From positions 62,001 to 126,000 of the forward strand of contig NZ_SOHA01000034.1 of the NCBI RefSeq assembly GCF_004403065.1: 64,000 bases of DNA. The letters run 5' to 3'. This document shows, piece after piece, positions 1 to 64,000 of this stretch. Each line of letters begins with the position of its first letter. Position 1 is the stretch's first letter. The position numbers and the translations under genes are program-made. This stretch comes from Cryobacterium cryoconiti. GTDB lineage: Bacteria > Actinomycetota > Actinomycetes > Actinomycetales > Microbacteriaceae. The notes beneath the pieces are model-generated. The model did not search any database. It was not told the DNA's origin and was given only the letters and a program-made list of their open reading frames with translations.

Positions 1-344
1 GACTCTTTCGTCGGATCCAGAGTGAAGGCGTCAGTGTGCAATCGCAGTTGCGGCTGCTGACGAGCGAGACCGATCCCGTGGCGCTCGCCGAGGCGATCCC
101 GGTGGCGGGCCGCCGCGTCGACCGGGTGACCGGGCTGGTGCGCCGTCTCCGCTCCGCGGTCTCCGCCGGCCTCGGGAACCTCACCGATGACAGCCTGACG
201 ACGCTGCACTCTGATGTCGAGCATGAGGTTGCAGCACTCCGAGCCGGAGTCGAGGAGTTGCGCTCCCTCAACGGCCGCGACGATTCACCCCCGGCGCGTC
301 GGCCCGTCCCCGTGCACCACCTCAGTAGGAAGAGTGAATCATGA
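1..344 (+). CDS. C-terminal part of an unidentified protein encoded upstream of pspA
   Basis: The reading frame is open from base 3, so this is probably the 3' end of a longer gene. An internal GTG at base 36 could instead start a 102-residue protein. The visible part is rich in Leu, Ala, Arg and Glu and looks alpha-helical, with a coiled-coil-like stretch around residues 60-78, then a Pro/Arg-rich tail. Its stop codon overlaps the start of the PspA gene by four bases (ATGA), so the two are translationally coupled and the product probably works with PspA. I do not recognise the family. Confidence 0.6.
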   Translation, partial: LFRRIQSEGVSVQSQLRLLTSETDPVALAEAIPVAGRRVDRVTGLVRRLRSAVSAGLGNLTDDSLTTLHSDVEHEVAALRAGVEELRSLNGRDDSPPARRPVPVHHLSRKSES

Positions 345-1123
345 GCCTCACCTCGCGGCTGCGGGTCATCCTCCGCAGCAAGTCCAACCGCGCTCTAACC
401 CGGATGGAGGACCCTCGCGAGGCGCTTGACGACAGTTATGAGCAGCAGGTGCGGATGCTCCAGCAGGTGCGCCAGGGCCTGGCCGAGGTTGCCACGGCGA
501 AGAAGCGGATCGAACTGCAGGGGCAGGATATGGGTGGTCGCTACCAGCGGCTGGCCGACCAGGCCCAGGAAGCGCTCAACCAGGGCAGGGAAGACCTGGC
601 CCGCACGGCGCTGGAACGCCGCTCGCTCCTCGAGGGCCAGGTGGCCGGGATCCGGGAGCAGTACCTGGCATTGGCACAGCAGCAGGCGCAACTGCAGGAC
701 AACGAGCGCCGTCTCGCCGAACGGATCGCCGCCTTCCGCACAGAGAAGGAAACGATGAAGGCCACCTACGCCGCCTCTGAGGCGCGGGTGAAGGCCAACG
801 AGGCCGCGGCCGGGCTCGGCTCCGAGATGACCGACGCCGGTGCCGGCCTGGATCGGGCCAGGGACAGGGTCGCCCAGATGCAGGCCCGCGCTGCCGCCAC
901 CGACGAGTTGCTCTCCAGCGGCGCTCTGAACGATGCCACGGCACCGCCCGACGCGGACCTTGAACGGCAGCTATCGGCCGGTGCGACGAAAGCGGATGTC
1001 GACCGCCAGCTTCACGCACTGAAGGAGGCCCGTGCCGCCGCCGGGGATCGCACCCCGGGCACCCACGCCCGGGGAGGAAGCGACGGCTGGCTGAGCATCG
1101 GCGAGACCCCGACCACCCCCTAG
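341..1123 (+). CDS. pspA: PspA/IM30 family envelope-stress protein
   Basis: This 260-residue protein has the PspA/IM30 pattern: a short amphipathic N-terminal segment (residues 1-20), then long, almost unbroken heptad-like helices rich in Glu, Arg, Gln and Ala to about residue 190, and a looser Gly/Thr/Pro-rich tail. The family binds stressed membrane inner leaflets, oligomerises and limits proton leakage. The start has a good ribosome site (AGGAAG) and overlaps the upstream stop. No clgR-type regulator is visible, so control cannot be read from this window. The family call is firm; the exact role in this lineage is inferred. Confidence 0.9.
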   Translation: MSLTSRLRVILRSKSNRALTRMEDPREALDDSYEQQVRMLQQVRQGLAEVATAKKRIELQGQDMGGRYQRLADQAQEALNQGREDLARTALERRSLLEGQVAGIREQYLALAQQQAQLQDNERRLAERIAAFRTEKETMKATYAASEARVKANEAAAGLGSEMTDAGAGLDRARDRVAQMQARAAATDELLSSGALNDATAPPDADLERQLSAGATKADVDRQLHALKEARAAAGDRTPGTHARGGSDGWLSIGETPTTP

Positions 1124-1129
1124 CCCCAG

Positions 1130-1145
1130 CCCCGCACGGTCGGGG
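1130..1145. terminator. small hairpin between convergent genes
   Basis: CCCCG and CGGGG arms around a six-base loop lie just after the pspA stop, between convergent pspA and the YhgE-family gene. There is no T tract, so termination is only inferred from position. Confidence 0.3.
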
Positions 1146-1167
1146 TGAGGCGTTCGGGGCGCAGCAC

Positions 1168-3084
1168 TCAGCCGCGCACCTGCGCCAGCCCGAAGGAGCG
1201 GGCGCCGCGCCGCCTCGCGACGGTCGCGTAGGAGGCGAGCACGCTCACCAGCGCGAAGATCACCAGGATGGCCGCGGGCCCTCCGGCGCCGCCGGCGCTG
1301 CCGGAGACGATGGCCTGCATGCCCTCCACGGCCCAGGTCAGCGGCAGGTACGGGCTGATCAGCTGGAACGGCGCGGACACCAGCTCGATCGGGTAGAGCC
1401 CGCCCACCGCCGTGAGCTGCAATGCGAGCAGCACCAGGGAGACCACGATGCCGACCCGGCCGAAGGCGGCCGTGAGGAAGTGGTGCACCGCCGCGAACAC
1501 GAAGGCGAGGAACACCGCGAAGGCCAGCGTGGCCGGCAGCAGCGACCACGCCACCCCCAGGGTGCTGTGCAGCAGCAGGACCACGACCGCGGCCTGGGCG
1601 GCGGCGATTCCGAACGCGCGACCGAGACTGCGCACTACGAGGCCGCCAGTGGACGCGGTCGATGCCAGGGCGATGGCGGACAGCGGCTTCATGACCAGGA
1701 AGATGGCCAGTGCACCGATCCAGAGCCCGATCGGCACGAAGACCATCCCGATCACCGGGCCGATCGACGCGAACGCGTTGTCACGCTCCGCGCTGATGCC
1801 CACGGGTTCGGAGACCACCGCCGAGGTCAGGGCCGGGTCGGTGTCGGTGAGCGGGGCCGCACCGTCGGCGCCCTCCTGCAGACCGCTGGCCAGGTCGGCC
1901 GCACCCGTTTCGAGCTGGCGGGCGCCCGCGGCGGCATCCGTTGTCCCGGTGGCCAGCTGCGAGAGGCCGGTGGAGATTCCCGCGACCCCGGTGGCGAGGT
2001 CGCCGGCCCCGCCGCGCAGCTCGCCGCCGCCGGCCGCGAGCAGGCTCGCACCGGTCGCGCTCTGAGACACACCGTCGAGCACGCCCTGGATGCCGGGACC
2101 GGCCTGGCTGATGCCGGGGCTCTGCGCCGCGAGCGCGTCCAGTCCGCCCTGAAGGCGCAGCAGGGCCGGCGCGTAGTCGGCGACCCGGGGGTCGTTCTGC
2201 ATGGCGGCGTTGAGCTGCCGGAACCCGTCGGCGCTGGCCTGCACCCCGGCGGCGTAGGCCGGCAGACCGGTGGCGAGCGGGGCCAGCCCGGCCGCACCCG
2301 TGTTCAGCTGGGTCAGGCCGTCGCTGAGGCCCGTGACGCCCTGCGTGTACTCGGTCACGCCGGAGGAGAATGTGGCGGCGCCGGTCGCGGCCGTCGAGGC
2401 CCCGGTGGCCGCGGCGGCCGTGCCGCCGGCCAGCGAATCCAGTCCGGTGGCCACGCCGGAGACCCCGGTCGAAACCTGAGCGGCGCCATCCGCCGCCTGG
2501 GTCAGGGACTCCCCCAGCACGGCCAGGTTCGTGTACAGCCCGTTGAGGTACTGCGACGTGATCTCACGGCCGAAGACACCCGACATGGCCGTGCCCACCG
2601 ACTGCGCCACCGATCCGGCCAGGAACGAGTGCGCGTCATCGGTGCGGATGTCCAGATCCGCCTGCACGGGCGCGGCGCCGCCCAGCGAGGTCACCGATGA
2701 GGAGAAGTCTGCCGGGATCGTGAGAACGGCGTAGGCCTCGCCGGAGGCCAGGGCGGCCGCGGCATCCGTGGTGTTGGAGATCGTCCAGTCGAAACCGGTG
2801 GCCTCGGATCCGTCACCGGAGGGCTTGGTGAGCTCGGTCACCAGCAGTCGCCCGGCGAGCACCGGTTGCTCGGTGCCGTCGGGGAGGGTTGTGGTGACGA
2901 TTTCGTCGTTGTTGACGACGATCGCCGGCAGGGTGTCCACGCGCTGGTCAGCGGTCGCCAAGGCGCCGGCGAAGAGGCCGGCCACCGCGAGCGGCACCAC
3001 GATCAGACCGGCCAGGAGAGCCCCGAAGGTCCATCGGCGCTCCCCGGGCGTGCGGCTGAAGAGTTTCTCGAGCCTGGTGCTCAT
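1168..3084 (-). CDS. YhgE/Pip family membrane protein
   Basis: The 638-residue protein has one N-terminal membrane segment (about 20-42), a long extracytoplasmic region, and five or six C-terminal membrane segments (about 430-630) with an ABC-2-permease-like character. Residues about 195-400 carry short Ala-Thr-Gly-rich repeats (LATG/AATG-like motifs at roughly heptad spacing), typical of the X-X-G heptad region of YhgE/Pip proteins, which predicts a long rod. Relatives include the phage infection protein Pip and ESX/YukD-associated YhgE. It overlaps the upstream MMPL gene by four bases, so the two are co-translated and probably form one export complex under the TetR regulator. Confidence 0.85.
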   Translation of the reverse strand: MSTRLEKLFSRTPGERRWTFGALLAGLIVVPLAVAGLFAGALATADQRVDTLPAIVVNNDEIVTTTLPDGTEQPVLAGRLLVTELTKPSGDGSEATGFDWTISNTTDAAAALASGEAYAVLTIPADFSSSVTSLGGAAPVQADLDIRTDDAHSFLAGSVAQSVGTAMSGVFGREITSQYLNGLYTNLAVLGESLTQAADGAAQVSTGVSGVATGLDSLAGGTAAAATGASTAATGAATFSSGVTEYTQGVTGLSDGLTQLNTGAAGLAPLATGLPAYAAGVQASADGFRQLNAAMQNDPRVADYAPALLRLQGGLDALAAQSPGISQAGPGIQGVLDGVSQSATGASLLAAGGGELRGGAGDLATGVAGISTGLSQLATGTTDAAAGARQLETGAADLASGLQEGADGAAPLTDTDPALTSAVVSEPVGISAERDNAFASIGPVIGMVFVPIGLWIGALAIFLVMKPLSAIALASTASTGGLVVRSLGRAFGIAAAQAAVVVLLLHSTLGVAWSLLPATLAFAVFLAFVFAAVHHFLTAAFGRVGIVVSLVLLALQLTAVGGLYPIELVSAPFQLISPYLPLTWAVEGMQAIVSGSAGGAGGPAAILVIFALVSVLASYATVARRRGARSFGLAQVRG

Positions 3085-6011
3085 CGCTGCAGGGCCTTTC
3101 GGTCAGAAGGGGCTCCGTCGAGGGAGCGTCGGTCACGGGAGTCGAGGTGGAGGGTCTGCACGGGCCGGTCACCGCGGTAGGCCGGTGCGGTATCCGGGAA
3201 GGACGCTGCGCCGAGGATCAGGGTGGTCGATGCCGGGGCGAGGGTCGCCAGCACCTGCGCGAGGTCGCGCCCCGTCGGGTCGACGGGCAACCCCTCGCCC
3301 AGGTCGACGATGACGACGCCCGGGTTCTCGGTGAGCGCCGCAGCCACGAGCACGGCGGCGCGATCGAGGGCGGAGAGCGACGACACGGTCGTGCCGGACC
3401 GGATCGGGCTGGTCGCCGGAGCGGCCCGGCCGCTGCCGACCGCCACATTCAGGCGTCCGACCCACCCGGAGAGCAAGGAACGACGGGACGCAGCCCGGTA
3501 CCACGGATGCGCCAGGTCCAGCCGTTCGGCCAGCAACTCCCCCACGGTCAGGCCGTTGTCCCGGCTGTCGCCCACGTCGGCGAGCGCCACCATCCGGAGG
3601 GCGCGAGCGCGTTCGGACGGCAGCGGTGCACCCTGCACCTGGAGGCGGCCGAACACCGGGTCAAGCCGGCCGGCCAGTGTGGCGGCGATGACGCGGCGGT
3701 GCGTGGCGGAGCCGGTCATCAGGACGACCGTGCCGGAATCGATGGCGAGGTCGAGCGGTCCGAACGGGCTCTCCGGCAGACCGAAGACGGTCCCCTCTGC
3801 CGTGATGGCGTGCGTCTGGCCGGTGGCCCACTCCTTGTCGGCCAGGTGCTGGCGCAGACCCTCACCCTCGATGTCGACGTTGGGCAGGATGCGGGAGAGC
3901 CATCGCGGCAACCACCAGGCGGCGTCGCCGGCGAGAGCCATTGCGGCCGGGACCAGCGTCATCCGCACCAGGAACGCGTCGAGGAAGACTCCGACGGCGA
4001 GGGCGAATGCGATGCCCTTGATCGCCCCGGTGCCCTCGGGCACGAAGGCGAAGAAGACGAAGAACATGATCAGGGCCGCGGCCGTCACCACCCGGGCGGC
4101 GTGGGAGAACCCGTGCACGACGGATTCGCGGGCCAGGCCGGTCTTCACGAACTCCTCCCTCATGCCGGAGACGAGGAACACCTCGTAGTCCATCGCGAGG
4201 CCGAAGAGCACGGCCATCAGCAGGATGGGCAGGAAGCTCAGGATCGGCCCGGGGGTCTCGACCCCGAGCAGGTCGGAGAACCAGCCCCACTGGAAGATCA
4301 TCACGGTCGCACCGATCGATGCGGCCACCGACAAAAGGAAGCCGAGGGCCGCCTTGATCGGCACGAAGATCGAGCGGAACACCATGGTCAGCAGGATGAT
4401 CGAGAGCCCCACCACGATCAGCGCGAATGGCACGAGCGCGTTGCTGAGTCGGTTGGAGATGTCGATCCCCACCGCGGTCGCGCCGGTCACGGCTATGGGG
4501 GTGCCCAGGTCGTCGTCGATCGAGGGTGCGAGATCTCGGATGGCCTGCACGAGAGCCTTGGTCTCGGGCGCATTCGGCGCGCTTTCCGGCATGACCTGGA
4601 TGATGGCGGTGTCGACGGTCGGGTTCGGTGTTCCCTTGCCGACGAACGCGACGTCGGGAAGGGTTCGCAGTTCCGCGCCGATGGTGTCGAGGTCGGCGAA
4701 GATATCCGTTGTCTGGGTGATGTCGACGACGACGATGAGCGGACCGTTGTACCCAGGCCCGAAGCCCTCTTCGAGCATGGTGAACGCCTCCCGCTGCGTC
4801 GACCCGGCCGGCTCGGACGCCCCGTCGGGCAGGTTCAGGTCGAGGCTGAGCGCCGGGATCGCCAGAGTGCCGAGCACTCCCACCACCAGGAGAACGGCCA
4901 CGATCGGCGCCCGGAGTACAAGATTCACCCAGCGGTGGCCGAGCGTGGGCCGGCCGGTGTCGGGTCGGGTGGCGCGGCGGTGCGCGCGACTGCCTGCCTT
5001 GGGGGTGAGGCGCCCCTTGGCCAGTCCGAGAACGGCGGGGAGTAGTGTGACGGCCACGAAGATCGAGATCAGCACGGCGAAGGCGGCCCCGAGCCCCATC
5101 ACGCTGAGGAACGGGATTCCGACCACGAGCAGCCCGAGCAGGGCGATGATCACGGTGATCCCGGCGAAGACGACGGCGCTGCCCGCGGTGGCCACGGCCG
5201 TGGCCGCCGAGTCGTGCGGTTCGACGCCGTTGGCGAGCTGCGTTCGGTGCCGCGACAGGATGAAGAGCGCGTAGTCGATGCCGACGGCGAGGCCGAGCAT
5301 CAGGGCGAGCATGGGCGCCGTGCTGGAGACGGGCACGAAGGCGGAGATCACGGTGATGCCGCCGATGGCAACCCCCACCCCGATCAGGGCCATCAGCAGC
5401 GGCATCCCGGCGGACACGAGCGAGCCGAAGGTGATCAGCAGAACCACGCCGGCAAAAATCAGGCCGAGCACCTCGGAAACGGTGATGCCGAAGGTGTTGT
5501 CCGCGAACACCTGGCCGCCGAAGGCGACCTTCAGGCCCGCGCCCTCGGCGATCTCCCGGGTCCCGGTCACATCGTCGAGGGTCTCCGCGGTGACGTCGGT
5601 CGACAGGCCCGACAGCTGCACCTGGCTGAACGCGCTCTCCGTGTCGTCTGAGATGGCGCCTGAGGCGTATTCGTCGAAGGGTGTCAGCACCGAGTCGACG
5701 CCGGCAACATCCGCCAGCTCGGCGGCCATGTCGACGATGGCCGTGCGGTAGGGCTCGTCGTTGACGGATGCCCCGTCCGGCGCCGTGTAGACGACCTGCA
5801 CCGCAGCGCCCGCCGCCTGGGGGAACACCTCCCCGAGCTTGTCGATGGAGTCCTGTGATTCCGTGCCGGGAATCGCGTAGGACTCCTGGGTCTGGCCGCC
5901 GAGCGCGACCCCGACGCCGAGGATCCCGACCAGCAGTAGCGCCCAGATGCCGATCACCAGGCCCGCGCGGCGGTAGGCGAAGTGGCCGATTCGGTAGAGG
6001 AGGGTTGCCAT
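3081..6011 (-). CDS. MMPL/RND family exporter fused to a degenerate ABC-ATPase-like domain
   Basis: Residues 1-700 are a standard MMPL pump: two halves, each one membrane helix, a large extracytoplasmic loop and five more helices, with the RND proton-relay motifs GIDYALF (near 244) and AMDYEVF (near 605). Residues about 735-976 are extra. Their order of motifs follows an ABC ATPase: a strand-glycine-loop segment near 757-775 (LMTGSATHRR where GxxGxGKS/T is expected), SSLSALDRA near 876 at the signature position, and GVVIVDLGEG near 896 at the Walker B position. The P-loop lysine and the Walker B DE pair are missing, so ATP hydrolysis is unlikely. MMPL pumps move lipids, drugs or small molecules using the proton gradient. 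The gene lies five bases after the TetR gene and overlaps the YhgE gene. Confidence 0.88.
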   Translation of the reverse strand: MATLLYRIGHFAYRRAGLVIGIWALLLVGILGVGVALGGQTQESYAIPGTESQDSIDKLGEVFPQAAGAAVQVVYTAPDGASVNDEPYRTAIVDMAAELADVAGVDSVLTPFDEYASGAISDDTESAFSQVQLSGLSTDVTAETLDDVTGTREIAEGAGLKVAFGGQVFADNTFGITVSEVLGLIFAGVVLLITFGSLVSAGMPLLMALIGVGVAIGGITVISAFVPVSSTAPMLALMLGLAVGIDYALFILSRHRTQLANGVEPHDSAATAVATAGSAVVFAGITVIIALLGLLVVGIPFLSVMGLGAAFAVLISIFVAVTLLPAVLGLAKGRLTPKAGSRAHRRATRPDTGRPTLGHRWVNLVLRAPIVAVLLVVGVLGTLAIPALSLDLNLPDGASEPAGSTQREAFTMLEEGFGPGYNGPLIVVVDITQTTDIFADLDTIGAELRTLPDVAFVGKGTPNPTVDTAIIQVMPESAPNAPETKALVQAIRDLAPSIDDDLGTPIAVTGATAVGIDISNRLSNALVPFALIVVGLSIILLTMVFRSIFVPIKAALGFLLSVAASIGATVMIFQWGWFSDLLGVETPGPILSFLPILLMAVLFGLAMDYEVFLVSGMREEFVKTGLARESVVHGFSHAARVVTAAALIMFFVFFAFVPEGTGAIKGIAFALAVGVFLDAFLVRMTLVPAAMALAGDAAWWLPRWLSRILPNVDIEGEGLRQHLADKEWATGQTHAITAEGTVFGLPESPFGPLDLAIDSGTVVLMTGSATHRRVIAATLAGRLDPVFGRLQVQGAPLPSERARALRMVALADVGDSRDNGLTVGELLAERLDLAHPWYRAASRRSLLSGWVGRLNVAVGSGRAAPATSPIRSGTTVSSLSALDRAAVLVAAALTENPGVVIVDLGEGLPVDPTGRDLAQVLATLAPASTTLILGAASFPDTAPAYRGDRPVQTLHLDSRDRRSLDGAPSDRKALQR

Positions 6012-6016
6012 GGGTG

Positions 6017-6634
6017 CTACTTCCGGGACGGGGTGGTGCGAACGGTGACGGGGGCAAGCAATTCGGTGACGACGACCAGCAGGGCAGGTCGAATTTCGTC
6101 GGCCGGTGCGATCTCCTGGCCGAGGAACGTCATTCCGGCGACGAGTGTGTATGCGGCGCCGCCGAGGGCGATACCGAAACGGATGCGGTCCTCCGTGCTG
6201 GCCTCGCCGTGGCAGAGCGTGTCGGACAGACGTACGATCAGCACCCCCGCCCGGTCGATGACGGGAATGCCGCGCAGCGACTGGGACTGATTGATGAACG
6301 TGTGCAGCTCGAGTCGGAATTCGAGGATGAAGTCGATGAAGTCGTTGACGAATCGTCGTCGGCTCTCGACGGTTTCCGCTGTGGCCAGGAAGACCTCGAG
6401 AATGGCCTCGAGCCGGTCGATGGCCGGGGTCAGAACCTCTTCGAGCAGGGCTTCCTTGGAGGCGAAGTGGTAGAGCACGCTCGACTTCGAGTAGCCCGCC
6501 GCGTCGGCGATCTGCTGCAACGAGGTTCCGGCGAAGCCGACCGAGGCGAACTGTTCCAGCGCCGTGGCCCGCAGTTCGACGCTGGCACTCGGACGGGCGT
6601 TCGCGGGTGGGGGCACGGATGCGTCAGAAGTCAC
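6017..6634 (-). CDS. TetR/AcrR family transcriptional regulator of the MMPL-YhgE operon
   Basis: The 205-residue protein has a TetR helix-turn-helix at about residues 22-68 (TSLQQIADAAGYSKSSVLYH, then FASKEALL), followed by an all-helical ligand-binding domain. It uses a GTG start. It is first in the operon, followed after five bases by the MMPL pump. Two 16-bp palindromes lie 15-49 bases upstream of its start, so it probably represses its own operon and releases it when a pump substrate binds. The ligand is unknown. Confidence 0.9.
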   Translation of the reverse strand: MTSDASVPPPANARPSASVELRATALEQFASVGFAGTSLQQIADAAGYSKSSVLYHFASKEALLEEVLTPAIDRLEAILEVFLATAETVESRRRFVNDFIDFILEFRLELHTFINQSQSLRGIPVIDRAGVLIVRLSDTLCHGEASTEDRIRFGIALGGAAYTLVAGMTFLGQEIAPADEIRPALLVVVTELLAPVTVRTTPSRK

Positions 6635-6648
6635 CCGGCAAACGCTAG

Positions 6649-6683
6649 CTGACCGATCGGTCAGAGCCTGTCCGATCGGTCAG
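6649..6683. promoter_or_regulatory. Tandem TetR operators
   Basis: CTGACCGATCGGTCAG at 6649-6664 is a perfect 16-bp palindrome. CTGTCCGATCGGTCAG at 6668-6683 matches it at 15 of 16 positions. Their centres are 19 bp apart, close to two helical turns, which suits two TetR dimers on nearly the same face. The site sits between the regulator and the divergent small gene at 6743, so it may control both directions. Confidence 0.85.
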
Positions 6684-6742
6684 ATTGTCGGGGAATACGC
6701 AGCCAGGCGCTATCCGGGTTAGCGTAGGCACCGGAGGTCTAC

Positions 6743-6931
6743 ATGCGAAAGTTCGTTTTCAGCAGCGCAATGATCGGCGTTCTCGCCGGTGGATGGAACA
6801 TCCTGCACGCCACACGGACCGGTCCCCGTGACTGGCGCCTGGCGTTGATGTGGATCGGCTGGATGCTCAGCGCCGCCGTCGCCATCGGAACGGTCATTCA
6901 GGATGCCGACGACCGTCAGATCGAGACCTAA
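6743..6931 (+). CDS. small two-helix membrane protein
   Basis: This 62-residue protein has a strong ribosome site (GGAGG about 8 bases upstream). It has a first hydrophobic segment at residues 4-20, a charged loop (RTGPRDWR), a second membrane helix at about 33-52, and an acidic tail. I recognise no family. It is transcribed away from the TetR operon and starts 60 bases beyond the operators, so the TetR protein may also regulate it. Confidence 0.65.
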   Translation: MRKFVFSSAMIGVLAGGWNILHATRTGPRDWRLALMWIGWMLSAAVAIGTVIQDADDRQIET

Positions 6932-7023
6932 CTCGACTCTCGCCCGGCGTGTCAGCCGGGTTCGATGCTCGGGCAGCGACACACTGGGAAGTTCACGGGC
7001 ACGATTGCCGAAAGGGGCTCCGG

Positions 7024-7419
7024 ATGTTTGGTCGTCGACGTCGCGTCGTACCGGTCGCACCGGTCACTCCCCCGCCTGTTCCCGAGCTCAGCGATGCTCA
7101 GGTCTTTGAGCTCCTGCACACCCAGATCGCCCGACTGGTCGGCACGCAGGGTCAATGGACCCTCGTTCCCCGCAGCGCCGACGACACGGACGTGATCTTC
7201 CACGGTCTCAAGGCGCACCAGATCGCGTCGTCTCTGGCAGCAGTGCTGCGCGCCGAAACCTCTGTGCTGCGCGGCGAGGTCATCGCCGAACCCACGTCCC
7301 TGCCCTTCACTCCGGCCCCCATCTCTGTGTGGGCCGAACCGGAGATCGTCATGCCTGCAGTCACGCTGCCGCGCTTCTCCGCCGATTCTTCGAAGGGCCA
7401 CGCCCGGCTCGTCGCCTGA
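7024..7419 (+). CDS. hypothetical protein with helical core
   Basis: The start is the ATG after an AAAGGGG ribosome site, giving 131 residues. It begins with a basic run (MFGRRRR) and a Pro-rich stretch. A predicted mixed alpha/beta core spans about residues 25-95, and a low-complexity tail follows. There is no signal peptide or membrane segment. Repeat sequence begins soon after its stop. No function can be assigned. Confidence 0.6.
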   Translation: MFGRRRRVVPVAPVTPPPVPELSDAQVFELLHTQIARLVGTQGQWTLVPRSADDTDVIFHGLKAHQIASSLAAVLRAETSVLRGEVIAEPTSLPFTPAPISVWAEPEIVMPAVTLPRFSADSSKGHARLVA

Positions 7420-7471
7420 CCTCTGCCGCTCCCTCAACCCGGCGAGCCACCCTCCGGAGGTTCGCCTCCCC

Positions 7472-7899
7472 GGTGGTCGAGCCTGTCGAGACCCGGCGAG
7501 CCACCCGCCCGAGGCTCCCCTCCCCGGTGGTCGAGCCTGTCGAGACCCGGCGAGCCACCCGCCCGAGGCTCCCCTCCCCGGTGGTCGAGCCTGTCGAGAC
7601 CCGGCGCCGAACCCGCCCGAGGCTCCCACGACGGTGGTCGAGCCTGTCGAGACCCGGTGGTCGAGCCTGTCGAGACCCGGTGGTCGAGCCTGTCGAGACC
7701 CGGTGGTCGAGCCTGTCGAGACCCGGCAACCCGCCCTCCAGAGGCTCCCACGACGGTGGTCGAGCCTGTCGAGACCCGGGGCCTGTCGAGACCCGGGGAC
7801 CCACCCTCCAGAGACTCCCGCGACGGCGGTCGAGCCTGTCGAGACCCGGCAACCCGCCCTCCAGAGACTCCCGCGACGGTGGTCGAGCCTGTCGAGACC
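7472..7899 (+). repeat. Array of ten full and one partial 23-bp repeats downstream of the first DUF222-HNH gene
   Basis: The core is GGTCGAGCCTGTCGAGACC, usually preceded by GGT and followed by CGG. Full copies begin at 7472, 7526, 7580, 7633, 7656, 7679, 7702, 7755, 7825 and 7878; a half copy lies at 7781. The first three sit in a 54-bp unit, the next four are head to tail at exactly 23 bp, and the rest are spaced by a partly conserved GC-rich filler. All copies point the same way. The array fills the space between 7420 and the end of the HNH gene at 7918. The fillers are related to each other, so this is not a CRISPR. Confidence 0.95.
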
Positions 7900-7917
7900 A
7901 AGGACCAGGACCAGCCC

Positions 7918-9384
7918 CTAAAGCCCCGCCCGCTTGCTCGGCAGCGCAATCACGGCCTGCTTCGGGTCAACCTCGACGGGTGGTTTGAGCCAGTAGTCGT
8001 TTCCGGTGCGGATGATCGTCCAGTGCTGGTTGTGCAGGAGCAGGTGGTGCGGGTGGCAGAGGAGTATTCCGTCGGCAAGGTCGGAGTAGCCGTTTTCGGC
8101 GAGCCATTCCTTAATGTGGTGCGCTTCGGTCCACGCGGGTGATCGATCGCAATCGACCCACCGGCAGCCCCCGTCGCGGACCCCCATCGCGGCGCGCTGC
8201 GCTTCGGTGAAGAGGCGTTGGTCACGGCCGACGTTGATGATCTGGCCGGTGTCGTCGATGTGGATGCCGCGGGTTCCGGTGTCGCAGAGCAGCCGGTCGA
8301 TGGTCTCCTGCGAGACCGGGACCGGGACCGGGCTACCCTCGATCTGCCCGTGACCGGCTGCTTCGCGGGTTTCGGTTGCTTCGGCGGCCTCCGGGGTGCC
8401 TGGCTGGCCCGGCTTCAGGGCCTTCTCGGTCACGATGACCCGAACCGCGGGGCGGCGCCCGCCGAAGACCCGGCCCTGGTCGGCCTCACCGGCAATCTTC
8501 AGCAACTGCACCAGGGCATCGGCGGCGATCTGCTCCGTGGTGCGGGGGTCGTCCTGCACACGTTTCGCCCAGGCGGCCTTCTCTTTGTCGACGAAACGCA
8601 CCCCGCCACGGCGAGGGCTGGTCACGGAGTCAAACACGGAAAGGACGAATTCGCCGTCTTCGGGAGCGAAGAGCCCGTTCAGGCGCACCTTGCCGTTGCC
8701 GAGCCGGCAGACCCGCAGGAACCGATCGTCGTGGGCCTGCTTCTCGCGGGCGGCGATGCCGGCCTCGTCGAGCTGGTCGCGCAGGCGCCGTGCGAGTTTG
8801 AAGACCTGGTCGACATTCAGTGACGCGGCCTCGACGAGGAGGGATTCGAGGGCGGTACCGAGCCTCTCGGCGGTGACCGCCGCGTCGAGCTGGCCCAAAC
8901 CCGCGCGGATCGACTCGGCCGCATCGACCGAGAGGGTGCCGTCGGTGACCGCCCGTGCGATCGGCGCCTGCCACGGCACCTTCGCCACGAAAGCGGCGAC
9001 GAGACCGGGATCGCCGTCGGGTGCGTCCACGGCAGCCTCGACCAGTTTCTCCGCCGCCTCGGCATCGGCCATCATCGTGCCGACCGCAACGAGCTTGAAC
9101 GCGTCGTTCTTGGTTGAGCCGGTCACCGTCTGGATCAGCGCCTCGGGCGAGAGGAAGCCTTGTTGGGCGGCGAGACCGGAGTGGCCGAGCTCGGGCCGGG
9201 AGCGACGGGCGATGATTGCGGCCATCCACGCGGACCGGGTGTCGAGGAGCCGCCGGGCTGCCGCGATCTGCCTCTGACCGGCCAGCACTTCGGCATCGGC
9301 GAGTGCCTCATAGTCGGCGCAGGACGAGCCCAGGCGAGCGACGGCATCCGTCGCCGTTCTGAGGTCGTCTGCGGTGGTGGTCAT
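7918..9384 (-). CDS. DUF222 domain-containing HNH endonuclease, copy A
   Basis: The 488-residue protein has an N-terminal helical DUF222 region (about 10-330) and a C-terminal HNH nuclease domain. The HNH core begins at CRWVDCDR (near 405), followed by the catalytic pair AHHIKEW and then LCHPHHLLLH. Such proteins are common and multicopy in high-GC actinobacteria, but their role is not established. A second gene in this window (27005-28465) encodes a protein that matches at about nine in ten residues by eye. Both genes have the same promoter, and both are bordered by the same repeat family. Confidence 0.93.
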   Translation of the reverse strand: MTTTADDLRTATDAVARLGSSCADYEALADAEVLAGQRQIAAARRLLDTRSAWMAAIIARRSRPELGHSGLAAQQGFLSPEALIQTVTGSTKNDAFKLVAVGTMMADAEAAEKLVEAAVDAPDGDPGLVAAFVAKVPWQAPIARAVTDGTLSVDAAESIRAGLGQLDAAVTAERLGTALESLLVEAASLNVDQVFKLARRLRDQLDEAGIAAREKQAHDDRFLRVCRLGNGKVRLNGLFAPEDGEFVLSVFDSVTSPRRGGVRFVDKEKAAWAKRVQDDPRTTEQIAADALVQLLKIAGEADQGRVFGGRRPAVRVIVTEKALKPGQPGTPEAAEATETREAAGHGQIEGSPVPVPVSQETIDRLLCDTGTRGIHIDDTGQIINVGRDQRLFTEAQRAAMGVRDGGCRWVDCDRSPAWTEAHHIKEWLAENGYSDLADGILLCHPHHLLLHNQHWTIIRTGNDYWLKPPVEVDPKQAVIALPSKRAGL

Positions 9385-9390
9385 GCGTCG

Positions 9391-9419
9391 AGAATACCAG
9401 AGTTAGTAGGTGTAGTCGA
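9391..9419 (-). promoter_or_regulatory. Predicted leaderless promoter of DUF222-HNH copy A
   Basis: On the minus strand, TCGACT, a 17-base spacer and TATTCT form a sigma-70-like promoter. Only six bases separate the -10 box from the ATG, so transcription would begin at or next to the start codon. The same arrangement is conserved upstream of copy B. Confidence 0.6.
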
Positions 9420-9466
9420 GAGTCTATCACCAAAATTTAAACGAATATCGAAGTCGTGTTCTACGA

Positions 9467-9724
9467 GGTCTCGACAAGCTCGACCACCGAAGGAGGGCCG
9501 CCGGGTCTCGACAAGCTCGACCACCGAAGGAGGGCCGCCGGGTCTCGACAAGCTCGACCACCGAAGGCGGGCCGCCGGTCTCGACAAGCTCGACCACCGA
9601 AGGCGGGCCGCCGGGTCTCGACAAGCTCGACCACCGAAGGAGGGCCGCCAGGTCTCGACAAGCTCGACCACCGAAGGAGGGCCGCCGGGTCTCGACAGGC
9701 TCGATCACCGGAGGAGGGCCGTCG
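9467..9724 (-). repeat. Seven-copy 37-bp tandem array upstream of the first DUF222-HNH gene
   Basis: Copies begin at 9467, 9504, 9541, 9577, 9614, 9651 and 9688. Each has the core GGTCTCGACAAGCTCGACC plus a filler close to ACCGAAGGAGGGCCGCCG. The core is the reverse complement of the one in the 7472-7899 array (with TT for CC), so the two arrays form large inverted flanks around the HNH gene. The last copy is divergent (AGGCTCGATC). The array fills the space between the HNH gene promoter and the next gene. Confidence 0.95.
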
Positions 9725-9786
9725 AAGGCTGCGAACCCCCGCGGCGGCGCAGGGCGGCGGTTGCCCCGGCGGCGAGGACCCCTACT

Positions 9787-10488
9787 ATGGGCGCCATGGT
9801 CGCCCATTCCGACAAACCAGTACTGCTGTTCGCCACCACGGCGGAGTGGGCGGCGTGGCTGGAAAGCAATCTCAGGCACGACGGCATCCGGTTGCAGCTG
9901 CGCAAGAAGAACTCATCCGCGCCGGGGATCACCTATCCGGAGGCGCTCGAAGTGGCCCTGTGCTTCGGCTGGATCGACGGGCAGTCGGGCGCCCTCGACG
10001 CCGACTATTTCCTGCAGGGATTCACCCCGCGGCGGGCCCGGAGCCTGTGGTCCCAGCGCAACCGGGATTCGGCCCTAACCCTCATCGCCGAGGGGCGGAT
10101 GCAGCCGGCCGGGTTGGCGGAGGTCGACCGCGCGAAGGCCGACGGCCGCTGGGAGGCGGCATACAGCCAGAAGGAGAGTCCCGTTCCCGATGACCTCCAG
10201 GCCGCCCTCGATGCCAACCCGGCTGCCGCAGAATTCTTCCGGACGCTCACAGCCCAGAACCGGTTCGCGATCCTGTTCCGCCTCGGCAGTGTGAAACGGC
10301 CGAAGACTCGCGCCGCGAAGATTACGACCTACATCGACATGCTTGCGCGCGGGGAGACGCTCTACCCGCAGAAACCCCGGCCAGCGGCCACCCCGACCTC
10401 GGCCGAGGGCGGGAATGGGAATGGGAATGGGAATGGGAATGGGAATGGGAACGGGGACGGAGACGGGGACGGAGACGGGCCGCTATAG
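9787..10488 (+). CDS. YdeI/OmpD-associated family protein with a repeat-encoded Gly-Asn/Gly-Asp tail
   Basis: The 233-residue protein resembles the YdeI family: an N-terminal segment with WAAWLESN, the motif EVALCFGWIDGQ near residue 60, a basic stretch (FTPRRARSLWSQRN), and a C-terminal YdhG/DUF1801-like helical part ending near ITTYIDMLARG. I chose the ATG at 9787 because GAGGA lies seven bases upstream; the ATG at 9796 is also possible. The tail is seven GN and four GD dipeptides encoded by eleven hexanucleotides. Relatives have been linked to bacteriocin or antimicrobial-peptide resistance, but biochemical function is unclear. Confidence 0.8.
   Translation: MGAMVAHSDKPVLLFATTAEWAAWLESNLRHDGIRLQLRKKNSSAPGITYPEALEVALCFGWIDGQSGALDADYFLQGFTPRRARSLWSQRNRDSALTLIAEGRMQPAGLAEVDRAKADGRWEAAYSQKESPVPDDLQAALDANPAAAEFFRTLTAQNRFAILFRLGSVKRPKTRAAKITTYIDMLARGETLYPQKPRPAATPTSAEGGNGNGNGNGNGNGNGDGDGDGDGPL
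10411..10476 (+). repeat. Hexanucleotide microsatellite inside the YdeI-like gene
   Basis: Eleven six-base units run in frame: six GGGAAT, one GGGAAC, then alternating GGGGAC and GGAGAC (two of each). They encode Gly-Asn and Gly-Asp. Unit gain or loss would change tail length without a frameshift. Confidence 0.95.
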
Positions 10489-10555
10489 AGTTCAGCAGCA
10501 TTCTTTGTAGGTCTTCTTCGGGATCGGGGTGCCGCCGAATCCTAGATTGAAGGAC

Positions 10556-11212
10556 ATGACTGCCAGCACCCACCCTGCCCGCACCCCCGCCCCCCGCATC
10601 CTGAGCGTTCGAGACTTGGCGCAGATCGCCATCTTCGCCGCCCTCATCGCCGCGCTCGGCCTGCCCGGCGCCCTGAGCATCGGGGCCGTCGCCGTGCCGA
10701 TCACCTTCCAGACCCTCGGGGTGATGCTGGCCGGTGCCGTACTCGGGGCGCGCAAGGGTTTCTTCGCCGTGCTGCTTCTGCTCGCCCTCGCTGCGGCGGG
10801 TCTGCCCCTGCTGTCCGGAGGGCGGGGCGGCATTGTCTGGTTCACCACCTCGCCGTCCGCCGGCTACCTCTACGGCTGGCTGCTCGGCGCCCTGGTCATC
10901 GGCTACCTGACCGGGCGGCTCCTCCCCCGGTACCGGCTCTGGGCGGCGCTTTGCGCCACCGCCCTCGGCGGCGTCGTCGTGATCTACCTGATCGGTGTGC
11001 CCTTCACCGCGATCAATCTGGGTCTGCCGATCTGGGTCGCGCTCGTCGACGCCGCCAAGTTCCTGCCCGGCGACCTGGTCAAGGTGGTCGTGACCGTGCT
11101 GGTGGCCCGGCAGGTGCACAAGGCCTACCCGGGACTGATCCCCACCCGACGTCACACCGCCGGCGCCGCCCCCGCCGATGCGACCGCCGGAGCAGTCACC
11201 ACCACGCCATGA
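10556..11212 (+). CDS. bioY: Biotin ECF transporter substrate-binding component BioY
   Basis: This 218-residue protein has six predicted membrane helices and the BioY pattern (ALSIGAVAVPITFQTLGVML near residues 40-58; GARKG; SPSAGYLYGW near 100). BioY binds biotin in the membrane and delivers it inward with the ECF module. It overlaps bioM by four bases and heads a bioY-bioM-bioN operon. The ATG is close to GAAGGA; a GTG 27 bases earlier is the alternative start. No riboswitch is visible upstream. Confidence 0.92.
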   Translation: MTASTHPARTPAPRILSVRDLAQIAIFAALIAALGLPGALSIGAVAVPITFQTLGVMLAGAVLGARKGFFAVLLLLALAAAGLPLLSGGRGGIVWFTTSPSAGYLYGWLLGALVIGYLTGRLLPRYRLWAALCATALGGVVVIYLIGVPFTAINLGLPIWVALVDAAKFLPGDLVKVVVTVLVARQVHKAYPGLIPTRRHTAGAAPADATAGAVTTTP

Positions 11213-11889
11213 GCACGATCGACTTCGATGACGTCTCGCATGCCTTCGGCGAACGGATGGTGCTGCGAGGCATCCGTCTGAGTCTCACCGAACAGCGCAT
11301 CGGCATCGTCGGGGCGAACGGCTCGGGCAAGTCCACCCTGGTGCGCCTGATCAACGGCCTGATCACGCCCGACACGGGCACCGTGACCGTCGGCGGCCTC
11401 GACGTGGCCCGGCACACCAAGGCGGTGCGCCGGCAGGTCGGGTTCATCTTCACCAACCCGGACAATCAGATCGTGATGCCCACCGTCGCCGAAGACGTGG
11501 CCTTCACTCTGCGCCGGCGAGGGCTCACTCCGCTCGAGATCGCGACCCGCACCCAGGCCGCGCTCGAGCGTTTCGGGCTCGACCAGCACGCCGACCATCC
11601 GGCCCACCGGCTGTCGGGCGGCCAGAAGCAGCTGCTTGCCCTGGCGGCGGTGCTCGTGGCGGAGCCGGCAATCGTGGTGGCCGACGAACCGACCACGCTG
11701 CTCGACGCCCGCAACGCCCGGCGCATCACCGAACTCCTGCTCGGCCTGAGCCAGCAGGTCATCGTGGTCACCCACCAGCTCGACCTGCTCGCCGACTTCG
11801 ACCGGGTGATCGTGATCGAGGACGGCCGGGTGGTTGCCGACGATGCACCGGATGCCGCGCTCGGCGCCTACAGTCAGCTGCTGGCATGA
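11209..11889 (+). CDS. bioM: Biotin ECF transporter ATPase BioM
   Basis: The 226-residue ATPase has Walker A GANGSGKST (near residue 35), the Q-loop region NPDNQIVMPTV typical of ECF A-components, signature LSGGQKQ (near 130), Walker B VVADEPTTLLD (near 155) and the switch His in VVTHQ. It energises biotin uptake with BioY and BioN. The start overlaps the bioY stop (ATGA). Confidence 0.93.
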   Translation: MSTIDFDDVSHAFGERMVLRGIRLSLTEQRIGIVGANGSGKSTLVRLINGLITPDTGTVTVGGLDVARHTKAVRRQVGFIFTNPDNQIVMPTVAEDVAFTLRRRGLTPLEIATRTQAALERFGLDQHADHPAHRLSGGQKQLLALAAVLVAEPAIVVADEPTTLLDARNARRITELLLGLSQQVIVVTHQLDLLADFDRVIVIEDGRVVADDAPDAALGAYSQLLA

Positions 11890-11899
11890 ACGGGCCCGC

Positions 11900-12493
11900 A
11901 TGATCGGTCTCTACTACCCCGGCCACTCGCTGGTGCACCGTGCGCCGATGCTGCTCAAGCTCGTGCTGCTCTCCCTCGCGGTGCTGGGCGTCGGGTTGGT
12001 GGGCGAGCTCTGGCAGCTCGGCCTGTGCCTGGTCTTTGTTGGGGCACTGTTCCTGGTGGCGCGCGTTCCCCTCCGCGCGGCCTGGAAGCAGATCGGGCCG
12101 ATCCTGTGGATCCTGGTGATCGCTGTGCCGCTGCAGGCGTTGTTCGCCGGCTGGACCACGGCCGGCCTGATGGCGGGTCGGCTCCTGATCGCCGTGGCCC
12201 TGGCGGCACTGTTCACGTTGACGACCACGGTCACCGCCGTGCTCGAGGGATTCCAGAAGCTGCTCCGGCCGCTGCGGCGCTGGGTCGACGCCGACCGCGT
12301 CGGCCTGCTCCTCGCCCTCACCCTGCGCTGCATCCCCCTCGTCGCCGAGATCGTGGCCGAGGTCATCGAGGCGCGCCGGGCACGAGGCACCCAGGGGTCC
12401 CTGCTCGCCCTGGCGGTGCCGGTGGTCGTCCGCTCGCTCTACGCGGCGGATGCGATCGGCGAGGCCCTGGCCGCCCGCGGCCTCGACGACTGA
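11900..12493 (+). CDS. bioN: Biotin ECF transporter transmembrane coupling protein BioN
   Basis: The 197-residue EcfT/CbiQ-type protein begins MIGLYYPGHSLVHR, has four or five membrane helices between residues 18 and 115, and carries the ATPase-coupling helices in its C-terminal half (VIEARRARG near 155 is the expected Ala-Arg-Gly coupling motif). It starts ten bases after bioM. Its last codons and stop lie inside the first copy of a perfect 28-bp tandem duplication. Confidence 0.92.
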   Translation: MIGLYYPGHSLVHRAPMLLKLVLLSLAVLGVGLVGELWQLGLCLVFVGALFLVARVPLRAAWKQIGPILWILVIAVPLQALFAGWTTAGLMAGRLLIAVALAALFTLTTTVTAVLEGFQKLLRPLRRWVDADRVGLLLALTLRCIPLVAEIVAEVIEARRARGTQGSLLALAVPVVVRSLYAADAIGEALAARGLDD

Positions 12494-12540
12494 ATTCCGT
12501 CCACGGGCTAGGGACGACTGAATTCCGTCCACGGGCTAGG
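12485..12540 (+). repeat. Perfect 28-bp tandem duplication spanning the bioN stop codon
   Basis: The unit begins GACGACTGAATTCCGTCC and ends ACGGGCTAGG; copies occupy 12485-12512 and 12513-12540 without a mismatch. The first copy supplies the last two bioN codons and the stop. Perfect identity suggests recent slippage. Confidence 0.95.
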
Positions 12541-12597
12541 TTGGAGGAGAGCGGCAGATTCGGCCGCACCGACCACGAACCTGAAGAGCGCAGTGCG

Positions 12598-13404
12598 ATG
12601 AACGTCAGCCCGATGAACCGACCGGCCACCCTCCCCCCGGCGCGGCGCCCCGGGCGGCTGCAACGCGGCATCCGTGCCGGCGGTTGGTGGAGCCTGACCG
12701 CGTTCGCGCTCGTCGTGATCGTGTTCCTGGCCTGGGCGAACACGGTGCGCGTCGCCGACCGGGCTGCGGCCGATCAGGTGTTCGCCAACCCGAACGTGAG
12801 CGTCACCGACACGCCCACGGCCGTCATCCTCGCGCCCGTCGACGACACGGTCGGGGCCGAAGACACCGGGCTGGTCTTCATTCCCGGCGCTCGCGTCGAC
12901 CCCTACGCCTACCTCTACAAGCTTGCCGGCACGGTCGAACGCACCGGGGTGACCGTCGCGATCGCCAAGCCGGTGCTCAACCTCGCCATCCTGGACCAGC
13001 GCCCGCTGTCCACCTTCACCGGCGCCGTCCCCGACGTCTCGACCTGGTTCGTGGGCGGCCACTCGATCGGCGGCGTGCGGGCCTGCATGCTGGCGGACGA
13101 CCCCGCGGTCGCCGGGCTGGTGCTGTTCGGCAGCTACTGCGCGGCCCCACCGCAACGCTCCGACCTGAGGGTGCTCAGCATCAGCGGCAGCGCCGACGGA
13201 CTGAGCACCCCGGAAGATATCGCCGACAGCGCCGACCTTCTCCCCTCGGACACCCGTTTCGTCGAAATCGAGGGCGCCAACCACGCACGGTTCGGCGACT
13301 ACGGCGTGGAGAACGGTGACGGCGTGGCCACCGCGTCGACGGATGTCGTGGCCGCCGAAATCAGCCGCGAACTCGCGGAATTCCTGACGGAGCGCACCCC
13401 GTAG
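12598..13404 (+). CDS. Membrane-anchored alpha/beta hydrolase
   Basis: The 268-residue protein starts with a short basic region and one membrane anchor (about residues 25-46), so the catalytic domain is probably outside the membrane. The nucleophile elbow is GGHSIGG (Ser near 155). The catalytic Asp is likely in SGSADGLS (near 200), and the His is in EGANHARFG (near 225). These fit an alpha/beta hydrolase of the Abhydrolase_5 (dienelactone-hydrolase-like) group. The substrate is unknown. It lies 104 bases after bioN and is probably expressed separately. Confidence 0.85.
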   Translation: MNVSPMNRPATLPPARRPGRLQRGIRAGGWWSLTAFALVVIVFLAWANTVRVADRAAADQVFANPNVSVTDTPTAVILAPVDDTVGAEDTGLVFIPGARVDPYAYLYKLAGTVERTGVTVAIAKPVLNLAILDQRPLSTFTGAVPDVSTWFVGGHSIGGVRACMLADDPAVAGLVLFGSYCAAPPQRSDLRVLSISGSADGLSTPEDIADSADLLPSDTRFVEIEGANHARFGDYGVENGDGVATASTDVVAAEISRELAEFLTERTP

Positions 13405-13475
13405 CCGACGGCCTTGCCCGGCCTGCGGTGGCGGAGCACACTGAACCGGTCAGCACCCGATCAGTGGAGGACGGC

Positions 13476-13937
13476 GTGAGCATCCTGGTCATCTTTGATG
13501 TGAACTCCGACACCGCTGTGCTGTCCAGCACCACAGAGTCCGTTGCCGAGACCGTTGCCGTCGAACTCGGCGAGGGCACGAGCGCGGTTCCGGTCGCGGG
13601 GTTGGGCCCAGACAGTCTGACCGGCGTGAAGCTGCTCGTGGTCGGCAGCCCGGTCGCCGGCTGGCGCTCCCCGCCCCGACTGCAGGCCTTCCTCGCCCAA
13701 CTCCGCCCCGGCACGCTGAGGGGCGTTCGGGCCGCCGCCTTCGACACCCGGGCGCGCCGGTCGCTTCACGGCAATTCTGCAGGCCGTATGTCCCGCGCGC
13801 TGGAGAAGGCCGGAGCCCATGTCGTGGCGCCACCGACGGGGTTCAAGGTCGACAAACGCGCCGGTGCCCTGGCGCCGGGCGAGGACACCCGGGTCGCAGC
13901 CTGGGCCGGCCTGATCGCATCCGCTCTGCGTCGGTGA
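13476..13937 (+). CDS. Flavodoxin-like domain protein
   Basis: The GTG start has GGAGG five bases upstream and gives 153 residues. The fold pattern is flavodoxin-like: a first strand (SILVIFDVNSDTA) leading to the phosphate-binding turn, a second strand LLVVGSPVAGWRSPP near 55 matching the flavin-contacting loop, and RAAAFDTRARR near 85. FMN binding and partner are inferred only. The original T/S-rich phosphate loop is atypical (NSDTAVLSS), so flavin affinity is uncertain. Confidence 0.7.
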   Translation: MSILVIFDVNSDTAVLSSTTESVAETVAVELGEGTSAVPVAGLGPDSLTGVKLLVVGSPVAGWRSPPRLQAFLAQLRPGTLRGVRAAAFDTRARRSLHGNSAGRMSRALEKAGAHVVAPPTGFKVDKRAGALAPGEDTRVAAWAGLIASALRR

Positions 13938-13977
13938 CAGACAACGTCCCGGTAACTGTCATCGACCGGAAAAAGAG

Positions 13978-14012
13978 AGAAGGACCCAGGTCGTGGTGAC
14001 CTGAGCCCTTCT
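13978..14012. terminator. Hairpin terminator between convergent flavodoxin-like gene and proX
   Basis: AGAAGG/CCTTCT outer and CAGGTC/GACCTG inner arms form a strong hairpin with a five-base loop. It sits between two converging genes and may act in both directions. No long T tract follows. Confidence 0.55.
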
Positions 14013-14044
14013 GATCCGGCTCATACGGAGCGCGGGTTGCCGTG

Positions 14045-14941
14045 TTACTTGCTGGTCAGCGAGTCCACGTACTCCTGGTTCTCGGAGATCCACTTCGCCA
14101 CGATCGGCTCATAGTCCTGGCCGTCGTAGTCGACGAACATGGCCTTCTCGAGCGTGTACAGCTTGTCGAGGTCCATCTCGAATCCCTTGATCCACTCGGT
14201 GGCCTGCGGGAAGTCCTTCGCGAAGTCGGCCTTCGCGTAGCTGTGCAGGGCCTCGGTGTTGTCGAGGGTGCCCTCAGGGTCTTCGAGCGTCTTGATCGGC
14301 AGGGAGCCGTAGGCCCAGTGCGGTTCCCACAGGGTGACGACGATGTTCTCTCCGGCCTTCGTGGCGGCGGTCAGCTCGGTGAGCATGGCGGCGGTCGAGG
14401 AGGTCAGGTATTCCATGTCCTCGAGGCCGTAGGTGGGGATGACCCGGTCGGTGGTGGCCAGGGTCAGTCCGGCGCCGGGCTCGATGCCGACGATGGTGTT
14501 GTTGAACTTGTCCGCGTTGGCGGCGAGGTCGGCGAGGGAGTCGATCGGGGCATCCTCGTTGACCGCGATGGTCAACCGGGATTCCTCGTTCCACGCGCCG
14601 AGGTCGACGATGTCATCGCCGTACTCCTTCACGTAGGCGGCGTGGGTCTCCGGCATCCAGACATCCATATTCAGGTCGTAGTCGCCGCTGGAGAGACCCG
14701 AGTAGACGGGGGCGACGTCGGCGTATTCCAACTCGGCGTTGTAGCCCTTTTCGTCGAGGATGGCCTTCCACAGTTCGGAGACCGCGACGCCCTCGTCCCA
14801 GCCGTTGAACACAGCGATGGTGATGTCTTTCTGGTCCTTGTTGCCGTCGCCGACGACGGCGGCCTCGGCGGAGGCGCAGCCGCTGAGAGCGAGGAGCCCG
14901 ACAGCTCCGAGGGCGATGAGGGACAGTGATCGGTTCTTCAT
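14045..14941 (-). CDS. proX: Glycine betaine/proline ABC transporter substrate-binding lipoprotein
   Basis: The 298-residue precursor has a lipoprotein signal with lipobox LLALSGC (Cys near 22). The OpuAC domain follows (ITIAVFNGWDEGVAVSELWK at the start; MDVWMPE near 100). Trp and Tyr residues suitable for an aromatic quaternary-ammonium cage are present (VTLWEPHWAY near 205). It binds compatible solutes outside the membrane. The start has AAGGAAA upstream. It is third in the proV-proW-proX operon. Confidence 0.92.
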   Translation of the reverse strand: MKNRSLSLIALGAVGLLALSGCASAEAAVVGDGNKDQKDITIAVFNGWDEGVAVSELWKAILDEKGYNAELEYADVAPVYSGLSSGDYDLNMDVWMPETHAAYVKEYGDDIVDLGAWNEESRLTIAVNEDAPIDSLADLAANADKFNNTIVGIEPGAGLTLATTDRVIPTYGLEDMEYLTSSTAAMLTELTAATKAGENIVVTLWEPHWAYGSLPIKTLEDPEGTLDNTEALHSYAKADFAKDFPQATEWIKGFEMDLDKLYTLEKAMFVDYDGQDYEPIVAKWISENQEYVDSLTSK

Positions 14942-15025
14942 GTATTTCCTTTCGTGTCACCCTCGCGGGCGACCGGGGTCAAGCAGAGAATCAGGTGATT
15001 CGGCAGGTCAGTGTGTGGGTGCGGT

Positions 15026-15913
15026 TCATGCGGCCAGCGCCTGCTGGGCGCGGCGCTTGCGGGCCGTCAGGATGCGGCCGACCGGAGTGTCGCCGGTGCC
15101 CAGCGCCGCCGTGAGGCGGTCGAGGAAGATGGCGAGGATCACGACGGCCAGACCGGCTTCGAAACCGAGCGACACGTCGATGCGGTTCAGGCTGGCGACC
15201 ACCTGGGCGCCCAGGCCGCCGGCGCCGACCATGCCAGCGATGACGACCATCGACAGCGAGAGCATGATGACCTGGTTGACGCCGGCCATGATGGTGGGCA
15301 TCGCCAGCGGCAACTGGATCTGGCGCAGGATGCGCCACGGCGAGGCGCCGAAGGCCGCTCCGGCCTCGACGACCTCGTGGTCGACACCGCGGATGCCCAG
15401 CTCAGTCAGGCGCACACCGGGAGCCATCGCGAAGATGATCGTGGCCACGATGCCGGGCACGACGCCCACGCGGAACAGGATCAGCGCGGGAATCAGGTAG
15501 ACGAAGGCCGGCATGGTCTGCATGAAATCGAGGATCGGGCGGATGATGCCCGACGCCACGCTGGACTTCGCAGCCAGGATGCCGAGCGGCACGCTGAACG
15601 CGATCGCGAGCAGGCTGGCGACGAGCACGAGAGCGAGGGTGTCCATCGCGTTCTCCCACTGGTCGACGCCCACGATCACGAGCAGTCCCACGATGGAGCC
15701 GGCCATGAACTTCCAGCCGCGGGTGGCCAGGGCCAGCCCCGCCGCGAGCAGCACGATCACCCAGAAGGGCGGTGAGACCAGCAGCAGGTCGACGAACTCG
15801 TACGCGCCGTCGAAGACCACCTTGATGAAGCCGAAGAAGAAGCCGAAGGTCTCGGTGACGTAGTCGATGAACCCCTCGACGAGGGTGCCCAGGGGAAGTC
15901 GGAAGTCGTTCAC
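15026..15913 (-). CDS. proW: Glycine betaine/proline ABC transporter permease
   Basis: The 295-residue permease begins with a non-membrane N-terminus containing VEGFIDYVTETF, typical of OpuAB/ProW, then six or seven membrane helices. The EAA loop (EAGAAFGASPWRILRQIQLPLAMP, near residues 178-201) contacts the ATPase. Its start overlaps the proV stop by four bases, and proX follows 84 bases later. Confidence 0.93.
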   Translation of the reverse strand: MNDFRLPLGTLVEGFIDYVTETFGFFFGFIKVVFDGAYEFVDLLLVSPPFWVIVLLAAGLALATRGWKFMAGSIVGLLVIVGVDQWENAMDTLALVLVASLLAIAFSVPLGILAAKSSVASGIIRPILDFMQTMPAFVYLIPALILFRVGVVPGIVATIIFAMAPGVRLTELGIRGVDHEVVEAGAAFGASPWRILRQIQLPLAMPTIMAGVNQVIMLSLSMVVIAGMVGAGGLGAQVVASLNRIDVSLGFEAGLAVVILAIFLDRLTAALGTGDTPVGRILTARKRRAQQALAA

Positions 15914-17196
15914 AGGTCGGCTCCTTCCAGAGCGGTGTCGCGGAGTGTCTCGGTGATCACGCTGATGGAGATCGTCGCCGGGGGCTCGATCACGGGCAGG
16001 TCGCCCGTGTTCGTGCTCACGTTGCCGAGTGCGGCCAGCAGGGTCACCCGCGGGATGACGCCGAGCAGCCGGTTCTTCTCATCGACCACGGCGATGGCCA
16101 GGTCGCTGCCGACCGACGGTTCGACCAGGTCGACCAGAGGGGTGTCCGGGCTGACGGAGATCGCATCCGTGCGCACGATGGCGCGGAGGTCGGTCTCACC
16201 GGCCTTGACCTGCCCCAGCACGTCGCGGTCACGAACCACACCCGCGAAGCTGCGGTCGCGGTTCAGCACGAACGTGGCGGAGGTCTGCAGGTCCCGCATG
16301 GTGCGAAGCGCCGCACGGGGGCCGCCGGTGATCGTCACAACGGACCGAACAGGCTCCATCACGCTGGCCGCGGTCAGCACCCGGGCGCGGTCGACATCCT
16401 GCACGAACTGGGCGACGTAGTCGTTGGCCGGGTCGGTCAGGATCTCCTCGGGCGTGCCGATCTGCACGATCCTGCCGTCGCGCATGACGGCGATGCGGTC
16501 GCCGAGGAACATGGCCTCGTTGAGGTCGTGGGTGATGAAGATGATGGTCTTGCCCAGCTCAGCCTGCAGCTCGATCAGCTGTTCCTGCATTTCGCGGCGG
16601 ATCAGCGGATCGAGGGCGGAGAAGGCCTCGTCCATCAGGAGAACGTCGGTGTCGGCGGCAAGGGCTCGGCCGAGGCCGACGCGCTGCTGCATTCCGCCGG
16701 ACAGCTCCGAGGGCAGGCTGTCAGCCCAGCCGTCGAGCCCCACCAGGCGGATGATCGTGCGCGCCCTGGCCAGTCGCTCCTCGCGGCCGATCCCCTGCAC
16801 CTCGAGACCGTAGGCGACGTTGTCGATCACCGTGCGGTGCGGCAGCAGCGCGAAATGCTGGAAGACCATGGAGATGTTCTTGCGGCGCACCTCACGCAGC
16901 GCTGCTGCGGAGATGCCGGTGATCGACTGGCCTGCCACGGTCACGGTGCCGGACGTGGCGTCCAGGAGCCCGTTGAGCATGCGGATCAGGGTGGACTTGC
17001 CCGAACCGGACAGCCCCATCACGACGAAGATCTCGCCGCGGCGCACCTCGAAGGAGGCGTCGATGACGGCGGCGGTACCCAGCGAGGACACCGCGTCGCG
17101 GCTTGCCCCAGCCTTCAGTTTCTTGACGACCTCGTGCGGGCGACGCCCGAACGCTTTGTACAGTCGATCTGCCTTCACGGCAATAGTTTCGGTCAC
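15910..17196 (-). CDS. proV: Glycine betaine/proline ABC transporter ATPase with CBS domains
   Basis: The 428-residue ATPase has Walker A GLSGSGKST (near 62), Q-loop VFQHFALLPHRTV, signature LSGGMQQR (near 165) and Walker B LLMDEAFSALDP (near 188). Residues about 280-405 hold two CBS repeats (RDVLGQVKAG; DEKNRLLGVIPRV), which sense ionic strength in OpuA-type systems. The start is GTG, with its GGGAGA ribosome site inside a 16-bp palindrome. It heads the osmoprotection operon. Confidence 0.93.
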   Translation of the reverse strand: MTETIAVKADRLYKAFGRRPHEVVKKLKAGASRDAVSSLGTAAVIDASFEVRRGEIFVVMGLSGSGKSTLIRMLNGLLDATSGTVTVAGQSITGISAAALREVRRKNISMVFQHFALLPHRTVIDNVAYGLEVQGIGREERLARARTIIRLVGLDGWADSLPSELSGGMQQRVGLGRALAADTDVLLMDEAFSALDPLIRREMQEQLIELQAELGKTIIFITHDLNEAMFLGDRIAVMRDGRIVQIGTPEEILTDPANDYVAQFVQDVDRARVLTAASVMEPVRSVVTITGGPRAALRTMRDLQTSATFVLNRDRSFAGVVRDRDVLGQVKAGETDLRAIVRTDAISVSPDTPLVDLVEPSVGSDLAIAVVDEKNRLLGVIPRVTLLAALGNVSTNTGDLPVIEPPATISISVITETLRDTALEGADL

Positions 17197-17203
17197 GGAT
17201 TCT

Positions 17204-17219
17204 CCCGGTGCACACCGGG
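17204..17219 (-). promoter_or_regulatory. 16-bp palindrome overlapping the proV ribosome site
   Basis: CCCGGTGCACACCGGG consists of perfect 7-bp arms around two bases. On the minus strand its right half ends in CCGGG, which merges into the GGGAGA ribosome site of proV. It could be an operator or an RNA hairpin hiding the ribosome site. The rest of the 267-base gap up to 17463 contains no gene I can support. Confidence 0.55.
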
Positions 17220-17446
17220 CGGGGCCGAATCACGGCCGACGAAACGGATGCACGCTGTGTCGGACGGGTAGGCCGTGACCGGCCTCGACGCGATGGACAG
17301 CGTGGGCTGGGGCGATCATTGGGATCGCTTCCGTCAGGGCCTCACCATACGAGGCGGCCGGTCCCGATAGGGTCGTCGGCTGCACATTCGCGTCCTGGTG
17401 AAGGGTCGTAAGACCAGCTCCAACGGTAACACAGGGGGCTTTTGCG

Positions 17447-17461
17447 TCGAAGAATCTTCGA
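17447..17461 (-). terminator. Inverted repeat after the GH81 gene
   Basis: TCGAAGAATCTTCGA is a perfect 15-bp inverted repeat (7-bp arms, one central base) three bases past the GH81 stop. It may end the GT2-MFP-GH81 transcript, but no U tract follows. Confidence 0.35.
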
Positions 17462-17463
17462 TG

Positions 17464-19545
17464 TCAGGGCTTCTGGTGCGCCAGAATCCACGCCAGCAGG
17501 TAGGACCGGCTGTTGCCGTCATCGATGCGCTCATCGGGCAGCGCAATGGCGAGGTCGAGGGCCGCGGCAGCGGATTCCGGCCCGGCCAGCACCGAGTACA
17601 TCAGCAGATAGTCCCCGAAAAGCACGTCGTAGCCATCGGGTGCCGAGTCGGCCAGGTTGACCCGCACCCGGGCCGGATCGACGCCCAGATAGTCGGCAAC
17701 CGGGCTCATCGGCAGCACCACGATGCCCAGCATGGCGCTCGGCTCGGCACTGAACCAGGTGGCGTAGTCGCGTTTGCCACCCCAGACCAACGAGGTGATG
17801 GTGTGTTCGAAGGCACTCTGACTGACCGGGTCGAGAGGGAAGTCGGTCCAGTAGGCGCGGGCGGATGCAGCCTCGGCCGACAGCATCCACCCGGCGTCGG
17901 CCGCGAGGCCGGGCTGGTTGCTCGCCGCGGCCCAGAGGGCCAGGCCGTTCCACGCGGTCACGGCCTCTGAACTTGATTCTTGGTTGTTGCCGTCGCCGAA
18001 CGGGGCTGTTCCGCCCGCCCAGGAGTGGCCGGAGTAGGCGTCGAAGACGCGGCGCACGGGGAAGTAGCGGCTCGGCGCGCTGGTGGCCACGTCGGCTGCA
18101 AGCAGGTTGAGCACCGGCGCCCAGCGCTCGGCCAGCGCGGGGTCGCTGGCAGCCACGACCCCCGCGGCGTAGAGGAAGTATCCGTAGTGGAAATGGTGGT
18201 CGTTGAACTCATCGGAGCCGAAGGAGGGCGTCAGCCCCACAACGCCGGATGCCTCGGGGTCGTAGACGAAACAGCGCTGGTCGCGCTGGAGGCATCCGCC
18301 CGGCTCGGTCCATTCGGTGAGGGCGTCGACGAGTCGGCCGCGGATCTCGGCGGCGGCGTCGTCGGCCCCGACCTGCTCGGCGATACTGAGCAGATTGGCG
18401 GCCCGGAACAGGGACTTTCCACCGAAGTAGGTGTCGGCGGCGAAGCCGGGTGATGCCGCGATGTCCTCCTCCACCTGCTTGGCCAGGCGAACCCGCCAGG
18501 TCTCGTCGACGCCCGAGAGGTCGAGTGATCCCTTCGGCGTCACCTCGTCGACCGACCAGTCCAGGTTGGCACCGGCGCAGACGCGAAGTTCGCCGAAGAT
18601 GCTGGGGTACGTTCCCGCGTCGCACCGGCTCGCGGACTGCCCGGACTGGTGCGGCATGGCCACCGCGAGCGTGTCGCCGCCGTCCGCGGTTTGGTAGGAG
18701 AGCCGGGTGCGGGCCCGGCCATCGGCGAGCTCGTAGGCGACATCCGTGGCGGTGATCGGATGCCCGGCCGCGGCGACGAAGTCGGCGAGCGCCCCACCCT
18801 CGGCGAGCGCAAACCAGGTAGCAACCTGATCGGTTTGCAGAGTGAGCGCGGTTCCCGCCGGATCCAGCACTCCCCCGCTGACCAGTCCGTAGGTGCTGCC
18901 GGCGATCGTCGCGGTCCACGCGCGGCCCGCCCCGGCGGCGGCGGCGAACGAGGTTCCCAACGAGACGACAGTGGGCTGCTCCGCCGTGAAGGTGACGAAA
19001 GGCGAGCCCCGGGCGATCACGGTGCGCCCGAGGTCTGTGCCGTTTCGGCGGGCCGTGATGGTGACAGACGCCTCGTCATAGGCGGTCACGGTCTGCGTGT
19101 CGGCACCCAGGTCCGCAGCAATGTGCCCGGTGAAGCCGCCCGCGATCAGCTTGGCGGATGTTGTGACGGTCGGCACACCGAACGCGAATCCGCCCGCATC
19201 CAGCCGGAACGACAATGGCAGCGGGAAGACGGGCATCGACGGCTGCCCGTAGACGAGGCCCGAGAACCAGCGGTTCGTCGGTGGGATCAGCCCCGGTGCC
19301 AGGCGGGCCGCAGGCAGCGGCTTCAGCGTGCGCTGCGGTACGGCGCCGACAAGTGGCCCGATTGCCACGTCGCTGCTCACAACCTCCGTGCTGCCCGCCT
19401 CCGCACCACTGCCCTCCGCGTTCGACGTGCGGGCACCGGGCGGCGGGCCAGACGGGCCCGCCGCCGGTTCACAACCGGTCAGCAGCAGCACACTCACCAG
19501 CAGCGCCGTCAGCAGGGTGGTCGCCCGACGGATGAGACGATGCAT
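17464..19545 (-). CDS. GH81 endo-beta-1,3-glucanase lipoprotein
   Basis: The 693-residue precursor has a lipoprotein signal (lipobox LLLTGC, Cys near 25), then a Ser/Gly-rich linker. The body matches glycoside hydrolase family 81: an N-terminal beta-sandwich (PPTNRWFSGLVYG near 88), an (alpha/alpha)6 barrel with the characteristic DEFNDHHFHYGYF (near 445), and GNNQESSSEAV with the catalytic-region glutamates (near 520). GH81 enzymes cut beta-1,3-glucan by inversion. It is the last gene of a three-gene operon and starts one base after the previous stop, so it probably trims or releases the polymer made by the GT2 protein. Confidence 0.92.
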   Translation of the reverse strand: MHRLIRRATTLLTALLVSVLLLTGCEPAAGPSGPPPGARTSNAEGSGAEAGSTEVVSSDVAIGPLVGAVPQRTLKPLPAARLAPGLIPPTNRWFSGLVYGQPSMPVFPLPLSFRLDAGGFAFGVPTVTTSAKLIAGGFTGHIAADLGADTQTVTAYDEASVTITARRNGTDLGRTVIARGSPFVTFTAEQPTVVSLGTSFAAAAGAGRAWTATIAGSTYGLVSGGVLDPAGTALTLQTDQVATWFALAEGGALADFVAAAGHPITATDVAYELADGRARTRLSYQTADGGDTLAVAMPHQSGQSASRCDAGTYPSIFGELRVCAGANLDWSVDEVTPKGSLDLSGVDETWRVRLAKQVEEDIAASPGFAADTYFGGKSLFRAANLLSIAEQVGADDAAAEIRGRLVDALTEWTEPGGCLQRDQRCFVYDPEASGVVGLTPSFGSDEFNDHHFHYGYFLYAAGVVAASDPALAERWAPVLNLLAADVATSAPSRYFPVRRVFDAYSGHSWAGGTAPFGDGNNQESSSEAVTAWNGLALWAAASNQPGLAADAGWMLSAEAASARAYWTDFPLDPVSQSAFEHTITSLVWGGKRDYATWFSAEPSAMLGIVVLPMSPVADYLGVDPARVRVNLADSAPDGYDVLFGDYLLMYSVLAGPESAAAALDLAIALPDERIDDGNSRSYLLAWILAHQKP

Positions 19546-19546
19546 C

Positions 19547-20278
19547 TCAGAGTCCGATCTTGCGCAGAAAGTCGACGAAACCGTCTCCGACCCCGGCGAG
19601 AATCCCGTCGTCCCGCAGCAGCAGTCGCGCGGTCACCGGCGTTCCGCGGGCCACCAGGCCGTTGTCCTCACCATCTCTGAGCCCGGTGCTGGTCACGCGC
19701 ACCAGGGTCCTGGCCTGGCCGAGTTGGGTCTCCACGTCGAGGGATTCCACCGTGCCGCGCACCATCCGCTGGTTCGGCAACAGGATGTCCACCTCTGCAC
19801 CCTCCTCGATCCTGGAGTAGTCCCGGCTCGACAGAACGTACTCCGCCGAAACGAACAGCGAACCCTCCCGGTCGACAGTGGCCAGGACCTGGCCGGCCTG
19901 AACGAAGGAGCCGCGCTCGGTCGTGATGTCCGAGACGGTTCCGGTGACGGCTGCGGTGAGGGTGATCACGCCATCCGTCGTCACCGAATAGGCGATGGTG
20001 TTCGCCTTGATCAGTCCCTCGGCCAGGTCGGCCTGCAGGCTGGCACTCTGCAGGGTGAAGAGGGGCTGGCCGGCGAGCACGCGCTCGTTCTCGCTGACGA
20101 AACGTTCGAGCACGGTGCCGCCGTAGTCGGTGCCCACCGGGAACCGCTCCGCCTCGATGGCGGCCGACCGGCTGGTGGCCTGAGCCTGGCGTTGATTGAA
20201 CACGAGGGTCAGCCCTGCCACGAGCACGAACACGCCGATCAGCCCGACGACCAGCTTGAGTCGGCTCTGCCAGGTCAT
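19547..20278 (-). CDS. Membrane-fusion (HlyD-like) protein of the glucan synthase operon
   Basis: The 243-residue protein has one N-terminal membrane anchor (about 8-26). It then has a lipoyl/biotinyl-like hairpin (GTVLERFVSENERVLAGQPL near 55-75, paired with AAVTGTVSDITTERGSFVQAGQVL near 107) and a beta-barrel-like C-terminus. This is the layout of a short membrane-fusion protein. The ATG overlaps the GT2 stop by four bases. By analogy with BgsB next to the glucan synthase BgsA of rhizobia, it may help chain synthesis or passage. The helical hairpin normally found between lipoyl halves is short here. Confidence 0.82.
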   Translation of the reverse strand: MTWQSRLKLVVGLIGVFVLVAGLTLVFNQRQAQATSRSAAIEAERFPVGTDYGGTVLERFVSENERVLAGQPLFTLQSASLQADLAEGLIKANTIAYSVTTDGVITLTAAVTGTVSDITTERGSFVQAGQVLATVDREGSLFVSAEYVLSSRDYSRIEEGAEVDILLPNQRMVRGTVESLDVETQLGQARTLVRVTSTGLRDGEDNGLVARGTPVTARLLLRDDGILAGVGDGFVDFLRKIGL

Positions 20279-21984
20279 CGGATCACCGCCCTGCCGGCGC
20301 GGCGCTGCAGCCGGGCCTCGCGGGCGGCCGCAACGACGAAGCTGCCCAGCACGATGGTGTTGGTCACGTTCCACGCCATGGCCAGGGTCGGCACGCCGTT
20401 CCCCACATCCCGCCAGATGGCGACGACCGAGGTGAGCAGCAGGAAGACGAAGAACAACACCTGCGGAATCATGAAATTGAATGGCGAACTGGCCCGTGAC
20501 CGGTCGCCCGTGGCACTCCATTTCTGCTCCCGACCGACGAGCACATTGACCAGCGCAGCCACGTAGATGGGGAAGGATGCCGTGGCGAGCATGAGCGTCT
20601 CCCAACGGAACGATCCCATCGTGTAGAAGGCCAGCAGGATCTGCATCACGTAGAAGCCGGCGTAGTAGAGCAGCCAGGTGAACACCGTCGTGCTGAGGTT
20701 CATCGGGCGCAGATCGAAGAAGATCTCCAGCGGCGGCACGAGCAGCAGCAGCAGCGGGCAGATGCCGGTGAAGTAGAACGTGCCCGTGACGAGATATTGC
20801 AACCGCTGGTCGAGGGTGAGCCGGCGCCGGAAGCTCAGCGGGTTGTGCTGGAACAGGATTTCGAACCCGCCGGTCGCCCAGCGTAGTTGCTGCTTGGTGT
20901 AGGCCTCCACCGACTCCGGGGCGGCGCCGACGGCCAGCACCTGGGGGATGAAAATGGTGTGCCAGCCCCGTTCGTGCAGCATCAGGGTCGTCCACACGTC
21001 TTCCGACTTCGACCCGGTGTAGAGCCCGTGCACGTCGTCGATGGCGGTGCGGCGCAGGATCACGTTGGTACCCACGCAGAAGGCCGCGTTGAACCTGTTG
21101 CGGCCGGGCTGGATGAAGCGGTAGAAGACTGACTGCATGTACGCGGCGCCACGGGAGATGACCGTGTGCAGGTTGCCGTAGGACTGCGGTGTCTGCACGA
21201 AGGCGACCGAGGCATCCGTGAAGAACGGAACGGTCTCGACCAGGAATTCGGGGTCGGGCACGAAGTCGGCGTCGAAGATCACGAAGAAGTCGCCCTTGCT
21301 CAACGCCAGCGCATGGTTCACGTTGCCGGCCTTCGCCCCGTTGCTGCTCAGGCGTCGCAGATAGCGCGCCCCGGCCTCGGCTGCCAGCTCGCGTACCGCG
21401 TCGGAGCGTCCGTCGTCGAGCACCCAGGTCGTGTGCGCACCGCGAAGGGCGACCGCGGCGGTGACCGTGCGACGGATGACCGCCGGGTCTTCTCCGTAGG
21501 TGGTGATGAACACGTCCACAGTGATCGGGGCGTCGCCGAGGTACATCGCCCAGCGGTGGGGAGCCAGCGAGAATCCATCGCGGGCGATCTCCCTCGAACG
21601 GAACAGGCTCTCCCTCGCCAGGTGGAAGGCGAAGTCACGCGGGTCCCTGGAGGCGGACAGAATCGTCCACATTGACAGCAGTGCCTGCACGATCAGGATC
21701 GATTCGGCGAGGAGCACCATCGAGTAGGGCAGCCAGTCTCCGCGGTTGGACGGGTTGAGCAGGAAATTCGCGTAGGCGAGAATGCCGAGGGTCGCGATCA
21801 GCACGAGCATCACCAGCGAGGGTGACTGGGCCCGGCCGGGGTCCGGCGGCCGGGCGAGCAGGGACGGTTCCGGCCGGAGCACCGCTGAGGAGGCAGGGGC
21901 CAGGTCGGAGGTTGCGGCCGGGTGCGGGGCTTCGATCTGGAGCGGGGGCGCAGAAAGCTGCGGCCGCGAATGAAGGGTCGTCAT
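20275..21984 (-). CDS. Processive family 2 glycosyltransferase (glucan synthase-like)
   Basis: The 569-residue inner-membrane protein has two N-terminal membrane helices (about 57-110), a cytosolic GT-A domain, and four or five C-terminal helices. Catalytic motifs of processive GT2 synthases are all present: DVFITTYGED, LDDGRSD (near 190), NGAKAGNVNHAL, FDADFVP (near 235), QTPQSY, SEDVWT and QQLRW (near 368). There is no C-terminal PilZ domain, so no sign of direct c-di-GMP control. Together with a membrane-fusion protein and a beta-1,3-glucanase it probably makes a beta-1,3 or mixed-linkage glucan rather than cellulose. The product is inferred from the neighbours. Confidence 0.88.
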   Translation of the reverse strand: MTTLHSRPQLSAPPLQIEAPHPAATSDLAPASSAVLRPEPSLLARPPDPGRAQSPSLVMLVLIATLGILAYANFLLNPSNRGDWLPYSMVLLAESILIVQALLSMWTILSASRDPRDFAFHLARESLFRSREIARDGFSLAPHRWAMYLGDAPITVDVFITTYGEDPAVIRRTVTAAVALRGAHTTWVLDDGRSDAVRELAAEAGARYLRRLSSNGAKAGNVNHALALSKGDFFVIFDADFVPDPEFLVETVPFFTDASVAFVQTPQSYGNLHTVISRGAAYMQSVFYRFIQPGRNRFNAAFCVGTNVILRRTAIDDVHGLYTGSKSEDVWTTLMLHERGWHTIFIPQVLAVGAAPESVEAYTKQQLRWATGGFEILFQHNPLSFRRRLTLDQRLQYLVTGTFYFTGICPLLLLLVPPLEIFFDLRPMNLSTTVFTWLLYYAGFYVMQILLAFYTMGSFRWETLMLATASFPIYVAALVNVLVGREQKWSATGDRSRASSPFNFMIPQVLFFVFLLLTSVVAIWRDVGNGVPTLAMAWNVTNTIVLGSFVVAAAREARLQRRAGRAVIR

Positions 21985-22263
21985 TCGGTGTTCTCTTTCG
22001 GGGAAGAGGAGACGGGCGCTGCGGGTAGGCCGGAAGACGACGCGTGGCGACTCCGGCGGGGGCGGGTGACTCGCGGTGGCCGGAGGTAGGGGCTCTCCGG
22101 CGTGCGGACACGCACCGTGCGGCGTCGTCGGCGCTCGGGGTGCTGCGGTGAAGAGGGTGGCGACCCGCAGCGGGTTACGGCAACGATAAGGGCTGGTTCA
22201 GCCGGTGCGGGTGACGCTCAGGTTTCGTTTCGGTTAACTCCCACCGCGCAGGTTAACGCATTC

Positions 22264-22327
22264 GCGGCGCAGGTTGTGGAAGCCGGCGCACGATAGAACG
22301 TGCGCCCACTTCCACAACCTGCGCCGC
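22264..22327. repeat. 64-bp near-perfect palindrome in the dctA/GT2 gap
   Basis: Arms of 28 bases (GCGGCGCAGGTTGTGGAAG + GGCGCAC on the left, with a two-base mismatch) surround an eight-base loop. It could form a cruciform or a very stable RNA hairpin. It lies 23 bases past the dctA stop, so it may terminate dctA, or be a mobile palindromic element. The rest of the 365-base gap (21985-22349) shows no gene. Confidence 0.85.
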
Positions 22328-22349
22328 GGACATCCGTGCCGGAGCAGGA

Positions 22350-23729
22350 TCAGACCGTGAGCGCCGCCGTCTGGGCGGCCTTCTCCGTCGTGGCCGCCGT
22401 CTCGGCGGCGCTCGGCGTGTGGTGGTGGGCGATCATGGTGGTCTCGTCGAACGGTTCCTCCCGGCTGAGCACGCGGTCGACCTGATCACGGTCGATCTCC
22501 TTGGTCCAGGAACCGATCAGCACGGTGGCCACGGCGTTACCGGTGAAGTTCGTGAGTGCGCGGGCCTCGGACATGAACCGGTCGATCCCCACGATGAAGC
22601 CGACCCCGTCGAGCAGCTGCGGAGCGTGGGCCTGCAGTCCGGCGGCGAGGGTCGCGATGCCGGCACCGGACACGCCGGCGGCACCCTTGGAGGCGATGAT
22701 CATGAAGGCGAGGAGCCCGATCTGCTCCCCCAGGGCGAGCGGCTGACCCATGGCCGTGGCGATGAACAGCGAAGCCATGGTCAGGTAGATCGCCGTGCCG
22801 TCGAGGTTGAAGGAGTAGCCGGTGGGGACCGTGACGCCCACGACGGGCTTGGAGACGCCCAGGTGCTCCATCTTGGCGATCAGCCGCGGCAGGGCCGCCT
22901 CGGAGGAGGACGTCGAGAAGATCAGCAGGTATTCGCGGCCGAGGTAACGCATCAGCTTGAAGATGTTGACGCCGGTGACCAGTTTGAGCAGCCCGCCCAG
23001 GATGACCACGATGAAGAGGATGCAGGTCGCGTAGAAGGCACCCATCAGGGTGAACAAACTGATCACGGCCTGGATACCGGTCGCGCCGACGACGGCGGCG
23101 ATGGCGCCGAAGGCACCGATCGGCGCGAGCCACATCACCATGATCAGGATGCGGAAGACCAGGGCCTGCACGTGCGCGATGCCCTCGAGGATCGGCTTGC
23201 CGGCCGGACCCATCTTCTGCAGGGCGAAGCCGGCGATCAGGGCGACAAGCAGAGTCTGCAGGATGTTGCCGGCGGTCAGCGACGAGAACAGGGTGGTGGG
23301 GATGATGCCGAGGAAGAAGTTCGTCTCCGCTGCCTCCGGCGGCACGAACGCGGTCGCGTTGAGGTCCAGCCCCGCGCCCGGCTTGACCAGGTTGCCCACG
23401 AAGAGACCGATCGCGAGGGCGAAGGTGGACATGATCAGGAAGTAGCCGAGGGCCAACCCGCCGATCCTGCCGACCGTGGCCGCCTTCGCGATGGATCCGA
23501 TGCCGAGGACGATGGTGCAGAAGATGATCGGCGAGATCATCATCTTGATCAGCGCGATGAAGATGTCGCCGAGCGGTTTGAGCGAGACGGCGAAGCCGTC
23601 CTTGCCGCCGAAGAGCAGCCCGACGACGACGCCGAGAATCACGGCGACGATGACCGCCATGTACAGGTAGTGGGACTTGTCCAACTTTTTCGTGGACTTG
23701 TCGACACGAGCGGGAGGCAGTGACGCCAT
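22350..23729 (-). CDS. dctA: C4-dicarboxylate/cation symporter DctA
   Basis: The 459-residue protein is a dicarboxylate/amino acid:cation symporter with eight membrane helices and two re-entrant hairpins. Visible family motifs are IKMMISPIIFCTIVLGI (near 62), SSSEAALPRL (near 277, hairpin 1 Ser-rich) and GYSFNLDGTAIYLTMA (near 305), which holds the Na+/substrate NxDG-type site. It imports succinate, fumarate or malate. The start has AAGGAG six bases upstream. A CTAGT-A-ACTAG inverted repeat (23745-23755) lies just upstream, between dctA and the divergent sensor-kinase operon that probably controls it. Confidence 0.93.
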   Translation of the reverse strand: MASLPPARVDKSTKKLDKSHYLYMAVIVAVILGVVVGLLFGGKDGFAVSLKPLGDIFIALIKMMISPIIFCTIVLGIGSIAKAATVGRIGGLALGYFLIMSTFALAIGLFVGNLVKPGAGLDLNATAFVPPEAAETNFFLGIIPTTLFSSLTAGNILQTLLVALIAGFALQKMGPAGKPILEGIAHVQALVFRILIMVMWLAPIGAFGAIAAVVGATGIQAVISLFTLMGAFYATCILFIVVILGGLLKLVTGVNIFKLMRYLGREYLLIFSTSSSEAALPRLIAKMEHLGVSKPVVGVTVPTGYSFNLDGTAIYLTMASLFIATAMGQPLALGEQIGLLAFMIIASKGAAGVSGAGIATLAAGLQAHAPQLLDGVGFIVGIDRFMSEARALTNFTGNAVATVLIGSWTKEIDRDQVDRVLSREEPFDETTMIAHHHTPSAAETAATTEKAAQTAALTV

Positions 23730-23894
23730 AAAAGACTCCTTTGTCTAGTAACTAGGCTGGGGTGGGGCGCTGGTGCGTCCGGGCCATCCGTGGTGCATTT
23801 CACACTGGTCGACCGAAGCGCCCGCGTCACTGTTGCGGTCATATTGGTCACGACCGGCCGCAGCACCACGGTGTGCACGCGAGAGAAGGATGCA

Positions 23895-25577
23895 ATGGGG
23901 CCAGGCTGGAGCATCGCGCGCCGCCTGTTTCTGGCGAACGCCCTGTTCATCATCGCGATGACCGTGTTCGTGGGCACCGCAGCGTTCGTCGACGCCCGAG
24001 ACCGCGGCTTCGTGGCGACCGAGGAACGGATGCTGTCGGTCGCCAGCACCATTGCCGACAACCCCCTCGTGCAGGACGCCAGCCGCACGGCCGATCCCAG
24101 TGCGGTGTTGCAGCCCTACGCCCTGGCCGTCACGGCGGATGCCTCCCTCGACTTCATCACGATCATGTCGCCCGACCGCACCCGCTGGACCCACCCGACC
24201 GAGTCGGAGATCGGCCAGCCCTATATCGGTGCCGTCGAGCCGGCCCTGTCCGGGGAGGCGTTCACGGAGGTGACCACCGGCACCCTGGGGCCGTCGGTGC
24301 GGGCCGTCGTGCCGGTCACCGACGACGATGGCACGGTGCTCGCTCTGGTGGCCGCGGGCGTCAAGACGAGCAACCTGTCCATCGCCCTGAGCGCGCGCCT
24401 GCCGGCCGTGCTCGGCGTGGCCCTGATCCTGCTGGCCGCCGGCACGGTCGCCGCGTGGTTCCTCGGCCGCTACCTCAGCCGGGTCACGCTCGGCTGGGGT
24501 CCCGAGCAGCTCGCCCAACTCTTCGTGTACTACGACTCCGTGCTGCACTCCGTGCGGGAGGGTCTCGTGCTGGTCGGCCTGACCGGGGAGGTCGTGCTGT
24601 ACAACGATCAGGCCGCCCGGCTGCTCGGCCTGCCGCCACGCCCCATGGGCGCAGAACGGGCGTCCGCCGCCGCGACCACCACCCAGAGCCTGGACCGGTT
24701 GAACCTTCCGCCGGCCCTCAGCGACCTGTTGCAGAGCGGCCGTCCGACCCTGGACGAGATCTACGTCACCGACGAGCGCGTGCTGGTCGTCAGCCAGCAG
24801 CCGGCGCTGAAACCGGGCAGCGGTCGAACCAAACCCGCTCCGATGGGCTGGGTTGCCACGATCCGCGACCACACCGACCTGCAGTCGCTCGACAGCGAGC
24901 TGCGGTTGATGCGCACGCTCTCGGATGCCCTCCGCGCCCAGACTCATGAGCACGCCAACCGCCTGCACACCATCGTTTCCCTGATGGAGCTCGGTCGTGG
25001 CGCCGAAGCCCTCGATTTCGCCACCCAGGACCTGGAGCTCAGCCAGCAGCTCACCGACGACATGATCGACTCGGTCGACGAGCCCGTGCTCAGCGCCCTG
25101 CTGATGGGCAAGTTCGCCCAGGCCAGCGAATTGGGGGTGCTGCTCACGGTCGAGGCCGCGGGCACGCTCGCCGAGTCAGGACTGTCGGCACAGGACCTGG
25201 TCACGGTCGTGGGCAACCTGGTCGACAACGCGCTGGACGCTGCCGCCGGCGGGGAGGCTCCTCGCCGGGTACACCTCGCGGTGACGTCCACCGGCACAGC
25301 GGTGGTGATCGAGGTAGCCGATTCCGGGCCCGGCGTCGCCCCGGACGCCGTGACCGACATCCTCCGTCGTGGCTACAGCACCAAGGAACCCGGCACCTTC
25401 GGCCGAGGCCTCGGCCTCGCGTTGGTGCGGCAGACCGTGAACCGGCTCGGCGGCAGCCTGGGCATCAGCCGCCGCGACGGGGCCGTGTTCACGGTCACCC
25501 TCCCCTGGCAGCCGGCGCCGTCCCGCGCGGCGGACGAACCCGGCCTCGCGACGAGGACGACGGGCTTCCATGGCTGA
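23895..25577 (+). CDS. CitA/DcuS-type sensor histidine kinase
   Basis: The 560-residue kinase starts at the ATG with GAAGGA four bases upstream. It has a membrane helix at about 12-34, an extracytoplasmic sCache/PAS-like sensor at about 38-165, a second helix near 172-193, a cytosolic PAS at about 210-320, and an H-box of the CitA family, HEHANRLH (near 350). The ATPase domain has NLVDNALDA (N box), DSGPGV (G1) and GRGLGLALV (G2). CitA-family kinases sense dicarboxylates or citrate directly. It is divergent from dctA and overlaps its response regulator by eight bases, so it most likely senses C4-dicarboxylates and induces dctA. Confidence 0.9.
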   Translation: MGPGWSIARRLFLANALFIIAMTVFVGTAAFVDARDRGFVATEERMLSVASTIADNPLVQDASRTADPSAVLQPYALAVTADASLDFITIMSPDRTRWTHPTESEIGQPYIGAVEPALSGEAFTEVTTGTLGPSVRAVVPVTDDDGTVLALVAAGVKTSNLSIALSARLPAVLGVALILLAAGTVAAWFLGRYLSRVTLGWGPEQLAQLFVYYDSVLHSVREGLVLVGLTGEVVLYNDQAARLLGLPPRPMGAERASAAATTTQSLDRLNLPPALSDLLQSGRPTLDEIYVTDERVLVVSQQPALKPGSGRTKPAPMGWVATIRDHTDLQSLDSELRLMRTLSDALRAQTHEHANRLHTIVSLMELGRGAEALDFATQDLELSQQLTDDMIDSVDEPVLSALLMGKFAQASELGVLLTVEAAGTLAESGLSAQDLVTVVGNLVDNALDAAAGGEAPRRVHLAVTSTGTAVVIEVADSGPGVAPDAVTDILRRGYSTKEPGTFGRGLGLALVRQTVNRLGGSLGISRRDGAVFTVTLPWQPAPSRAADEPGLATRTTGFHG

Positions 25578-26280
25578 CGGGGATATCCGTGTGCTCGTCG
25601 TCGAAGACGAAGCCATCGCGGCCGAGGCTCACGCGGCCTATCTCGGTCGGCTGACCGGGTTCGTGCACGCGGGCACGGCCGGGAACGGCCACTCCGCGCT
25701 GCGCGCCCTCACCGCCGCCGCGTCCGCCGGCACGCCCATCGACCTTGTGCTGATGGATATGACCTTGCCGGATCTGCATGGCCTCGACGTGAGCCGACGG
25801 ATGCGCGCGGCCGGCCTGACCACGGACATCATCGCCATCACGGCGGTGCGCGAACTGCAGATCGTGCGGGGTGCCGTCGCGGCCGGGATCGTGCAGTACC
25901 TGATCAAACCGTTCACGTATGCGACATTCGCGCAGAAGCTGGTGCAGTACCGGGAGTTCCGGAAGCAGCTGGGCAGCCAGTCCGTGGTGACCAGCCAGAC
26001 CGATGTGGATCACGCCTTTGCCAGCCTGCGCACGCCCACCGAACTGCCCCGGCCGAAGGGATTGTCGGAGGGCACCCTCGGCGCGGTGATCGAGTTCCTC
26101 AAGCTGCAGACCGCCCCGGTCTCCTCCAGTGAGGTCATGGAACAGCTGGGAATCTCGCGGGTGACGGCCAGGCGCTACCTGGAGCATCTGGCCGACACCG
26201 GGTCGCTGGACCGGTCGCCTCGCTACGGAACACCGGGCCGGCCGGAGAACGAGTATGCCTGGAAGCGGCTGACGCAGTGA
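25570..26280 (+). CDS. CitB/DcuR-type response regulator
   Basis: The 236-residue protein has a receiver domain (acidic pair VVEDEA near 10, phospho-acceptor in LVLMDMTLPD near 61, Lys in YLIKPF near 112). A CitB-type C-terminal winged helix-turn-helix covers about 160-232 (SSEVMEQLGISRVTARRYLE). It is translated from within the end of the kinase gene. The likely target is the divergent dctA promoter. Confidence 0.92.
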   Translation: MADGDIRVLVVEDEAIAAEAHAAYLGRLTGFVHAGTAGNGHSALRALTAAASAGTPIDLVLMDMTLPDLHGLDVSRRMRAAGLTTDIIAITAVRELQIVRGAVAAGIVQYLIKPFTYATFAQKLVQYREFRKQLGSQSVVTSQTDVDHAFASLRTPTELPRPKGLSEGTLGAVIEFLKLQTAPVSSSEVMEQLGISRVTARRYLEHLADTGSLDRSPRYGTPGRPENEYAWKRLTQ

Positions 26281-26317
26281 CCGGTCCCGTGGGCGGTGTG
26301 TCTCACTGCGTGGGCTC

Positions 26318-26830
26318 TCACCGCCCTGCCCGTTCCGCGAGCCCACGCACGTAGGCAGCCTGGCCGGCATGTTGCAGATCGTCGGCGAGAACGCTGATCA
26401 GGCGCACCGCTAGGGTGACCGGCGGGGTCCACCGGGTGTCGACGACGCGGGAGAAATCTGCCGCGGTGAAAGTCGGCAGCCAGGCGACGGTGCGGGAGTG
26501 CACGGCGTCGTAGTATCCGGCCAGAACGGATGCGTCAGCGCGCACCTGCCCAGTTTCCTCAGCGGTTTGCCCGTAGCCGGTGGCCGCTCGGTCGAATGGG
26601 AGCGCGAACCTGTCAGCCCAGCCGGCGCTCTCCCAGAGCTGCTCCTCGTTCATGATCTCGGACAGGTGGTCATCCTGCACCCGGGTCAGGTGCCAGATCA
26701 GCCATGCGATGCTGTTCGCCTCCGGGTCGGGGCGGAAGGTCAGCAGCTGCTCGTCGGCATCCTCGAGCACGACATGCACGATGCCCCGGATGTGTCCGTG
26801 GGCTTCGGCGATCAGGTAGCTCGACAGCAT
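26318..26830 (-). CDS. DinB-like (DUF664) protein
   Basis: The 170-residue four-helix protein carries the DinB/YfiT metal-site pattern: SIAWLIWHLTRVQDDH (near 40-55, first His) and LADDLQHAGQAAYVRG (near 148-163, later His). In actinobacteria this superfamily includes mycothiol-dependent enzymes, and the role here is unknown. It sits alone next to the repeats of the second HNH cassette. Confidence 0.82.
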   Translation of the reverse strand: MLSSYLIAEAHGHIRGIVHVVLEDADEQLLTFRPDPEANSIAWLIWHLTRVQDDHLSEIMNEEQLWESAGWADRFALPFDRAATGYGQTAEETGQVRADASVLAGYYDAVHSRTVAWLPTFTAADFSRVVDTRWTPPVTLAVRLISVLADDLQHAGQAAYVRGLAERAGR

Positions 26831-26913
26831 CCGTTCTCCTCACGTCTCGTGTCTCGACTGGCATCGTTCGTGCCACCTCGGTGGCACCGCAGACAGAATA
26901 GCCCCGGCCGATC

Positions 26914-26985
26914 GTCGAGCCCGTCGAGACCCACCCGGCGGTCAAGCCCGTCGAGACCCACCCGGCGGTCAAGCCCGTCGAGACC
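26914..26985 (+). repeat. Three repeats downstream of the second DUF222-HNH gene
   Basis: Three copies of GTCGAGCCCGTCGAGAC or GTCAAGCCCGTCGAGACC, about 27 bp apart, lie between the DinB-like gene start and the end of the second HNH gene. They belong to the family seen at 7472-7899 and have the same orientation relative to their HNH gene. Confidence 0.9.
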
Positions 26986-27004
26986 AGACACCAGACACCA
27001 ACTC

Positions 27005-28465
27005 CTACAGCGTCGCCCGCTTGCTCGGCAGCGCGATGAGGATCTGCTCCGGGTCGACCTCGACCGGTGGCCGGAGCCAGTAGTCGTTGCCGGTGCGGAT
27101 GATGCTCCAGTGCTGGTTGTGCAGCAACAGGTGGTGCGGGTGACAGAGCAGCACTCCGTCGGCGAGGTCGGTGTAGCCGTTGTCTTTCAACCATTCGTTG
27201 ATGTGATGCGCTTCGGTCCACGCGGGCGATCTATCGCAGTCGACCCACCGGCAGCCCCCGTCGCGGACCCCCATCGCGGCGCGCTGCGCTTCGGTGAAGA
27301 GTCGTTGGTCACGGCCGACGTTGATGATCTGTCCGGTGTCGTCAACCTGGATGCCGCGGGTTCCGGTGTCGCAGAGCAGCCGGTCGATGGTTTCCTGCGA
27401 GATGGGAACGGGGTTTCCCTCGATCTGCCCGTGGGCGGCGGCTTCGCGGGTTTCGGTTGCTTCGGCGGTCTCCGGGGCGGCCGGCTGGCCCGGCGTCAGC
27501 GCCTTTTCGGTCACGATGACCCGAACCGCGGGGCGGCGCCCGCCGAAGACCCGGCCCTGGTCGGCCTCACCGGCAATCTTCAGCAACTGCACCAGGGCGT
27601 CGGCGGCGATCTGCTCGGTGCTGCGCGGGTCGTCCTGCACACGTTTGGCCCAGGCGGCCTTCTCCTTGTCGACGAAGCGTACCCCGCCGCGGCGGGGGCT
27701 GGTCACGGAGTCGAAAGTCGAGAGCACGAACTCGCCGTCTTCGGGGGCGAAGAGGCCGTGCAAGCGCACCTTGCCGTTTCCCAGCCGGTAGACCCGCAGG
27801 AACCGGTCGTCGTGGGCCTGCTTCTCGCGGGCGGCGATGCCGGCCTCGTCGAGCTGGTCACGGAGGCGGCGGGCGAGCTTGAAGACCTGATCTGCGTTCA
27901 GTGACGCGGCCTCGACGAGGAGGGAATCGAGGGCGGTGCCGAGCTTGTCGGCGGTGACCGCGGCATCGATCTCGCCGAGGCCGGAACGGATCGACTCGGC
28001 CGCATCGACCGAGAGAGTGCCCTCGGTGACGGCCCGGGCGATCGGCGCCTGCCAGGGCACCTTCGCCTCGAAAGCGGCGACGAGACCGGGATCCGCGTCG
28101 GGCGACTCCAGGGCCGCCTCGACGAGCTTCTCCGCCGCTTCAGCATCGGCCATCATCGTGCCGACCGCGACGAGCTTGAACGCGTCGTTCTTCGTCGACC
28201 CGGTCACCGTCTGGATCAGTGCCTCGGGCGAGAGGAACCCCTGCTGGGCGGCCAGGCCGGAGTGGCCGAGCTCGGGCCGGGAGCGACGGGCGATGGTCGC
28301 GGCCATCCACGCCGAGCGGGTGTCGAGAAGCCGCCGGGCTGCCGCGATCTGCCTCTGACCGGCCAGCACTTCGGCGTCGGGAAGAGCCTCGTAGTCGGCG
28401 CAGGAGGAGCCCAGGCGGGCGACGGCATCCGTTGCCTGTCTGAGGTCGTCTGCGGTGGTGGTCAT
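27005..28465 (-). CDS. DUF222 domain-containing HNH endonuclease, copy B
   Basis: The 486-residue protein is colinear with copy A (7918-9384). By eye, roughly 42 positions differ, plus a two-residue deletion near 370. The HNH core (CRWVDCDR, EAHHINEW, LCHPHHLLLH) is intact. Changes are spread along the chain with no stops, so both copies look functional. Promoter and 5' flank are also shared, which points to duplication of a whole cassette rather than of the coding sequence alone. Confidence 0.93.
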   Translation of the reverse strand: MTTTADDLRQATDAVARLGSSCADYEALPDAEVLAGQRQIAAARRLLDTRSAWMAATIARRSRPELGHSGLAAQQGFLSPEALIQTVTGSTKNDAFKLVAVGTMMADAEAAEKLVEAALESPDADPGLVAAFEAKVPWQAPIARAVTEGTLSVDAAESIRSGLGEIDAAVTADKLGTALDSLLVEAASLNADQVFKLARRLRDQLDEAGIAAREKQAHDDRFLRVYRLGNGKVRLHGLFAPEDGEFVLSTFDSVTSPRRGGVRFVDKEKAAWAKRVQDDPRSTEQIAADALVQLLKIAGEADQGRVFGGRRPAVRVIVTEKALTPGQPAAPETAEATETREAAAHGQIEGNPVPISQETIDRLLCDTGTRGIQVDDTGQIINVGRDQRLFTEAQRAAMGVRDGGCRWVDCDRSPAWTEAHHINEWLKDNGYTDLADGVLLCHPHHLLLHNQHWSIIRTGNDYWLRPPVEVDPEQILIALPSKRATL

Positions 28466-28471
28466 GATTCG

Positions 28472-28500
28472 AGAATACCAGGAATAGTAGGTGTAGTCGA
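28472..28500 (-). promoter_or_regulatory. Predicted leaderless promoter of DUF222-HNH copy B
   Basis: TCGACT, 17 bases and TATTCT on the minus strand, with six bases to the ATG. The boxes, spacing and next 20 bases upstream match those of copy A, although the spacer differs at several bases. This supports a real promoter. Confidence 0.6.
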
Positions 28501-28545
28501 GAGTCTGTCACCTATTTGTCAATGTTTTTTCGAAGTTCAGTTCTA

Positions 28546-28573
28546 TCTCGGCGAGGCTTGTTCGATCACCGGG
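28546..28573 (-). repeat. Degenerate single copy of the HNH-flanking repeat
   Basis: TCTCGGCGAGGCTTG followed by TTCGATCACCGGG resembles the divergent last copy of the 9467-9724 array (TCTCGACAGGCTCGATCACCGG). It lies at the matching place upstream of copy B, so the 5' side repeats of this cassette have decayed to one. Confidence 0.5.
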
Positions 28574-28577
28574 TCAG

Positions 28578-29075
28578 CTAGCCCTCCAGCGACCTGATCA
28601 GTCGAGCCGGCACGCCACCATGGACGGTGTTGGGCTCAACGTCCCTGGTCACCACGCTGCCGGCGGCCACGATGGCCCCATTGCCGATCGTGACACCGGG
28701 CAGAATGGTGGCGAAGGCACCGATCCAGGCTCCATCGCCGACATGGATGGGCTTGGTCACCAGCGGCCCGACTCGGAACTCGCTTGGTCCGATCTCATGG
28801 GTGCTCGTGACGAATCGCACACCCTGGGCCACAGCCGCGCGCCCGATGACCACGCGCTCATTCCCGTCGAAGTAGCAGCCCTCATTCACGAAGGCGCCGG
28901 GCTTCAGAACGACCATCCTGGATCCGAACGAGACCCCTTTCAACACTCGGGAACCTCTGACGTTCATCCCGGCAAGGCTGAGCAGCCGAGACCGATGCGC
29001 CCCATTGATGATCAGGGGCGATGCCAGGAGCCAATTGACTATGACATCGTGCCAGATTCGAACCGCGTGGGACCT
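28578..29075 (-). pseudogene. Truncated left-handed beta-helix acyltransferase
   Basis: From the only in-frame ATG (28967) the product is 129 residues with clear hexapeptide-repeat character ([43 protein letters not shown]), ending [11 protein letters not shown] as in the LacA/CysE/WbbJ acetyltransferases. The same frame continues upstream for at least 36 more residues that read like the normal N-terminus of this family ([16 protein letters not shown]; then RLLSLAGM), but no ATG, GTG or TTG occurs there before the tRNA terminator. The gene therefore appears to have lost its start, perhaps by rearrangement beside the tRNA gene. A rare start codon is the alternative. Confidence 0.6.
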
Positions 29076-29154
29076 GTCCTTAGTGGCTCGTGCAGATCTG
29101 ATTTTTTCCGCCTTACGCTGAAGGTTCTGTGGACTGCAAATCAGGCTAGCGAGT

Positions 29155-29198
29155 ACAAAAAAGGCCGGGTCCCGTTTGCAACGGGCCTGGCCTTTTCC
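29155..29198 (-). terminator. Rho-independent terminator of tRNA-Lys
   Basis: On the minus strand, AAAAGGCC...GGCCTTTTTT arms with an inner CCCGTT/AACGGG stem are followed by a U-rich run, directly downstream of the tRNA. Confidence 0.85.
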
Positions 29199-29201
29199 TG
29201 A

Positions 29202-29277
<76 letters not shown>

Positions 29278-29400
29278 TTATTCTTTTTCTCTCCGATCCG
29301 GGGCGACCCGAACCGACTCTAGATACTAACAGCCGGATTGCCCCCGGCGCCAATCGAGGCACAAACCGGTGAGTCGCGCCAGAATTACTAGTCTTGGACT

Positions 29401-30255
29401 GTGACCCAGACTCAGAATTACTCCCTCGACGACGACCTTCTGCAAGCGATCGAGCTCGCCGATCTGGCCGATGCGATTTCGCGTGACCGGTTCACCGCGA
29501 TGGACCTCGTCGTGACGACCAAACCCGACCGCACCCCGGTGACGGATGCCGACCAGGCCGTCGAGCGTGCCATCCGCACGGCTTTGGCCGAACGCCGCCC
29601 GGCCGACGGTATCCTCGGCGAGGAATTCGGCACCGAGGGCACGAGCGTGCGCCAGTGGATCATCGATCCGATCGACGGCACCGCCGGCTTCCTCCGCGGC
29701 ATCCCGATCTGGGGCACCCTCATCGCCCTTGCCGTCGACGGCATCCCGGTGGTGGGAGTGGTCAGCTCCCCCGCCCTCGGCAAACGCTGGTGGGCCCGCT
29801 CCGGTGGCGGCGCCTGGATGACCGATGAGCGCACTCCCGGCGCCGCCCCCGTGCGGCTGCAGGTGTCCGGTGTCGCCGAGCTCGCCGACGCTTCACTCAG
29901 CTACAACAGCATCCAGCAGTGGGACCAGACCGGACACCTCGACGAGCTCGTCACGCTGTCCCGTCAGGTCTGGCGCACCCGTGCCTACGGCGACATGTGG
30001 TCGTATATGCTCCTCGCCGAGGGGCTCCTCGACATCGTCGCGGAATACGACCTGCAGCCCTACGACATGGCCGCCCTCGCCCCCATTGTGCAGGAGGCAG
30101 GTGGCCGGTTCACCTCGGCCGACGGCCAGTCCGGCCCCTGGCACGGCAGCGCGCTGGCCACCAACGGCCTGCTGCACGAGCCGGCACTGCAGGTCCTTTG
30201 CGGGGCAGCTCCGACAACGGATGCCGCGGCGCCCCCCACCCTGCCGGCGCGCTAA
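29401..30255 (+). CDS. hisN: Inositol-monophosphatase family phosphatase, probably histidinol-phosphatase
   Basis: The 284-residue protein has the Li+-sensitive phosphatase metal motifs: GEEFG (near 77), the DPIDGT core (IIDPIDGTAGFL near 98), and AYGDMWSYMLLAEGLLDIV with a later DLQPYDMAA (near 220). In actinobacteria this subgroup supplies the HisN step of histidine synthesis, converting L-histidinol phosphate to histidinol. The start is GTG. It stands alone, not in a his operon, so an inositol phosphatase role cannot be excluded. Confidence 0.8.
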   Translation: MTQTQNYSLDDDLLQAIELADLADAISRDRFTAMDLVVTTKPDRTPVTDADQAVERAIRTALAERRPADGILGEEFGTEGTSVRQWIIDPIDGTAGFLRGIPIWGTLIALAVDGIPVVGVVSSPALGKRWWARSGGGAWMTDERTPGAAPVRLQVSGVAELADASLSYNSIQQWDQTGHLDELVTLSRQVWRTRAYGDMWSYMLLAEGLLDIVAEYDLQPYDMAALAPIVQEAGGRFTSADGQSGPWHGSALATNGLLHEPALQVLCGAAPTTDAAAPPTLPAR

Positions 30256-30270
30256 CCGAGTCCCCACCCC

Positions 30271-30843
30271 ATGCCCTCGCCGCTTGCCCGCTCGTCGGCC
30301 CGCCAGCCTGCTCGCCGGCGTTCCCCCGTGCGCCCTCGTCCCGGCGTCAGGTCGCTGATGCTGGTCCTGACGGCCGGCGTGATGACCGGCGCCCTCAGCG
30401 GCTGCAGCGTGATCGGAGACATGCTGCCGACCCCGGTGCGGAGCGTGGCGCCCGTGCCGGCCTCCGCTCTCGGCCAGGTCACCGAGGTGTCGACCCTGCT
30501 GGTCGGGGATTGCCTGCGCGAGGCCTGGGAGGGACTGGACGCGACCGCCTCGACCGTTCCGGTCGTCGACTGTGCCGACAGCCACGACTTCGAGGTCTTC
30601 GGCCGGTTCAAGGTACCGGGCGACGCCTTCCCCGGCGACGACTCGGTGACCGCAGCGGCCGAATCAGGCTGCGAGTCCCGGTTCGCGGAGTTCGCCCTGA
30701 TCGACTACCGCTCGTCCTCGCTCGATTTCGCCTATCTGACACCGACCGAGCAGAGCTGGGGTGGAGCCGGCCCCGACGTCTCCTGCCTGATCACCGACCC
30801 GGCCGGCCCCGTGACCGGCACTCTGGCCGGCGCAGCACGCTGA
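30271..30843 (+). CDS. Septum-formation-domain lipoprotein
   Basis: The 190-residue protein has a basic N-terminus, a hydrophobic segment at about 30-46 and a lipobox-like GALSGC (Cys near 47). The rest matches the septum formation domain (PF13845): VGDCLRE (near 88), VPVVDCADSHDFEVFG (near 106) and a C-terminal Cys (VSCLI), with four Cys likely forming two disulfides outside the cell. It follows the HisN-like gene by 15 bases. Its exact role is not known. Confidence 0.75.
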   Translation: MPSPLARSSARQPARRRSPVRPRPGVRSLMLVLTAGVMTGALSGCSVIGDMLPTPVRSVAPVPASALGQVTEVSTLLVGDCLREAWEGLDATASTVPVVDCADSHDFEVFGRFKVPGDAFPGDDSVTAAAESGCESRFAEFALIDYRSSSLDFAYLTPTEQSWGGAGPDVSCLITDPAGPVTGTLAGAAR

Positions 30844-30881
30844 CCGCGCGGCACCGCGGTCGGCGGCCGTACTGTTAGTCC

Positions 30882-31352
30882 ATGAGGATCAACGCCTTCT
30901 CGGACGTCTCGCTGCGGGCGCTCATGTTTCTGGCGACCCTCCCCGAGGGCGACCTGCAGACTTCCCGCATCATCGCCGAGGCGGTGGACACTCCGTACAC
31001 CCACGTCAGCAAGGCCATCATCCGCCTGCGCGAGCTGGGACTGGTCGAGTCGGTGCGTGGGCGCACCGGCGGCGTGCGCATCAGCCCGGCCGGCCGCGCG
31101 GCGACGGTGGGCTGGCTGCTGCGCCGGCTCGACACCCGCGCCGACGTGGCCGACTGCGAAACGCCCCACGGCGACTGCCCGCTCCACCTGGGCTGTGGGC
31201 TGCGCACGGCCCTGCGCCGGGCCCGGGAGGCGTTCTACGCGGAGCTCGACGACATCGTGATCTCTGAACTCCCCCACGTCGGCTTCCCCGGGCCGGTTCT
31301 GGTTCCCCTGCAGACGCCGACCATGCCGCCACGCCGCCCCGATCAGGGGTAA
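30882..31352 (+). CDS. nsrR: Rrf2 family nitric-oxide-sensing repressor NsrR
   Basis: The 156-residue protein has an Rrf2 winged helix-turn-helix (MRINAFSDVSLRALMFLA at the start; TPYTHVSKAIIRLRELGLV near 38) and three spaced cysteines (DCETPHGDCPLHLGC, near 88-102) that ligate the [4Fe-4S] cluster in NsrR. Nitric oxide destroys the cluster and relieves repression. A matching operator and hmp follow directly, which makes NsrR the best call. Confidence 0.9.
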   Translation: MRINAFSDVSLRALMFLATLPEGDLQTSRIIAEAVDTPYTHVSKAIIRLRELGLVESVRGRTGGVRISPAGRAATVGWLLRRLDTRADVADCETPHGDCPLHLGCGLRTALRRAREAFYAELDDIVISELPHVGFPGPVLVPLQTPTMPPRRPDQG

Positions 31353-31371
31353 TGCGGTCAGATCGGCTAAT

Positions 31372-31388
31372 TAGCATTATAAATGCTA
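31372..31388. promoter_or_regulatory. NsrR-type operator upstream of hmp
   Basis: TAGCATTATAAATGCTA has perfect 7-bp arms around ATA and fits the AT-rich ATGCATTT/AAATGCAT-like NsrR recognition pattern. It is an AT-rich island in GC-rich sequence, 33 bases before the hmp start, well placed to block its promoter. Confidence 0.8.
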
Positions 31389-31421
31389 CTTTTGAGCGTC
31401 CCCCAATAGCTTGGAGTCCGC

Positions 31422-32585
31422 ATGCTTTCCACCCAGTCACTGCCCCTCATCGAAGCGACTCTGCCCCTCGTGGGCGAGCGTATGCCCGAGATCGCGAAGA
31501 ACTTCTACAGCAGGATGTTGACCGCCCACCCCGAGCTCTTCGACGGCTTGTTCAGCCGGTCCAACCAGAAGAACGGATCGCAGCAGCAGGCGTTGGCCGG
31601 CAGCATCGCCGTCTTCGCAACCTACCTGGTGCAGAACCCCGACACCACGCCGGAGGCCATGCTCTCCCGCATCGCGCACAAGCACATCTCGCTCGATATC
31701 CAGCCCGAGCAGTATGACATTGTCTACAAGTACCTCTTCGAGGCCATCGCCGAGGAGCTCAGCGACGTCATCACGGCCGAGATCGCCGGCGCCTGGACCG
31801 AGGTCTACTGGCTGATGGCCCACGCCCTGATCAAGATGGAGAAGGGTCTCTACTCCGGCCTCGCCAGCGACCGGCCGCTCGCGCCCTGGGTCGTCGTGAA
31901 GAAAGAGGCCGCCGGCACCGACGCTGTGACGTTCACCCTCGAGCCGGCCGACGACACCCCCGTGACGCCCGCCCTGCCGGGCCAGTACGTGAGCGTCACG
32001 GCCACCATGCCCGACGGAATCCGCCAGGTGCGCCAGTACTCCCTCTCCGCCGGCACGGCAACGACCCGCGTCTTCACCACCAAGCTCGACGCCGACGGCG
32101 AGGTCTCCCCCGTGCTGCACCGTGACGTGCAGGTCGGCGACACCCTGATCCTCTCGGTGCCGTGCGGCGACGTGACCCTCGATCAGGGCACCGGTCCGCT
32201 GATCCTGGCCTCGGCCGGAATCGGGTGCACGCCGAGCGCGTCGATCCTGCGCTCGCTGGTGGACAGCGGCTCGAAGCGCGAAGTGCTCGTGCTGCATGCC
32301 GAGAGCAACCTCGAGCGTTGGGCTTTGCGGGACCAGATGAGCGAAGACATTGCCCTCCTGGAGACGGCCGAGCTGGAACTCTGGTTGGAAACACCGAGCG
32401 AGGGCCATCACGAGGGCTTCATGTCTCTGGAGAACGTGACGATCCCCGAGGATGCCTCGGTCTACCTTTGCGGTCCGCTCCCGTTCATGCGCAGCCTGCG
32501 CTCCCAGGCGCTGGGGTCCGGCGTGCCGGCCGATCGCATCCACTATGAGATCTTCGGCCCTGACCTCTGGCTCGCCGGCGTCTGA
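31422..32585 (+). CDS. hmp: Flavohaemoglobin (nitric oxide dioxygenase)
   Basis: The 387-residue protein has a globin domain (1-140; proximal His in RIAHKHISL near 87; Tyr B10 in NFYSRM near 29), an FAD domain (about 150-258; RQYSLS near 206) and an NAD domain (ILASAGIGCTPSASIL near 265; YLCGPLPFMRS near 350). It oxidises NO to nitrate with O2 and NAD(P)H. GGAG lies upstream of the ATG. Control by the adjacent NsrR is expected. Confidence 0.96.
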   Translation: MLSTQSLPLIEATLPLVGERMPEIAKNFYSRMLTAHPELFDGLFSRSNQKNGSQQQALAGSIAVFATYLVQNPDTTPEAMLSRIAHKHISLDIQPEQYDIVYKYLFEAIAEELSDVITAEIAGAWTEVYWLMAHALIKMEKGLYSGLASDRPLAPWVVVKKEAAGTDAVTFTLEPADDTPVTPALPGQYVSVTATMPDGIRQVRQYSLSAGTATTRVFTTKLDADGEVSPVLHRDVQVGDTLILSVPCGDVTLDQGTGPLILASAGIGCTPSASILRSLVDSGSKREVLVLHAESNLERWALRDQMSEDIALLETAELELWLETPSEGHHEGFMSLENVTIPEDASVYLCGPLPFMRSLRSQALGSGVPADRIHYEIFGPDLWLAGV

Positions 32586-32598
32586 CCCAGGCCGGGCG

Positions 32599-34323
32599 TC
32601 AGGCTTCGTTCTCCCATTCGGTGCCCTCGAGGTCCCCGCGCAGGGTGCCGGTCGCCTCGTCGACGGCCTCGCCGACGGTGTCCGCGAACCGTTCCGGCGG
32701 GAACCGTCGGGCCAGACCGTAGTCGCGCAGGTGGTCTTTCACGGGACCCTTCATCTCGGCGAAGATCAGGGTGATCCCGCGTGAGGCGAGAAAGTCATCG
32801 AGTTCGAGCAGTTCCTCCACGGCGGTCGTGTCGATGTCGGTGATCGGCTCGGCCGCCAGGATGACTGTGCGCACATCGCTGCCGGCCTCGGTGACGATGC
32901 GGCGCACGTAGTCGTCGAAGATGCCGCCGTTGGCGAAGAACAGCGGCGCATCGAAGCGCACGATGACGATTCCGGGCAGTCGCTCCCCCTCCGGGTGCCG
33001 GGACAGGTCGTGATACCCGCGCTGCCCGTGGATGCGCCCGAGCTCGGCCCGGTAGGGTCGCCAGGAGTGGCTCACGAACGCTCCGAGCGACAGTGCGATC
33101 GCCACCCCGATGCCCTCGATCACGCCCACCACCAGAACGCCGAGGAAGGAGGCGAGCGACAGCGCGGCATCCACTTTGTTCATCCGCACCAGCGCGATGA
33201 ACCCTGTCACGTCAATCAGCCCGGCGACGGCGACGATGACGACCGCGGCGATGGTCGCCGACGGCAGGAAGACGGTGAGGCCGGGTACGAGCAGCATGAA
33301 CAGGACGATCAGCACCGCCCCGACGACGCCGGTGAGTTGCGTGCGTGACCCCGCGTTCTCCGCGACGGGGGTGCGCGACGACGACCCTGAGATGGCGAAG
33401 CCGCCGAACAGGCCGCCCGCCACGTTCGCCAGGCCGATGGCGGCCATCTCCTGGCTGCCGTCGACGGTCTCGCCGCGCCGTGCGGCGAAGGTGCGCGACA
33501 GCACGGCGGTGTCGGCGAAGGCGATCAGGGCCACGCCGAGGGCGGGGAGGGCCAGCGCGGCCACATCCGCCCAGACCAGGCCGCCGAGTGCCGGCGCCGG
33601 CAGTCCTTGCGGCATCGCCCCGACCACGGGCAGTTCGTCCTGCAGCCCGAGGAAAGCGGTCAGGGCTGTGGCCAGCACAACCGCTACGAGCACGCCCGGA
33701 ATGCGTGATTTGGCCCAGGACAGTCCGACGATGATGGACAGCGACCCGAGGCCGAAGAGCAGGGCGGTCTGATCGATCTGGCCGTCGATGACACCGGAGA
33801 CGATGGCGACCACATCGCTGTACGGCGTCTCCGAGTCGATCGAGAAGCCCAGGAGCGCCGGCAACTGCGACAGGATCACGAGCAGCCCGAGGGCGTTCAG
33901 GTAGCCGACCCGGATCGGCCTGGACAGCAGGTCGGTCACGAAACCGAGGCGCAGCAGTCCGCCCAGCAGGAGGATCAGGCCGACCATGATCGCCAGCAGA
34001 CCGGCGAGGGCCACCGACCGCTCGCCATCGCCGAGGGCGAGCGGCAGGATCACGGCGGCGATGATGGGCGCCAGCGCGGAGTCGGGGCCGAGCACCAGCA
34101 CGCGCGAGGGACCGAATAGGGCGTAGGCGGCCAGGGGAATGATTGTGGCGTACAAGCCGGTCTCCGGAGGGAGACCCGCCACCTTGGCATAACCGATGCC
34201 CACCGGGATGAGGAGTGCGGTCAGCACGAGTCCCGCCCTGAGGTCGGGGATCAGCCACGCGCGCCGGTAGTTGAGCGCGGTATCGACACCCGGCACCCAC
34301 TTCTTCACCCAGCCAGCCGCCAT
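32599..34323 (-). CDS. SulP family anion transporter with STAS domain
   Basis: The start is the ATG with GGAGG six bases upstream, giving 574 residues. Family features include TALLIPVGIGYAKVAGLPPETGLY (membrane helix 1 region, near residue 34), LGPDSALAPI, and ten to twelve helices to about 430. A cytosolic STAS domain follows (about 440-550; ILAAEPITDIDTTAVEEL). SulP proteins carry sulfate, bicarbonate or other anions. No carbonic anhydrase or sulfur gene is next to it, so the substrate is open. It converges on hmp. Confidence 0.92.
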   Translation of the reverse strand: MAAGWVKKWVPGVDTALNYRRAWLIPDLRAGLVLTALLIPVGIGYAKVAGLPPETGLYATIIPLAAYALFGPSRVLVLGPDSALAPIIAAVILPLALGDGERSVALAGLLAIMVGLILLLGGLLRLGFVTDLLSRPIRVGYLNALGLLVILSQLPALLGFSIDSETPYSDVVAIVSGVIDGQIDQTALLFGLGSLSIIVGLSWAKSRIPGVLVAVVLATALTAFLGLQDELPVVGAMPQGLPAPALGGLVWADVAALALPALGVALIAFADTAVLSRTFAARRGETVDGSQEMAAIGLANVAGGLFGGFAISGSSSRTPVAENAGSRTQLTGVVGAVLIVLFMLLVPGLTVFLPSATIAAVVIVAVAGLIDVTGFIALVRMNKVDAALSLASFLGVLVVGVIEGIGVAIALSLGAFVSHSWRPYRAELGRIHGQRGYHDLSRHPEGERLPGIVIVRFDAPLFFANGGIFDDYVRRIVTEAGSDVRTVILAAEPITDIDTTAVEELLELDDFLASRGITLIFAEMKGPVKDHLRDYGLARRFPPERFADTVGEAVDEATGTLRGDLEGTEWENEA

Positions 34324-34405
34324 GCACTTCCTCCCGGCCCTATCTTGGTACATCCGGGCGGTCGCGTCTGCGGCTGGCCGTCATGCCGCCCCCATCAGTG
34401 GCCTG

Positions 34406-34684
34406 CTACTGCGCACGGATCGAGAACAGCTCCTGCGGTTCACTGGAGACACGCCCGCTACCGAAGAGCAGGCCGGTCCCCGAGGCGAGATAGACGGTCG
34501 CGACCGTATCGGCCAGACCGTGCAGCACTCCGCCGGCGCGCAGCACGACGCTGAAACGGCGCCAGTTGGTGAGCACGAAGGAGTAGAGGGGGCGCGCCTG
34601 CGCGATCCCGCGCAGAGCACGGAGCAGGAAGACTGTGCCGAGAACAATGGTCACCGCGTGGATCAGGCACGGCACGGCACACAC
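34406..34684 (-). pseudogene. Remnant of a small membrane protein (DUF2975-like)
   Basis: From a GTG the frame gives 92 residues with two or three hydrophobic segments and a basic linker (RALRGIAQARPLYSF), similar in layout to DUF2975 proteins. The frame remains open upstream for about 30 residues with protein-like composition (HLPRLLQADLRAG) but meets the ssrA terminator, and no clear ribosome site exists. It looks like a 5'-truncated gene. The similarity is weak and only by eye. Confidence 0.35.
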
Positions 34685-34776
34685 GACCCGGAGCCATCCG
34701 TCGCCGTCGGCGAACGTGCCGCTCGCGCCCGCTCGAAGGTCGGCCTGCAGCAGTCGGGGAAGATGTACGGGTAACG

Positions 34777-34811
34777 AAAAAAGCCCGCAATCACGAGGAT
34801 TGCGGGCTTTC
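34777..34811 (-). terminator. Rho-independent terminator of ssrA
   Basis: On the minus strand GCCCGCAATC pairs with GATTGCGGGC around a five-base loop, followed by TTTTTT. It lies 26 bases past the tmRNA 3' end. Confidence 0.92.
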
Positions 34812-34836
34812 GCTCAATAGGTGTGACAGCAACCGA

Positions 34837-35211
34837 TGGTGGAGATGCGGGGAATTGAACCCCGGTCCACTGCTGTGGTCATATGCCTTCTACGGGTGTA
34901 TCCAGTGAAATCGTTCTACTCGGCCCCGGAACTTGCCACTGGCATCTGATCCGACGAGCCCAGCCCTCGTTCAAGTCCCCCTACACCCCGCGGCTCAGAG
35001 TAGGAGCAATCTCTCTAAATGACGTCAGGATCCGGGTAGAGAGCATTCCCGGTCTGGCGGACTTCTTAGTGCGCTCGCTTAGGCAGCGAGGGCGAAGTCA
35101 GTGCGGTTTGATTTGGCACTTATTGTTTTGCAGAGATCGTTTACGAGATAACCCTGCATCCTCGACCCGCTTCTCATAATTGCGCAGGCAATGTCGAAAC
35201 CGATCATCCCC
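34837..35211 (-). ncRNA. ssrA: Transfer-messenger RNA (tmRNA)
   Basis: The minus strand starts GGGGATGATCGGTTTCGAC and ends in a tRNA-Ala-like 3' part with T-arm GGGTTCAATTCCC... and encoded CCA; GGGGATG pairs with CATCTCC. The tag reading frame (35117 down to 35079) begins at GCC and encodes AKSNRTDFALAA then TAA, ending in the expected ALAA degron. tmRNA rescues stalled ribosomes with SmpB, whose gene lies upstream. Confidence 0.96.
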
Positions 35212-35248
35212 ATGTGCACTCACTGCCTTCATTCCGGCAATCAAGTGG

Positions 35249-35277
35249 GTTACTGTCACACGCTGTTGAGTTGTCAA
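35249..35277 (-). promoter_or_regulatory. Candidate ssrA promoter
   Basis: TTGACA (35277-35272), a 17-base spacer and AGTAAC on the minus strand, about 38 bases before the mature tmRNA 5' end, which leaves a leader for RNase P to remove. The -35 is consensus; the -10 is weak. Confidence 0.5.
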
Positions 35278-35361
35278 TCTACTTAGTTGCCTTCTGCACG
35301 GCCCGATCTGATCGACCGTTTCGTACAGCCCCTTAGCCTACAACAGACCAGGCCTGGAAGG

Positions 35362-35838
35362 CTAGTCGCCCAGGTTCTTTCGGGCGGAGATGGCCCGGTC
35401 GGACTCGCGTTTGTCCTGACGCTCGCGCAGCGTCTGGCGCTTGTCGTATTCCTTCTTGCCCTTCGCGACCGCGATCTCCACTTTGGCATTGCCGTTCTTG
35501 AAATACAGCCGCAGGGGAACGAGCGTGTAGCCGCCCTCTTTGGTCTTGTGGCTGATCTTGATGATCTCCTGCTTGTGCATCAGGAGCTTGCGCTTGCGCC
35601 GCGGCGGATGGTTGGTCCACGTGCCGGCGACGTACTCCTGGATGTGCACGGCGTCGAGCCAGATCTCGCCGTTCTCGATGAAGGCATAGCCGTCGACGAG
35701 CGAAGCCCGTCCGGCCCGAAGCGACTTCACCTCGGTGCCGCTGAGCACCATTCCGGCCTCGTACGTCTCCTCGATGAGGTAATCGTGGCGTGCCTTGCGA
35801 TTGGTCGAAACGACCTTCTCGCCTATTTCCCTGGGCAC
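35362..35838 (-). CDS. smpB: SsrA-binding protein SmpB
   Basis: The 158-residue protein shows the SmpB pattern: [22 protein letters not shown] (start to residue 35), [18 protein letters not shown] (near 35-52), and a basic C-terminal tail ([16 protein letters not shown]) that enters the decoding centre. The GTG start has GGAG seven bases upstream; a nearby ATG is out of frame. It lies immediately upstream of ssrA on the same strand. Confidence 0.96.
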
Positions 35839-35927
35839 GGCATGCTCCTCAACTCGGTGTGTGTCCGACGCGATGCCGACCAGCCCATCAGTCTAGCGCG
35901 CACTGGGGGCGAGGCGAGCGGGCTGGG

Positions 35928-36842
35928 TCAGACCTTCAGATAGCGCGTGATGGCGAATTGCGCGGAGAACGCGGCCAGGACCGCGCCGACAACCAGCAGG
36001 ATGGGTACAACCACCAGGGCGTCCTGCATGCCGACGAGCGAGAAGTTGGTCAGACGATCACCCAGATAGCCCTGCACGAACCAGTACACGCCGCCGAGAA
36101 CCGCGCCCCCCGCCAGCAGTGATCCGAGCAGGGCCGCGAAGACCCCCTCCAGGATGAAGGGCGTTTGAATGAACCGGTTCGATGCGCCGACGAGCCGCAT
36201 GATGCCCAGCTCACGCCGCCTGGAGAACGCGGAGAGACGGATGGTGGTGGCGATCAGCAGGGCGGCCGCCACGAGCATCAGCGCGGCGATGCCGATCGCG
36301 GTGTAACTGGCCACGTTGAGCACCGAGAAGATCTGGTCCAGGTATTTGCGCTGGTCAGCCACATTCTCCACGCCGGCAATTCCGGACAGACCTTCCACAA
36401 GCACATCCGATTGGGACGGGTCGTCGAGGTTGACCCAGAACGTCTCGTTCAGCTGGTCCGCTGTGACGTAGTCGACGACGGGGTTGTCGGCGAACTGCTT
36501 CTTGAAGTTCTCGAAAGCCTGGTCATGGGTCTCGAAGTAGTACTTGTCGATGAACGGCGACAGGGTGGGCGATTCGAGTTGCGCCTTGACCGTGTCGATC
36601 TGCTCGGGAGTGGCCTCGCCCGCCGTGCACGTTTCGCCGGAGGAGATGGTGGTGCACATGTAGATGCCCACCTGAGCGCGGTCGTACCAGAAATTCTTCA
36701 TCTGGCCGATCTGCATCTGCATCAGGATCGCGGCGCCGACGAAGGTCAACGAGATGAAGGTCACGAGCACCACGGAGACGACCATGGAGGCGTTGCGGCG
36801 CAGGCCGTTGGCGGCTTCGGAGAGCACGAGTCCGAGTCTCAT
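35928..36842 (-). CDS. ftsX: Cell-division ABC permease-like protein FtsX
   Basis: The 304-residue protein has the FtsX layout: membrane helix at about 20-43, extracellular domain about 50-165, then three helices (about 175-200, 225-250, 270-295) with an FtsX/MacB-type domain. Two extracellular cysteines ([12 protein letters not shown] near 62-73) may form a disulfide. With FtsE it activates peptidoglycan hydrolases at division. Its start overlaps the ftsE stop by four bases. Confidence 0.94.
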
Positions 36843-38044
36843 CGGGTAGGTCCTACATTCTGTTCGCCGGTCTGGTCCGGTTTCTCGCCCGGCGCGCGCA
36901 GCCCGAGCTTCTCGGCCAGGGTCAGCTGCTCCGGCACGTCGTGCTGGGTGATCGGAACGACGGGGCGGGTCATGGCGCGGCTGAGGTCGCTCACCGGGGC
37001 GTCGTCGGCGACATCCGTCTTTGCGTCCTGGGTGTCGTCAGCGTCGACGGGTGCCGGTTCGACCGGGGTGTCCAGGGCCGGGAGCGGGGCAGGCGCAGGC
37101 GCAGGTGCGGGCTCCGGGGCACGTACGGGCACCGCGGGGAAGGTGAGCGGCGGATGGTCGGCCGGGAGAACCTCAGCGGCGGCGGTCGCGTTCACGGAAG
37201 CGGGAGCAGGAGCCGGAGCAGGAGCAGGAGTCGTAGCCGGAGCGGGAGCCGGGGCGAACACGGATGCCGGGGCCGGAGCCGCGGGCGCGACGCTGGACGT
37301 GCCGCTGGGCGCCGACCGGGCCGAGCGTCGGCCGGTGCCGGCCGCCACGGTCGGGATGGCCGCGGTGGCGTAGCCGCCCTGGCGTTCGTCGCGCACGATG
37401 CGTCCGCCGACGAGTTCGATCACGCGGCGCTGCATCTGGTCGACGATGCCGGCCTCGTGGGTGGCCATGATCACGGTCGTGCCGCCGGCGTTGATGCGCT
37501 CGAGCAGGGCCATGATGCCGGCGCTGGTGGTGGGGTCGAGGTTTCCGGTGGGCTCGTCGGCCAGCAGGATCTGCGGCTTGTTGACGATGGCGCGGGCGAT
37601 CGCCACGCGCTGCTGCTCACCGCCGGAGAGTTCGTGCGGCAGGCGCAGGGCCTTCTCGGCCAGGCCGACCATCTCCAGGGTGTCGGGCACGGCTTCCTGG
37701 ATGAAACCGCGCGACTTGCCGATGACCTGCAGGCTGAACGCGACATTGTCGAAGACGCTCTTGTTCGGCAGCAACCGGAAGTCCTGGAAGACCACGCCCA
37801 TGTTGCGCCGGAAGTACGGCACCTTGCGGTTGGAGATCGACTTGAGGTCCTGGCCGAGCACGTGAATGCTGCCGCTGGTGGGCCGGTCCTCCTTCAGCAC
37901 CAGGCGCAGGCAGGTGGACTTCCCCGAGCCGGAAGCACCGACGAGAAAGACGAACTCTCCGCGCAGCACCTCGACGCTGATCGCGTCCAGTGCCGGTCGG
38001 TTCGTTCCCGGATACTTCTTGGTGATGGTGTCAAAACGAATCAT
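36839..38044 (-). CDS. ftsE: Cell-division ATPase FtsE with a long Pro/Ala-rich extension
   Basis: Residues 1-228 are a normal FtsE: Walker [10 protein letters not shown] (near 36), signature LSGGEQQR (near 140), Walker [13 protein letters not shown] (near 162) and VIMATHE. The protein continues to 401 residues, while typical FtsE has about 225. The extension is rich in Pro and Ala (PAPAPA runs), then acidic (near 340), and ends in a basic stretch ([17 protein letters not shown]). The repeats are encoded by GGAGCAGGAGC-like sequence that may vary in length. It is translated before ftsX. Confidence 0.94.
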
Positions 38045-38125
38045 GGCCCCTTGAGCCTAAGCAGGCATCCTGATAATTCCTACTCCGACATACCGAACCG
38101 GAAACAGGAGACACAGATCGAGCGC

Positions 38126-39235
38126 CTAATCCTGCGGGGCCTGCTTGCGCCAACGGATGCCGGCGGCGATGAAACCGTCGAGGTCACCGTCGAAAACCTG
38201 GCTGGGGTTGTTGACCTCGTAGTTGGTGCGCAGGTCCTTGACCATTTGGTACGGAGCGAGCACGTAGCTGCGCATCTGGTCGCCCCAGCTGGCCGTGATG
38301 ACCCCGGCGAGTTCCTTCTTGGTGGCGGCCTCCTGCTCGCGCTGCAGCAGCAGCAGACGGGACTGAAGCACGCGCATGGCGGCGGCCCGGTTCTGGATCT
38401 GGCTCTTCTCGTTCTGGCAGCTCACCACCGTGCCCGTGGGGAGGTGGGTGATGCGTACGGCGGAGTCGGTGGTGTTCACGGACTGGCCACCGGGGCCGCT
38501 GGAGCGGAAGACGTCGACGCGGATGTCGTTCTCGGGCACCTCGATCGATTCGGTCTGCTCGATCAACGGCACCACCTCGACGGCGGCGAACGAGGTCTGG
38601 CGTTTGCCGGCGGAGTTGAACGGGCTCATCCGCACGAGGCGGTGGGTGCCGGCCTCGACGCTGAGCGTGCCGAAAGCGTACGGCGCATCCACCTGGATGG
38701 TCGCACTCTTGATGCCGGCCTCTTCGGCGTAGCCCACGTCGAGCACCTGCACCGGGTAGTTGTGCTGCTCGGCCCAGCGCAGGTACATGCGCAGCAGCAT
38801 CTCGGCGAAGTCGGCCGCGTCCACGCCGCCGGCGCCGGAACGAATGGTGATGACCGCCGGGCGCACGTCGAATTCGCCGTTGAGCAGCGTGTGCACCTCG
38901 AGGTCGCCGAGCACCTTCGTGATGCTCGCAAGTTCCGCGGTGGCCTCGTCGGCCGATTCCTGATCTCCCTCGGCGTTGGCGAGCTCGACCAGCACCTCGA
39001 GGTCGTCGAGGCGGGATTCGATGCTGACGATGCGGGCCAGTTCCGACTGGCGGTGGCTCAGTTCGCTGGTCACCTTCTGCGCATGGTCGGAGTCGTCCCA
39101 CAGGTCGGGCGCACCGGCCTGTTCATTCAGGTCGGCGATATCGGTACGGAGTCGATCGATATCGATCACCGACCGGATGTCGTCAAACGTGGCCCGCAGT
39201 GCGGCGATCTGCTCCGAGAATTCCAGCTCAATCAT
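38126..39235 (-). CDS. prfB: Peptide chain release factor 2
   Basis: The 369-residue RF2 starts [14 protein letters not shown]. It has the stop-codon-reading SPF tripeptide in [13 protein letters not shown] (near 205) and the catalytic GGQ in [15 protein letters not shown] (near 250). The frame is continuous, with no in-frame TGA or SD-like slippery site near codon 25, so the autoregulatory frameshift of many bacteria is absent. It recognises UGA and UAA. Confidence 0.96.
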
Positions 39236-39298
39236 GTCGGACCCCAGCCTACCGGGCCGGAACGCGCCGGGCCCGGCGCGAGATAGCATCGAAACGCC

Positions 39299-40570
39299 AT
39301 GAGTAACGCCGAGCGCCCCTTCCAGATGCGCTCCGTCGCACTCGCCGCGTTTCTCCCGACGCTGCTGTTCTCGATCGGCGAGGGCGCCATCATCCCGCTG
39401 ATCCCGATCGTGGCCGACGATCTCGGGGCCACGCTCGCGATCGCCGGGTTCATCGCCGCCATGATCATGGTGGGCGAACTGGCCGGGGACATCCCGAGCG
39501 GCTGGGTGGTCGCCCACATCGGCGAGCGCAACGCGATGCTCTGGGCTTCCCTGCTCGCGATCATCGCCGTGCTGATCTGCATCGTCGCTCCCAATCCGCT
39601 CGTGCTGGGCGTCGGCGTCTTCCTGATCGGCCTGGCCACCGCCGTCTTCGCCCTCGCCCGGCACGCGTTCATGACCAGCTACGTGCCGCTGGTCTACCGG
39701 GCCCGGGCACTGTCGACCCTCGGCGGCATCTTCCGCGCCGGCTGGTTCATCGGCCCGTTCATCGCCGCCGCCCTGCTCAGCCTCACCGGAAGCACCGAGT
39801 CGGTGTTCTGGGTATTCGTGGTCTGCTGCCTCGGCGCGGCGGCGATGCTGCTCCTGCTGCCCGACCCCGAGAGCACCTTCGGCGGCCCAGAGCTGGTGAC
39901 GGCGCCCGACGGCTCCGTCGTGCCGGCCGGACGAGAGCTTGCGGCCGAGGAGTCCCAGGGGCTGTTCCGCACCATCTGGGGCTATCGGGCGGTGCTGCTC
40001 CGCCTCGGCACCGGCGCCGGCCTGGTCGGGGCGATGCGCGCCTCCCGCACGGTGCTGCTCCCGCTCTGGGCGGTCAGCATCGGCATCAGCGTGCCCGACA
40101 TCGCGTTGATCATCGGCATCGCCGGCGCGGTCGACTTCGCCCTCTTCTATGCCAGCGGCCAGATCATGGACCGCTTCGGCCGCATGTGGACCGCCATCCC
40201 GTCGATGATCGGCCTGGGCACCGGGCACCTCATCCTCGCGTTCACGCACGACCTGCCCGGCAACGTGGAGTGGTTCATCGCCGTGGCCATGCTCCTGTCG
40301 CTCGCCAACGGCATCGGCAGCGGCCTGCTGATGACCCTCGGCGCCGACCTGGCGCCGAAGAACACCAGCCCGGCGCCGTTCCTGGGCGCGTGGCGCTTCA
40401 CCGCGGACCTGGGCGGCGCGGTCGCCCCCCTGGCCGTGGCCGGCCTGACCGCGGTCGCCACCATCTCGATCGCCAGCGGCGTGGTGGGCGTGTTCGGGCT
40501 GCTCGGCGCCGTGATCCTCGGCCGCTATATCCCCCGCTACGCACCCCGCCGTCCGCGCCTTCGCCCCTGA
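39299..40570 (+). CDS. Major facilitator superfamily transporter
   Basis: The 423-residue protein has twelve predicted membrane helices with an MFS motif A-like loop ([22 protein letters not shown] near 60-80). A TAGCAT -10-like box ends nine bases before the ATG and no ribosome site is seen, so the mRNA may be leaderless. It is divergent from prfB (63-base gap). No substrate can be named from the sequence; drug efflux or sugar export are possible. Confidence 0.88.
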
Positions 40571-40632
40571 GCCTCCGCAGACCTGCCCGCTGACTAAGAA
40601 CAGATGTCCACCCGAGGGCGTTTAATGGTCGT

Positions 40633-41094
40633 ATGCCCCTCATCGGAGAATACGAGCCCGGCACCCAGCAGTGGGTGCGCGACCAGGTCGACCTGTACGA
40701 AAGCTCCGGCGGCACTCAGGGCACCACCCTCCGCGGCATGCCCGTCATCGTGCTGACCACCCTCGGGGCCAAATCGGGCAAGCTGCGCAAGACCCCGCTC
40801 ATGCGCGTGGAGCACGAGGGGGCCTACGCCGCGATCGCCTCCCTCGGCGGCAGCCCGAAGAACCCGGTCTGGTACGGCAATGTGGTGGCCCACCCGCTCG
40901 TGGAGCTGCAGGATGGCCCGATCCGGCAGGACATGCTGGCCCGCGAGGTCACCGGCACCGAACGCGCCGCGTGGTGGCAGCGGGCCGTGGCCGCGTACCC
41001 CGACTACGCCGACTACGAGAAGAAGACGGACCGGGTCATCCCGGTGTTCGTGCTCGAGCCTGTTCCTCCCGCCGACGCCGCCTCTGCTTCCTAG
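40633..41094 (+). CDS. Deazaflavin (F420)-dependent nitroreductase family protein
   Basis: The 153-residue protein matches the Ddn/FDOR-A group: split beta-barrel with [23 protein letters not shown] (near 36-58, the F420 phosphate-contacting TxGxKSGxxRxxPL motif) and [17 protein letters not shown] (near 75-92). These enzymes use reduced F420 to reduce quinones or nitro compounds. The organism should therefore make or import F420, though no biosynthetic gene lies here. Confidence 0.92.
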
Positions 41095-41096
41095 AG

Positions 41097-41753
41097 GTGG
41101 CGCGCGCGAAGACCCGCGGCCCGCAGCTCGACCCCATCGTGCTGGCCGGTCTGACGGATGCCGACGGCAGCGACCTCCGCGCCGGTGACAGCCGGGAAGC
41201 CGAGCGTTTCACCGGCTGCGACCTGTCCGGCCGGGACCTGACCGGCATCGGCTTCCAGGAGTGCGAGCTGCGCGGAGTGTCGCTGAGCGATACCCAGCTG
41301 CGCGGGGCATCCGTCGCCGACTGCGTGGCCGGCGAGCTGCACGCGTCGGTCTTCTCCGCACCACGCTCGAGCTGGCGGGACGTTTCGATCGAGCACTCCC
41401 GGCTCGGGTCGGTCGAGCTCTACGAGGCCACCCTGCGCTCGGTGCACATCGACGGGTCCAAGCTCGACTTCGTGAACCTGCGCGGGGCCACTCTCACCGA
41501 CGTGCTGCTCTCCGACTGCATCATCGAGGAGCTCGACCTGGGCGGCGCCACCGTGCAACGCCTGGAACTGCGCAACTGCCGCATCGGCACCCTCGACGTC
41601 ACCCGCGCCACCCTCAAGGACGCCGACCTGCGCTCGAGCGATTTCAGCGCCATCCACGGACTCGAGGGTCTGCGCGGCGCCACCATCGACGACGCCCAGC
41701 TCAGCCTGCTCGCGCCCGTTCTCGCCGCGCACCTGGGCATCATCGTCACCTAG
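41097..41753 (+). CDS. Pentapeptide-repeat protein
   Basis: From the GTG two bases after the previous stop the product has 218 residues. Residues about 40-200 consist of pentapeptide-like repeats (CDLSG RDLTG; LRGAT LTDVL; ATLKD ADLRS) predicting a right-handed quadrilateral beta-helix. Some members shield DNA gyrase, but the repeats here are irregular and the function cannot be assigned. The tight spacing suggests co-expression with the F420-type gene. Confidence 0.8.
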   Translation: MARAKTRGPQLDPIVLAGLTDADGSDLRAGDSREAERFTGCDLSGRDLTGIGFQECELRGVSLSDTQLRGASVADCVAGELHASVFSAPRSSWRDVSIEHSRLGSVELYEATLRSVHIDGSKLDFVNLRGATLTDVLLSDCIIEELDLGGATVQRLELRNCRIGTLDVTRATLKDADLRSSDFSAIHGLEGLRGATIDDAQLSLLAPVLAAHLGIIVT

Positions 41754-41829
41754 AGGCTCGTCGGCTCACCGGCCCGAACGCCGGGCAGGGCGCTCCGGGG
41801 CGGCCTGTGACGGATACCCGCACGCCCGG

Positions 41830-42714
41830 TCAGGGAGTCGCGCCCGCGATGATCTCCAGTTCGGATTTCGGGGTGTCGCGCTGACTGGCGATGGCCGCGC
41901 CGGCCGCCACGCACACCACCAGAATGGCGATCTGCTGTTGCAGCAGGAAGGTCTCCCCCAGCACCAGCGCGCCGAACAGGGCCGCGATCACCGGGCCGAA
42001 GCTGGTGATGATCGCGTAGAGGCGCGGGGTGATGCGGCGCAAAATGTAGGTGTCCAGCGTGTACGGGAACGCCGACGAGAGCACGCCGATGGCCAGCAGC
42101 AGCCCGATCACACCCCAGTTGAGGGTGGTCCAATCGACCGTGAGCAGCGCGAACGGCACCAGAAGCGTCAGGCTCACGACGCTGGCCACGGAGATGCCCT
42201 CGAGCCCCGGGAAGGTCACGGCCACCTTGCGGGTGAGCAGAATATAGGCAGCCCACGATGCCGCCGCGGTCAGGGCGAAGAGGATGCCGAGCACGTTCAA
42301 CGCCCCGTCCGACCAGGTCAGCATGAACACCCCGCCCGCCGCCGCCGCGGCATAGACGAAGTCGAGCAGACGACGCGACGAGGCCAGAGCGAGTGCGAAC
42401 GGGCCCAGGAACTCGATCGTGGCGGCGATGCCGAGTCCGAGCAGGTCGACGGCCTCGTAAAAGGTCAGGTTCATCACGGCGAGCACGACGCCGAGCGCCA
42501 ACGCGGGCCACAGCCGCCGCCAGGTCAGGCCGGCGAGCTTGGGCCGGTAGAACGGCAGCACCGTGGCCGCCATCACCAGTTGCCGCACGGCGACCACGAC
42601 GGGAGAGCCCACGAGCGGGATGGCGAGGCCCGCCAGCGACGACCCGAAGTTGATGCTCACCTCGGTCACGAGCTGGGCGCCGGCACCGGTCAGGCGGTCG
42701 CGTTCAGCCGTCAC
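41830..42714 (-). CDS. EamA/DMT family exporter (RhtA-like)
   Basis: The start is GTG with GAGGAG five bases upstream, giving 294 residues. Ten membrane helices in two EamA repeats are visible (VMNLTFYEAVDLLGLGIAAT near 88; ITSFGPVIAALFGALVLGE near 235). The second motif is typical of RhtA-like threonine/homoserine exporters. Substrate is inferred at family level only. Confidence 0.87.
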   Translation of the reverse strand: MTAERDRLTGAGAQLVTEVSINFGSSLAGLAIPLVGSPVVVAVRQLVMAATVLPFYRPKLAGLTWRRLWPALALGVVLAVMNLTFYEAVDLLGLGIAATIEFLGPFALALASSRRLLDFVYAAAAAGGVFMLTWSDGALNVLGILFALTAAASWAAYILLTRKVAVTFPGLEGISVASVVSLTLLVPFALLTVDWTTLNWGVIGLLLAIGVLSSAFPYTLDTYILRRITPRLYAIITSFGPVIAALFGALVLGETFLLQQQIAILVVCVAAGAAIASQRDTPKSELEIIAGATP

Positions 42715-42757
42715 GATGCTCCTCCCCCGGCGCCGGGGCAGGCGCGTCACGCTAACG

Positions 42758-43274
42758 CTAGCGGAACACCGACCGCGCCACCGCCGTGACCTCGAGCGGC
42801 ACCCCCTCCGGCAGCAGGATGCTCAGCACCGGCGGGCGCCAGTAGGCGGTCAGCGAGACCGTGGCGCTCTGCCCGTCCACGGATGCCGCGCCGCTCACCC
42901 TCAGCTCCTCCATCCGGCCGTGCGGGGCGGCGGCGAGATACTCCGTGGCCGGCCCACACCTCCGCCGACGACAGGGCCGGCCGCAGCACACCGCCCGAAC
43001 CGTCGCCGGCGACGGTCACCTCGCCCAGGTTGAATGCTTCGGCCCCGGCGAGCGCCGCACCGTCCGCGAGGGTCAGCAGGCGTTTGCGCTCCAGATAGAG
43101 GGACGTCGCCGCCACGACGATGAGGATCAGCACCATAGCCAGGAAGCCGTAGAAAATGGTCAGGATGAGCGTCGAACCGTCGTCGCCGCCGGCCCGGATC
43201 GGCAGCCGGCCCGGCATACGCGCGGCCCGTGCTCCGGTGGGCGCAACCGGAGAGCCCACGCCGGCGCCGCTCAT
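42758..43274 (-). pseudogene. TadG-like pilus assembly gene with a one-base frameshift
   Basis: The gene starts at an ATG overlapping the previous stop. Its first part encodes a TadG N-terminal segment (DDGSTLILTIFYGFLAMVLIL, near residues 30-50), then ERKRLLTLADGAALAGAEAF. This frame degenerates after LSSAEV. A second frame, offset by one base, continues as a plausible C-terminus (ATEYLAAAPHGRMEELRV ... LEVTAVARSVFR). The switch is near 42950-42960 (GTGTGGGCC on the coding strand), consistent with one inserted base. Either the gene is inactive or the sequence has an error there. Confidence 0.75.
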
Positions 43275-43813
43275 CCGGCCCGCCAGAACCGGGACACCGT
43301 CTGTGTGGCCTGGGCCTCCAGGGGCACGCTGGCCGAGTCGCGGAGCGAGAGCAGGTCGGGCAGCAGCGGCAAGGCCACCCGGATGCGCACCGTCACCGTG
43401 ACCGTGTTCTGCCGCGTCAGGCATCCGTTCACACCGCCCGTGCAGGCCACGTTCACCTCGGCGCCGACCGGGTCGATGCCGTAGTCCAGGAGCCCGAACT
43501 GCACGGCCCGTTCGGCCCTCGCCGCGGCCGTGGCCTCGTCGGGCGCCTGCACGTAGACGCGGGCGGCCTGGCGAGCGGCCCCCTCCACGGCGAGGGCGCC
43601 GCCCTGCAGCGCCGCCATCGCCAGCACCAGGTAGACGAGCGGCACCAGCAGGATCAGCCCGGCCGTGATGAACTCCAGCGACGCCGAACCCCGCTCGGTG
43701 TCGGCCGCCGCCGACGGTCCCCACCGGCCGGCGCCGCTCCGAAGAACGGTGCGACCGCCCGGAGCGCACCGACGAGCCGCGCTCCCGCTAATCCAGGGTC
43801 TCGACCGCCGCAT
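43271..43813 (-). CDS. TadE-like pilus minor subunit
   Basis: The 180-residue protein starts at an ATG inside the previous gene's end (25-base overlap). It has a prepilin-like N-terminal motif, RGSASLEFITAGLILLVPLVYLV (Glu five residues into the hydrophobic segment, near 46), a TadE hallmark. The body ends with a pair of cysteines (VACTGGVNGC, near 130) likely disulfide-bonded outside the cell. Confidence 0.8.
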   Translation of the reverse strand: MRRSRPWISGSAARRCAPGGRTVLRSGAGRWGPSAAADTERGSASLEFITAGLILLVPLVYLVLAMAALQGGALAVEGAARQAARVYVQAPDEATAAARAERAVQFGLLDYGIDPVGAEVNVACTGGVNGCLTRQNTVTVTVRIRVALPLLPDLLSLRDSASVPLEAQATQTVSRFWRAG

Positions 43814-44198
43814 GCCCCACCACCTCGAGCCCGCGATCCACGCCGAACAGTGCGAGCAGCGGCAGGGGCGCCACGACGCGCACCTGCACGCTCGGGAACC
43901 CGCCGTAGTCCCCGAATGTCGCCTCCACATCGGTCGCATAGGCCGGGCCGATCGTCGCCGTGATCAGCTCGCGGGTTCGGGCCGCTCCCTCGCCCAGCCC
44001 GCTGTCGGCGAGCGCGGCATGCCGCGCGCCCTCCGCGGCGGCGTCGAGCACGGTGTTGCGCACGAGCAGGGCGATCCCGAGCTGCAGGACGGCAAGCGTC
44101 AGCACGGTCAGCAGCGCCCCGACCATCACGAACTCGGCCGCCGCCGAGCCCTCGTCACCACCGGGCGATCGTGTCCGGTGCCCCCGTGTGCCGACCAT
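43788..44198 (-). CDS. TadE-like pilus minor subunit
   Basis: The 136-residue protein has a short basic N-terminus and the TadE prepilin motif EGSAAAEFVMVGALLTVLTL (near 16-35), then RNTVLDAAAEGARHAAL, which is typical of TadE. It follows the Flp-like gene by six bases. Confidence 0.88.
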   Translation of the reverse strand: MVGTRGHRTRSPGGDEGSAAAEFVMVGALLTVLTLAVLQLGIALLVRNTVLDAAAEGARHAALADSGLGEGAARTRELITATIGPAYATDVEATFGDYGGFPSVQVRVVAPLPLLALFGVDRGLEVVGHAAVETLD

Positions 44199-44204
44199 GC
44201 CCGG

Positions 44205-44381
44205 TCAGATCCCGCTGACCCGGTCGATCGCCTGTTGGAACACACCGCTCAGGGCGGGTCCGGCGAGCCCCCAGATGATGATGACCAGGCCGGCGGTCAT
44301 CAGGGTGATCAGCACCCAACCCGGCACGTCACCGCGCTCGTCGCCCGACCAGTCCTGGAATCGCCGTCTCAATGTCGTCAT
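44205..44381 (-). CDS. Flp-like small pilus protein (58 residues)
   Basis: This short gene reads MTTLRRRFQDWSGDERGDVP..., with a membrane helix GWVLITLMTAGLVIIIWGLA (residues 21-40) preceded by a short hydrophilic segment, and ends IDRVSGI. GAGGAGC lies four bases before the ATG. Size, topology and position between tadC and the TadE-like genes fit the DUF4244/Flp-pilin slot of actinobacterial Tad loci. It is probably the major pilin. Confidence 0.82.
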   Translation of the reverse strand: MTTLRRRFQDWSGDERGDVPGWVLITLMTAGLVIIIWGLAGPALSGVFQQAIDRVSGI

Positions 44382-44451
44382 GATTGCTCCTCATTCTTTT
44401 CGTGGGTTCGGGGCGGGTTCGACTTTCATGGGGTTCTCGTCGGCAATCGGG

Positions 44452-45390
44452 TCAGAAACCGCTCTGCAGGATGAACAGGCCGGGGAAGATCGCGAACAGA
44501 ATCGTCATCGGCAGTATCAGGAACACCAGCGGCACGAGCATGGCCACCTCCTTCTTGCCGGCCACCTCGATCAACCCCCTCCTGGCCTCGTCCCGGGCGT
44601 CCTGCGCCTGGGCGCGCAGCACCTCAGCGAGCGGGGTTCCGCGGTCGAGGGCACCGGTGACCTGGTCGACCAGCCGCGTCACCGAGGGCAATGCGATCTG
44701 CCGCGACAGTTCATGCAGGGCGACCGCGAGCGGCACTCCGGTGCGCACATCCGCCACCACGCCCGCCAACTCCTTCGCCAACTCGCCCATGCTCGTGCGA
44801 GAGACGCGGCCGAGGGCGTCCAGAATGCCCTCCCCCGCCGACAACGACAGCGTCATGAACTCGAGCACGGTCGGAAACTCGCTCTGCATGCGGGCCAGTC
44901 GCGCGGTGGCAGCGCGGCTGAGCATCCAGTCGCGGGTCAGTGCGCCGCCCGCCCCGGCGACCACGGGCAGGAAGACCTGCACGGGCAGCGGCAGCGACCG
45001 GAACGTCGGCAGAGCCACGATCGCCCCGGCACCGGCGGCAAGACCCACGAGAGCCCAGACCACCTGCTCCGACCGGAATTCATCGGTGCTGCGGTCCGAC
45101 CCCGACTGCCGCAGTCTCCGCTCGATCGACTCCGACCCGCCGAGAACCGCGCCGAACGCGCGTTTCAGGGCACCGAACACGGGGGCGAACAGGGTGCCGA
45201 GCACCGGCAACGGATGCACCGTCGTGCGCCCCACGAACAGCCGCGCCTCCGCCGACACGTCCTGGATGTACGGCGCGAGCCTTTGCGCGAGGCGGGGGCG
45301 GCTCAGCCGAGGCACGAGGCTGGCGAGCGACCAGAGACCGACGCCGAGTGCCGTGCCCAAGAACAGCGCCCAGGCCTGCGCGGCACTCAC
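44452..45390 (-). CDS. tadC: Tad pilus inner-membrane platform protein TadC
   Basis: The GTG start overlaps the tadB stop (GTGA) and gives 312 residues. It has a type II secretion F domain (about 150-300; EFPTVLEFMTLSLSAGEGILDAL near 182; RGTPLAEVLRAQAQDARDE) with membrane helices near 10-28, 110-150 and 285-310. Confidence 0.9.
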   Translation of the reverse strand: MSAAQAWALFLGTALGVGLWSLASLVPRLSRPRLAQRLAPYIQDVSAEARLFVGRTTVHPLPVLGTLFAPVFGALKRAFGAVLGGSESIERRLRQSGSDRSTDEFRSEQVVWALVGLAAGAGAIVALPTFRSLPLPVQVFLPVVAGAGGALTRDWMLSRAATARLARMQSEFPTVLEFMTLSLSAGEGILDALGRVSRTSMGELAKELAGVVADVRTGVPLAVALHELSRQIALPSVTRLVDQVTGALDRGTPLAEVLRAQAQDARDEARRGLIEVAGKKEVAMLVPLVFLILPMTILFAIFPGLFILQSGF

Positions 45391-46244
45391 CGGAACCACC
45401 GGCGTTCCTCGGGCAGCCGCCCCAGAGCCACCATCACCCGGTAGGCGACCACGGAGACCCCCAGGCCGCCGACGATCACGACCACCCCGGCGGAGGTGTT
45501 GTATGCCACGGCTGCCTCCGGCCGGGAGGCCAGGAGCAACAGCACGATCCAGGGCGCGGCCACGCCCAGCCGGGCCGCGTTGACGATCCAGGATTGCCGG
45601 GCTTCCACCTCCGACCGGATCGCGGCATCCTGACGGATCCAGGCCGCCAGGCTGCGCAGCACGGCGGTGAGATCGCTGCCGCCCACCTCCCTCGCCATGC
45701 GCAGCGTTTCGAGGATGCGGTCGGCGACGGGATCGGCCAGCGACGCCTTGAGCCCGTCGACAGCGGAGCTGAAGTTGCCGGTGGCCTGATAATCCCGGGC
45801 GAACTCGGCGAACGCGGGCCGCGTCGACAGCGGACCGGCCCCGGCCAGGCTGCCCACGCTGTCGGGCAGCGCCAGTCCCGACCGCACCGCCGAGACCAGG
45901 TGGTCGACGACGTCGGGCCAGACGGCGCGGTTCGCCCGCCGCCTGGCGCGCGCCCGCCAGACCACCATCAGTGCGGGCAGCGCCAGGCCGGCCAGCGCCG
46001 CGACCAGCGACAGCGCCGCGATACCGAGAAGGGCGTGGCTGAGCGCCGACGCGGCGAGCGCCAGAACCAGGGACAGGGCGACGAAGGCCGGCAGCGGCAG
46101 GTTTCCGAGCCCGGCCTGGGCCAGGACCGTGCGCCACCGCCCCGGGGTACGCATGCGGGCGGGCCCGGTCTGGCGCGGCCACAGGAACGGTGCGGCGAGC
46201 AGCAACAGGCCAGCGCCGAGCAGTCCCCCCAGGGCGAGCGTCAT
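45387..46244 (-). CDS. tadB: Tad pilus inner-membrane platform protein TadB
   Basis: The 285-residue protein has helices near 3-20, 45-85 and 235-270 around a type II secretion F domain (VDHLVSAVRSGLALPDSV near 108; AREVGGSDLTAVLRSLAAW near 180). It overlaps both tadA (start) and tadC (end) by four bases, so the machine is made from one transcript. Confidence 0.9.
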   Translation of the reverse strand: MTLALGGLLGAGLLLLAAPFLWPRQTGPARMRTPGRWRTVLAQAGLGNLPLPAFVALSLVLALAASALSHALLGIAALSLVAALAGLALPALMVVWRARARRRANRAVWPDVVDHLVSAVRSGLALPDSVGSLAGAGPLSTRPAFAEFARDYQATGNFSSAVDGLKASLADPVADRILETLRMAREVGGSDLTAVLRSLAAWIRQDAAIRSEVEARQSWIVNAARLGVAAPWIVLLLLASRPEAAVAYNTSAGVVVIVGGLGVSVVAYRVMVALGRLPEERRWFR

Positions 46245-47491
46245 GCGGCCCCCGCCCGCAGCACGATGGCCGGGTCGAGTCCGGCGGCGTGGAATTTGGC
46301 CAGCTTCGTCGGGTAGCCCCCGGTGGGCTCGAGCACGCCGTTCCGCGCCAGGAAGATCGGGCTGGCCTCGATCAACGCGCCCGACAGCTGACCGCTCGGT
46401 GCGAGGATCTCCGTCACCCGGCGCCGCCCGTGCCGGTCGATCTCGCAGTGCACGACGATGTCGATACAGCCGGCCACGGTCGGCAGAACGAAAGACGAGT
46501 CGATGTTGCGGCCGGCGAGCAGGGGCAGCGTGGACAGTTTGCCGAGCGCATCACGCGCACTGTTCGCATGGATCGAGCACATGCCCGGCAGCCCGCTGTT
46601 CAGGGCGATGAGCAGGTCGAGACTCTCGGCCTCGCGCACCTCGCCGACGATCAGCCGGTCGGGGCGCATCCGCAGCGACTCCTTGATCAGGCGGCGCAGG
46701 GTGATCTCCCCGGTGCCCTCGAGGCTGGGCTGACGGCACTGCATCGCCACGACATCGCGCGCGGCGAGGTCGAGCTCGAAGGTCTCCTCCACCGTCACGA
46801 TGCGCTCAGTCGTGCGCGTGGCCGAGAGCAGGGCGTTGAGCATGGTGGTCTTGCCGGTCTGCGTGGCCCCCGAGACCAGGATGTTCTGCCCGGCCAGCAC
46901 ACACATCCGCAGAAACTCGGACGACTGCTGCGTGAGCGATCCGAGCCCGACCAGCTGGTTCAGGTCACGGATGCGCCGGGTGAACTTGCGGATGTTCACC
47001 GCCCAGTGCCGGCGGGTGATGTCGGGAATGACCACGTGCAGCCTCGACCCGTCGGGCAGAGAGGCGTCGACGAACGGGGACGAGAGGTCGACGCGGCGGC
47101 CGGATGCCTGCAGCATCCGTTCGACCAGGTCGCGCACCTCCCGCTCGGTGAGCACCATCGTGGTCAGCTCGGGCACTCCGTCGCGGGCGATGAATACGCG
47201 GGTAGGGGCGTTGATCCAGATCTCCTCGATGCCGGGATCGTCGAGGAACGGTTGCAGCGCCCCGAACCCCGTCAGCGAGGCCACGACCTCGCGGGCCGCC
47301 TGGCGCTCGTCGGCGATCAGCGGCAAGGAGTTGCCGAGCGCCCGCTCGGCGTAGCGCTGCACCTCGTCGCGCACGTACTGCTCGGTGAGCCCGTTGCTCG
47401 AGGAGAGGTCGACGCCGTCACGGCGCACCCGGGTGCGAACCTGCTCGGTGATGATGCGTACGGCTTCGCTCATTCCTGCATACTCGCCCAT
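46241..47491 (-). CDS. tadA: Tad pilus assembly ATPase TadA/CpaF
   Basis: The 416-residue VirB11/CpaF-type ATPase has an N-terminal helical domain, ARVF-like IWINAPTRVFIARDG (near 87), Walker A SGATQTGKT (near 213), an Asp box (IVTVEETFELDL near 240), Walker B PDRLIVGEVRGAE-like (near 280; RPDRLIVGEVREAE here) and a His box with IHANSARD (near 313). It powers pilus assembly or retraction. A second ATG 18 bases downstream is possible. A CpaE/TadZ-like gene is not present upstream in the window. Confidence 0.93.
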   Translation of the reverse strand: MGEYAGMSEAVRIITEQVRTRVRRDGVDLSSSNGLTEQYVRDEVQRYAERALGNSLPLIADERQAAREVVASLTGFGALQPFLDDPGIEEIWINAPTRVFIARDGVPELTTMVLTEREVRDLVERMLQASGRRVDLSSPFVDASLPDGSRLHVVIPDITRRHWAVNIRKFTRRIRDLNQLVGLGSLTQQSSEFLRMCVLAGQNILVSGATQTGKTTMLNALLSATRTTERIVTVEETFELDLAARDVVAMQCRQPSLEGTGEITLRRLIKESLRMRPDRLIVGEVREAESLDLLIALNSGLPGMCSIHANSARDALGKLSTLPLLAGRNIDSSFVLPTVAGCIDIVVHCEIDRHGRRRVTEILAPSGQLSGALIEASPIFLARNGVLEPTGGYPTKLAKFHAAGLDPAIVLRAGAA

Positions 47492-47597
47492 GCCCCGCCG
47501 GCCACGCCCGACTTATCCACAGCCTGCCGACGTTTCCCGCCCGACGCCGTTCCCACCCGCCGCGACGCCCGAGCCTCTCCTCGCGCCAACACCGTGG

Positions 47598-47690
47598 GCA
47601 TAACTCCTGCAAAATCTTCAGGGCCGGCCGGATACACCCGGAATTCCGGGCCGCGGCAGCGCCGCCGCACAGCATTTGCAGGAGTTATGC
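47598..47690. repeat. 93-bp palindromic intergenic element
   Basis: Perfect 16-bp terminal inverted repeats (GCATAACTCCTGCAAA at 47598-47613 and its complement at 47675-47690) enclose about 60 bases that contain another perfect palindrome, CCCGGAATTCCGGG (47637-47650). No coding capacity. It lies between tadA and the SDR gene, in a 269-base gap that otherwise holds nothing recognisable. Confidence 0.85.
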
Positions 47691-47760
47691 ACGGAGGCAC
47701 GTCCTGAGGGCGAGCAGCGCAGGCAGGGCAGGCAGCGCAGGCAGCGGAGCAGCGCCCGGC

Positions 47761-48567
47761 TCAGCGGGCCGACCAGCCGCCGTCCATCGTGTAGCTGGCG
47801 CCGGTGACCATGGCAGCCTCGGTCCCGGCCAGCCAGGCGACGAGCGACCCGACCTCATCCGGTTCGACCAGGCGTTTGATGGCGCTCTCGGTCAGCATGA
47901 TCTTGCTGAGCACCTCCGATTCGGGGATGCCGTGCACCAGCGCCTGGTCGGCGATCTGCTTCTCCACCAGGGGCGTTCGAACATACCCGGGGCTGACACA
48001 GTTACTGGTCACCCCGTGCTCCCCGCCCTCCAGTGCGGTGACCTTCGACAGCCCCTCGAGGCCGTGCTTGGCGGCGACATAGGCGCTCTTGAACGGCGAT
48101 GCCCGGATACCGTGCACCGAGGTGACGTTGATCACGCGCCCGAAGCCGGAGGCGTACATGTGCGGCAGCACCGCCCGGGTCAACAGGAACGGTGCCTCCA
48201 GCATCAGGGCGAGGATGAGCCGGAAGTCGGCCGGGGCGAAGTCCTGGATCGGGTTGATCCGTTGGATGCCCGCGTTATTGACGAGGATGTCCACCCCCGC
48301 ACAGGCCTTCTGCAGCACCTCGTCGGTCAGCGCGAGCGGGTTCGCCAGGTCGACTATCCAGCTGGAGCCGCCGACCTCATCGGCGAGTTCGTCCGCTGAC
48401 GAGCGGTGGATGTCCGCGACGATGACGTGGGCGCCACGGGCCGCGAGCGAACGCACGACGGCGGCCCCGATGCCGCTCCCACCCCCGGTGACCAGGGCGG
48501 TTCGGCCGGAGAGCGGCCGGGGCCGCTCCCATCCTGCGATGGAAGCGGCCACGGATGCATCAGTCAT
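47761..48567 (-). CDS. bdhA: D-3-hydroxybutyrate dehydrogenase (SDR family)
   Basis: The 268-residue short-chain dehydrogenase has TGGGSGIG (near 27, NAD site), NNAGIQ (near 99), catalytic Ser in NVTSVHG (near 149), and YVAAKHG (Tyr/Lys near 162-166). The segment IQRINPIQDF and GYVRTPLVEKQI with IPESEV are typical of 3-hydroxybutyrate dehydrogenases. It oxidises 3-hydroxybutyrate to acetoacetate. The next gene upstream on the same strand is a transporter, which supports uptake and use of the substrate. Confidence 0.85.
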   Translation of the reverse strand: MTDASVAASIAGWERPRPLSGRTALVTGGGSGIGAAVVRSLAARGAHVIVADIHRSSADELADEVGGSSWIVDLANPLALTDEVLQKACAGVDILVNNAGIQRINPIQDFAPADFRLILALMLEAPFLLTRAVLPHMYASGFGRVINVTSVHGIRASPFKSAYVAAKHGLEGLSKVTALEGGEHGVTSNCVSPGYVRTPLVEKQIADQALVHGIPESEVLSKIMLTESAIKRLVEPDEVGSLVAWLAGTEAAMVTGASYTMDGGWSAR

Positions 48568-48619
48568 TACGGTTTCCTTTGTGTGTCATGCCCGAGGGAG
48601 TGAAGCCGGCGCGCGGCAC

Positions 48620-50017
48620 TCAGCGAACGGGCGTAGCCGGCGCCAGGCCGTGCTTGCGCGCATCGACGGCGTCGACCTCACGCAGCGAGATCCCCCTGGT
48701 TTCCTTGAGCGTGAGCACAGCCACGACGGTGATCGCACAGGCGCCTGCGAGGTACAGCGCGACCGGCACCCAGGAGTTGTATTCCTTGAGCAGGGCGACG
48801 GCGATGATGGGCGCCATTGAGCCGGCCAGGATCGACGTCACCTGGTAGCCCAGGGAGACGCCGGAGTAGCGCATCCGGGTGGGGAACAGCTCGGCCATGA
48901 TCGCGGGCTGACCCGCATACATCAGCGCGTGGAAGCACAGGCCGAGGGTGATGGCCAGGATGATCAGCACGGGGTTCTGCGTGTCGAACAGCGGGAAGGC
49001 GAACAGCGCCCAGGTCGCGCCGAGGATCGCTCCGGCCAGGTACACGGGCCTGCGTCCGAAACGGTCGGAGAGCCGGCCGACCTGCGGGATCACGAGGAAG
49101 TGCACGACGTGGGCCAGCAGCAGTGCGAACAGGAGCTGGCTGGTGTCATACGCGTGCACCGTGACCAGATAGACGATCGAGAAGCTCACGATGATGTAGT
49201 ACAGGATATTCTCGGCGAACCGCAGGCCCATGGCGCTGAGGATCCCGCGCGGGTACTTGCGGATGACTTCCGTGACCCCGTAGCTGATGGCCTGTTCGGC
49301 CTCGACCTGGGCGCGAGCCTCAAGGAAGATCGGTGCTTCGTTGACGTGCGTGCGGATGTAGTAGCCGATGACCACGATCACGGCGGACAGCCAGAACGCG
49401 ACGCGCCAGCCCCAACTCATGAACTGCTCGGCCGGCAGGATCCAGGACATGGTCAGCAGAACGAGGGTGGCGAGCAGGTTGCCGACCGGAACGGCGGCCT
49501 GGGGCCAGCTCGACCAGAACCCACGGGACTTGTCGGGGCTGTGCTCGGCGACGAGCAGCACGGCGCCGCCCCACTCACCGCCCACGGCGAAACCCTGGAT
49601 GAAACGAAGCCCGATCAGCAGCGCCGGCGCCCAGTAGCCGATGGTGTCGAAGCCGGGCAGGCACCCCATCAGGAAGGTGGCCACGCCGACGAGAATGATT
49701 GTGACCTGGAGGGTGTGCTTGCGGCCCAGGCGGTCGCCGATCTGGCCGAACACGATGCCGCCCAACGGTCGGGCGAGGAAACCGACCGCGTAGGTCAGGA
49801 AGGCGGCGAGGATGCCGTCCAGCTCGCTGCCGGCGTTGGGGAAGAACACCGTCCCGAACACCAGGCTCGCGGCCGTGGCGTAGAGGAAGAATTCGTACCA
49901 CTCGACGACCGTTCCCACCATGGAGGCGGCAACAATCTTCTTCAGGCCGGACTTCTCGTTACCGCTGTTCGAGGTGGTTCCTCCGGAACCGGCCTCGACG
50001 CGCGAATTGACGCTCAT
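48620..50017 (-). CDS. MHS family (MFS) metabolite:H+ symporter
   Basis: The start has AAGGAGA five bases upstream and gives 465 residues. Twelve membrane helices, MVGTVVEWYEFFLYATAASLVFG (near 20-42) and RPLGGIVFGQIGDRLGRK (near 80-97) are hallmarks of the MHS group (ProP, ShiA, KgtP relatives). Co-orientation with the 3-hydroxybutyrate dehydrogenase gene suggests it imports that acid or a related one; this is inference from neighbours. Confidence 0.88.
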   Translation of the reverse strand: MSVNSRVEAGSGGTTSNSGNEKSGLKKIVAASMVGTVVEWYEFFLYATAASLVFGTVFFPNAGSELDGILAAFLTYAVGFLARPLGGIVFGQIGDRLGRKHTLQVTIILVGVATFLMGCLPGFDTIGYWAPALLIGLRFIQGFAVGGEWGGAVLLVAEHSPDKSRGFWSSWPQAAVPVGNLLATLVLLTMSWILPAEQFMSWGWRVAFWLSAVIVVIGYYIRTHVNEAPIFLEARAQVEAEQAISYGVTEVIRKYPRGILSAMGLRFAENILYYIIVSFSIVYLVTVHAYDTSQLLFALLLAHVVHFLVIPQVGRLSDRFGRRPVYLAGAILGATWALFAFPLFDTQNPVLIILAITLGLCFHALMYAGQPAIMAELFPTRMRYSGVSLGYQVTSILAGSMAPIIAVALLKEYNSWVPVALYLAGACAITVVAVLTLKETRGISLREVDAVDARKHGLAPATPVR

Positions 50018-50163
50018 GTCTGTCTCCTTCGGTGTCGTCTCTGACACGTCGTGGTGGATGGCGGATGGACCTTGACGGCCCAGCACGGCTCCCCCGAGTA
50101 TTCCCGCCAGTCAGTTCTGCATCAATAACCACTTTGACACATGCAGTGTGCATACTTGCAGAT

Positions 50164-51093
50164 ATGAGCTTCGAGTCTGCCTCCGCGTCCCTGCCCAACC
50201 CGGACGACCTGCTCATCCTCCTCGCCGTCGCCCGCACCGGCCGGTTCACCACGGCCGCCGACAGCCTGGGCGTGAATCACACCACCGTGTCCCGCCGCAT
50301 CACCGCCCTGGAGAAGGCGCTCGACGGGCGTGTGCTCTCCCGCACGATCGGCGGCTGGGAGCTGACCGAGCTGGGCAAACGTGCCTTCAACGCCGCCGAG
50401 AACGTCGAATCCGCGATCGCCATTCTGAACGGACCGACGGGCGAGCCGCATCAGCTGTCCGGCGTCGTTCGCATGTCCGCGACGGATGGCTTCAGCGCCT
50501 ACATCGCCGCCCCCGCCATCGCGGGCCTGCAGCGCACGCATCCGTCCCTCCGCGTCGAGATCGTGACGGTGACCCGCCGGGCCCTGCAGCACCGCTCGGG
50601 TCTGGATATCGAGGTGGTGGTGGGCGAGCCTCAGACTCACCGGGCCGAATCGTTCCGGCTGGGCTACTACCTGCTGGGCATGTACGCCTCGCGCGACTAC
50701 CTCGCCGAGCACGGCACACCAACGACCGTGGCCGAGCTGACGCAGCATCCGCTGGTCTATTTCGTCGACGCGATGCTGCTGGTCGATGATCTGGATGCGC
50801 CCAGGCGCCTCGTTCCGTCGATGCAGGCTTCGATCAGCTCGACCAACGTGTTCGTGCACGTCGAAGCCACCCGGGCCGGAGCGGGAATCGGATTCCTGCC
50901 CTGCTTCATGGGCGATCAGCATCCGGACCTGGTGCGTCTGTTGCCGGAGCAGTTCCAGGAACGTTTGCAGTACTGGATGGTTCTCCGGCAGGAGTCCCTG
51001 CACCAACCTGCGGTCGCGGCCGTCGTCACGGCCCTCCGGGCGCAGACGTCCGCGTTCACGGCGGCGCTGCTCGGGGCCGCGTCCTCCGACTGA
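50164..51093 (+). CDS. LysR family transcriptional regulator
   Basis: The 309-residue protein has a LysR helix-turn-helix (ILLAVARTGRFTTAADSLGVNHTTVSRRI, about 20-50) and a C-terminal effector domain. It is divergent from the MHS transporter, with 146 bases between starts containing an AT-richer stretch with TGCA-rich symmetry (near 50141-50160), so it probably controls the transporter-dehydrogenase pair. Confidence 0.9.
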   Translation: MSFESASASLPNPDDLLILLAVARTGRFTTAADSLGVNHTTVSRRITALEKALDGRVLSRTIGGWELTELGKRAFNAAENVESAIAILNGPTGEPHQLSGVVRMSATDGFSAYIAAPAIAGLQRTHPSLRVEIVTVTRRALQHRSGLDIEVVVGEPQTHRAESFRLGYYLLGMYASRDYLAEHGTPTTVAELTQHPLVYFVDAMLLVDDLDAPRRLVPSMQASISSTNVFVHVEATRAGAGIGFLPCFMGDQHPDLVRLLPEQFQERLQYWMVLRQESLHQPAVAAVVTALRAQTSAFTAALLGAASSD

Positions 51094-51146
51094 CCTGCGT
51101 ACTCCCGAGCAGGGCAGGCTCACGAAGTAGACTGGGGGCGCACTTC

Positions 51147-51228
51147 GCGGGAGTGGTGAAATTGGCAGACACGCAGGATTTAGGTTCCTGTGCTTTCGAG
51201 CGTGGGGGTTCAAGTCCCCTCTCCCGCA
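51147..51228 (+). tRNA. tRNA-Leu (TAG anticodon)
   Basis: Acceptor GCGGGAG/CTCCCGC, a leucine-type D-arm (TGGTGAAATTGGCAGA), anticodon arm CAGGATTTAGGTTCCTG with TAG, a long variable arm, T-arm GGGGGTTCAAGTCCCCT and discriminator A. CCA is not encoded. Confidence 0.96.
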
Positions 51229-51229
51229 C

Positions 51230-51901
51230 ATGAGAAATATGTCGGCCCTGGACGGCCAACTGAGCGACCTGCTGGCCAACACCGGCGTCGTGGTCTTCTA
51301 CCTGCTTGTCTGGGCGCTGGTCTTCGCCGGAACGGCGGTGTTCCTCGGGGTGTTCATTCCGTTCATCACGGGCGATTCGCTGCTCTTCGGCTCCGGTCTG
51401 GTGGCCGCGTCGACCCCGAATCTGAGTATCGCCGTTTTGGCCGTCGGCACCGGTATCGCCGCATTCCTGGGCGACCAGGTCGGATTCCTGCTCGGCCGCC
51501 ACTACGGTCGCTCCTACCTGGACCGCCATGGCGGGCGCCGCACACGGGCGGCCATCGCCAAGACGGAGACTTTTTATCACAAATACGGCTGGTGGTCGGT
51601 GGTCGTGGCCCGGTTCATGCCCTGGGGCCGGGTGTTCGTGCCGGTCATCGCGGGCGTCGGCCGCATGAACTACTACAAGTTCCTGACCAGCAATCTGGTC
51701 GGAGCCCTGGCCTGGGGTGTGGGCCTCACCCTGACCGGGTACTACGCGGCCGCCATCCCGGGAGTGAAGAGCGCCGCCTATGTGATCGCCGGTGTCTTCA
51801 TCACCGCCTCGATCGTGTTCGGCGTGCGCACCTGGATCGCCGACCGTGCTCAGAACCGCCGGGATGCCCGGGGCGCCGTCCTCGACGACCCCGCGGCCTG
51901 A
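51230..51901 (+). CDS. DedA family membrane protein
   Basis: The 223-residue protein shows the DedA/VTT pattern: FIPFITGDSLLFGSGL (near 40), GDQVGFLLGRHYG (near 82-94, amphipathic re-entrant loop), and the conserved RFMPWGRVFVPVIAGVGRMNYYKF (near 130-153). DedA proteins act in phospholipid (undecaprenyl phosphate/PE) flipping and proton homeostasis. The ATG begins two bases after the tRNA-Leu end; a second ATG nine bases later is possible. There is no space for a promoter or normal ribosome site, so it may be made from a tRNA-processed transcript. Confidence 0.9.
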   Translation: MRNMSALDGQLSDLLANTGVVVFYLLVWALVFAGTAVFLGVFIPFITGDSLLFGSGLVAASTPNLSIAVLAVGTGIAAFLGDQVGFLLGRHYGRSYLDRHGGRRTRAAIAKTETFYHKYGWWSVVVARFMPWGRVFVPVIAGVGRMNYYKFLTSNLVGALAWGVGLTLTGYYAAAIPGVKSAAYVIAGVFITASIVFGVRTWIADRAQNRRDARGAVLDDPAA

Positions 51902-52002
51902 TCGCGCACGGCTTCCTGACGGCAAAGCGGGCTAGCCTGTACCTGAGCACACAGTGATCCCGCCGCCCGGCCGATCTGACCGTCGCCCACAGGAGTTTCT
52001 TC

Positions 52003-52776
52003 GTGATCCACACCAGCCTGGTTCCTACTGCCGTCATCCCCTGGCTCGACCCGGAAGTCCTGATCAACGGCTTCGGACCCTGGGCCCTCCTGGGTGTGTG
52101 CGCCATCGTTTTCGCCGAGACCGGCCTGCTGGTCGGCTTCCTGCTCCCCGGCGACACGCTGCTGGTGATCACCGGCCTGCTCACCTTCGCGGGAGTGATC
52201 CAGATCGACATCTGGTGGGTGGCCCTCGCCATCGGCTTCGCGGCGTTCCTCGGCGGTGAAGTCGGCTACCTGATCGGGCACAGGTTCGGGCCCAAGGTGT
52301 TCGAACGCAAGGAATCGGGGCTCTTCAGCATCAAGAACGTGGAACGCACCAACGCGTTCTTCGTGCGGTTCGGCGGCGTCGCCGTGATCGTCGCGCGCTT
52401 CGTGCCGATCGTGCGCACCTTCGCCCCGGTCGCCGCGGGAGTCGGTCACATGGACTACCGCAAGTACTCGCTGTACAACCTGATCGGGGCACTGCTCTGG
52501 GGTGCCGGACTCACCTATTTCGGATTCTTCCTCGGCTATATCCCGCCCGTCGCGGACTTCGTGCAGAACTACATCGACATCATCCTGATCGGTGCGGTCG
52601 TCATCACCCTCATCCCCACCGTCATCCACTATCTGCAGGCCGCGTCCAAGGCCCGTCGGGATGCGACCACCGCATCCTCCGCGACGCCGGCCACCGCCAC
52701 GGGTAGCCTCGTGCTCGATTCCGACGCCTTCGAGCAGACCCACGACCACAAACACGACGAGCACAAGCACGACTAA
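52003..52776 (+). CDS. DedA family membrane protein with a His/Asp-rich tail
   Basis: The 257-residue protein has the same DedA motifs (LLPGDTLLVITGLL near 46; GGEVGYLIGHRFG; ARFVPIVRTFAPVAAGVGHMDYRKY near 130). It is followed by an extra tail ending FEQTHDHKHDEHKHD, which could bind Zn2+ or another metal. The GTG has AGGAG upstream. It is the second DedA gene in a row and its stop overlaps that of a CDF metal exporter on the other strand. Confidence 0.9.
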   Translation: MIHTSLVPTAVIPWLDPEVLINGFGPWALLGVCAIVFAETGLLVGFLLPGDTLLVITGLLTFAGVIQIDIWWVALAIGFAAFLGGEVGYLIGHRFGPKVFERKESGLFSIKNVERTNAFFVRFGGVAVIVARFVPIVRTFAPVAAGVGHMDYRKYSLYNLIGALLWGAGLTYFGFFLGYIPPVADFVQNYIDIILIGAVVITLIPTVIHYLQAASKARRDATTASSATPATATGSLVLDSDAFEQTHDHKHDEHKHD

Positions 52777-53684
52777 CGGTGCGGGTTCTCCTCGTGCTCG
52801 GCGTGTTCGGCCGGTTCGAGCTGAAACGTGGAGTGGTCTACGTCGAAGTGCTCGGCCAGGCAGCCGGACAGGGCGTCGAGCAGCGCACCGGATCCTCCTG
52901 AACTGAGCACGGCCGGCTCGACCACGATGTGGGCGCTGAAGACGTGGGCGCCGGAGGTGATCATCCAGACGTGCACATCGTGCACCGCCACCACGCCCGG
53001 AGTGTCCAGCAGGTGCCGCCGGATCTCAGCGACATCCGTGTCGGCGGGCACCGATTCGCTCAGCACGCGCATCACATCCCGCAGCAGCACGAAGGCGCGC
53101 GGCGCGATCATGCCGGCGATGACCAGCGACGCGATCGCATCCGCCTGCATGAAACCGGTGAGCAGGATGACCCCGGCCGCCACGATGACTGCCACCGATC
53201 CCAGGGTGTCCCCCAGCACCTCGAGGTAGGCACCGCGCATGTTGATCGACGACCCTGCCGCGGGCCGCAGCAGGAGCAGCGCCGCCACGTTGGCCAGAAG
53301 GCCGACCACGGCGACGACCAGCATGGGCGTTGCCCGCACCTCGGTGCCGCCGGCGTCGACAAGGCGCCTGACGGCGCCGATCACGACGGCCACGGCCACC
53401 GCCAGCAGGATGAGGCCGTTCAGCAGTGCGCCGAATACCTCGGCCCGCTGGTAGCCGAAGGTCTGTCGGTCTGTGGCGGGCCGGGCGGCGACGACGGTGG
53501 CCGTGAGTGCGATGACCAGGCCCGCGAGGTCGGAGAACATGTGCCCGGCGTCCGCCAGCAGGGCCAGCGATCCGGTGAGCCAGGCCCCGACGATCTGTAC
53601 CACGAGCACCACGGCGACGATGGCGATCGCCGCCGACAGGCGCGCGCGGTTCGTCTTTGAGGTGTGCGCGTGGTCGTGGCCCAT
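52773..53684 (-). CDS. CDF family divalent-metal efflux protein
   Basis: The 303-residue protein starts MGHDHAH, has six membrane helices, and carries the metal-site pairs LADAGHMFSDLAG (HxxxD, near 44-52) and EVLGDTLGSV (near 155-163, HxxxD replaced by GDxxGS as in CzcD/ZitB-like members with D retained). A cytosolic ferredoxin-like domain with HDVHVWMITSGAHVFSAH (near 235) and a His/Glu-rich end follow. It most likely exports Zn2+ or Co2+ in exchange for protons. Confidence 0.92.
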   Translation of the reverse strand: MGHDHAHTSKTNRARLSAAIAIVAVVLVVQIVGAWLTGSLALLADAGHMFSDLAGLVIALTATVVAARPATDRQTFGYQRAEVFGALLNGLILLAVAVAVVIGAVRRLVDAGGTEVRATPMLVVAVVGLLANVAALLLLRPAAGSSINMRGAYLEVLGDTLGSVAVIVAAGVILLTGFMQADAIASLVIAGMIAPRAFVLLRDVMRVLSESVPADTDVAEIRRHLLDTPGVVAVHDVHVWMITSGAHVFSAHIVVEPAVLSSGGSGALLDALSGCLAEHFDVDHSTFQLEPAEHAEHEENPHR

Positions 53685-53776
53685 GCCTCCACGGTATGGC
53701 CGTGGGCACCCGACCGCCAGTTCAGCCGCCAGTTGGGAATGAATGCCGTTCTCACCAAGCCGGGCGGATGCGCCGG

Positions 53777-54367
53777 TCAGGCGTCCAGCAGCGTCTCCAG
53801 CACCGGAATCAGCTTGCCGAAGGCCCTCGCCCGGTGGCTGTGCTCATTCTTCACGTTCGGGGTCAGCTCGGCCGCCGAGATCGCGTAGCCGTCGGGCAGG
53901 AAGATCGGGTCATAGCCGAAGCCTCCGTCGCCGCTGGGCTCGGTCAGGATTTGGCCTGGCCATTCCCCGGTGACGTGCCATTCGGTGCCGTCGGGCATGG
54001 CGAGGGCGGCAACGCAGGTGAAGTGCCCGCCACGGTGCTCCGCGGACACGTCGCCCAGCTGCCAGAGCAGCAGCTGCAGGTTCTGGTCGGAGTCCCGGGC
54101 GGGCCCGGCCCAGCGGGCGGAAAAGATTCCGGGTGAACCGCCGAGCACGTCCACGCAGATGCCGGAGTCATCGGCGATGGCCGGCAGGCCGGTGTGCGCC
54201 GCAGCGGCCCGGGCCTTGATCAGCGCGTTCTCAGCGAACGTGACGCCGTCCTCGACCGGCTCCGGGCCGTCGTACGCCAGCACCTCGAGATCGGGCAACC
54301 GCGGCGCGAGAATGCGGCGCAGCTCCTGCACCTTGTGCTGATTGTGGGTGGCGAGAACGACCTGCAT
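53777..54367 (-). CDS. rdgB: Non-canonical purine NTP pyrophosphatase RdgB/HAM1
   Basis: The 196-residue protein has the HAM1 motifs: VLATHNQHKVQELRRIL (residues 3-19), FAENALIKARAAA (near 49), DDSGICVDVLGGSPGIFSARWAG (near 66-88) and SHRARAFGKL near the end. It removes ITP, XTP and dITP from nucleotide pools. It follows rph by four bases. Confidence 0.96.
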   Translation of the reverse strand: MQVVLATHNQHKVQELRRILAPRLPDLEVLAYDGPEPVEDGVTFAENALIKARAAAAHTGLPAIADDSGICVDVLGGSPGIFSARWAGPARDSDQNLQLLLWQLGDVSAEHRGGHFTCVAALAMPDGTEWHVTGEWPGQILTEPSGDGGFGYDPIFLPDGYAISAAELTPNVKNEHSHRARAFGKLIPVLETLLDA

Positions 54368-54371
54368 GGCT

Positions 54372-55106
54372 CTAGCGCCCCAGCGACGTGTTCTGGAACT
54401 CGGTCAGGGAAATCGTCCCGGCCAGGGCCAGGTCGAGCAGCGAGTTGAGTTCCGTGCGGTCGAACGGCGCGGCCTCGGCCGTGCCCTGCACCTCCACGAA
54501 GAGTCCGCGGCCGGTGACGACCACGTTCATGTCGGTTTCGGCGCGTGAGTCCTCCGTGTAAGCCAGGTCGAGCATGGGCTTGCCGCCTACGATGCCCACG
54601 GAGATGGCCGCGACGCTGTCGGTCAGCGGCTGGGCCTTCTGGCTGAGGAACTTCTTCTCCCGGCCCCACTCCAGGGCGTCGGCGAGGGCGACGTAGGCGC
54701 CCGTGATCGCCGCGGTGCGGGTTCCGCCGTCGGCCTGCAGCACATCGCAGTCGATCACGATGGTGTTCTCGCCGAGGGCCTTCATGTCGACCACGGCGCG
54801 CAGGCTGCGACCGACCAGCCGGCTGATCTCGTGGGTGCGTCCGCCGATGCGGCCCTTGACCGATTCGCGGTCCATCCGGGAGTTGGTCGAGCGCGGCAGC
54901 ATGGAGTACTCGGCCGTGACCCAGCCCTTGCCCTTGCCGGCCATCCAGCGCGGCACACCGTTGGTGAACGAGGCCGTGCAGAGTACCTTGGTGCGTCCGA
55001 ACGAGATCAGGGCCGACCCCTCGGCCTGGTCACTCCACCCGCGCTCGATCGTGACGGGGCGCAGCTGGTCGTTCGTTCGTCCGTCTACGCGCACGGTGTC
55101 GGTCAC
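54372..55106 (-). CDS. rph: Ribonuclease PH
   Basis: The 244-residue protein has the RNase PH fold: [22 protein letters not shown] (near 17-38), [14 protein letters not shown] (near 61-74), [22 protein letters not shown] (near 86-108, phosphate-binding) and [16 protein letters not shown] (near 119-134). It trims tRNA 3' ends by phosphorolysis. The GTG start overlaps the murI stop by four bases. Confidence 0.96.
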
Positions 55107-55966
55107 GGGGTCTCCTTGAGGTTGGGATGCGATGCGGCGAACTCGGCAAGCTCGCTCAAGTTGTAGGACCCGGTCTCTACCAGGTCGACGCGGCCGATTT
55201 CCGGGCCGATCAGTCGGTGGGCCAGGTGCAGAAAATCGTCGGCGCTGTCGCCGGTCGCCTCGTAGCGGTAGCTGGGCGGCGCCTTCTCAGTGCGTTCCAG
55301 ACCCTGACTGACCAGCAGCCGGTACACGTCGTTGGCCGTCTCGGTATCGCTGGAGACGAGAGTCACGGTATCCCCCATCACATAGGAGATGGCACCGCGC
55401 AGGAACGGATAGTGCGTGCAGCCGAGCACGAGCGTGTCGACCTCCGCTGCGCGCAGCGGGGCGAGGTAGCCCTCGGCAACCGAGAGTAGTTCGTCGCCCG
55501 TGGTGATTCCCGCTTCGACGAACTCGACGAACCGCGGGCAGGCCTGGGTCAGCAGCGTGATGTCGGTGGCCGCGGCGAATGCGTCCTCATAGGCGCGCGA
55601 CTTGACGGTACCGAGGGTCCCGATCACGCCGACGCGCTTGTTGCGGGTGGTGCGCACGGCGCTCCGCACGGCGGGCTGGATGACCTCGACCACAGGAACG
55701 CTGTAGCGTTCACGGGCATCGCGGAGCATCGCGGCCGACGCGGTGTTACAGGCGATGACCAGCATTTTCACGTCCTGGGCGACCAGGTCGTCGAGCACGT
55801 CAAGGGCGAAGCCACGCACATCCGCGATCTTCTTCGGGCCATACGGAGAATGCGCGGTATCTCCGATATAGAGGATCGATTCGTTGGGCAGCTGATCCTT
55901 GATCGCCCGGGCGACAGTCAGGCCGCCCACTCCGGAATCGAAGATTCCAATCGGTGCATCCGTCAC
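55103..55966 (-). CDS. murI: Glutamate racemase
   Basis: The start is the GTG giving [18 protein letters not shown], 287 residues in all. Both catalytic cysteines are present: [10 protein letters not shown] (near 73) and LGCTHYPFL (near 183), with the family [12 protein letters not shown] (near 36). It makes D-glutamate for peptidoglycan and is first in a murI-rph-rdgB operon. Confidence 0.96.
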
Positions 55967-56209
55967 GACGTTCGAGCTTAGTCGGAATCCCTGACCCCCA
56001 CCCGTGTACGTCGGAGGTGGCACCGGCACAAGACGCGTTCGACCCCCGAACAGGGAGATTGAAGGCATATTCTCAGGCTCCGCTTCGGGGCTCCAGCACG
56101 TTCCCATCGGGGAATATGGCCGTAACTACACTCGGAATATGGCCACCGCCAACCGACGGATGCCGCACCGAAGTTTTCGTCACATGCGTCGTTTGAGGAG
56201 ATGATCACC

Positions 56210-57442
56210 GTGAATGATCGAGTCGTAATCACCGGTTTGGGCGCTCTGACCCCCCTGGGCAACAATTGGCGCGATACGTGGTCTGGTCTCACCAGCGGCC
56301 GCAGCGGCGTCGCGCGGATCACCCACTTCGACCCCACCGGCCTGCCGACGCAGATCGCAGCTGAAGTGAAGAACTTCGTTCCGGCCGAGCGGATGACCGT
56401 GAAGCAGGTCAAGCGCGCGTCCCGGTCCTCCCAGCTCGCCATCGCCGCCGCCCGCGAGGCAGTGGCGGATGCCGGCTTCGGCACCTCCATGGAAGGCATC
56501 GACACGGCGGTCGTCGTCAATAGCGCCGTCAGCGGGTTCGCGGAGATCCAGGAGGCCACCGAGCTGGTCAACTCCGGCGACTCCCGCCGTATCCCGCCGC
56601 GCTTCGTGCCCTCCGCCCTGCTGAACATGGCTGCCTGCGAGGTTGCCATCGACCTCGGCATCCATGGGCCGGTCAACGCGAGCGCCCTGGCCTGCGCCAG
56701 CGGCGCGTACGCCCTCCTCGAAGCGCGAACCATGCTCATGATGGGCGACGCGGACGTCGTGATCGCCGGCGGCGTGGAGGCCGCGATCACACCCGTCATG
56801 TTCGCCGGCCTGAACGCCATGCACGCGGCGTCCACGAACAACGACTCCCCGGCGGAGGCCAGCCGCCCCTTCGATGCCGACCGCAACGGCCTCGTCTTCG
56901 GCGAGGGTGCGGTCGTCTTCGTGATGGAGCTCCTCTCCCACGCCCGAGCCCGCGGCGCCCAGATCTACGCCGAGGTGCTGGGCGGCGCCCTGACCAGCGA
57001 CGGCCACAGCATCGTCGCGCCCGAACCCACCGGCAAGTTCGCGAGCCTGGCCATGACCCGCGCCCTGATCAAGTCGAAACTCAACCCGAGCGACATCGAC
57101 ATGATCTGCGCCCACGGCACGTCCACCCAGGCCAACGACCGGGCGGAGACCTCGGCGATCCGCCAGGCACTCGGGCACGCCGCCGACTCCATCGCCGTCA
57201 CCGCCCCCAAGTCGATGACCGGCCACATGATCGGCGCCGCCGGCGCCCTCTCCGGACTGCTCTGCGCCCTGTCGGTCCGCACCGGCATCATCCCGCCCAC
57301 CATCAACTACACGACCCCCGATCCGGACTGCACCCTCGACTACGTGCCGAAGGTCGCCCGGGAGAAGCCGGTGAAGTTCGCCCTGGCCAACGCCTTCGGC
57401 TTCGGCGGCCAGAACTGCATCGTCGCCTTCGGGGCACTGTAG
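56210..57442 (+). CDS. fabF: Beta-ketoacyl-ACP synthase II-type enzyme
   Basis: I chose the GTG at 56210 because GAGGAG lies nine bases upstream; the ATG at 56201 directly abuts that site. The 410-residue protein has catalytic Cys in LACASGAYA (near 165), His in CAHGTSTQAND (near 302) and His in KSMTGHMIGAAGA (near 338). It condenses malonyl-ACP with acyl-ACP in fatty acid synthesis. It stands alone, apart from other fab genes, so a specialised role is possible. Confidence 0.88.
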   Translation: MNDRVVITGLGALTPLGNNWRDTWSGLTSGRSGVARITHFDPTGLPTQIAAEVKNFVPAERMTVKQVKRASRSSQLAIAAAREAVADAGFGTSMEGIDTAVVVNSAVSGFAEIQEATELVNSGDSRRIPPRFVPSALLNMAACEVAIDLGIHGPVNASALACASGAYALLEARTMLMMGDADVVIAGGVEAAITPVMFAGLNAMHAASTNNDSPAEASRPFDADRNGLVFGEGAVVFVMELLSHARARGAQIYAEVLGGALTSDGHSIVAPEPTGKFASLAMTRALIKSKLNPSDIDMICAHGTSTQANDRAETSAIRQALGHAADSIAVTAPKSMTGHMIGAAGALSGLLCALSVRTGIIPPTINYTTPDPDCTLDYVPKVAREKPVKFALANAFGFGGQNCIVAFGAL

Positions 57443-57500
57443 GCCCGGTGCCTCGGCCCAGGCACGAATGCGCACCGACCAGGCCGGATAGGCTTCGACG

Positions 57501-58826
57501 GTGACCGAATCTTCAGCATTCCGCACCGACCGGTACGAACTCACCATGGTGGACGCCGCGATCCAGAGCGGAACCGCGGGCCGGGAGTGCCAGTTCGAGG
57601 CCTTCGCCCGCCGCCTGCCCTCCGGGCGTCGTTATGGCATCGTGGCCGGCACCGGGCGCCTGCTCGAACTGATCCGCGCCTTCCGGTTCACGGACGCCGA
57701 ACTCACCTGGCTCCGGGACAACAACGTGGTCCGAGAGCCCACCCTCGACTGGCTCGCCGATTACGCGTTCCGAGGCACCATCTGGGGCTACCAGGAGGGC
57801 GAGGCATACTTCCCCGGCTCCCCCCTGTTCACGGTCGACGGCACCTTCGCCGAGTGCGTGATTCTCGAGACACTCATTCTCAGTGTTCTCAACTACGACA
57901 GCTCCGTCGCCAGTGCGGCCGCACGGATGGTGTCGGTCAGCCTGGGCCGCCCGCTCGCCGAAATGGGTTCGCGCCGCACGGGCGAGTACTCCGGGGTCGC
58001 CGCCGCCCGCGCCGCCTACATCGCCGGGTTCGCCTCCACCAGCAACCTCGAGGCCGGCCGCAGCTGGGGTGTCCCGACTATGGGCACGGCCGCGCACTCC
58101 TTCACCCTCCTTCACGACAGCGAGGAAGATGCCTTCCGCGCCCAGGTCGCCGCCTTCGGTCCGTCGACCACCCTCCTCGTCGACACCTTCGACGTCGTGA
58201 AGGGCATCGACCTGGCCGTCACGGTGGCCGGCCCCGACCTCGGCTCGATCCGGATCGACTCCGGAGACCTGCCCACAATGGTCGCCGAAGCCCGCGCCCA
58301 GCTCGACTCCCTCGGCGCTGTCAACACTCACATCACGGTCACCAGCGACCTTGACGAGTTCTCCATCGCCGCGCTGTCCGCCTCGCCTGTGGACGCCTTC
58401 GGCGTTGGCACCTCGGTCGTGACCGGGTCAGGCTCACCCGCCGCGGGCATGGTCTACAAACTGGTCGCCCACCGCGATGATGCCGGGGAGTGGGTGTCGG
58501 TCGCCAAGACCTCGGCTGCGAAGGTCTCGGTCGGCGGCCGCAAGCGATCCGTGCGCCGTCTCGACGCCGCGGGGATCGCCCGCGCGGAGGTCATCCTGAT
58601 CGGCGAGGATCCCGCCGATGCCGCCCTGCCGGTTGAGGCCGAGGGCAGGGACCGGGTGCTGCTCGTGCCACTGATCACCGACGGCGTGATCGACGAGCGC
58701 TACCTCGGAGCCGCCGGCACGTCCCTCGCCCGCGCGCACCATGCATCCGTCATGCAGGAACTGCCGATCGAGGCGTTCCGTCTCGGCCGCGGCGATCCCG
58801 TGATTCCGACCCTGTACCGGCCGTGA
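57501..58826 (+). CDS. pncB: Nicotinate phosphoribosyltransferase
   Basis: The 441-residue protein begins with a GTG and has FRTDRYELTMVDAAI (residues 6-20), ECQFEAFARRLPSGRRYGI (near 29-47), GTAAHSF (near 195, active-site His), DTFDVVKGI (near 228), IRIDSGDL (near 252) and GVGTSVVTG (near 302). It makes nicotinate mononucleotide for NAD salvage. No NAD-gene neighbours or riboswitch are visible. Confidence 0.94.
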   Translation: MTESSAFRTDRYELTMVDAAIQSGTAGRECQFEAFARRLPSGRRYGIVAGTGRLLELIRAFRFTDAELTWLRDNNVVREPTLDWLADYAFRGTIWGYQEGEAYFPGSPLFTVDGTFAECVILETLILSVLNYDSSVASAAARMVSVSLGRPLAEMGSRRTGEYSGVAAARAAYIAGFASTSNLEAGRSWGVPTMGTAAHSFTLLHDSEEDAFRAQVAAFGPSTTLLVDTFDVVKGIDLAVTVAGPDLGSIRIDSGDLPTMVAEARAQLDSLGAVNTHITVTSDLDEFSIAALSASPVDAFGVGTSVVTGSGSPAAGMVYKLVAHRDDAGEWVSVAKTSAAKVSVGGRKRSVRRLDAAGIARAEVILIGEDPADAALPVEAEGRDRVLLVPLITDGVIDERYLGAAGTSLARAHHASVMQELPIEAFRLGRGDPVIPTLYRP

Positions 58827-58852
58827 TCACCCGGTCGTGAACACCCGGTCGG

Positions 58853-59143
58853 TCAGGCCTTCATCTTCTCGTAGATGGCCTTGCAGCTCGGGCAGACCGG
58901 GAACTTCTCCGGGTCGCGTCCGGGCAGCCACTTCTTGCCGCAGAGGGCGCGCACGGGCTTGCCGGAGATGGCCGATTCGAGAATCTTGTCCTTGGGCACG
59001 TAGTGCGAGAAACGCTCGTGGTCGCCCGGCTCGATCTGCTCCTGGTTGATGAGCTCCTCGAGCTCGCGGTCGAGCGTAGACGTGCCGCCGCCTGCGCCCG
59101 GGTTGCCGGGCTCTGCGATGCTCACGCGAAAATTTTCAGTCAT
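58853..59143 (-). CDS. DUF3039 protein (zinc-ribbon-like)
   Basis: The 96-residue protein matches the actinobacterial DUF3039 family: a central ELINQEQIEPGDHERFSHYV (near 30-49), then ALCGKKWLPGRDPEKFPVCPSC (near 66-87) with three Cys that could bind Zn. It is conserved, often near pncB-type genes in this group, but its function is unknown. Confidence 0.88.
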   Translation of the reverse strand: MTENFRVSIAEPGNPGAGGGTSTLDRELEELINQEQIEPGDHERFSHYVPKDKILESAISGKPVRALCGKKWLPGRDPEKFPVCPSCKAIYEKMKA

Positions 59144-59205
59144 GCTCCCAGTCTAAAACAACCCGTGCCCGGATGGGCAGGCCGGCCTGGTCCCGGCACC
59201 GAGAG

Positions 59206-59244
59206 TGCCCGTTCCGGTCGAGAGTGACCGGCGGAACGGGCGCA
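59206..59244. repeat. Imperfect hairpin between the ABC exporter and DUF3039 genes
   Basis: TGCCCGTTCCGGTC pairs with GACCGG and GGAACGGGCGCA around a six-base loop, with a small bulge. It follows the end of the ABC permease gene and may terminate its transcript. There is no U tract. Confidence 0.5.
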
Positions 59245-59293
59245 CTGGCTGCGCATGCCGGCCGCTGGGGATGCCGCGCCAGCGTCGGCTTCC

Positions 59294-60868
59294 CTAGGCG
59301 CGGACGGCCGAGGAGATCATCTCCGGACCGCGCCGCTCGAACGCGCGCGAGCCCAGCCACACCCCGACGACGAGGGTGAACAGGCCCACACCGACGCCGA
59401 GGGCGAGCGCCGGGATGTTCCAGACCGGGTCCACGAACACGCCCAGAATGCCGCACACAAGCGCCGGGAGGGACAGGATGATGGACCCCGCGAAGGTCAG
59501 GGATTGAATCAGAGCCGCGGCCGTGTCCGATGCCTGCGGCTGCACGAAGGGGCTGTCCCCCGGCTTGCTGGCCGGGTACGGGAAGCGGGCCGACGAATAG
59601 CTCGAGAAACCAAGCCCGGTCAGAAGGATGCTGGTGCTCACCCCCAGGATCGCCGGCATCACCGCCCAGTCGCCGTACACCGACACGCTGATGGCTGAGC
59701 CGGCCGCGATCATGGGGATCCCGACGAAGAGAGCCGGAACCAGCCGACCGATCCGGTCCGCGAAGCCCCGGGTGCCGGAGGCCACGTGCAACCACACGGC
59801 GGTGTGGTCCAGGGCGACGTCGTTGTGCAGGGTCCAGCCCAGGAACACGCTCATCAGCGGCACCGGGAGCAGCGCCAGATAGCTGATCGGAACCCCAGCG
59901 AAGGACAGCGGCAGGATCACGATCACGGGGATGACCGGGATGATGAGGACCGACATCCAATAGCGCGAGTCCCGGCGCCAGTAGGTGAGGCTGCGGGCGG
60001 CGATCGCGCCCATCGGGGTGTGCGGCAGGCTGTCGAACCATCCCAGCCCGCCGTAGTGGCGCACCTGGGCCTCGCGACCGGGTGTGACGAGCATCCGTGC
60101 CACCAGCGCCTGCCACGCCAGCCACAACAGGTAGGTCGTGACCGTGGCGAGGAGCAGCTTCAGCACGGCCTCTCCCCAGAGACCGGTCGACGCGTCCCCG
60201 GGCGCGGCCCAGGCTGCCCCGAGGGGGGTCCAGCCCAGAATCGCCGCCACCCCGCCGATCAGATCGAGCCCGTACCGGTCCCAGTCGAAGTTGAGCGCCA
60301 GCAGCACGACGGGAGCGATCATGACCAGCAGCAGCACCCCGATGATGCCGGTGAATTCCCGCGACCGACGCGTCGCCAGCAGGAATGCCGCCACGGATGT
60401 GCTCACCCGCGACACCAGCATGCACGTGGCCAGCAATAGTGCGCCGGCGACGAGGGCGAACAGTGTCTCCCCCACCCCCCTGGACCAGGTCACAACGGTG
60501 CCGACCAGGACGACCGTCAGGACGAGCGCCGGCACGCCGATCAGCGAAGACAACGCCAGACCGAGAGATAACCGCCGGGTCGGGATGCCCATGGTCGCGA
60601 ATTTGCGCGGGTCCATGCTGTCGTCGATCCCGAACACGAGCGGGAACAGCGCGAAACCGAGTACGACCAGCGACCCGGCGACGATGACGCCGTCGCGCAC
60701 GGCCACCACGTCACCCGTGAAACGCAGCCCCACGAGCACGACGAAGAGGCCGACAGCGAGAGCGAGCCCGTAGAGCAGGCCGACGATGATGCCGACGACC
60801 TGCCAAGGACTGCGCCGGAACAGATTGGCGAGCAGGCGGACCTTCAGTCCGAGAAACTGTGCAACCAC
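59294..60868 (-). CDS. Large ABC exporter permease subunit
   Basis: The 524-residue integral membrane protein has about twelve hydrophobic segments with few soluble regions. It is of the ABC-2 exporter type seen beside Actinobacteria ATPases. Its start lies 25 bases inside the end of the ATPase gene, so the two are a coupled exporter. The cargo is unknown. Confidence 0.82.
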   Translation of the reverse strand: MVAQFLGLKVRLLANLFRRSPWQVVGIIVGLLYGLALAVGLFVVLVGLRFTGDVVAVRDGVIVAGSLVVLGFALFPLVFGIDDSMDPRKFATMGIPTRRLSLGLALSSLIGVPALVLTVVLVGTVVTWSRGVGETLFALVAGALLLATCMLVSRVSTSVAAFLLATRRSREFTGIIGVLLLVMIAPVVLLALNFDWDRYGLDLIGGVAAILGWTPLGAAWAAPGDASTGLWGEAVLKLLLATVTTYLLWLAWQALVARMLVTPGREAQVRHYGGLGWFDSLPHTPMGAIAARSLTYWRRDSRYWMSVLIIPVIPVIVILPLSFAGVPISYLALLPVPLMSVFLGWTLHNDVALDHTAVWLHVASGTRGFADRIGRLVPALFVGIPMIAAGSAISVSVYGDWAVMPAILGVSTSILLTGLGFSSYSSARFPYPASKPGDSPFVQPQASDTAAALIQSLTFAGSIILSLPALVCGILGVFVDPVWNIPALALGVGVGLFTLVVGVWLGSRAFERRGPEMISSAVRA

Positions 60869-62520
60869 TCCATGCCCTCCGCCACTTTGCGTCCCCCGGC
60901 CAGCTCGATGAACCGCTCCTCGAGCGTCTTCTCGCCTCTGACCTCGTCGATGGTGCCGGACGCCAGCACGGCGCCCTGCACAATGATGGCCACATGGTCG
61001 CAGACGCGCTGGATCAGGTCCATACCGTGGCTGGACAGCACCACGGTTCCGCCGCTGGCGACGTATTTCTGCAGGATCTCCGTGACGTTGACGGCGGAAA
61101 CCGGGTCGACGGACTCGAACGGCTCATCGAGCACGAGCAGGCGGGGTGAGTGGATCATGGCGCAGGCAAGCGCGATCTTCTTCGTCATACCGGCGGAATA
61201 GTCGGCCACAAGACGGTTGAGCGCGTCCTCCAGGCCGAAGGCGGTGGCCAGGTCGGCCGACCGCTGGCGCACCGTGACATCGTCGAGGCCGCGAAGCACA
61301 CCGGAGTAGTAGAGCAGCTGGGCGCCGGTCAGGCGGTCGAAGAGCCGCAGACGGTCGGGCAGAACCCCGATGACGCGTTTGGCCGACATGGGGCTGCCCC
61401 AGACGTCGATTCCGTTCACAGTGACGCTGCCGGCGTCCGGCCGGAGCAGCCCCGTGACCATGGAGAGCGTCGTGGTCTTGCCGGCACCGTTCGGCCCGAC
61501 GATCCCGAAGAACGATCCGGCGCGAACCTCGAGGTCGATCCCCGAGACCGCCACGGTATGTCCGAAGCTCTTCTGCAGTCCGCTGACGGAGAGAACCACG
61601 GGCGCCTCCGGATCCGGCGTCGCCGCCACCGGCACCGGGGTGCGCTTGCGCGGCACGCGTTTCCCCGCGGGACGTTTCGCCGACACCTCGGCGACGGATG
61701 CGACATACTCGTCCGACTCGTCAGGCTCGTCCGCTTCGTCAGGCTCGTCTGACTGGACAGGCTCGTCCGCTTCGTCAGGCTCGTCTGACTGGACAGGCTC
61801 GACACTCTCGCCAGACCCGACGTTCTCGTCGGACTCGACGTTCTCGTCGGACTCGACGGCCGCGTCAGCCTCGACGGCCGCGTCACTTTCGACCGGCTCT
61901 GCCGCCACGGTCACGTCGATCTCCGGCCCGACCGGGGCGTCCACTGTGGGGAGGGACGGAGCGCCTGCCTCCGGAACGAGCGGAATCTCGTTCTCCGGCG
62001 GCGCCGGAGCAGGAGACACCGGATCGGCAGGGACTGCCGTGGGTTCGGGGGCGACCGGAGTGAGCGCCGCCGCGGCAGCGGCAAGGGCCGCCGCGCGCTT
62101 CGCCGCAGCACGGGCCGCACTGGCCTTCGCCGCGGTCGCCCGGGCCGCGCCGGTCTTGGCGGTGGAATCCGACTTCGCTGTGGCTGTGCGCGCAGCCGTT
62201 GCCCGGGCCGCGGTCGCGCCGGCCGGAACGGACTTCGACGTACCGGCGCTTTTCGTCGGTGCAGTTGCTTCGCCGTCCGGCGTGACAACCGGCGTCTTCG
62301 TGGGCGTCGGTGTGGCAGCGGGCTTACGCGGTGCGGTTGTTCGGGCTGTGGTCGTTCGGGGGGTAGCCGCGGGGCGAGCCGACGGCTTGCGGACCGGGGC
62401 CTTACGCACCGGCGCTGTGCGCACCTCGGCCGGTGCCGATGCCTGTTTTTCTGCGGATTCTGGCGCGGTCGCAGCCGCCAGCTTCTTGTCGGGCTCTGAT
62501 TTCGGGGGCTCGGGAGTCAC
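60844..62520 (-). CDS. ABC ATPase with a long basic/acidic N-terminal extension
   Basis: Residues about 320-545 form a normal ABC ATPase (VGPNGAGKTTT near 355, YSAGMTKK signature near 450, LLVLDEPFESVDP near 472, SSHGMDL). Residues 1-310 are extra: a Lys/Arg/Ala/Pro-rich histone-H1-like part (about 20-150, with RATAAKASAARAAAKRA), a Pro-rich linker, then an acidic repeat region (about 205-280) with SDENVESDENV and QSDEPDEADEP repeats. The signature has SAGM rather than SGGQ. The permease overlaps its 3' end. Confidence 0.85.
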   Translation of the reverse strand: MTPEPPKSEPDKKLAAATAPESAEKQASAPAEVRTAPVRKAPVRKPSARPAATPRTTTARTTAPRKPAATPTPTKTPVVTPDGEATAPTKSAGTSKSVPAGATAARATAARTATAKSDSTAKTGAARATAAKASAARAAAKRAAALAAAAAALTPVAPEPTAVPADPVSPAPAPPENEIPLVPEAGAPSLPTVDAPVGPEIDVTVAAEPVESDAAVEADAAVESDENVESDENVGSGESVEPVQSDEPDEADEPVQSDEPDEADEPDESDEYVASVAEVSAKRPAGKRVPRKRTPVPVAATPDPEAPVVLSVSGLQKSFGHTVAVSGIDLEVRAGSFFGIVGPNGAGKTTTLSMVTGLLRPDAGSVTVNGIDVWGSPMSAKRVIGVLPDRLRLFDRLTGAQLLYYSGVLRGLDDVTVRQRSADLATAFGLEDALNRLVADYSAGMTKKIALACAMIHSPRLLVLDEPFESVDPVSAVNVTEILQKYVASGGTVVLSSHGMDLIQRVCDHVAIIVQGAVLASGTIDEVRGEKTLEERFIELAGGRKVAEGMEWLHSFSD

Positions 62521-62670
62521 CTCGCTAACCTACCAAGGACCGTCTGACATCGCAGAGGTCGGGGGTCATCCGCGCACACATTTCTTCGGGGTCCGGCCAC
62601 GGCCAGAGGGTCACGAAAACGACACGGAAGGGTTGCGCCCCTTCCCTCCTTTGGAAGCCGTAGGGTACTC

Positions 62671-62699
62671 TGGAGTTGGCATAACGGTGTGTCTATACA
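62671..62699 (+). promoter_or_regulatory. Candidate promoter of the surface-polysaccharide genes
   Basis: TGGAGT, 17 bases and TATACA lie in the AT-rich 261-base gap between divergent genes. A small hairpin (ACGAG-TTTT-CTCGT, 62739-62752) follows in the leader, 30 bases before the next start. Boxes are a modest match. Confidence 0.4.
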
Positions 62700-62781
62700 T
62701 GAACTTAGAAGTGAACCTTAGACAAACTCGGTACGAACACGAGTTTTCTCGTTCACTCGAATTCTTTTTGAGGAGACAATC

Positions 62782-63474
62782 GTGACCACCCAGGTAGTCA
62801 TTTTGGCAGCGGGCATGGGCAGCAGACTGGGCCGTTCGCTGCCGAAGCCGCTCACAGAGCTCAACGACGGTCGAACGATCATGCAGCAGCAGTTCGACAA
62901 CATTGCCCACGCCTTCGGCAAGAAGGCGAAGGTCACCATCGTCGTCGGTTACAAGCTCGAGCACATCATCGAGGCCTTTCCGCAGGCATCCTTTGTTTAT
63001 AACGAAGAGTATGACCAGACCAACACGTCGAAGAGCCTGATGCGCGCCCTTCAGGCATCCACCACCGGCGGCGTTCTGTGGATGAACGGCGACGTCGTCT
63101 TCGACCCGGCCATCCTCGACCGCGCCGCGGCAATGGTCGCCCGTGACCAGTCCTTCGTGACCGTGAACACCTCCAAGGTGTCCGACGAAGAGGTCAAGTA
63201 CACGACCAGCGCCGAGGGCTACATCAAGGAACTCTCCAAGACCGTCACGGGCGGCCTCGGTGAGGCCGTGGGCATCAACTACATTTCCAGCTCGTACAAG
63301 GCCGTGCTGCTGCACCACCTCACCAAGGTTGCTGACCAGGACTACTTCGAACGCGGCATCGAGCTCGCGATCGAGAAGAACAACCTTCTGGTCGAACCTC
63401 TCGACATCTCCGATTTCTACGCGGTCGAGGTCGACTTCGCCGAAGATCTCGAGCGGGCTAACCTCTTCGTCTAG
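62782..63474 (+). CDS. LicC-like nucleotidyltransferase (sugar- or choline-phosphate type)
   Basis: The 230-residue protein has an NTP-transferase fold: VVILAAGMGSRLGRSLPKPL (residues 5-24, nucleotide-binding), SFVYNEEYDQTNTSKSL (near 68-84), and GGVLWMNGDVVFD (near 94-106, metal Asp). GAGGAG lies upstream of the GTG. The NTSKSL motif resembles LicC phosphocholine cytidylyltransferases; a CDP-ribitol or similar synthase is possible. Next to a TagG/Wzm-type permease, it likely supplies a precursor for a wall polymer. Confidence 0.82.
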   Translation: MTTQVVILAAGMGSRLGRSLPKPLTELNDGRTIMQQQFDNIAHAFGKKAKVTIVVGYKLEHIIEAFPQASFVYNEEYDQTNTSKSLMRALQASTTGGVLWMNGDVVFDPAILDRAAAMVARDQSFVTVNTSKVSDEEVKYTTSAEGYIKELSKTVTGGLGEAVGINYISSSYKAVLLHHLTKVADQDYFERGIELAIEKNNLLVEPLDISDFYAVEVDFAEDLERANLFV

Positions 63475-63484
63475 CGGTGCCTTT

Positions 63485-63511
63485 CGTAGGGCGCGTGTTG
63501 CGCCCCTACGA
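63485..63511. repeat. Hairpin between the nucleotidyltransferase and permease genes
   Basis: CGTAGGG-CGC and GCG-CCCCTACG arms around a short loop in the 45-base gap. The hairpin ends nine bases before the permease GTG and could affect read-through or translation. Confidence 0.5.
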
Positions 63512-63519
63512 TAGAGCGC

Positions 63520-64000
63520 GTGAGTAGTTACGCGGAAGTGCGCCCTGAGCAGCGCACATCGTTCGCCCGGTATCGGCATTCCCTCTGGTTGCTCACACAG
63601 CGGGACCTTCGGGTGCGCTACTCGACGTCGCTGCTCGGCTACTTCTGGTCGATCCTCGACCCGCTGGTGATGGCGGGGATCTACTGGTTCGTCTTCACCC
63701 AGGTTTTCCAGCGCACCGTCGGCCACGAACCGTACATCGTCTTTCTGCTCTCGGCGCTGCTGCCGTGGATGTGGTTCAACGGCACCGTGTCCGATTGCAC
63801 CCGCGCGTTCCTGCGCGAGGCGAAGCTGATTCGGTCCACGCGCATCCCCCGAACGATCTGGGTGAACCGGCTCGTGTTGTCCAAGGGCATCGAGTTCGTG
63901 GCCTCCATCCCGGTGCTGTTGCTGTTCGCGACTGTCGCCGGCGCCGAGCTGAGCGGGTGGGTGGTGCTCTTCCCCCTTGCGATCCTGATCCAGACCATCC
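63520..64000 (+). CDS. Polysaccharide ABC exporter permease (TagG/Wzm type), 3' end outside the window
   Basis: From GTG (MSSYAEVRPEQRTSF) the frame is open to the right edge, giving at least 160 residues. It has ABC-2 O-antigen/teichoic-acid permease features: a cytosolic N-terminus, WLLTQRDLRVRYSTSLLGYF (near 24-43; the RDLRxRYxxSxLG motif), then a helix LDPLVMAGIYWFVFTQVF, and VFLLSALLPWMWF. It follows the nucleotidyltransferase by 45 bases and should be paired with an ATPase downstream. Confidence 0.9.
   Translation, partial: MSSYAEVRPEQRTSFARYRHSLWLLTQRDLRVRYSTSLLGYFWSILDPLVMAGIYWFVFTQVFQRTVGHEPYIVFLLSALLPWMWFNGTVSDCTRAFLREAKLIRSTRIPRTIWVNRLVLSKGIEFVASIPVLLLFATVAGAELSGWVVLFPLAILIQTI

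What the first reader, a model, noticed from the sequence alone, without database searches (positions are those of the whole stretch)
7472..9724. DUF222-HNH gene flanked by inverted arrays of one repeat family
The nuclease gene lies between a ten-copy array (7472-7899) and a seven-copy array (9467-9724) whose cores are reverse complements of each other. This gives the whole module about 2.2-kb inverted-flank architecture, like a REPIN/RAYT or selfish-nuclease cassette. DUF222-HNH proteins are abundant and multicopy in actinobacteria, with no settled function. A nuclease that recognises, copies or is kept by these repeats would be a new system.
Basis: partly seen in the sequence, partly recalled or inferred. 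Interest (0 to 1): 0.85.

Follow-up and report, generated by a model that had tools for sequence, protein, structure and literature searches.

The report
HNH nuclease flanked by palindrome arrays
A bacterial nuclease gene of unknown function sits between inward-pointing arrays of one short palindrome, and many of its relatives do the same, which suggests a gene-plus-repeat selfish module whose job can now be tested.

Summary
The window is from a draft Cryobacterium genome. Its repeat is an imperfect palindrome: core GAGCYYGTCRA with complementary arms. In 861 kb sampled, 46 of 72 copies lie within 700 bp of ten DUF222 genes (1.6% of the bases); without the window, 30 of 56. No one of 10,000 random gene sets reaches that. 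Around the 29 DUF222 matches, 63 of 63 upstream and 62 of 62 downstream copies keep one inverted orientation. In another genus (G071) the same layout has other arms: 70 of 70 upstream copies obey. Thirteen paralogs recombine, are under purifying selection, and resemble each other more than the genes at the same sites in other species.

Against: repeats occur without DUF222 in some genomes; downstream orientation has exceptions elsewhere; 19 DUF222 genes from 16 other genera lack the motif; binding and cutting are untested.

Best reading: a REPtron-like selfish module built on an HNH nuclease instead of a Y1 transposase.

The parts
7475..7899 (+). array downstream of the gene: ten exact copies of GGTCGAGCCTGTCGAGACC (spacings 23 to 70 nt) plus a truncated copy
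7918..9384 (-). DUF222-HNH gene, 488 aa (clade A, 13 full copies in the genome)
   Evidence: ORF; PF02720 E 3.3e-15; paralogs
8020..8178 (-). HNH-like C-terminal motif, residues 403-455; C407, C412, H423, C443, H447 invariant in 24 diverse proteins (Pfam HNH itself does not ring for this copy; the motif reading is partly from recall)
9385..9466 (-). about 82 bp leader, similar in the clade-A copies
   Evidence: by eye
9467..9706 (-). array upstream of the gene: six copies GGTCGAGCTTGTCGAGACC and one GATCGAGCCTGTCGAGACC, spacing 36-37 nt
26913..26985 (+). three degenerate copies downstream of the second DUF222 gene
27005..28465 (-). second DUF222-HNH gene (clade A); the same site is occupied in C. 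cheniae, C. breve and sp. M96

Best explanation
The unit is a selfish gene-plus-palindrome module, organised like a REPtron but with a DUF222-HNH nuclease. The protein recognises the palindrome (constant core GAGCYYGTCRA, interchangeable complementary arms) and cuts at or near it; repair copies palindromes into arrays and to other intergenic sites, and lets module copies overwrite each other by gene conversion. SHOWN: association, fixed orientation in this genome, complementary arms of several types around a constant core, conserved HNH residues, purifying selection, recombination among paralogs, sequence clustering by genome and not by site. INFERRED: recognition, cleavage, copying in trans, and mobility of the whole unit.
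For: Enrichment: 46 of 72 copies within 700 bp of ten DUF222 genes, 0 of 10,000 random draws reach it; 30 of 56 without the window. Orientation: own genome 63/63 upstream, 62/62 downstream; 23 loci of six other Cryobacterium species 6/6 and 26/26; G071 70/70 upstream. Own clades that share only 23-29% protein identity with the window protein follow it too. Other genes show no such rule: 3' ends 3 with, 8 against, 2 mixed; 5' ends 2 with. Arms stay complementary: GGTC..GACC 51, GGTT..AACC 19, mixed GGTC..AACC or GGTT..GACC 0, of 114 core matches; the reversed core has 16. Other arm types: CCCT/AGGG and CGCT/AGCG, GATT/AATC. In 23 downstream units of 53 nt, allowing 5 mismatches in the palindrome, the mean majority-base frequency is 0.998 in the palindrome and 0.905 in the spacer. 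Recombination: PHI 0.494 against 0.617, 0 of 1000 permutations; median dN/dS 0.104. Same-site orthologs (77.2-84.4%) are further away than every own paralog (87.4-93.2%) in 9 of 9 comparisons over six sites; 13 own copies form one clade, support 100/99.9. In relatives, 6 of 7 gaps without a detected gene trace (three sites) hold no repeat.
Against: No biochemical test. Repeats without a DUF222 match in G046 and G117. In complete genomes G160 and G165 only about 4 of 98 and 3 of 41 copies lie near DUF222 matches (by eye). 10 of 29 own matches and 19 of 19 genes from 16 other genera have none. Downstream exceptions: 5 of 25 copies in 29 genus loci, 13 of 51 in G071, all of the CGCT arm type, and 2 of 2 in G063, overlapping the gene ends. 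No target-site duplication was defined. Clean single insertions were not proven; 4 of 11 gaps scanned in relatives hold gene remnants, so loss of an older copy is a real alternative at such sites.
Confidence: 0.5

Rival explanations
1. The palindromes are an independent REP-like family, spread by another enzyme or by host recombination. They pile up beside DUF222 genes because founder cassettes happened to carry inverted flanks and multiplied with them, or because these flanks are dispensable DNA.
For: Repeats occur without DUF222 (G046, G117), near ordinary genes, and are scattered in G160. None of 20 own loci fetched around arrays away from DUF222 genes has a DUF222 match.
Against: The same orientation holds in own clades only 23-29% identical to the window protein and in another genus with other arms. 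In relatives 6 of 7 gaps without a detected gene trace lack the repeats too.
Confidence: 0.27
2. The palindromes are regulatory: an operator or insulator upstream (nearest copies often about 80-150 nt before the start codon) and a transcript end or mRNA-stabilising hairpin downstream.
For: Upstream orientation is the strictest part of the rule, without an exception in the sets counted; many own arrays lie at 3' ends or between convergent genes.
Against: No terminator-like or promoter-like site by simple consensus in window 7000-10200. Arrays of up to ten copies are not needed for an operator; 4 of 13 clade-A copies have no upstream array (by eye).
Confidence: 0.12
3. The nuclease acts on something else (for example invading DNA), and the repeats only serve as homology that lets host recombination convert and shuffle the copies.
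For: Recombination among copies is clear; REP13E12 loci in M. tuberculosis show frequent gene conversion without known function (preprint PMC13061034, passages read).
Against: PADLOC gives no match for the window protein (weak restriction-type matches for two other clades, L007 and L003). Homology alone does not explain the fixed inverted orientation or the different arms per genus.
Confidence: 0.11

Closest known systems
REPtrons (RAYT transposase genes flanked by REP palindromes)
   Same: Gene flanked by palindromes in inverted orientation; palindromes also dispersed between genes; palindromic arms kept by complementary changes (PMC2817692 passages).
   Different: Protein is DUF222-HNH, not a Y1 HUH transposase; no GTAG tag in the consensus; long tandem arrays; 29 gene matches in this genome and 25 in G071; concerted evolution.
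REP13E12 / 13E12 family of mycobacteria (DUF222-HNH)
   Same: DUF222/HNH repeated loci with frequent gene conversion among copies (PMC13061034 passages; PMC10589994 passages).
   Different: No flanking palindrome system in the passages read; not tested here in Mycobacterium.
CGTC-tagged REPs without a known enzyme
   Same: REP palindromes that apparently lack a dedicated transposase (PMC3733652 abstract and passages).
   Different: Mainly alphaproteobacteria according to that abstract; whether the present repeats fit the CGTC tag was not examined.
Free-standing HNH homing endonucleases
   Same: HNH nuclease that would spread by cutting and recombination (recalled; only listings seen).
   Different: No intron or intein was noticed and none was searched for; repeats flank the gene in inverted, not direct, orientation.

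Membership tests
REPtron (RAYT + REP) | gene flanked by REP palindromes in inverted orientation | tested here: met
   own genome 63/63 upstream and 62/62 downstream copies, at 19 of 29 matches; G071 70/70 upstream
REPtron (RAYT + REP) | Y1 HUH tyrosine transposase | tested here: not met
   Pfam finds only DUF222 in the window protein and no transposase
REPtron (RAYT + REP) | GTAG-type tag next to the palindrome | tested here: not met
   consensus of 125 copies is CGGTGGTCGAGCYTGTCGAGACCCGG, no GTAG
REPtron (RAYT + REP) | palindromes dispersed away from the gene in many copies | tested here: met
   282 copies at up to 1 mismatch; 26 of 72 sample copies are not near DUF222
REPtron (RAYT + REP) | enzyme acts on its palindrome | not testable with these tools
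   needs purified protein
13E12 / DUF222-HNH family | PF02720 domain above the curated cut-off | tested here: met
   56.6 bits against cut-off 24.4
13E12 / DUF222-HNH family | HNH nuclease motif at the C-terminus | tested here: met
   C407, C412, H423, C443, H447 invariant in 24 proteins; Pfam HNH rings for L007 and L003 but not for the window protein itself
13E12 / DUF222-HNH family | multicopy with gene conversion | tested here: met
   29 matches, fragments included; PHI test on 13 copies
insertion sequence with target-site duplication | short direct duplication at each insertion | tested here: inconclusive
   junctions against relatives inspected by eye; flanks too diverged or rearranged to define one
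homing endonuclease element | cleavage of an empty allele | not testable with these tools
   needs a cleavage assay

The most novel reading that the evidence does not exclude
DUF222-HNH proteins of some Microbacteriaceae are a second, unrelated class of REP-associated enzyme: an HNH nuclease that reads a palindrome with a fixed core and interchangeable arms, and drives both palindrome dispersal and homing-like overwriting of its own gene copies. This would give the widespread DUF222 family, REP13E12 of mycobacteria included, a first defined substrate.
Probability: 0.35. Interest if true: 0.92.

Novelty: new variant of a known kind. Interest (0 to 1): 0.78.

Why it matters
DUF222-HNH genes are highly repeated in many actinobacteria (75 of 120 genomes drawn from this family have at least one DUF222 match) and have no settled function that I know of. 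A specific, conserved DNA partner turns that open question into a simple binding and cutting test. If true, REP-like palindromes have been paired with an enzyme at least twice by unrelated proteins.

Tried and rejected
Rejected or empty: Rfam in window 7000-10200 gave nothing up to E 0.1. The promoter and terminator scan gave nothing. Single units fold only weakly as single-stranded DNA: z -1.04, -0.65, -1.03, 0.34 and 0.68, so a strong hairpin is not supported by folding alone. The AlphaFold model is of low to medium quality (mean pLDDT 67.8); the best Foldseek hits are ParB/Noc DNA-binding domains but not significant (E 0.52 at best). The PDB sequence search gave nothing. A strict numerical link of repeat and gene numbers over 57 genomes was not found (Spearman 0.27, p 0.044). 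Generality over the family was not found: 19 genes from 19 genomes of 16 genera, high Pfam scorers and not picked from amplified clades, have no core with arms. One of them (L232, G037) has three upstream units with similar outer arms and another, longer loop, which I did not count. A repeat-flanked other nuclease in G046 was looked for by a crude HNH pattern in ten regions and by Pfam in four neighbouring proteins, and not found. A first measure of palindrome against spacer conservation (17 units) was circular, since exact palindromes defined the units; it was redone with a loose definition and the result held. Of 29 site comparisons, 11 gaps were scanned for repeats and gene traces; two 2.9-kb gaps at the L013 site (L124, L125) were left. 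In G071 one gene above the cut-off (L223 with L224) was left out and has no copies. Five of the 29 genus loci are the same genes as five of the 23 named loci (L094 and L070, L095 and L076, L097 and L074, L099 and L075, L100 and L081), so these two counts overlap. Paper searches for DUF222 with repeats, for DUF222 alone, for six motif strings, and for REP or HNH with Microbacteriaceae or Cryobacterium listed no paper that I recognised as describing this system; most hits were seen as listings only.

Full report
What is there. The window lies in a draft genome of 3,433,919 bases in 46 contigs. The reported array of ten (7475-7899) and array of seven (9467-9706) flank a DUF222 gene at 7918-9384 on the minus strand. 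The two arrays are in opposite orientation and differ by one base in the core.

Association. PF02720 has 29 matches in the genome, some of them fragments at contig ends. The repeat has 282 copies at up to one mismatch; the reversed control has none. The sample is contigs C29 and C43 whole, the first 400 kb of C31, and the window: 861,455 bases. With the motif 'core GAGCYYGTCRA plus four complementary arm bases', 72 copies occur there; 46 lie within 700 bp of the ten DUF222 genes, whose flanks make up 1.6% of the bases. Ten random genes of at least 300 aa collect 2.23 on average and 33 at most in 10,000 draws. Because the window was chosen for this feature, I repeated it without the window: 30 of 56 copies near eight genes, random mean 1.58, maximum 22.

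Orientation. Around the 29 own matches, with at least three complementary arm pairs and within 700 bp, all 63 upstream copies read '+' and all 62 downstream copies read '-' relative to the gene; 9 matches have both sides, 6 only downstream, 4 only upstream, 10 none. In 23 loci of six named Cryobacterium species it is 6 of 6 and 26 of 26; 9 of the 23 have none. In 29 further loci, one per genome of the genus, upstream is 5 of 5 and downstream 20 with and 5 against; 19 of 29 have none. Five of these 29 are the same genes as five of the 23. Own clades that follow the rule include some with only 23-29% identity to the window protein. Copies share ancestry within a clade, so they are not independent events. 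Ordinary genes in the own sample show no rule: at 3' ends 3 with, 8 against and 2 mixed, at 5' ends 2 with.

A second genus with other arms. G071 is another genus of the family with a two-contig genome. Its repeat GGTCCCTGAGCYYGTCGAAGGGAC has 306 copies, control 0. Of 21 DUF222 genes above the cut-off, 20 were examined and one: 17 have upstream copies, all 70 copies in the right sense (within about 1 kb). Downstream, all 38 copies with CCCT/AGGG arms (one of them TCCT/AGGG) obey, and 13 copies of a third arm type, CGCT/AGCG, all point the other way. Of the first 100 listed '+' copies, 37 lie within 1 kb left of a DUF222 match and 0 within 1 kb right (counted by eye). Thus the core stays and the arms change as complementary pairs; GATT/AATC occurs in G046. 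In the own sample, 51 of 114 core matches carry GGTC..GACC, 19 GGTT..AACC, and none a mixture of the two; the reversed core has 16 matches. In 23 downstream units of 53 nt from eight loci, with up to five mismatches allowed, the palindrome is nearly constant and the spacer is not (mean majority 0.998 against 0.905).

History of the copies. Of thirteen full clade-A genes, the other twelve are 89-94% identical in protein to the window copy, and all are 87.4-93.2% identical in DNA to each other. Synonymous divergence is high (mean dS 0.38), median dN/dS is 0.104, and they recombine: PHI 0.494 against 0.617 in permutations, 0 of 1000 as low. Several of their sites are occupied in other species. 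Yet the 13 own copies form one clade with support 100/99.9 in a tree of 32 genes, and in 9 of 9 same-site comparisons over six sites the ortholog (77.2-84.4%) is further away than every own paralog. Gene conversion within the genome explains this best; repeated occupation of the same sites is not excluded. In relatives, 11 gaps at six sites (L013, L014, L015, L016, L018, L023) were scanned. Four hold DUF222 remnants, and two of these hold degenerate repeats. Of the seven without a tblastn trace (sites L014, L015, L018), six have no repeat copy at up to three mismatches; one (L129) has one degenerate copy, and by eye its sequence resembles a gene end. The cleanest is the L018 site in C. breve, 8 bp between the aligned flanks. 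An element of Cryobacterium sp. HLT2-28 (L092) is absent from the own genome between two aligned flanks.

Protein. The window protein matches DUF222 only; HNH models ring for L007 and L003 of other clades. In 24 diverse members C407, C412, H423, C443 and H447 are invariant, which fits an HNH nuclease (motif partly from recall). The model has mean pLDDT 67.8, and weak, non-significant fold hits to ParB/Noc DNA-binding domains are a lead only.

Limits and counter-evidence. The repeat occurs in 25 of 120 genomes of the family, the own genome among them, some without a DUF222 match (G046 36 copies, G117 14 copies), and in 3 of 117 other genomes of a class-wide draw. In complete Cryobacterium genomes G160 and G165 few copies are near DUF222 matches, about 4 of 98 and 3 of 41 by eye, those few in the right sense. 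In G063, three DUF222 genes in regions that I picked around repeats have upstream copies in the right sense, but two copies at the gene ends are against the rule. Nineteen DUF222 genes from 19 genomes of 16 other genera have no motif; one (G037) has upstream units with similar outer arms and a longer loop. Twenty own loci around other arrays have no DUF222 match, and ten neighbouring proteins scanned there are mostly ordinary enzymes and transport proteins. So the palindrome is a wider REP-like family, and the tie to DUF222 is a property of some lineages.

Interpretation. The anatomy is that of a REPtron: gene, inverted palindromes on both sides, dispersed copies, compensating arms (compare PMC2817692, passages). 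The enzyme is unrelated to RAYTs by Pfam. I therefore claim that it works like a REPtron, not that it is one. The steps of recognition and cutting are inferred. The main rival is hitchhiking of an independent repeat family; it is weakened by the same orientation in distant clades and by the second genus with other arms, but not excluded.

Noticed in passing
L014, L018 (own genome), L094, L104, L109, L192: Short tandem repeats of other kinds (for example GGTCTTT and GGTCTCT units, GCAAAGACGCAA-like units in C. breve) lie just after the stop codon of several DUF222 genes.
   Followed up: no
L199-L202 (G011), downstream of DUF222 genes: Four copies of a 438-aa DUF222 clade share one long hairpin directly after the stop codon, of another sequence than the palindromes described.
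   Followed up: no
L183-L190 (G165) downstream, and L232 (G037) upstream of DUF222 genes: Longer hairpins with arms of the GGTCGAG../..TCGAGACC or GGTTGAG../..TCGAAACC kind lie beside several DUF222 genes (by eye).
   Followed up: partly
own contigs C13, C18, C40, C42: These contigs begin inside or at DUF222 genes, so the draft assembly breaks at such copies, and array lengths may be collapsed.
   Followed up: no
window 9797-10488: ORF beside the module ends in a low-complexity run of Gly-Asn and Gly-Asp pairs.
   Followed up: no
window 3081-6011: ORF of 976 aa that by eye looks like an MMPL-type transporter with a long extra C-terminal part.
   Followed up: no
G160:C1: Close pairs of palindromes in opposite orientation, several with one GGTC and one GGTT arm type, resembling REPIN or BIME doublets (by eye).
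   Followed up: no
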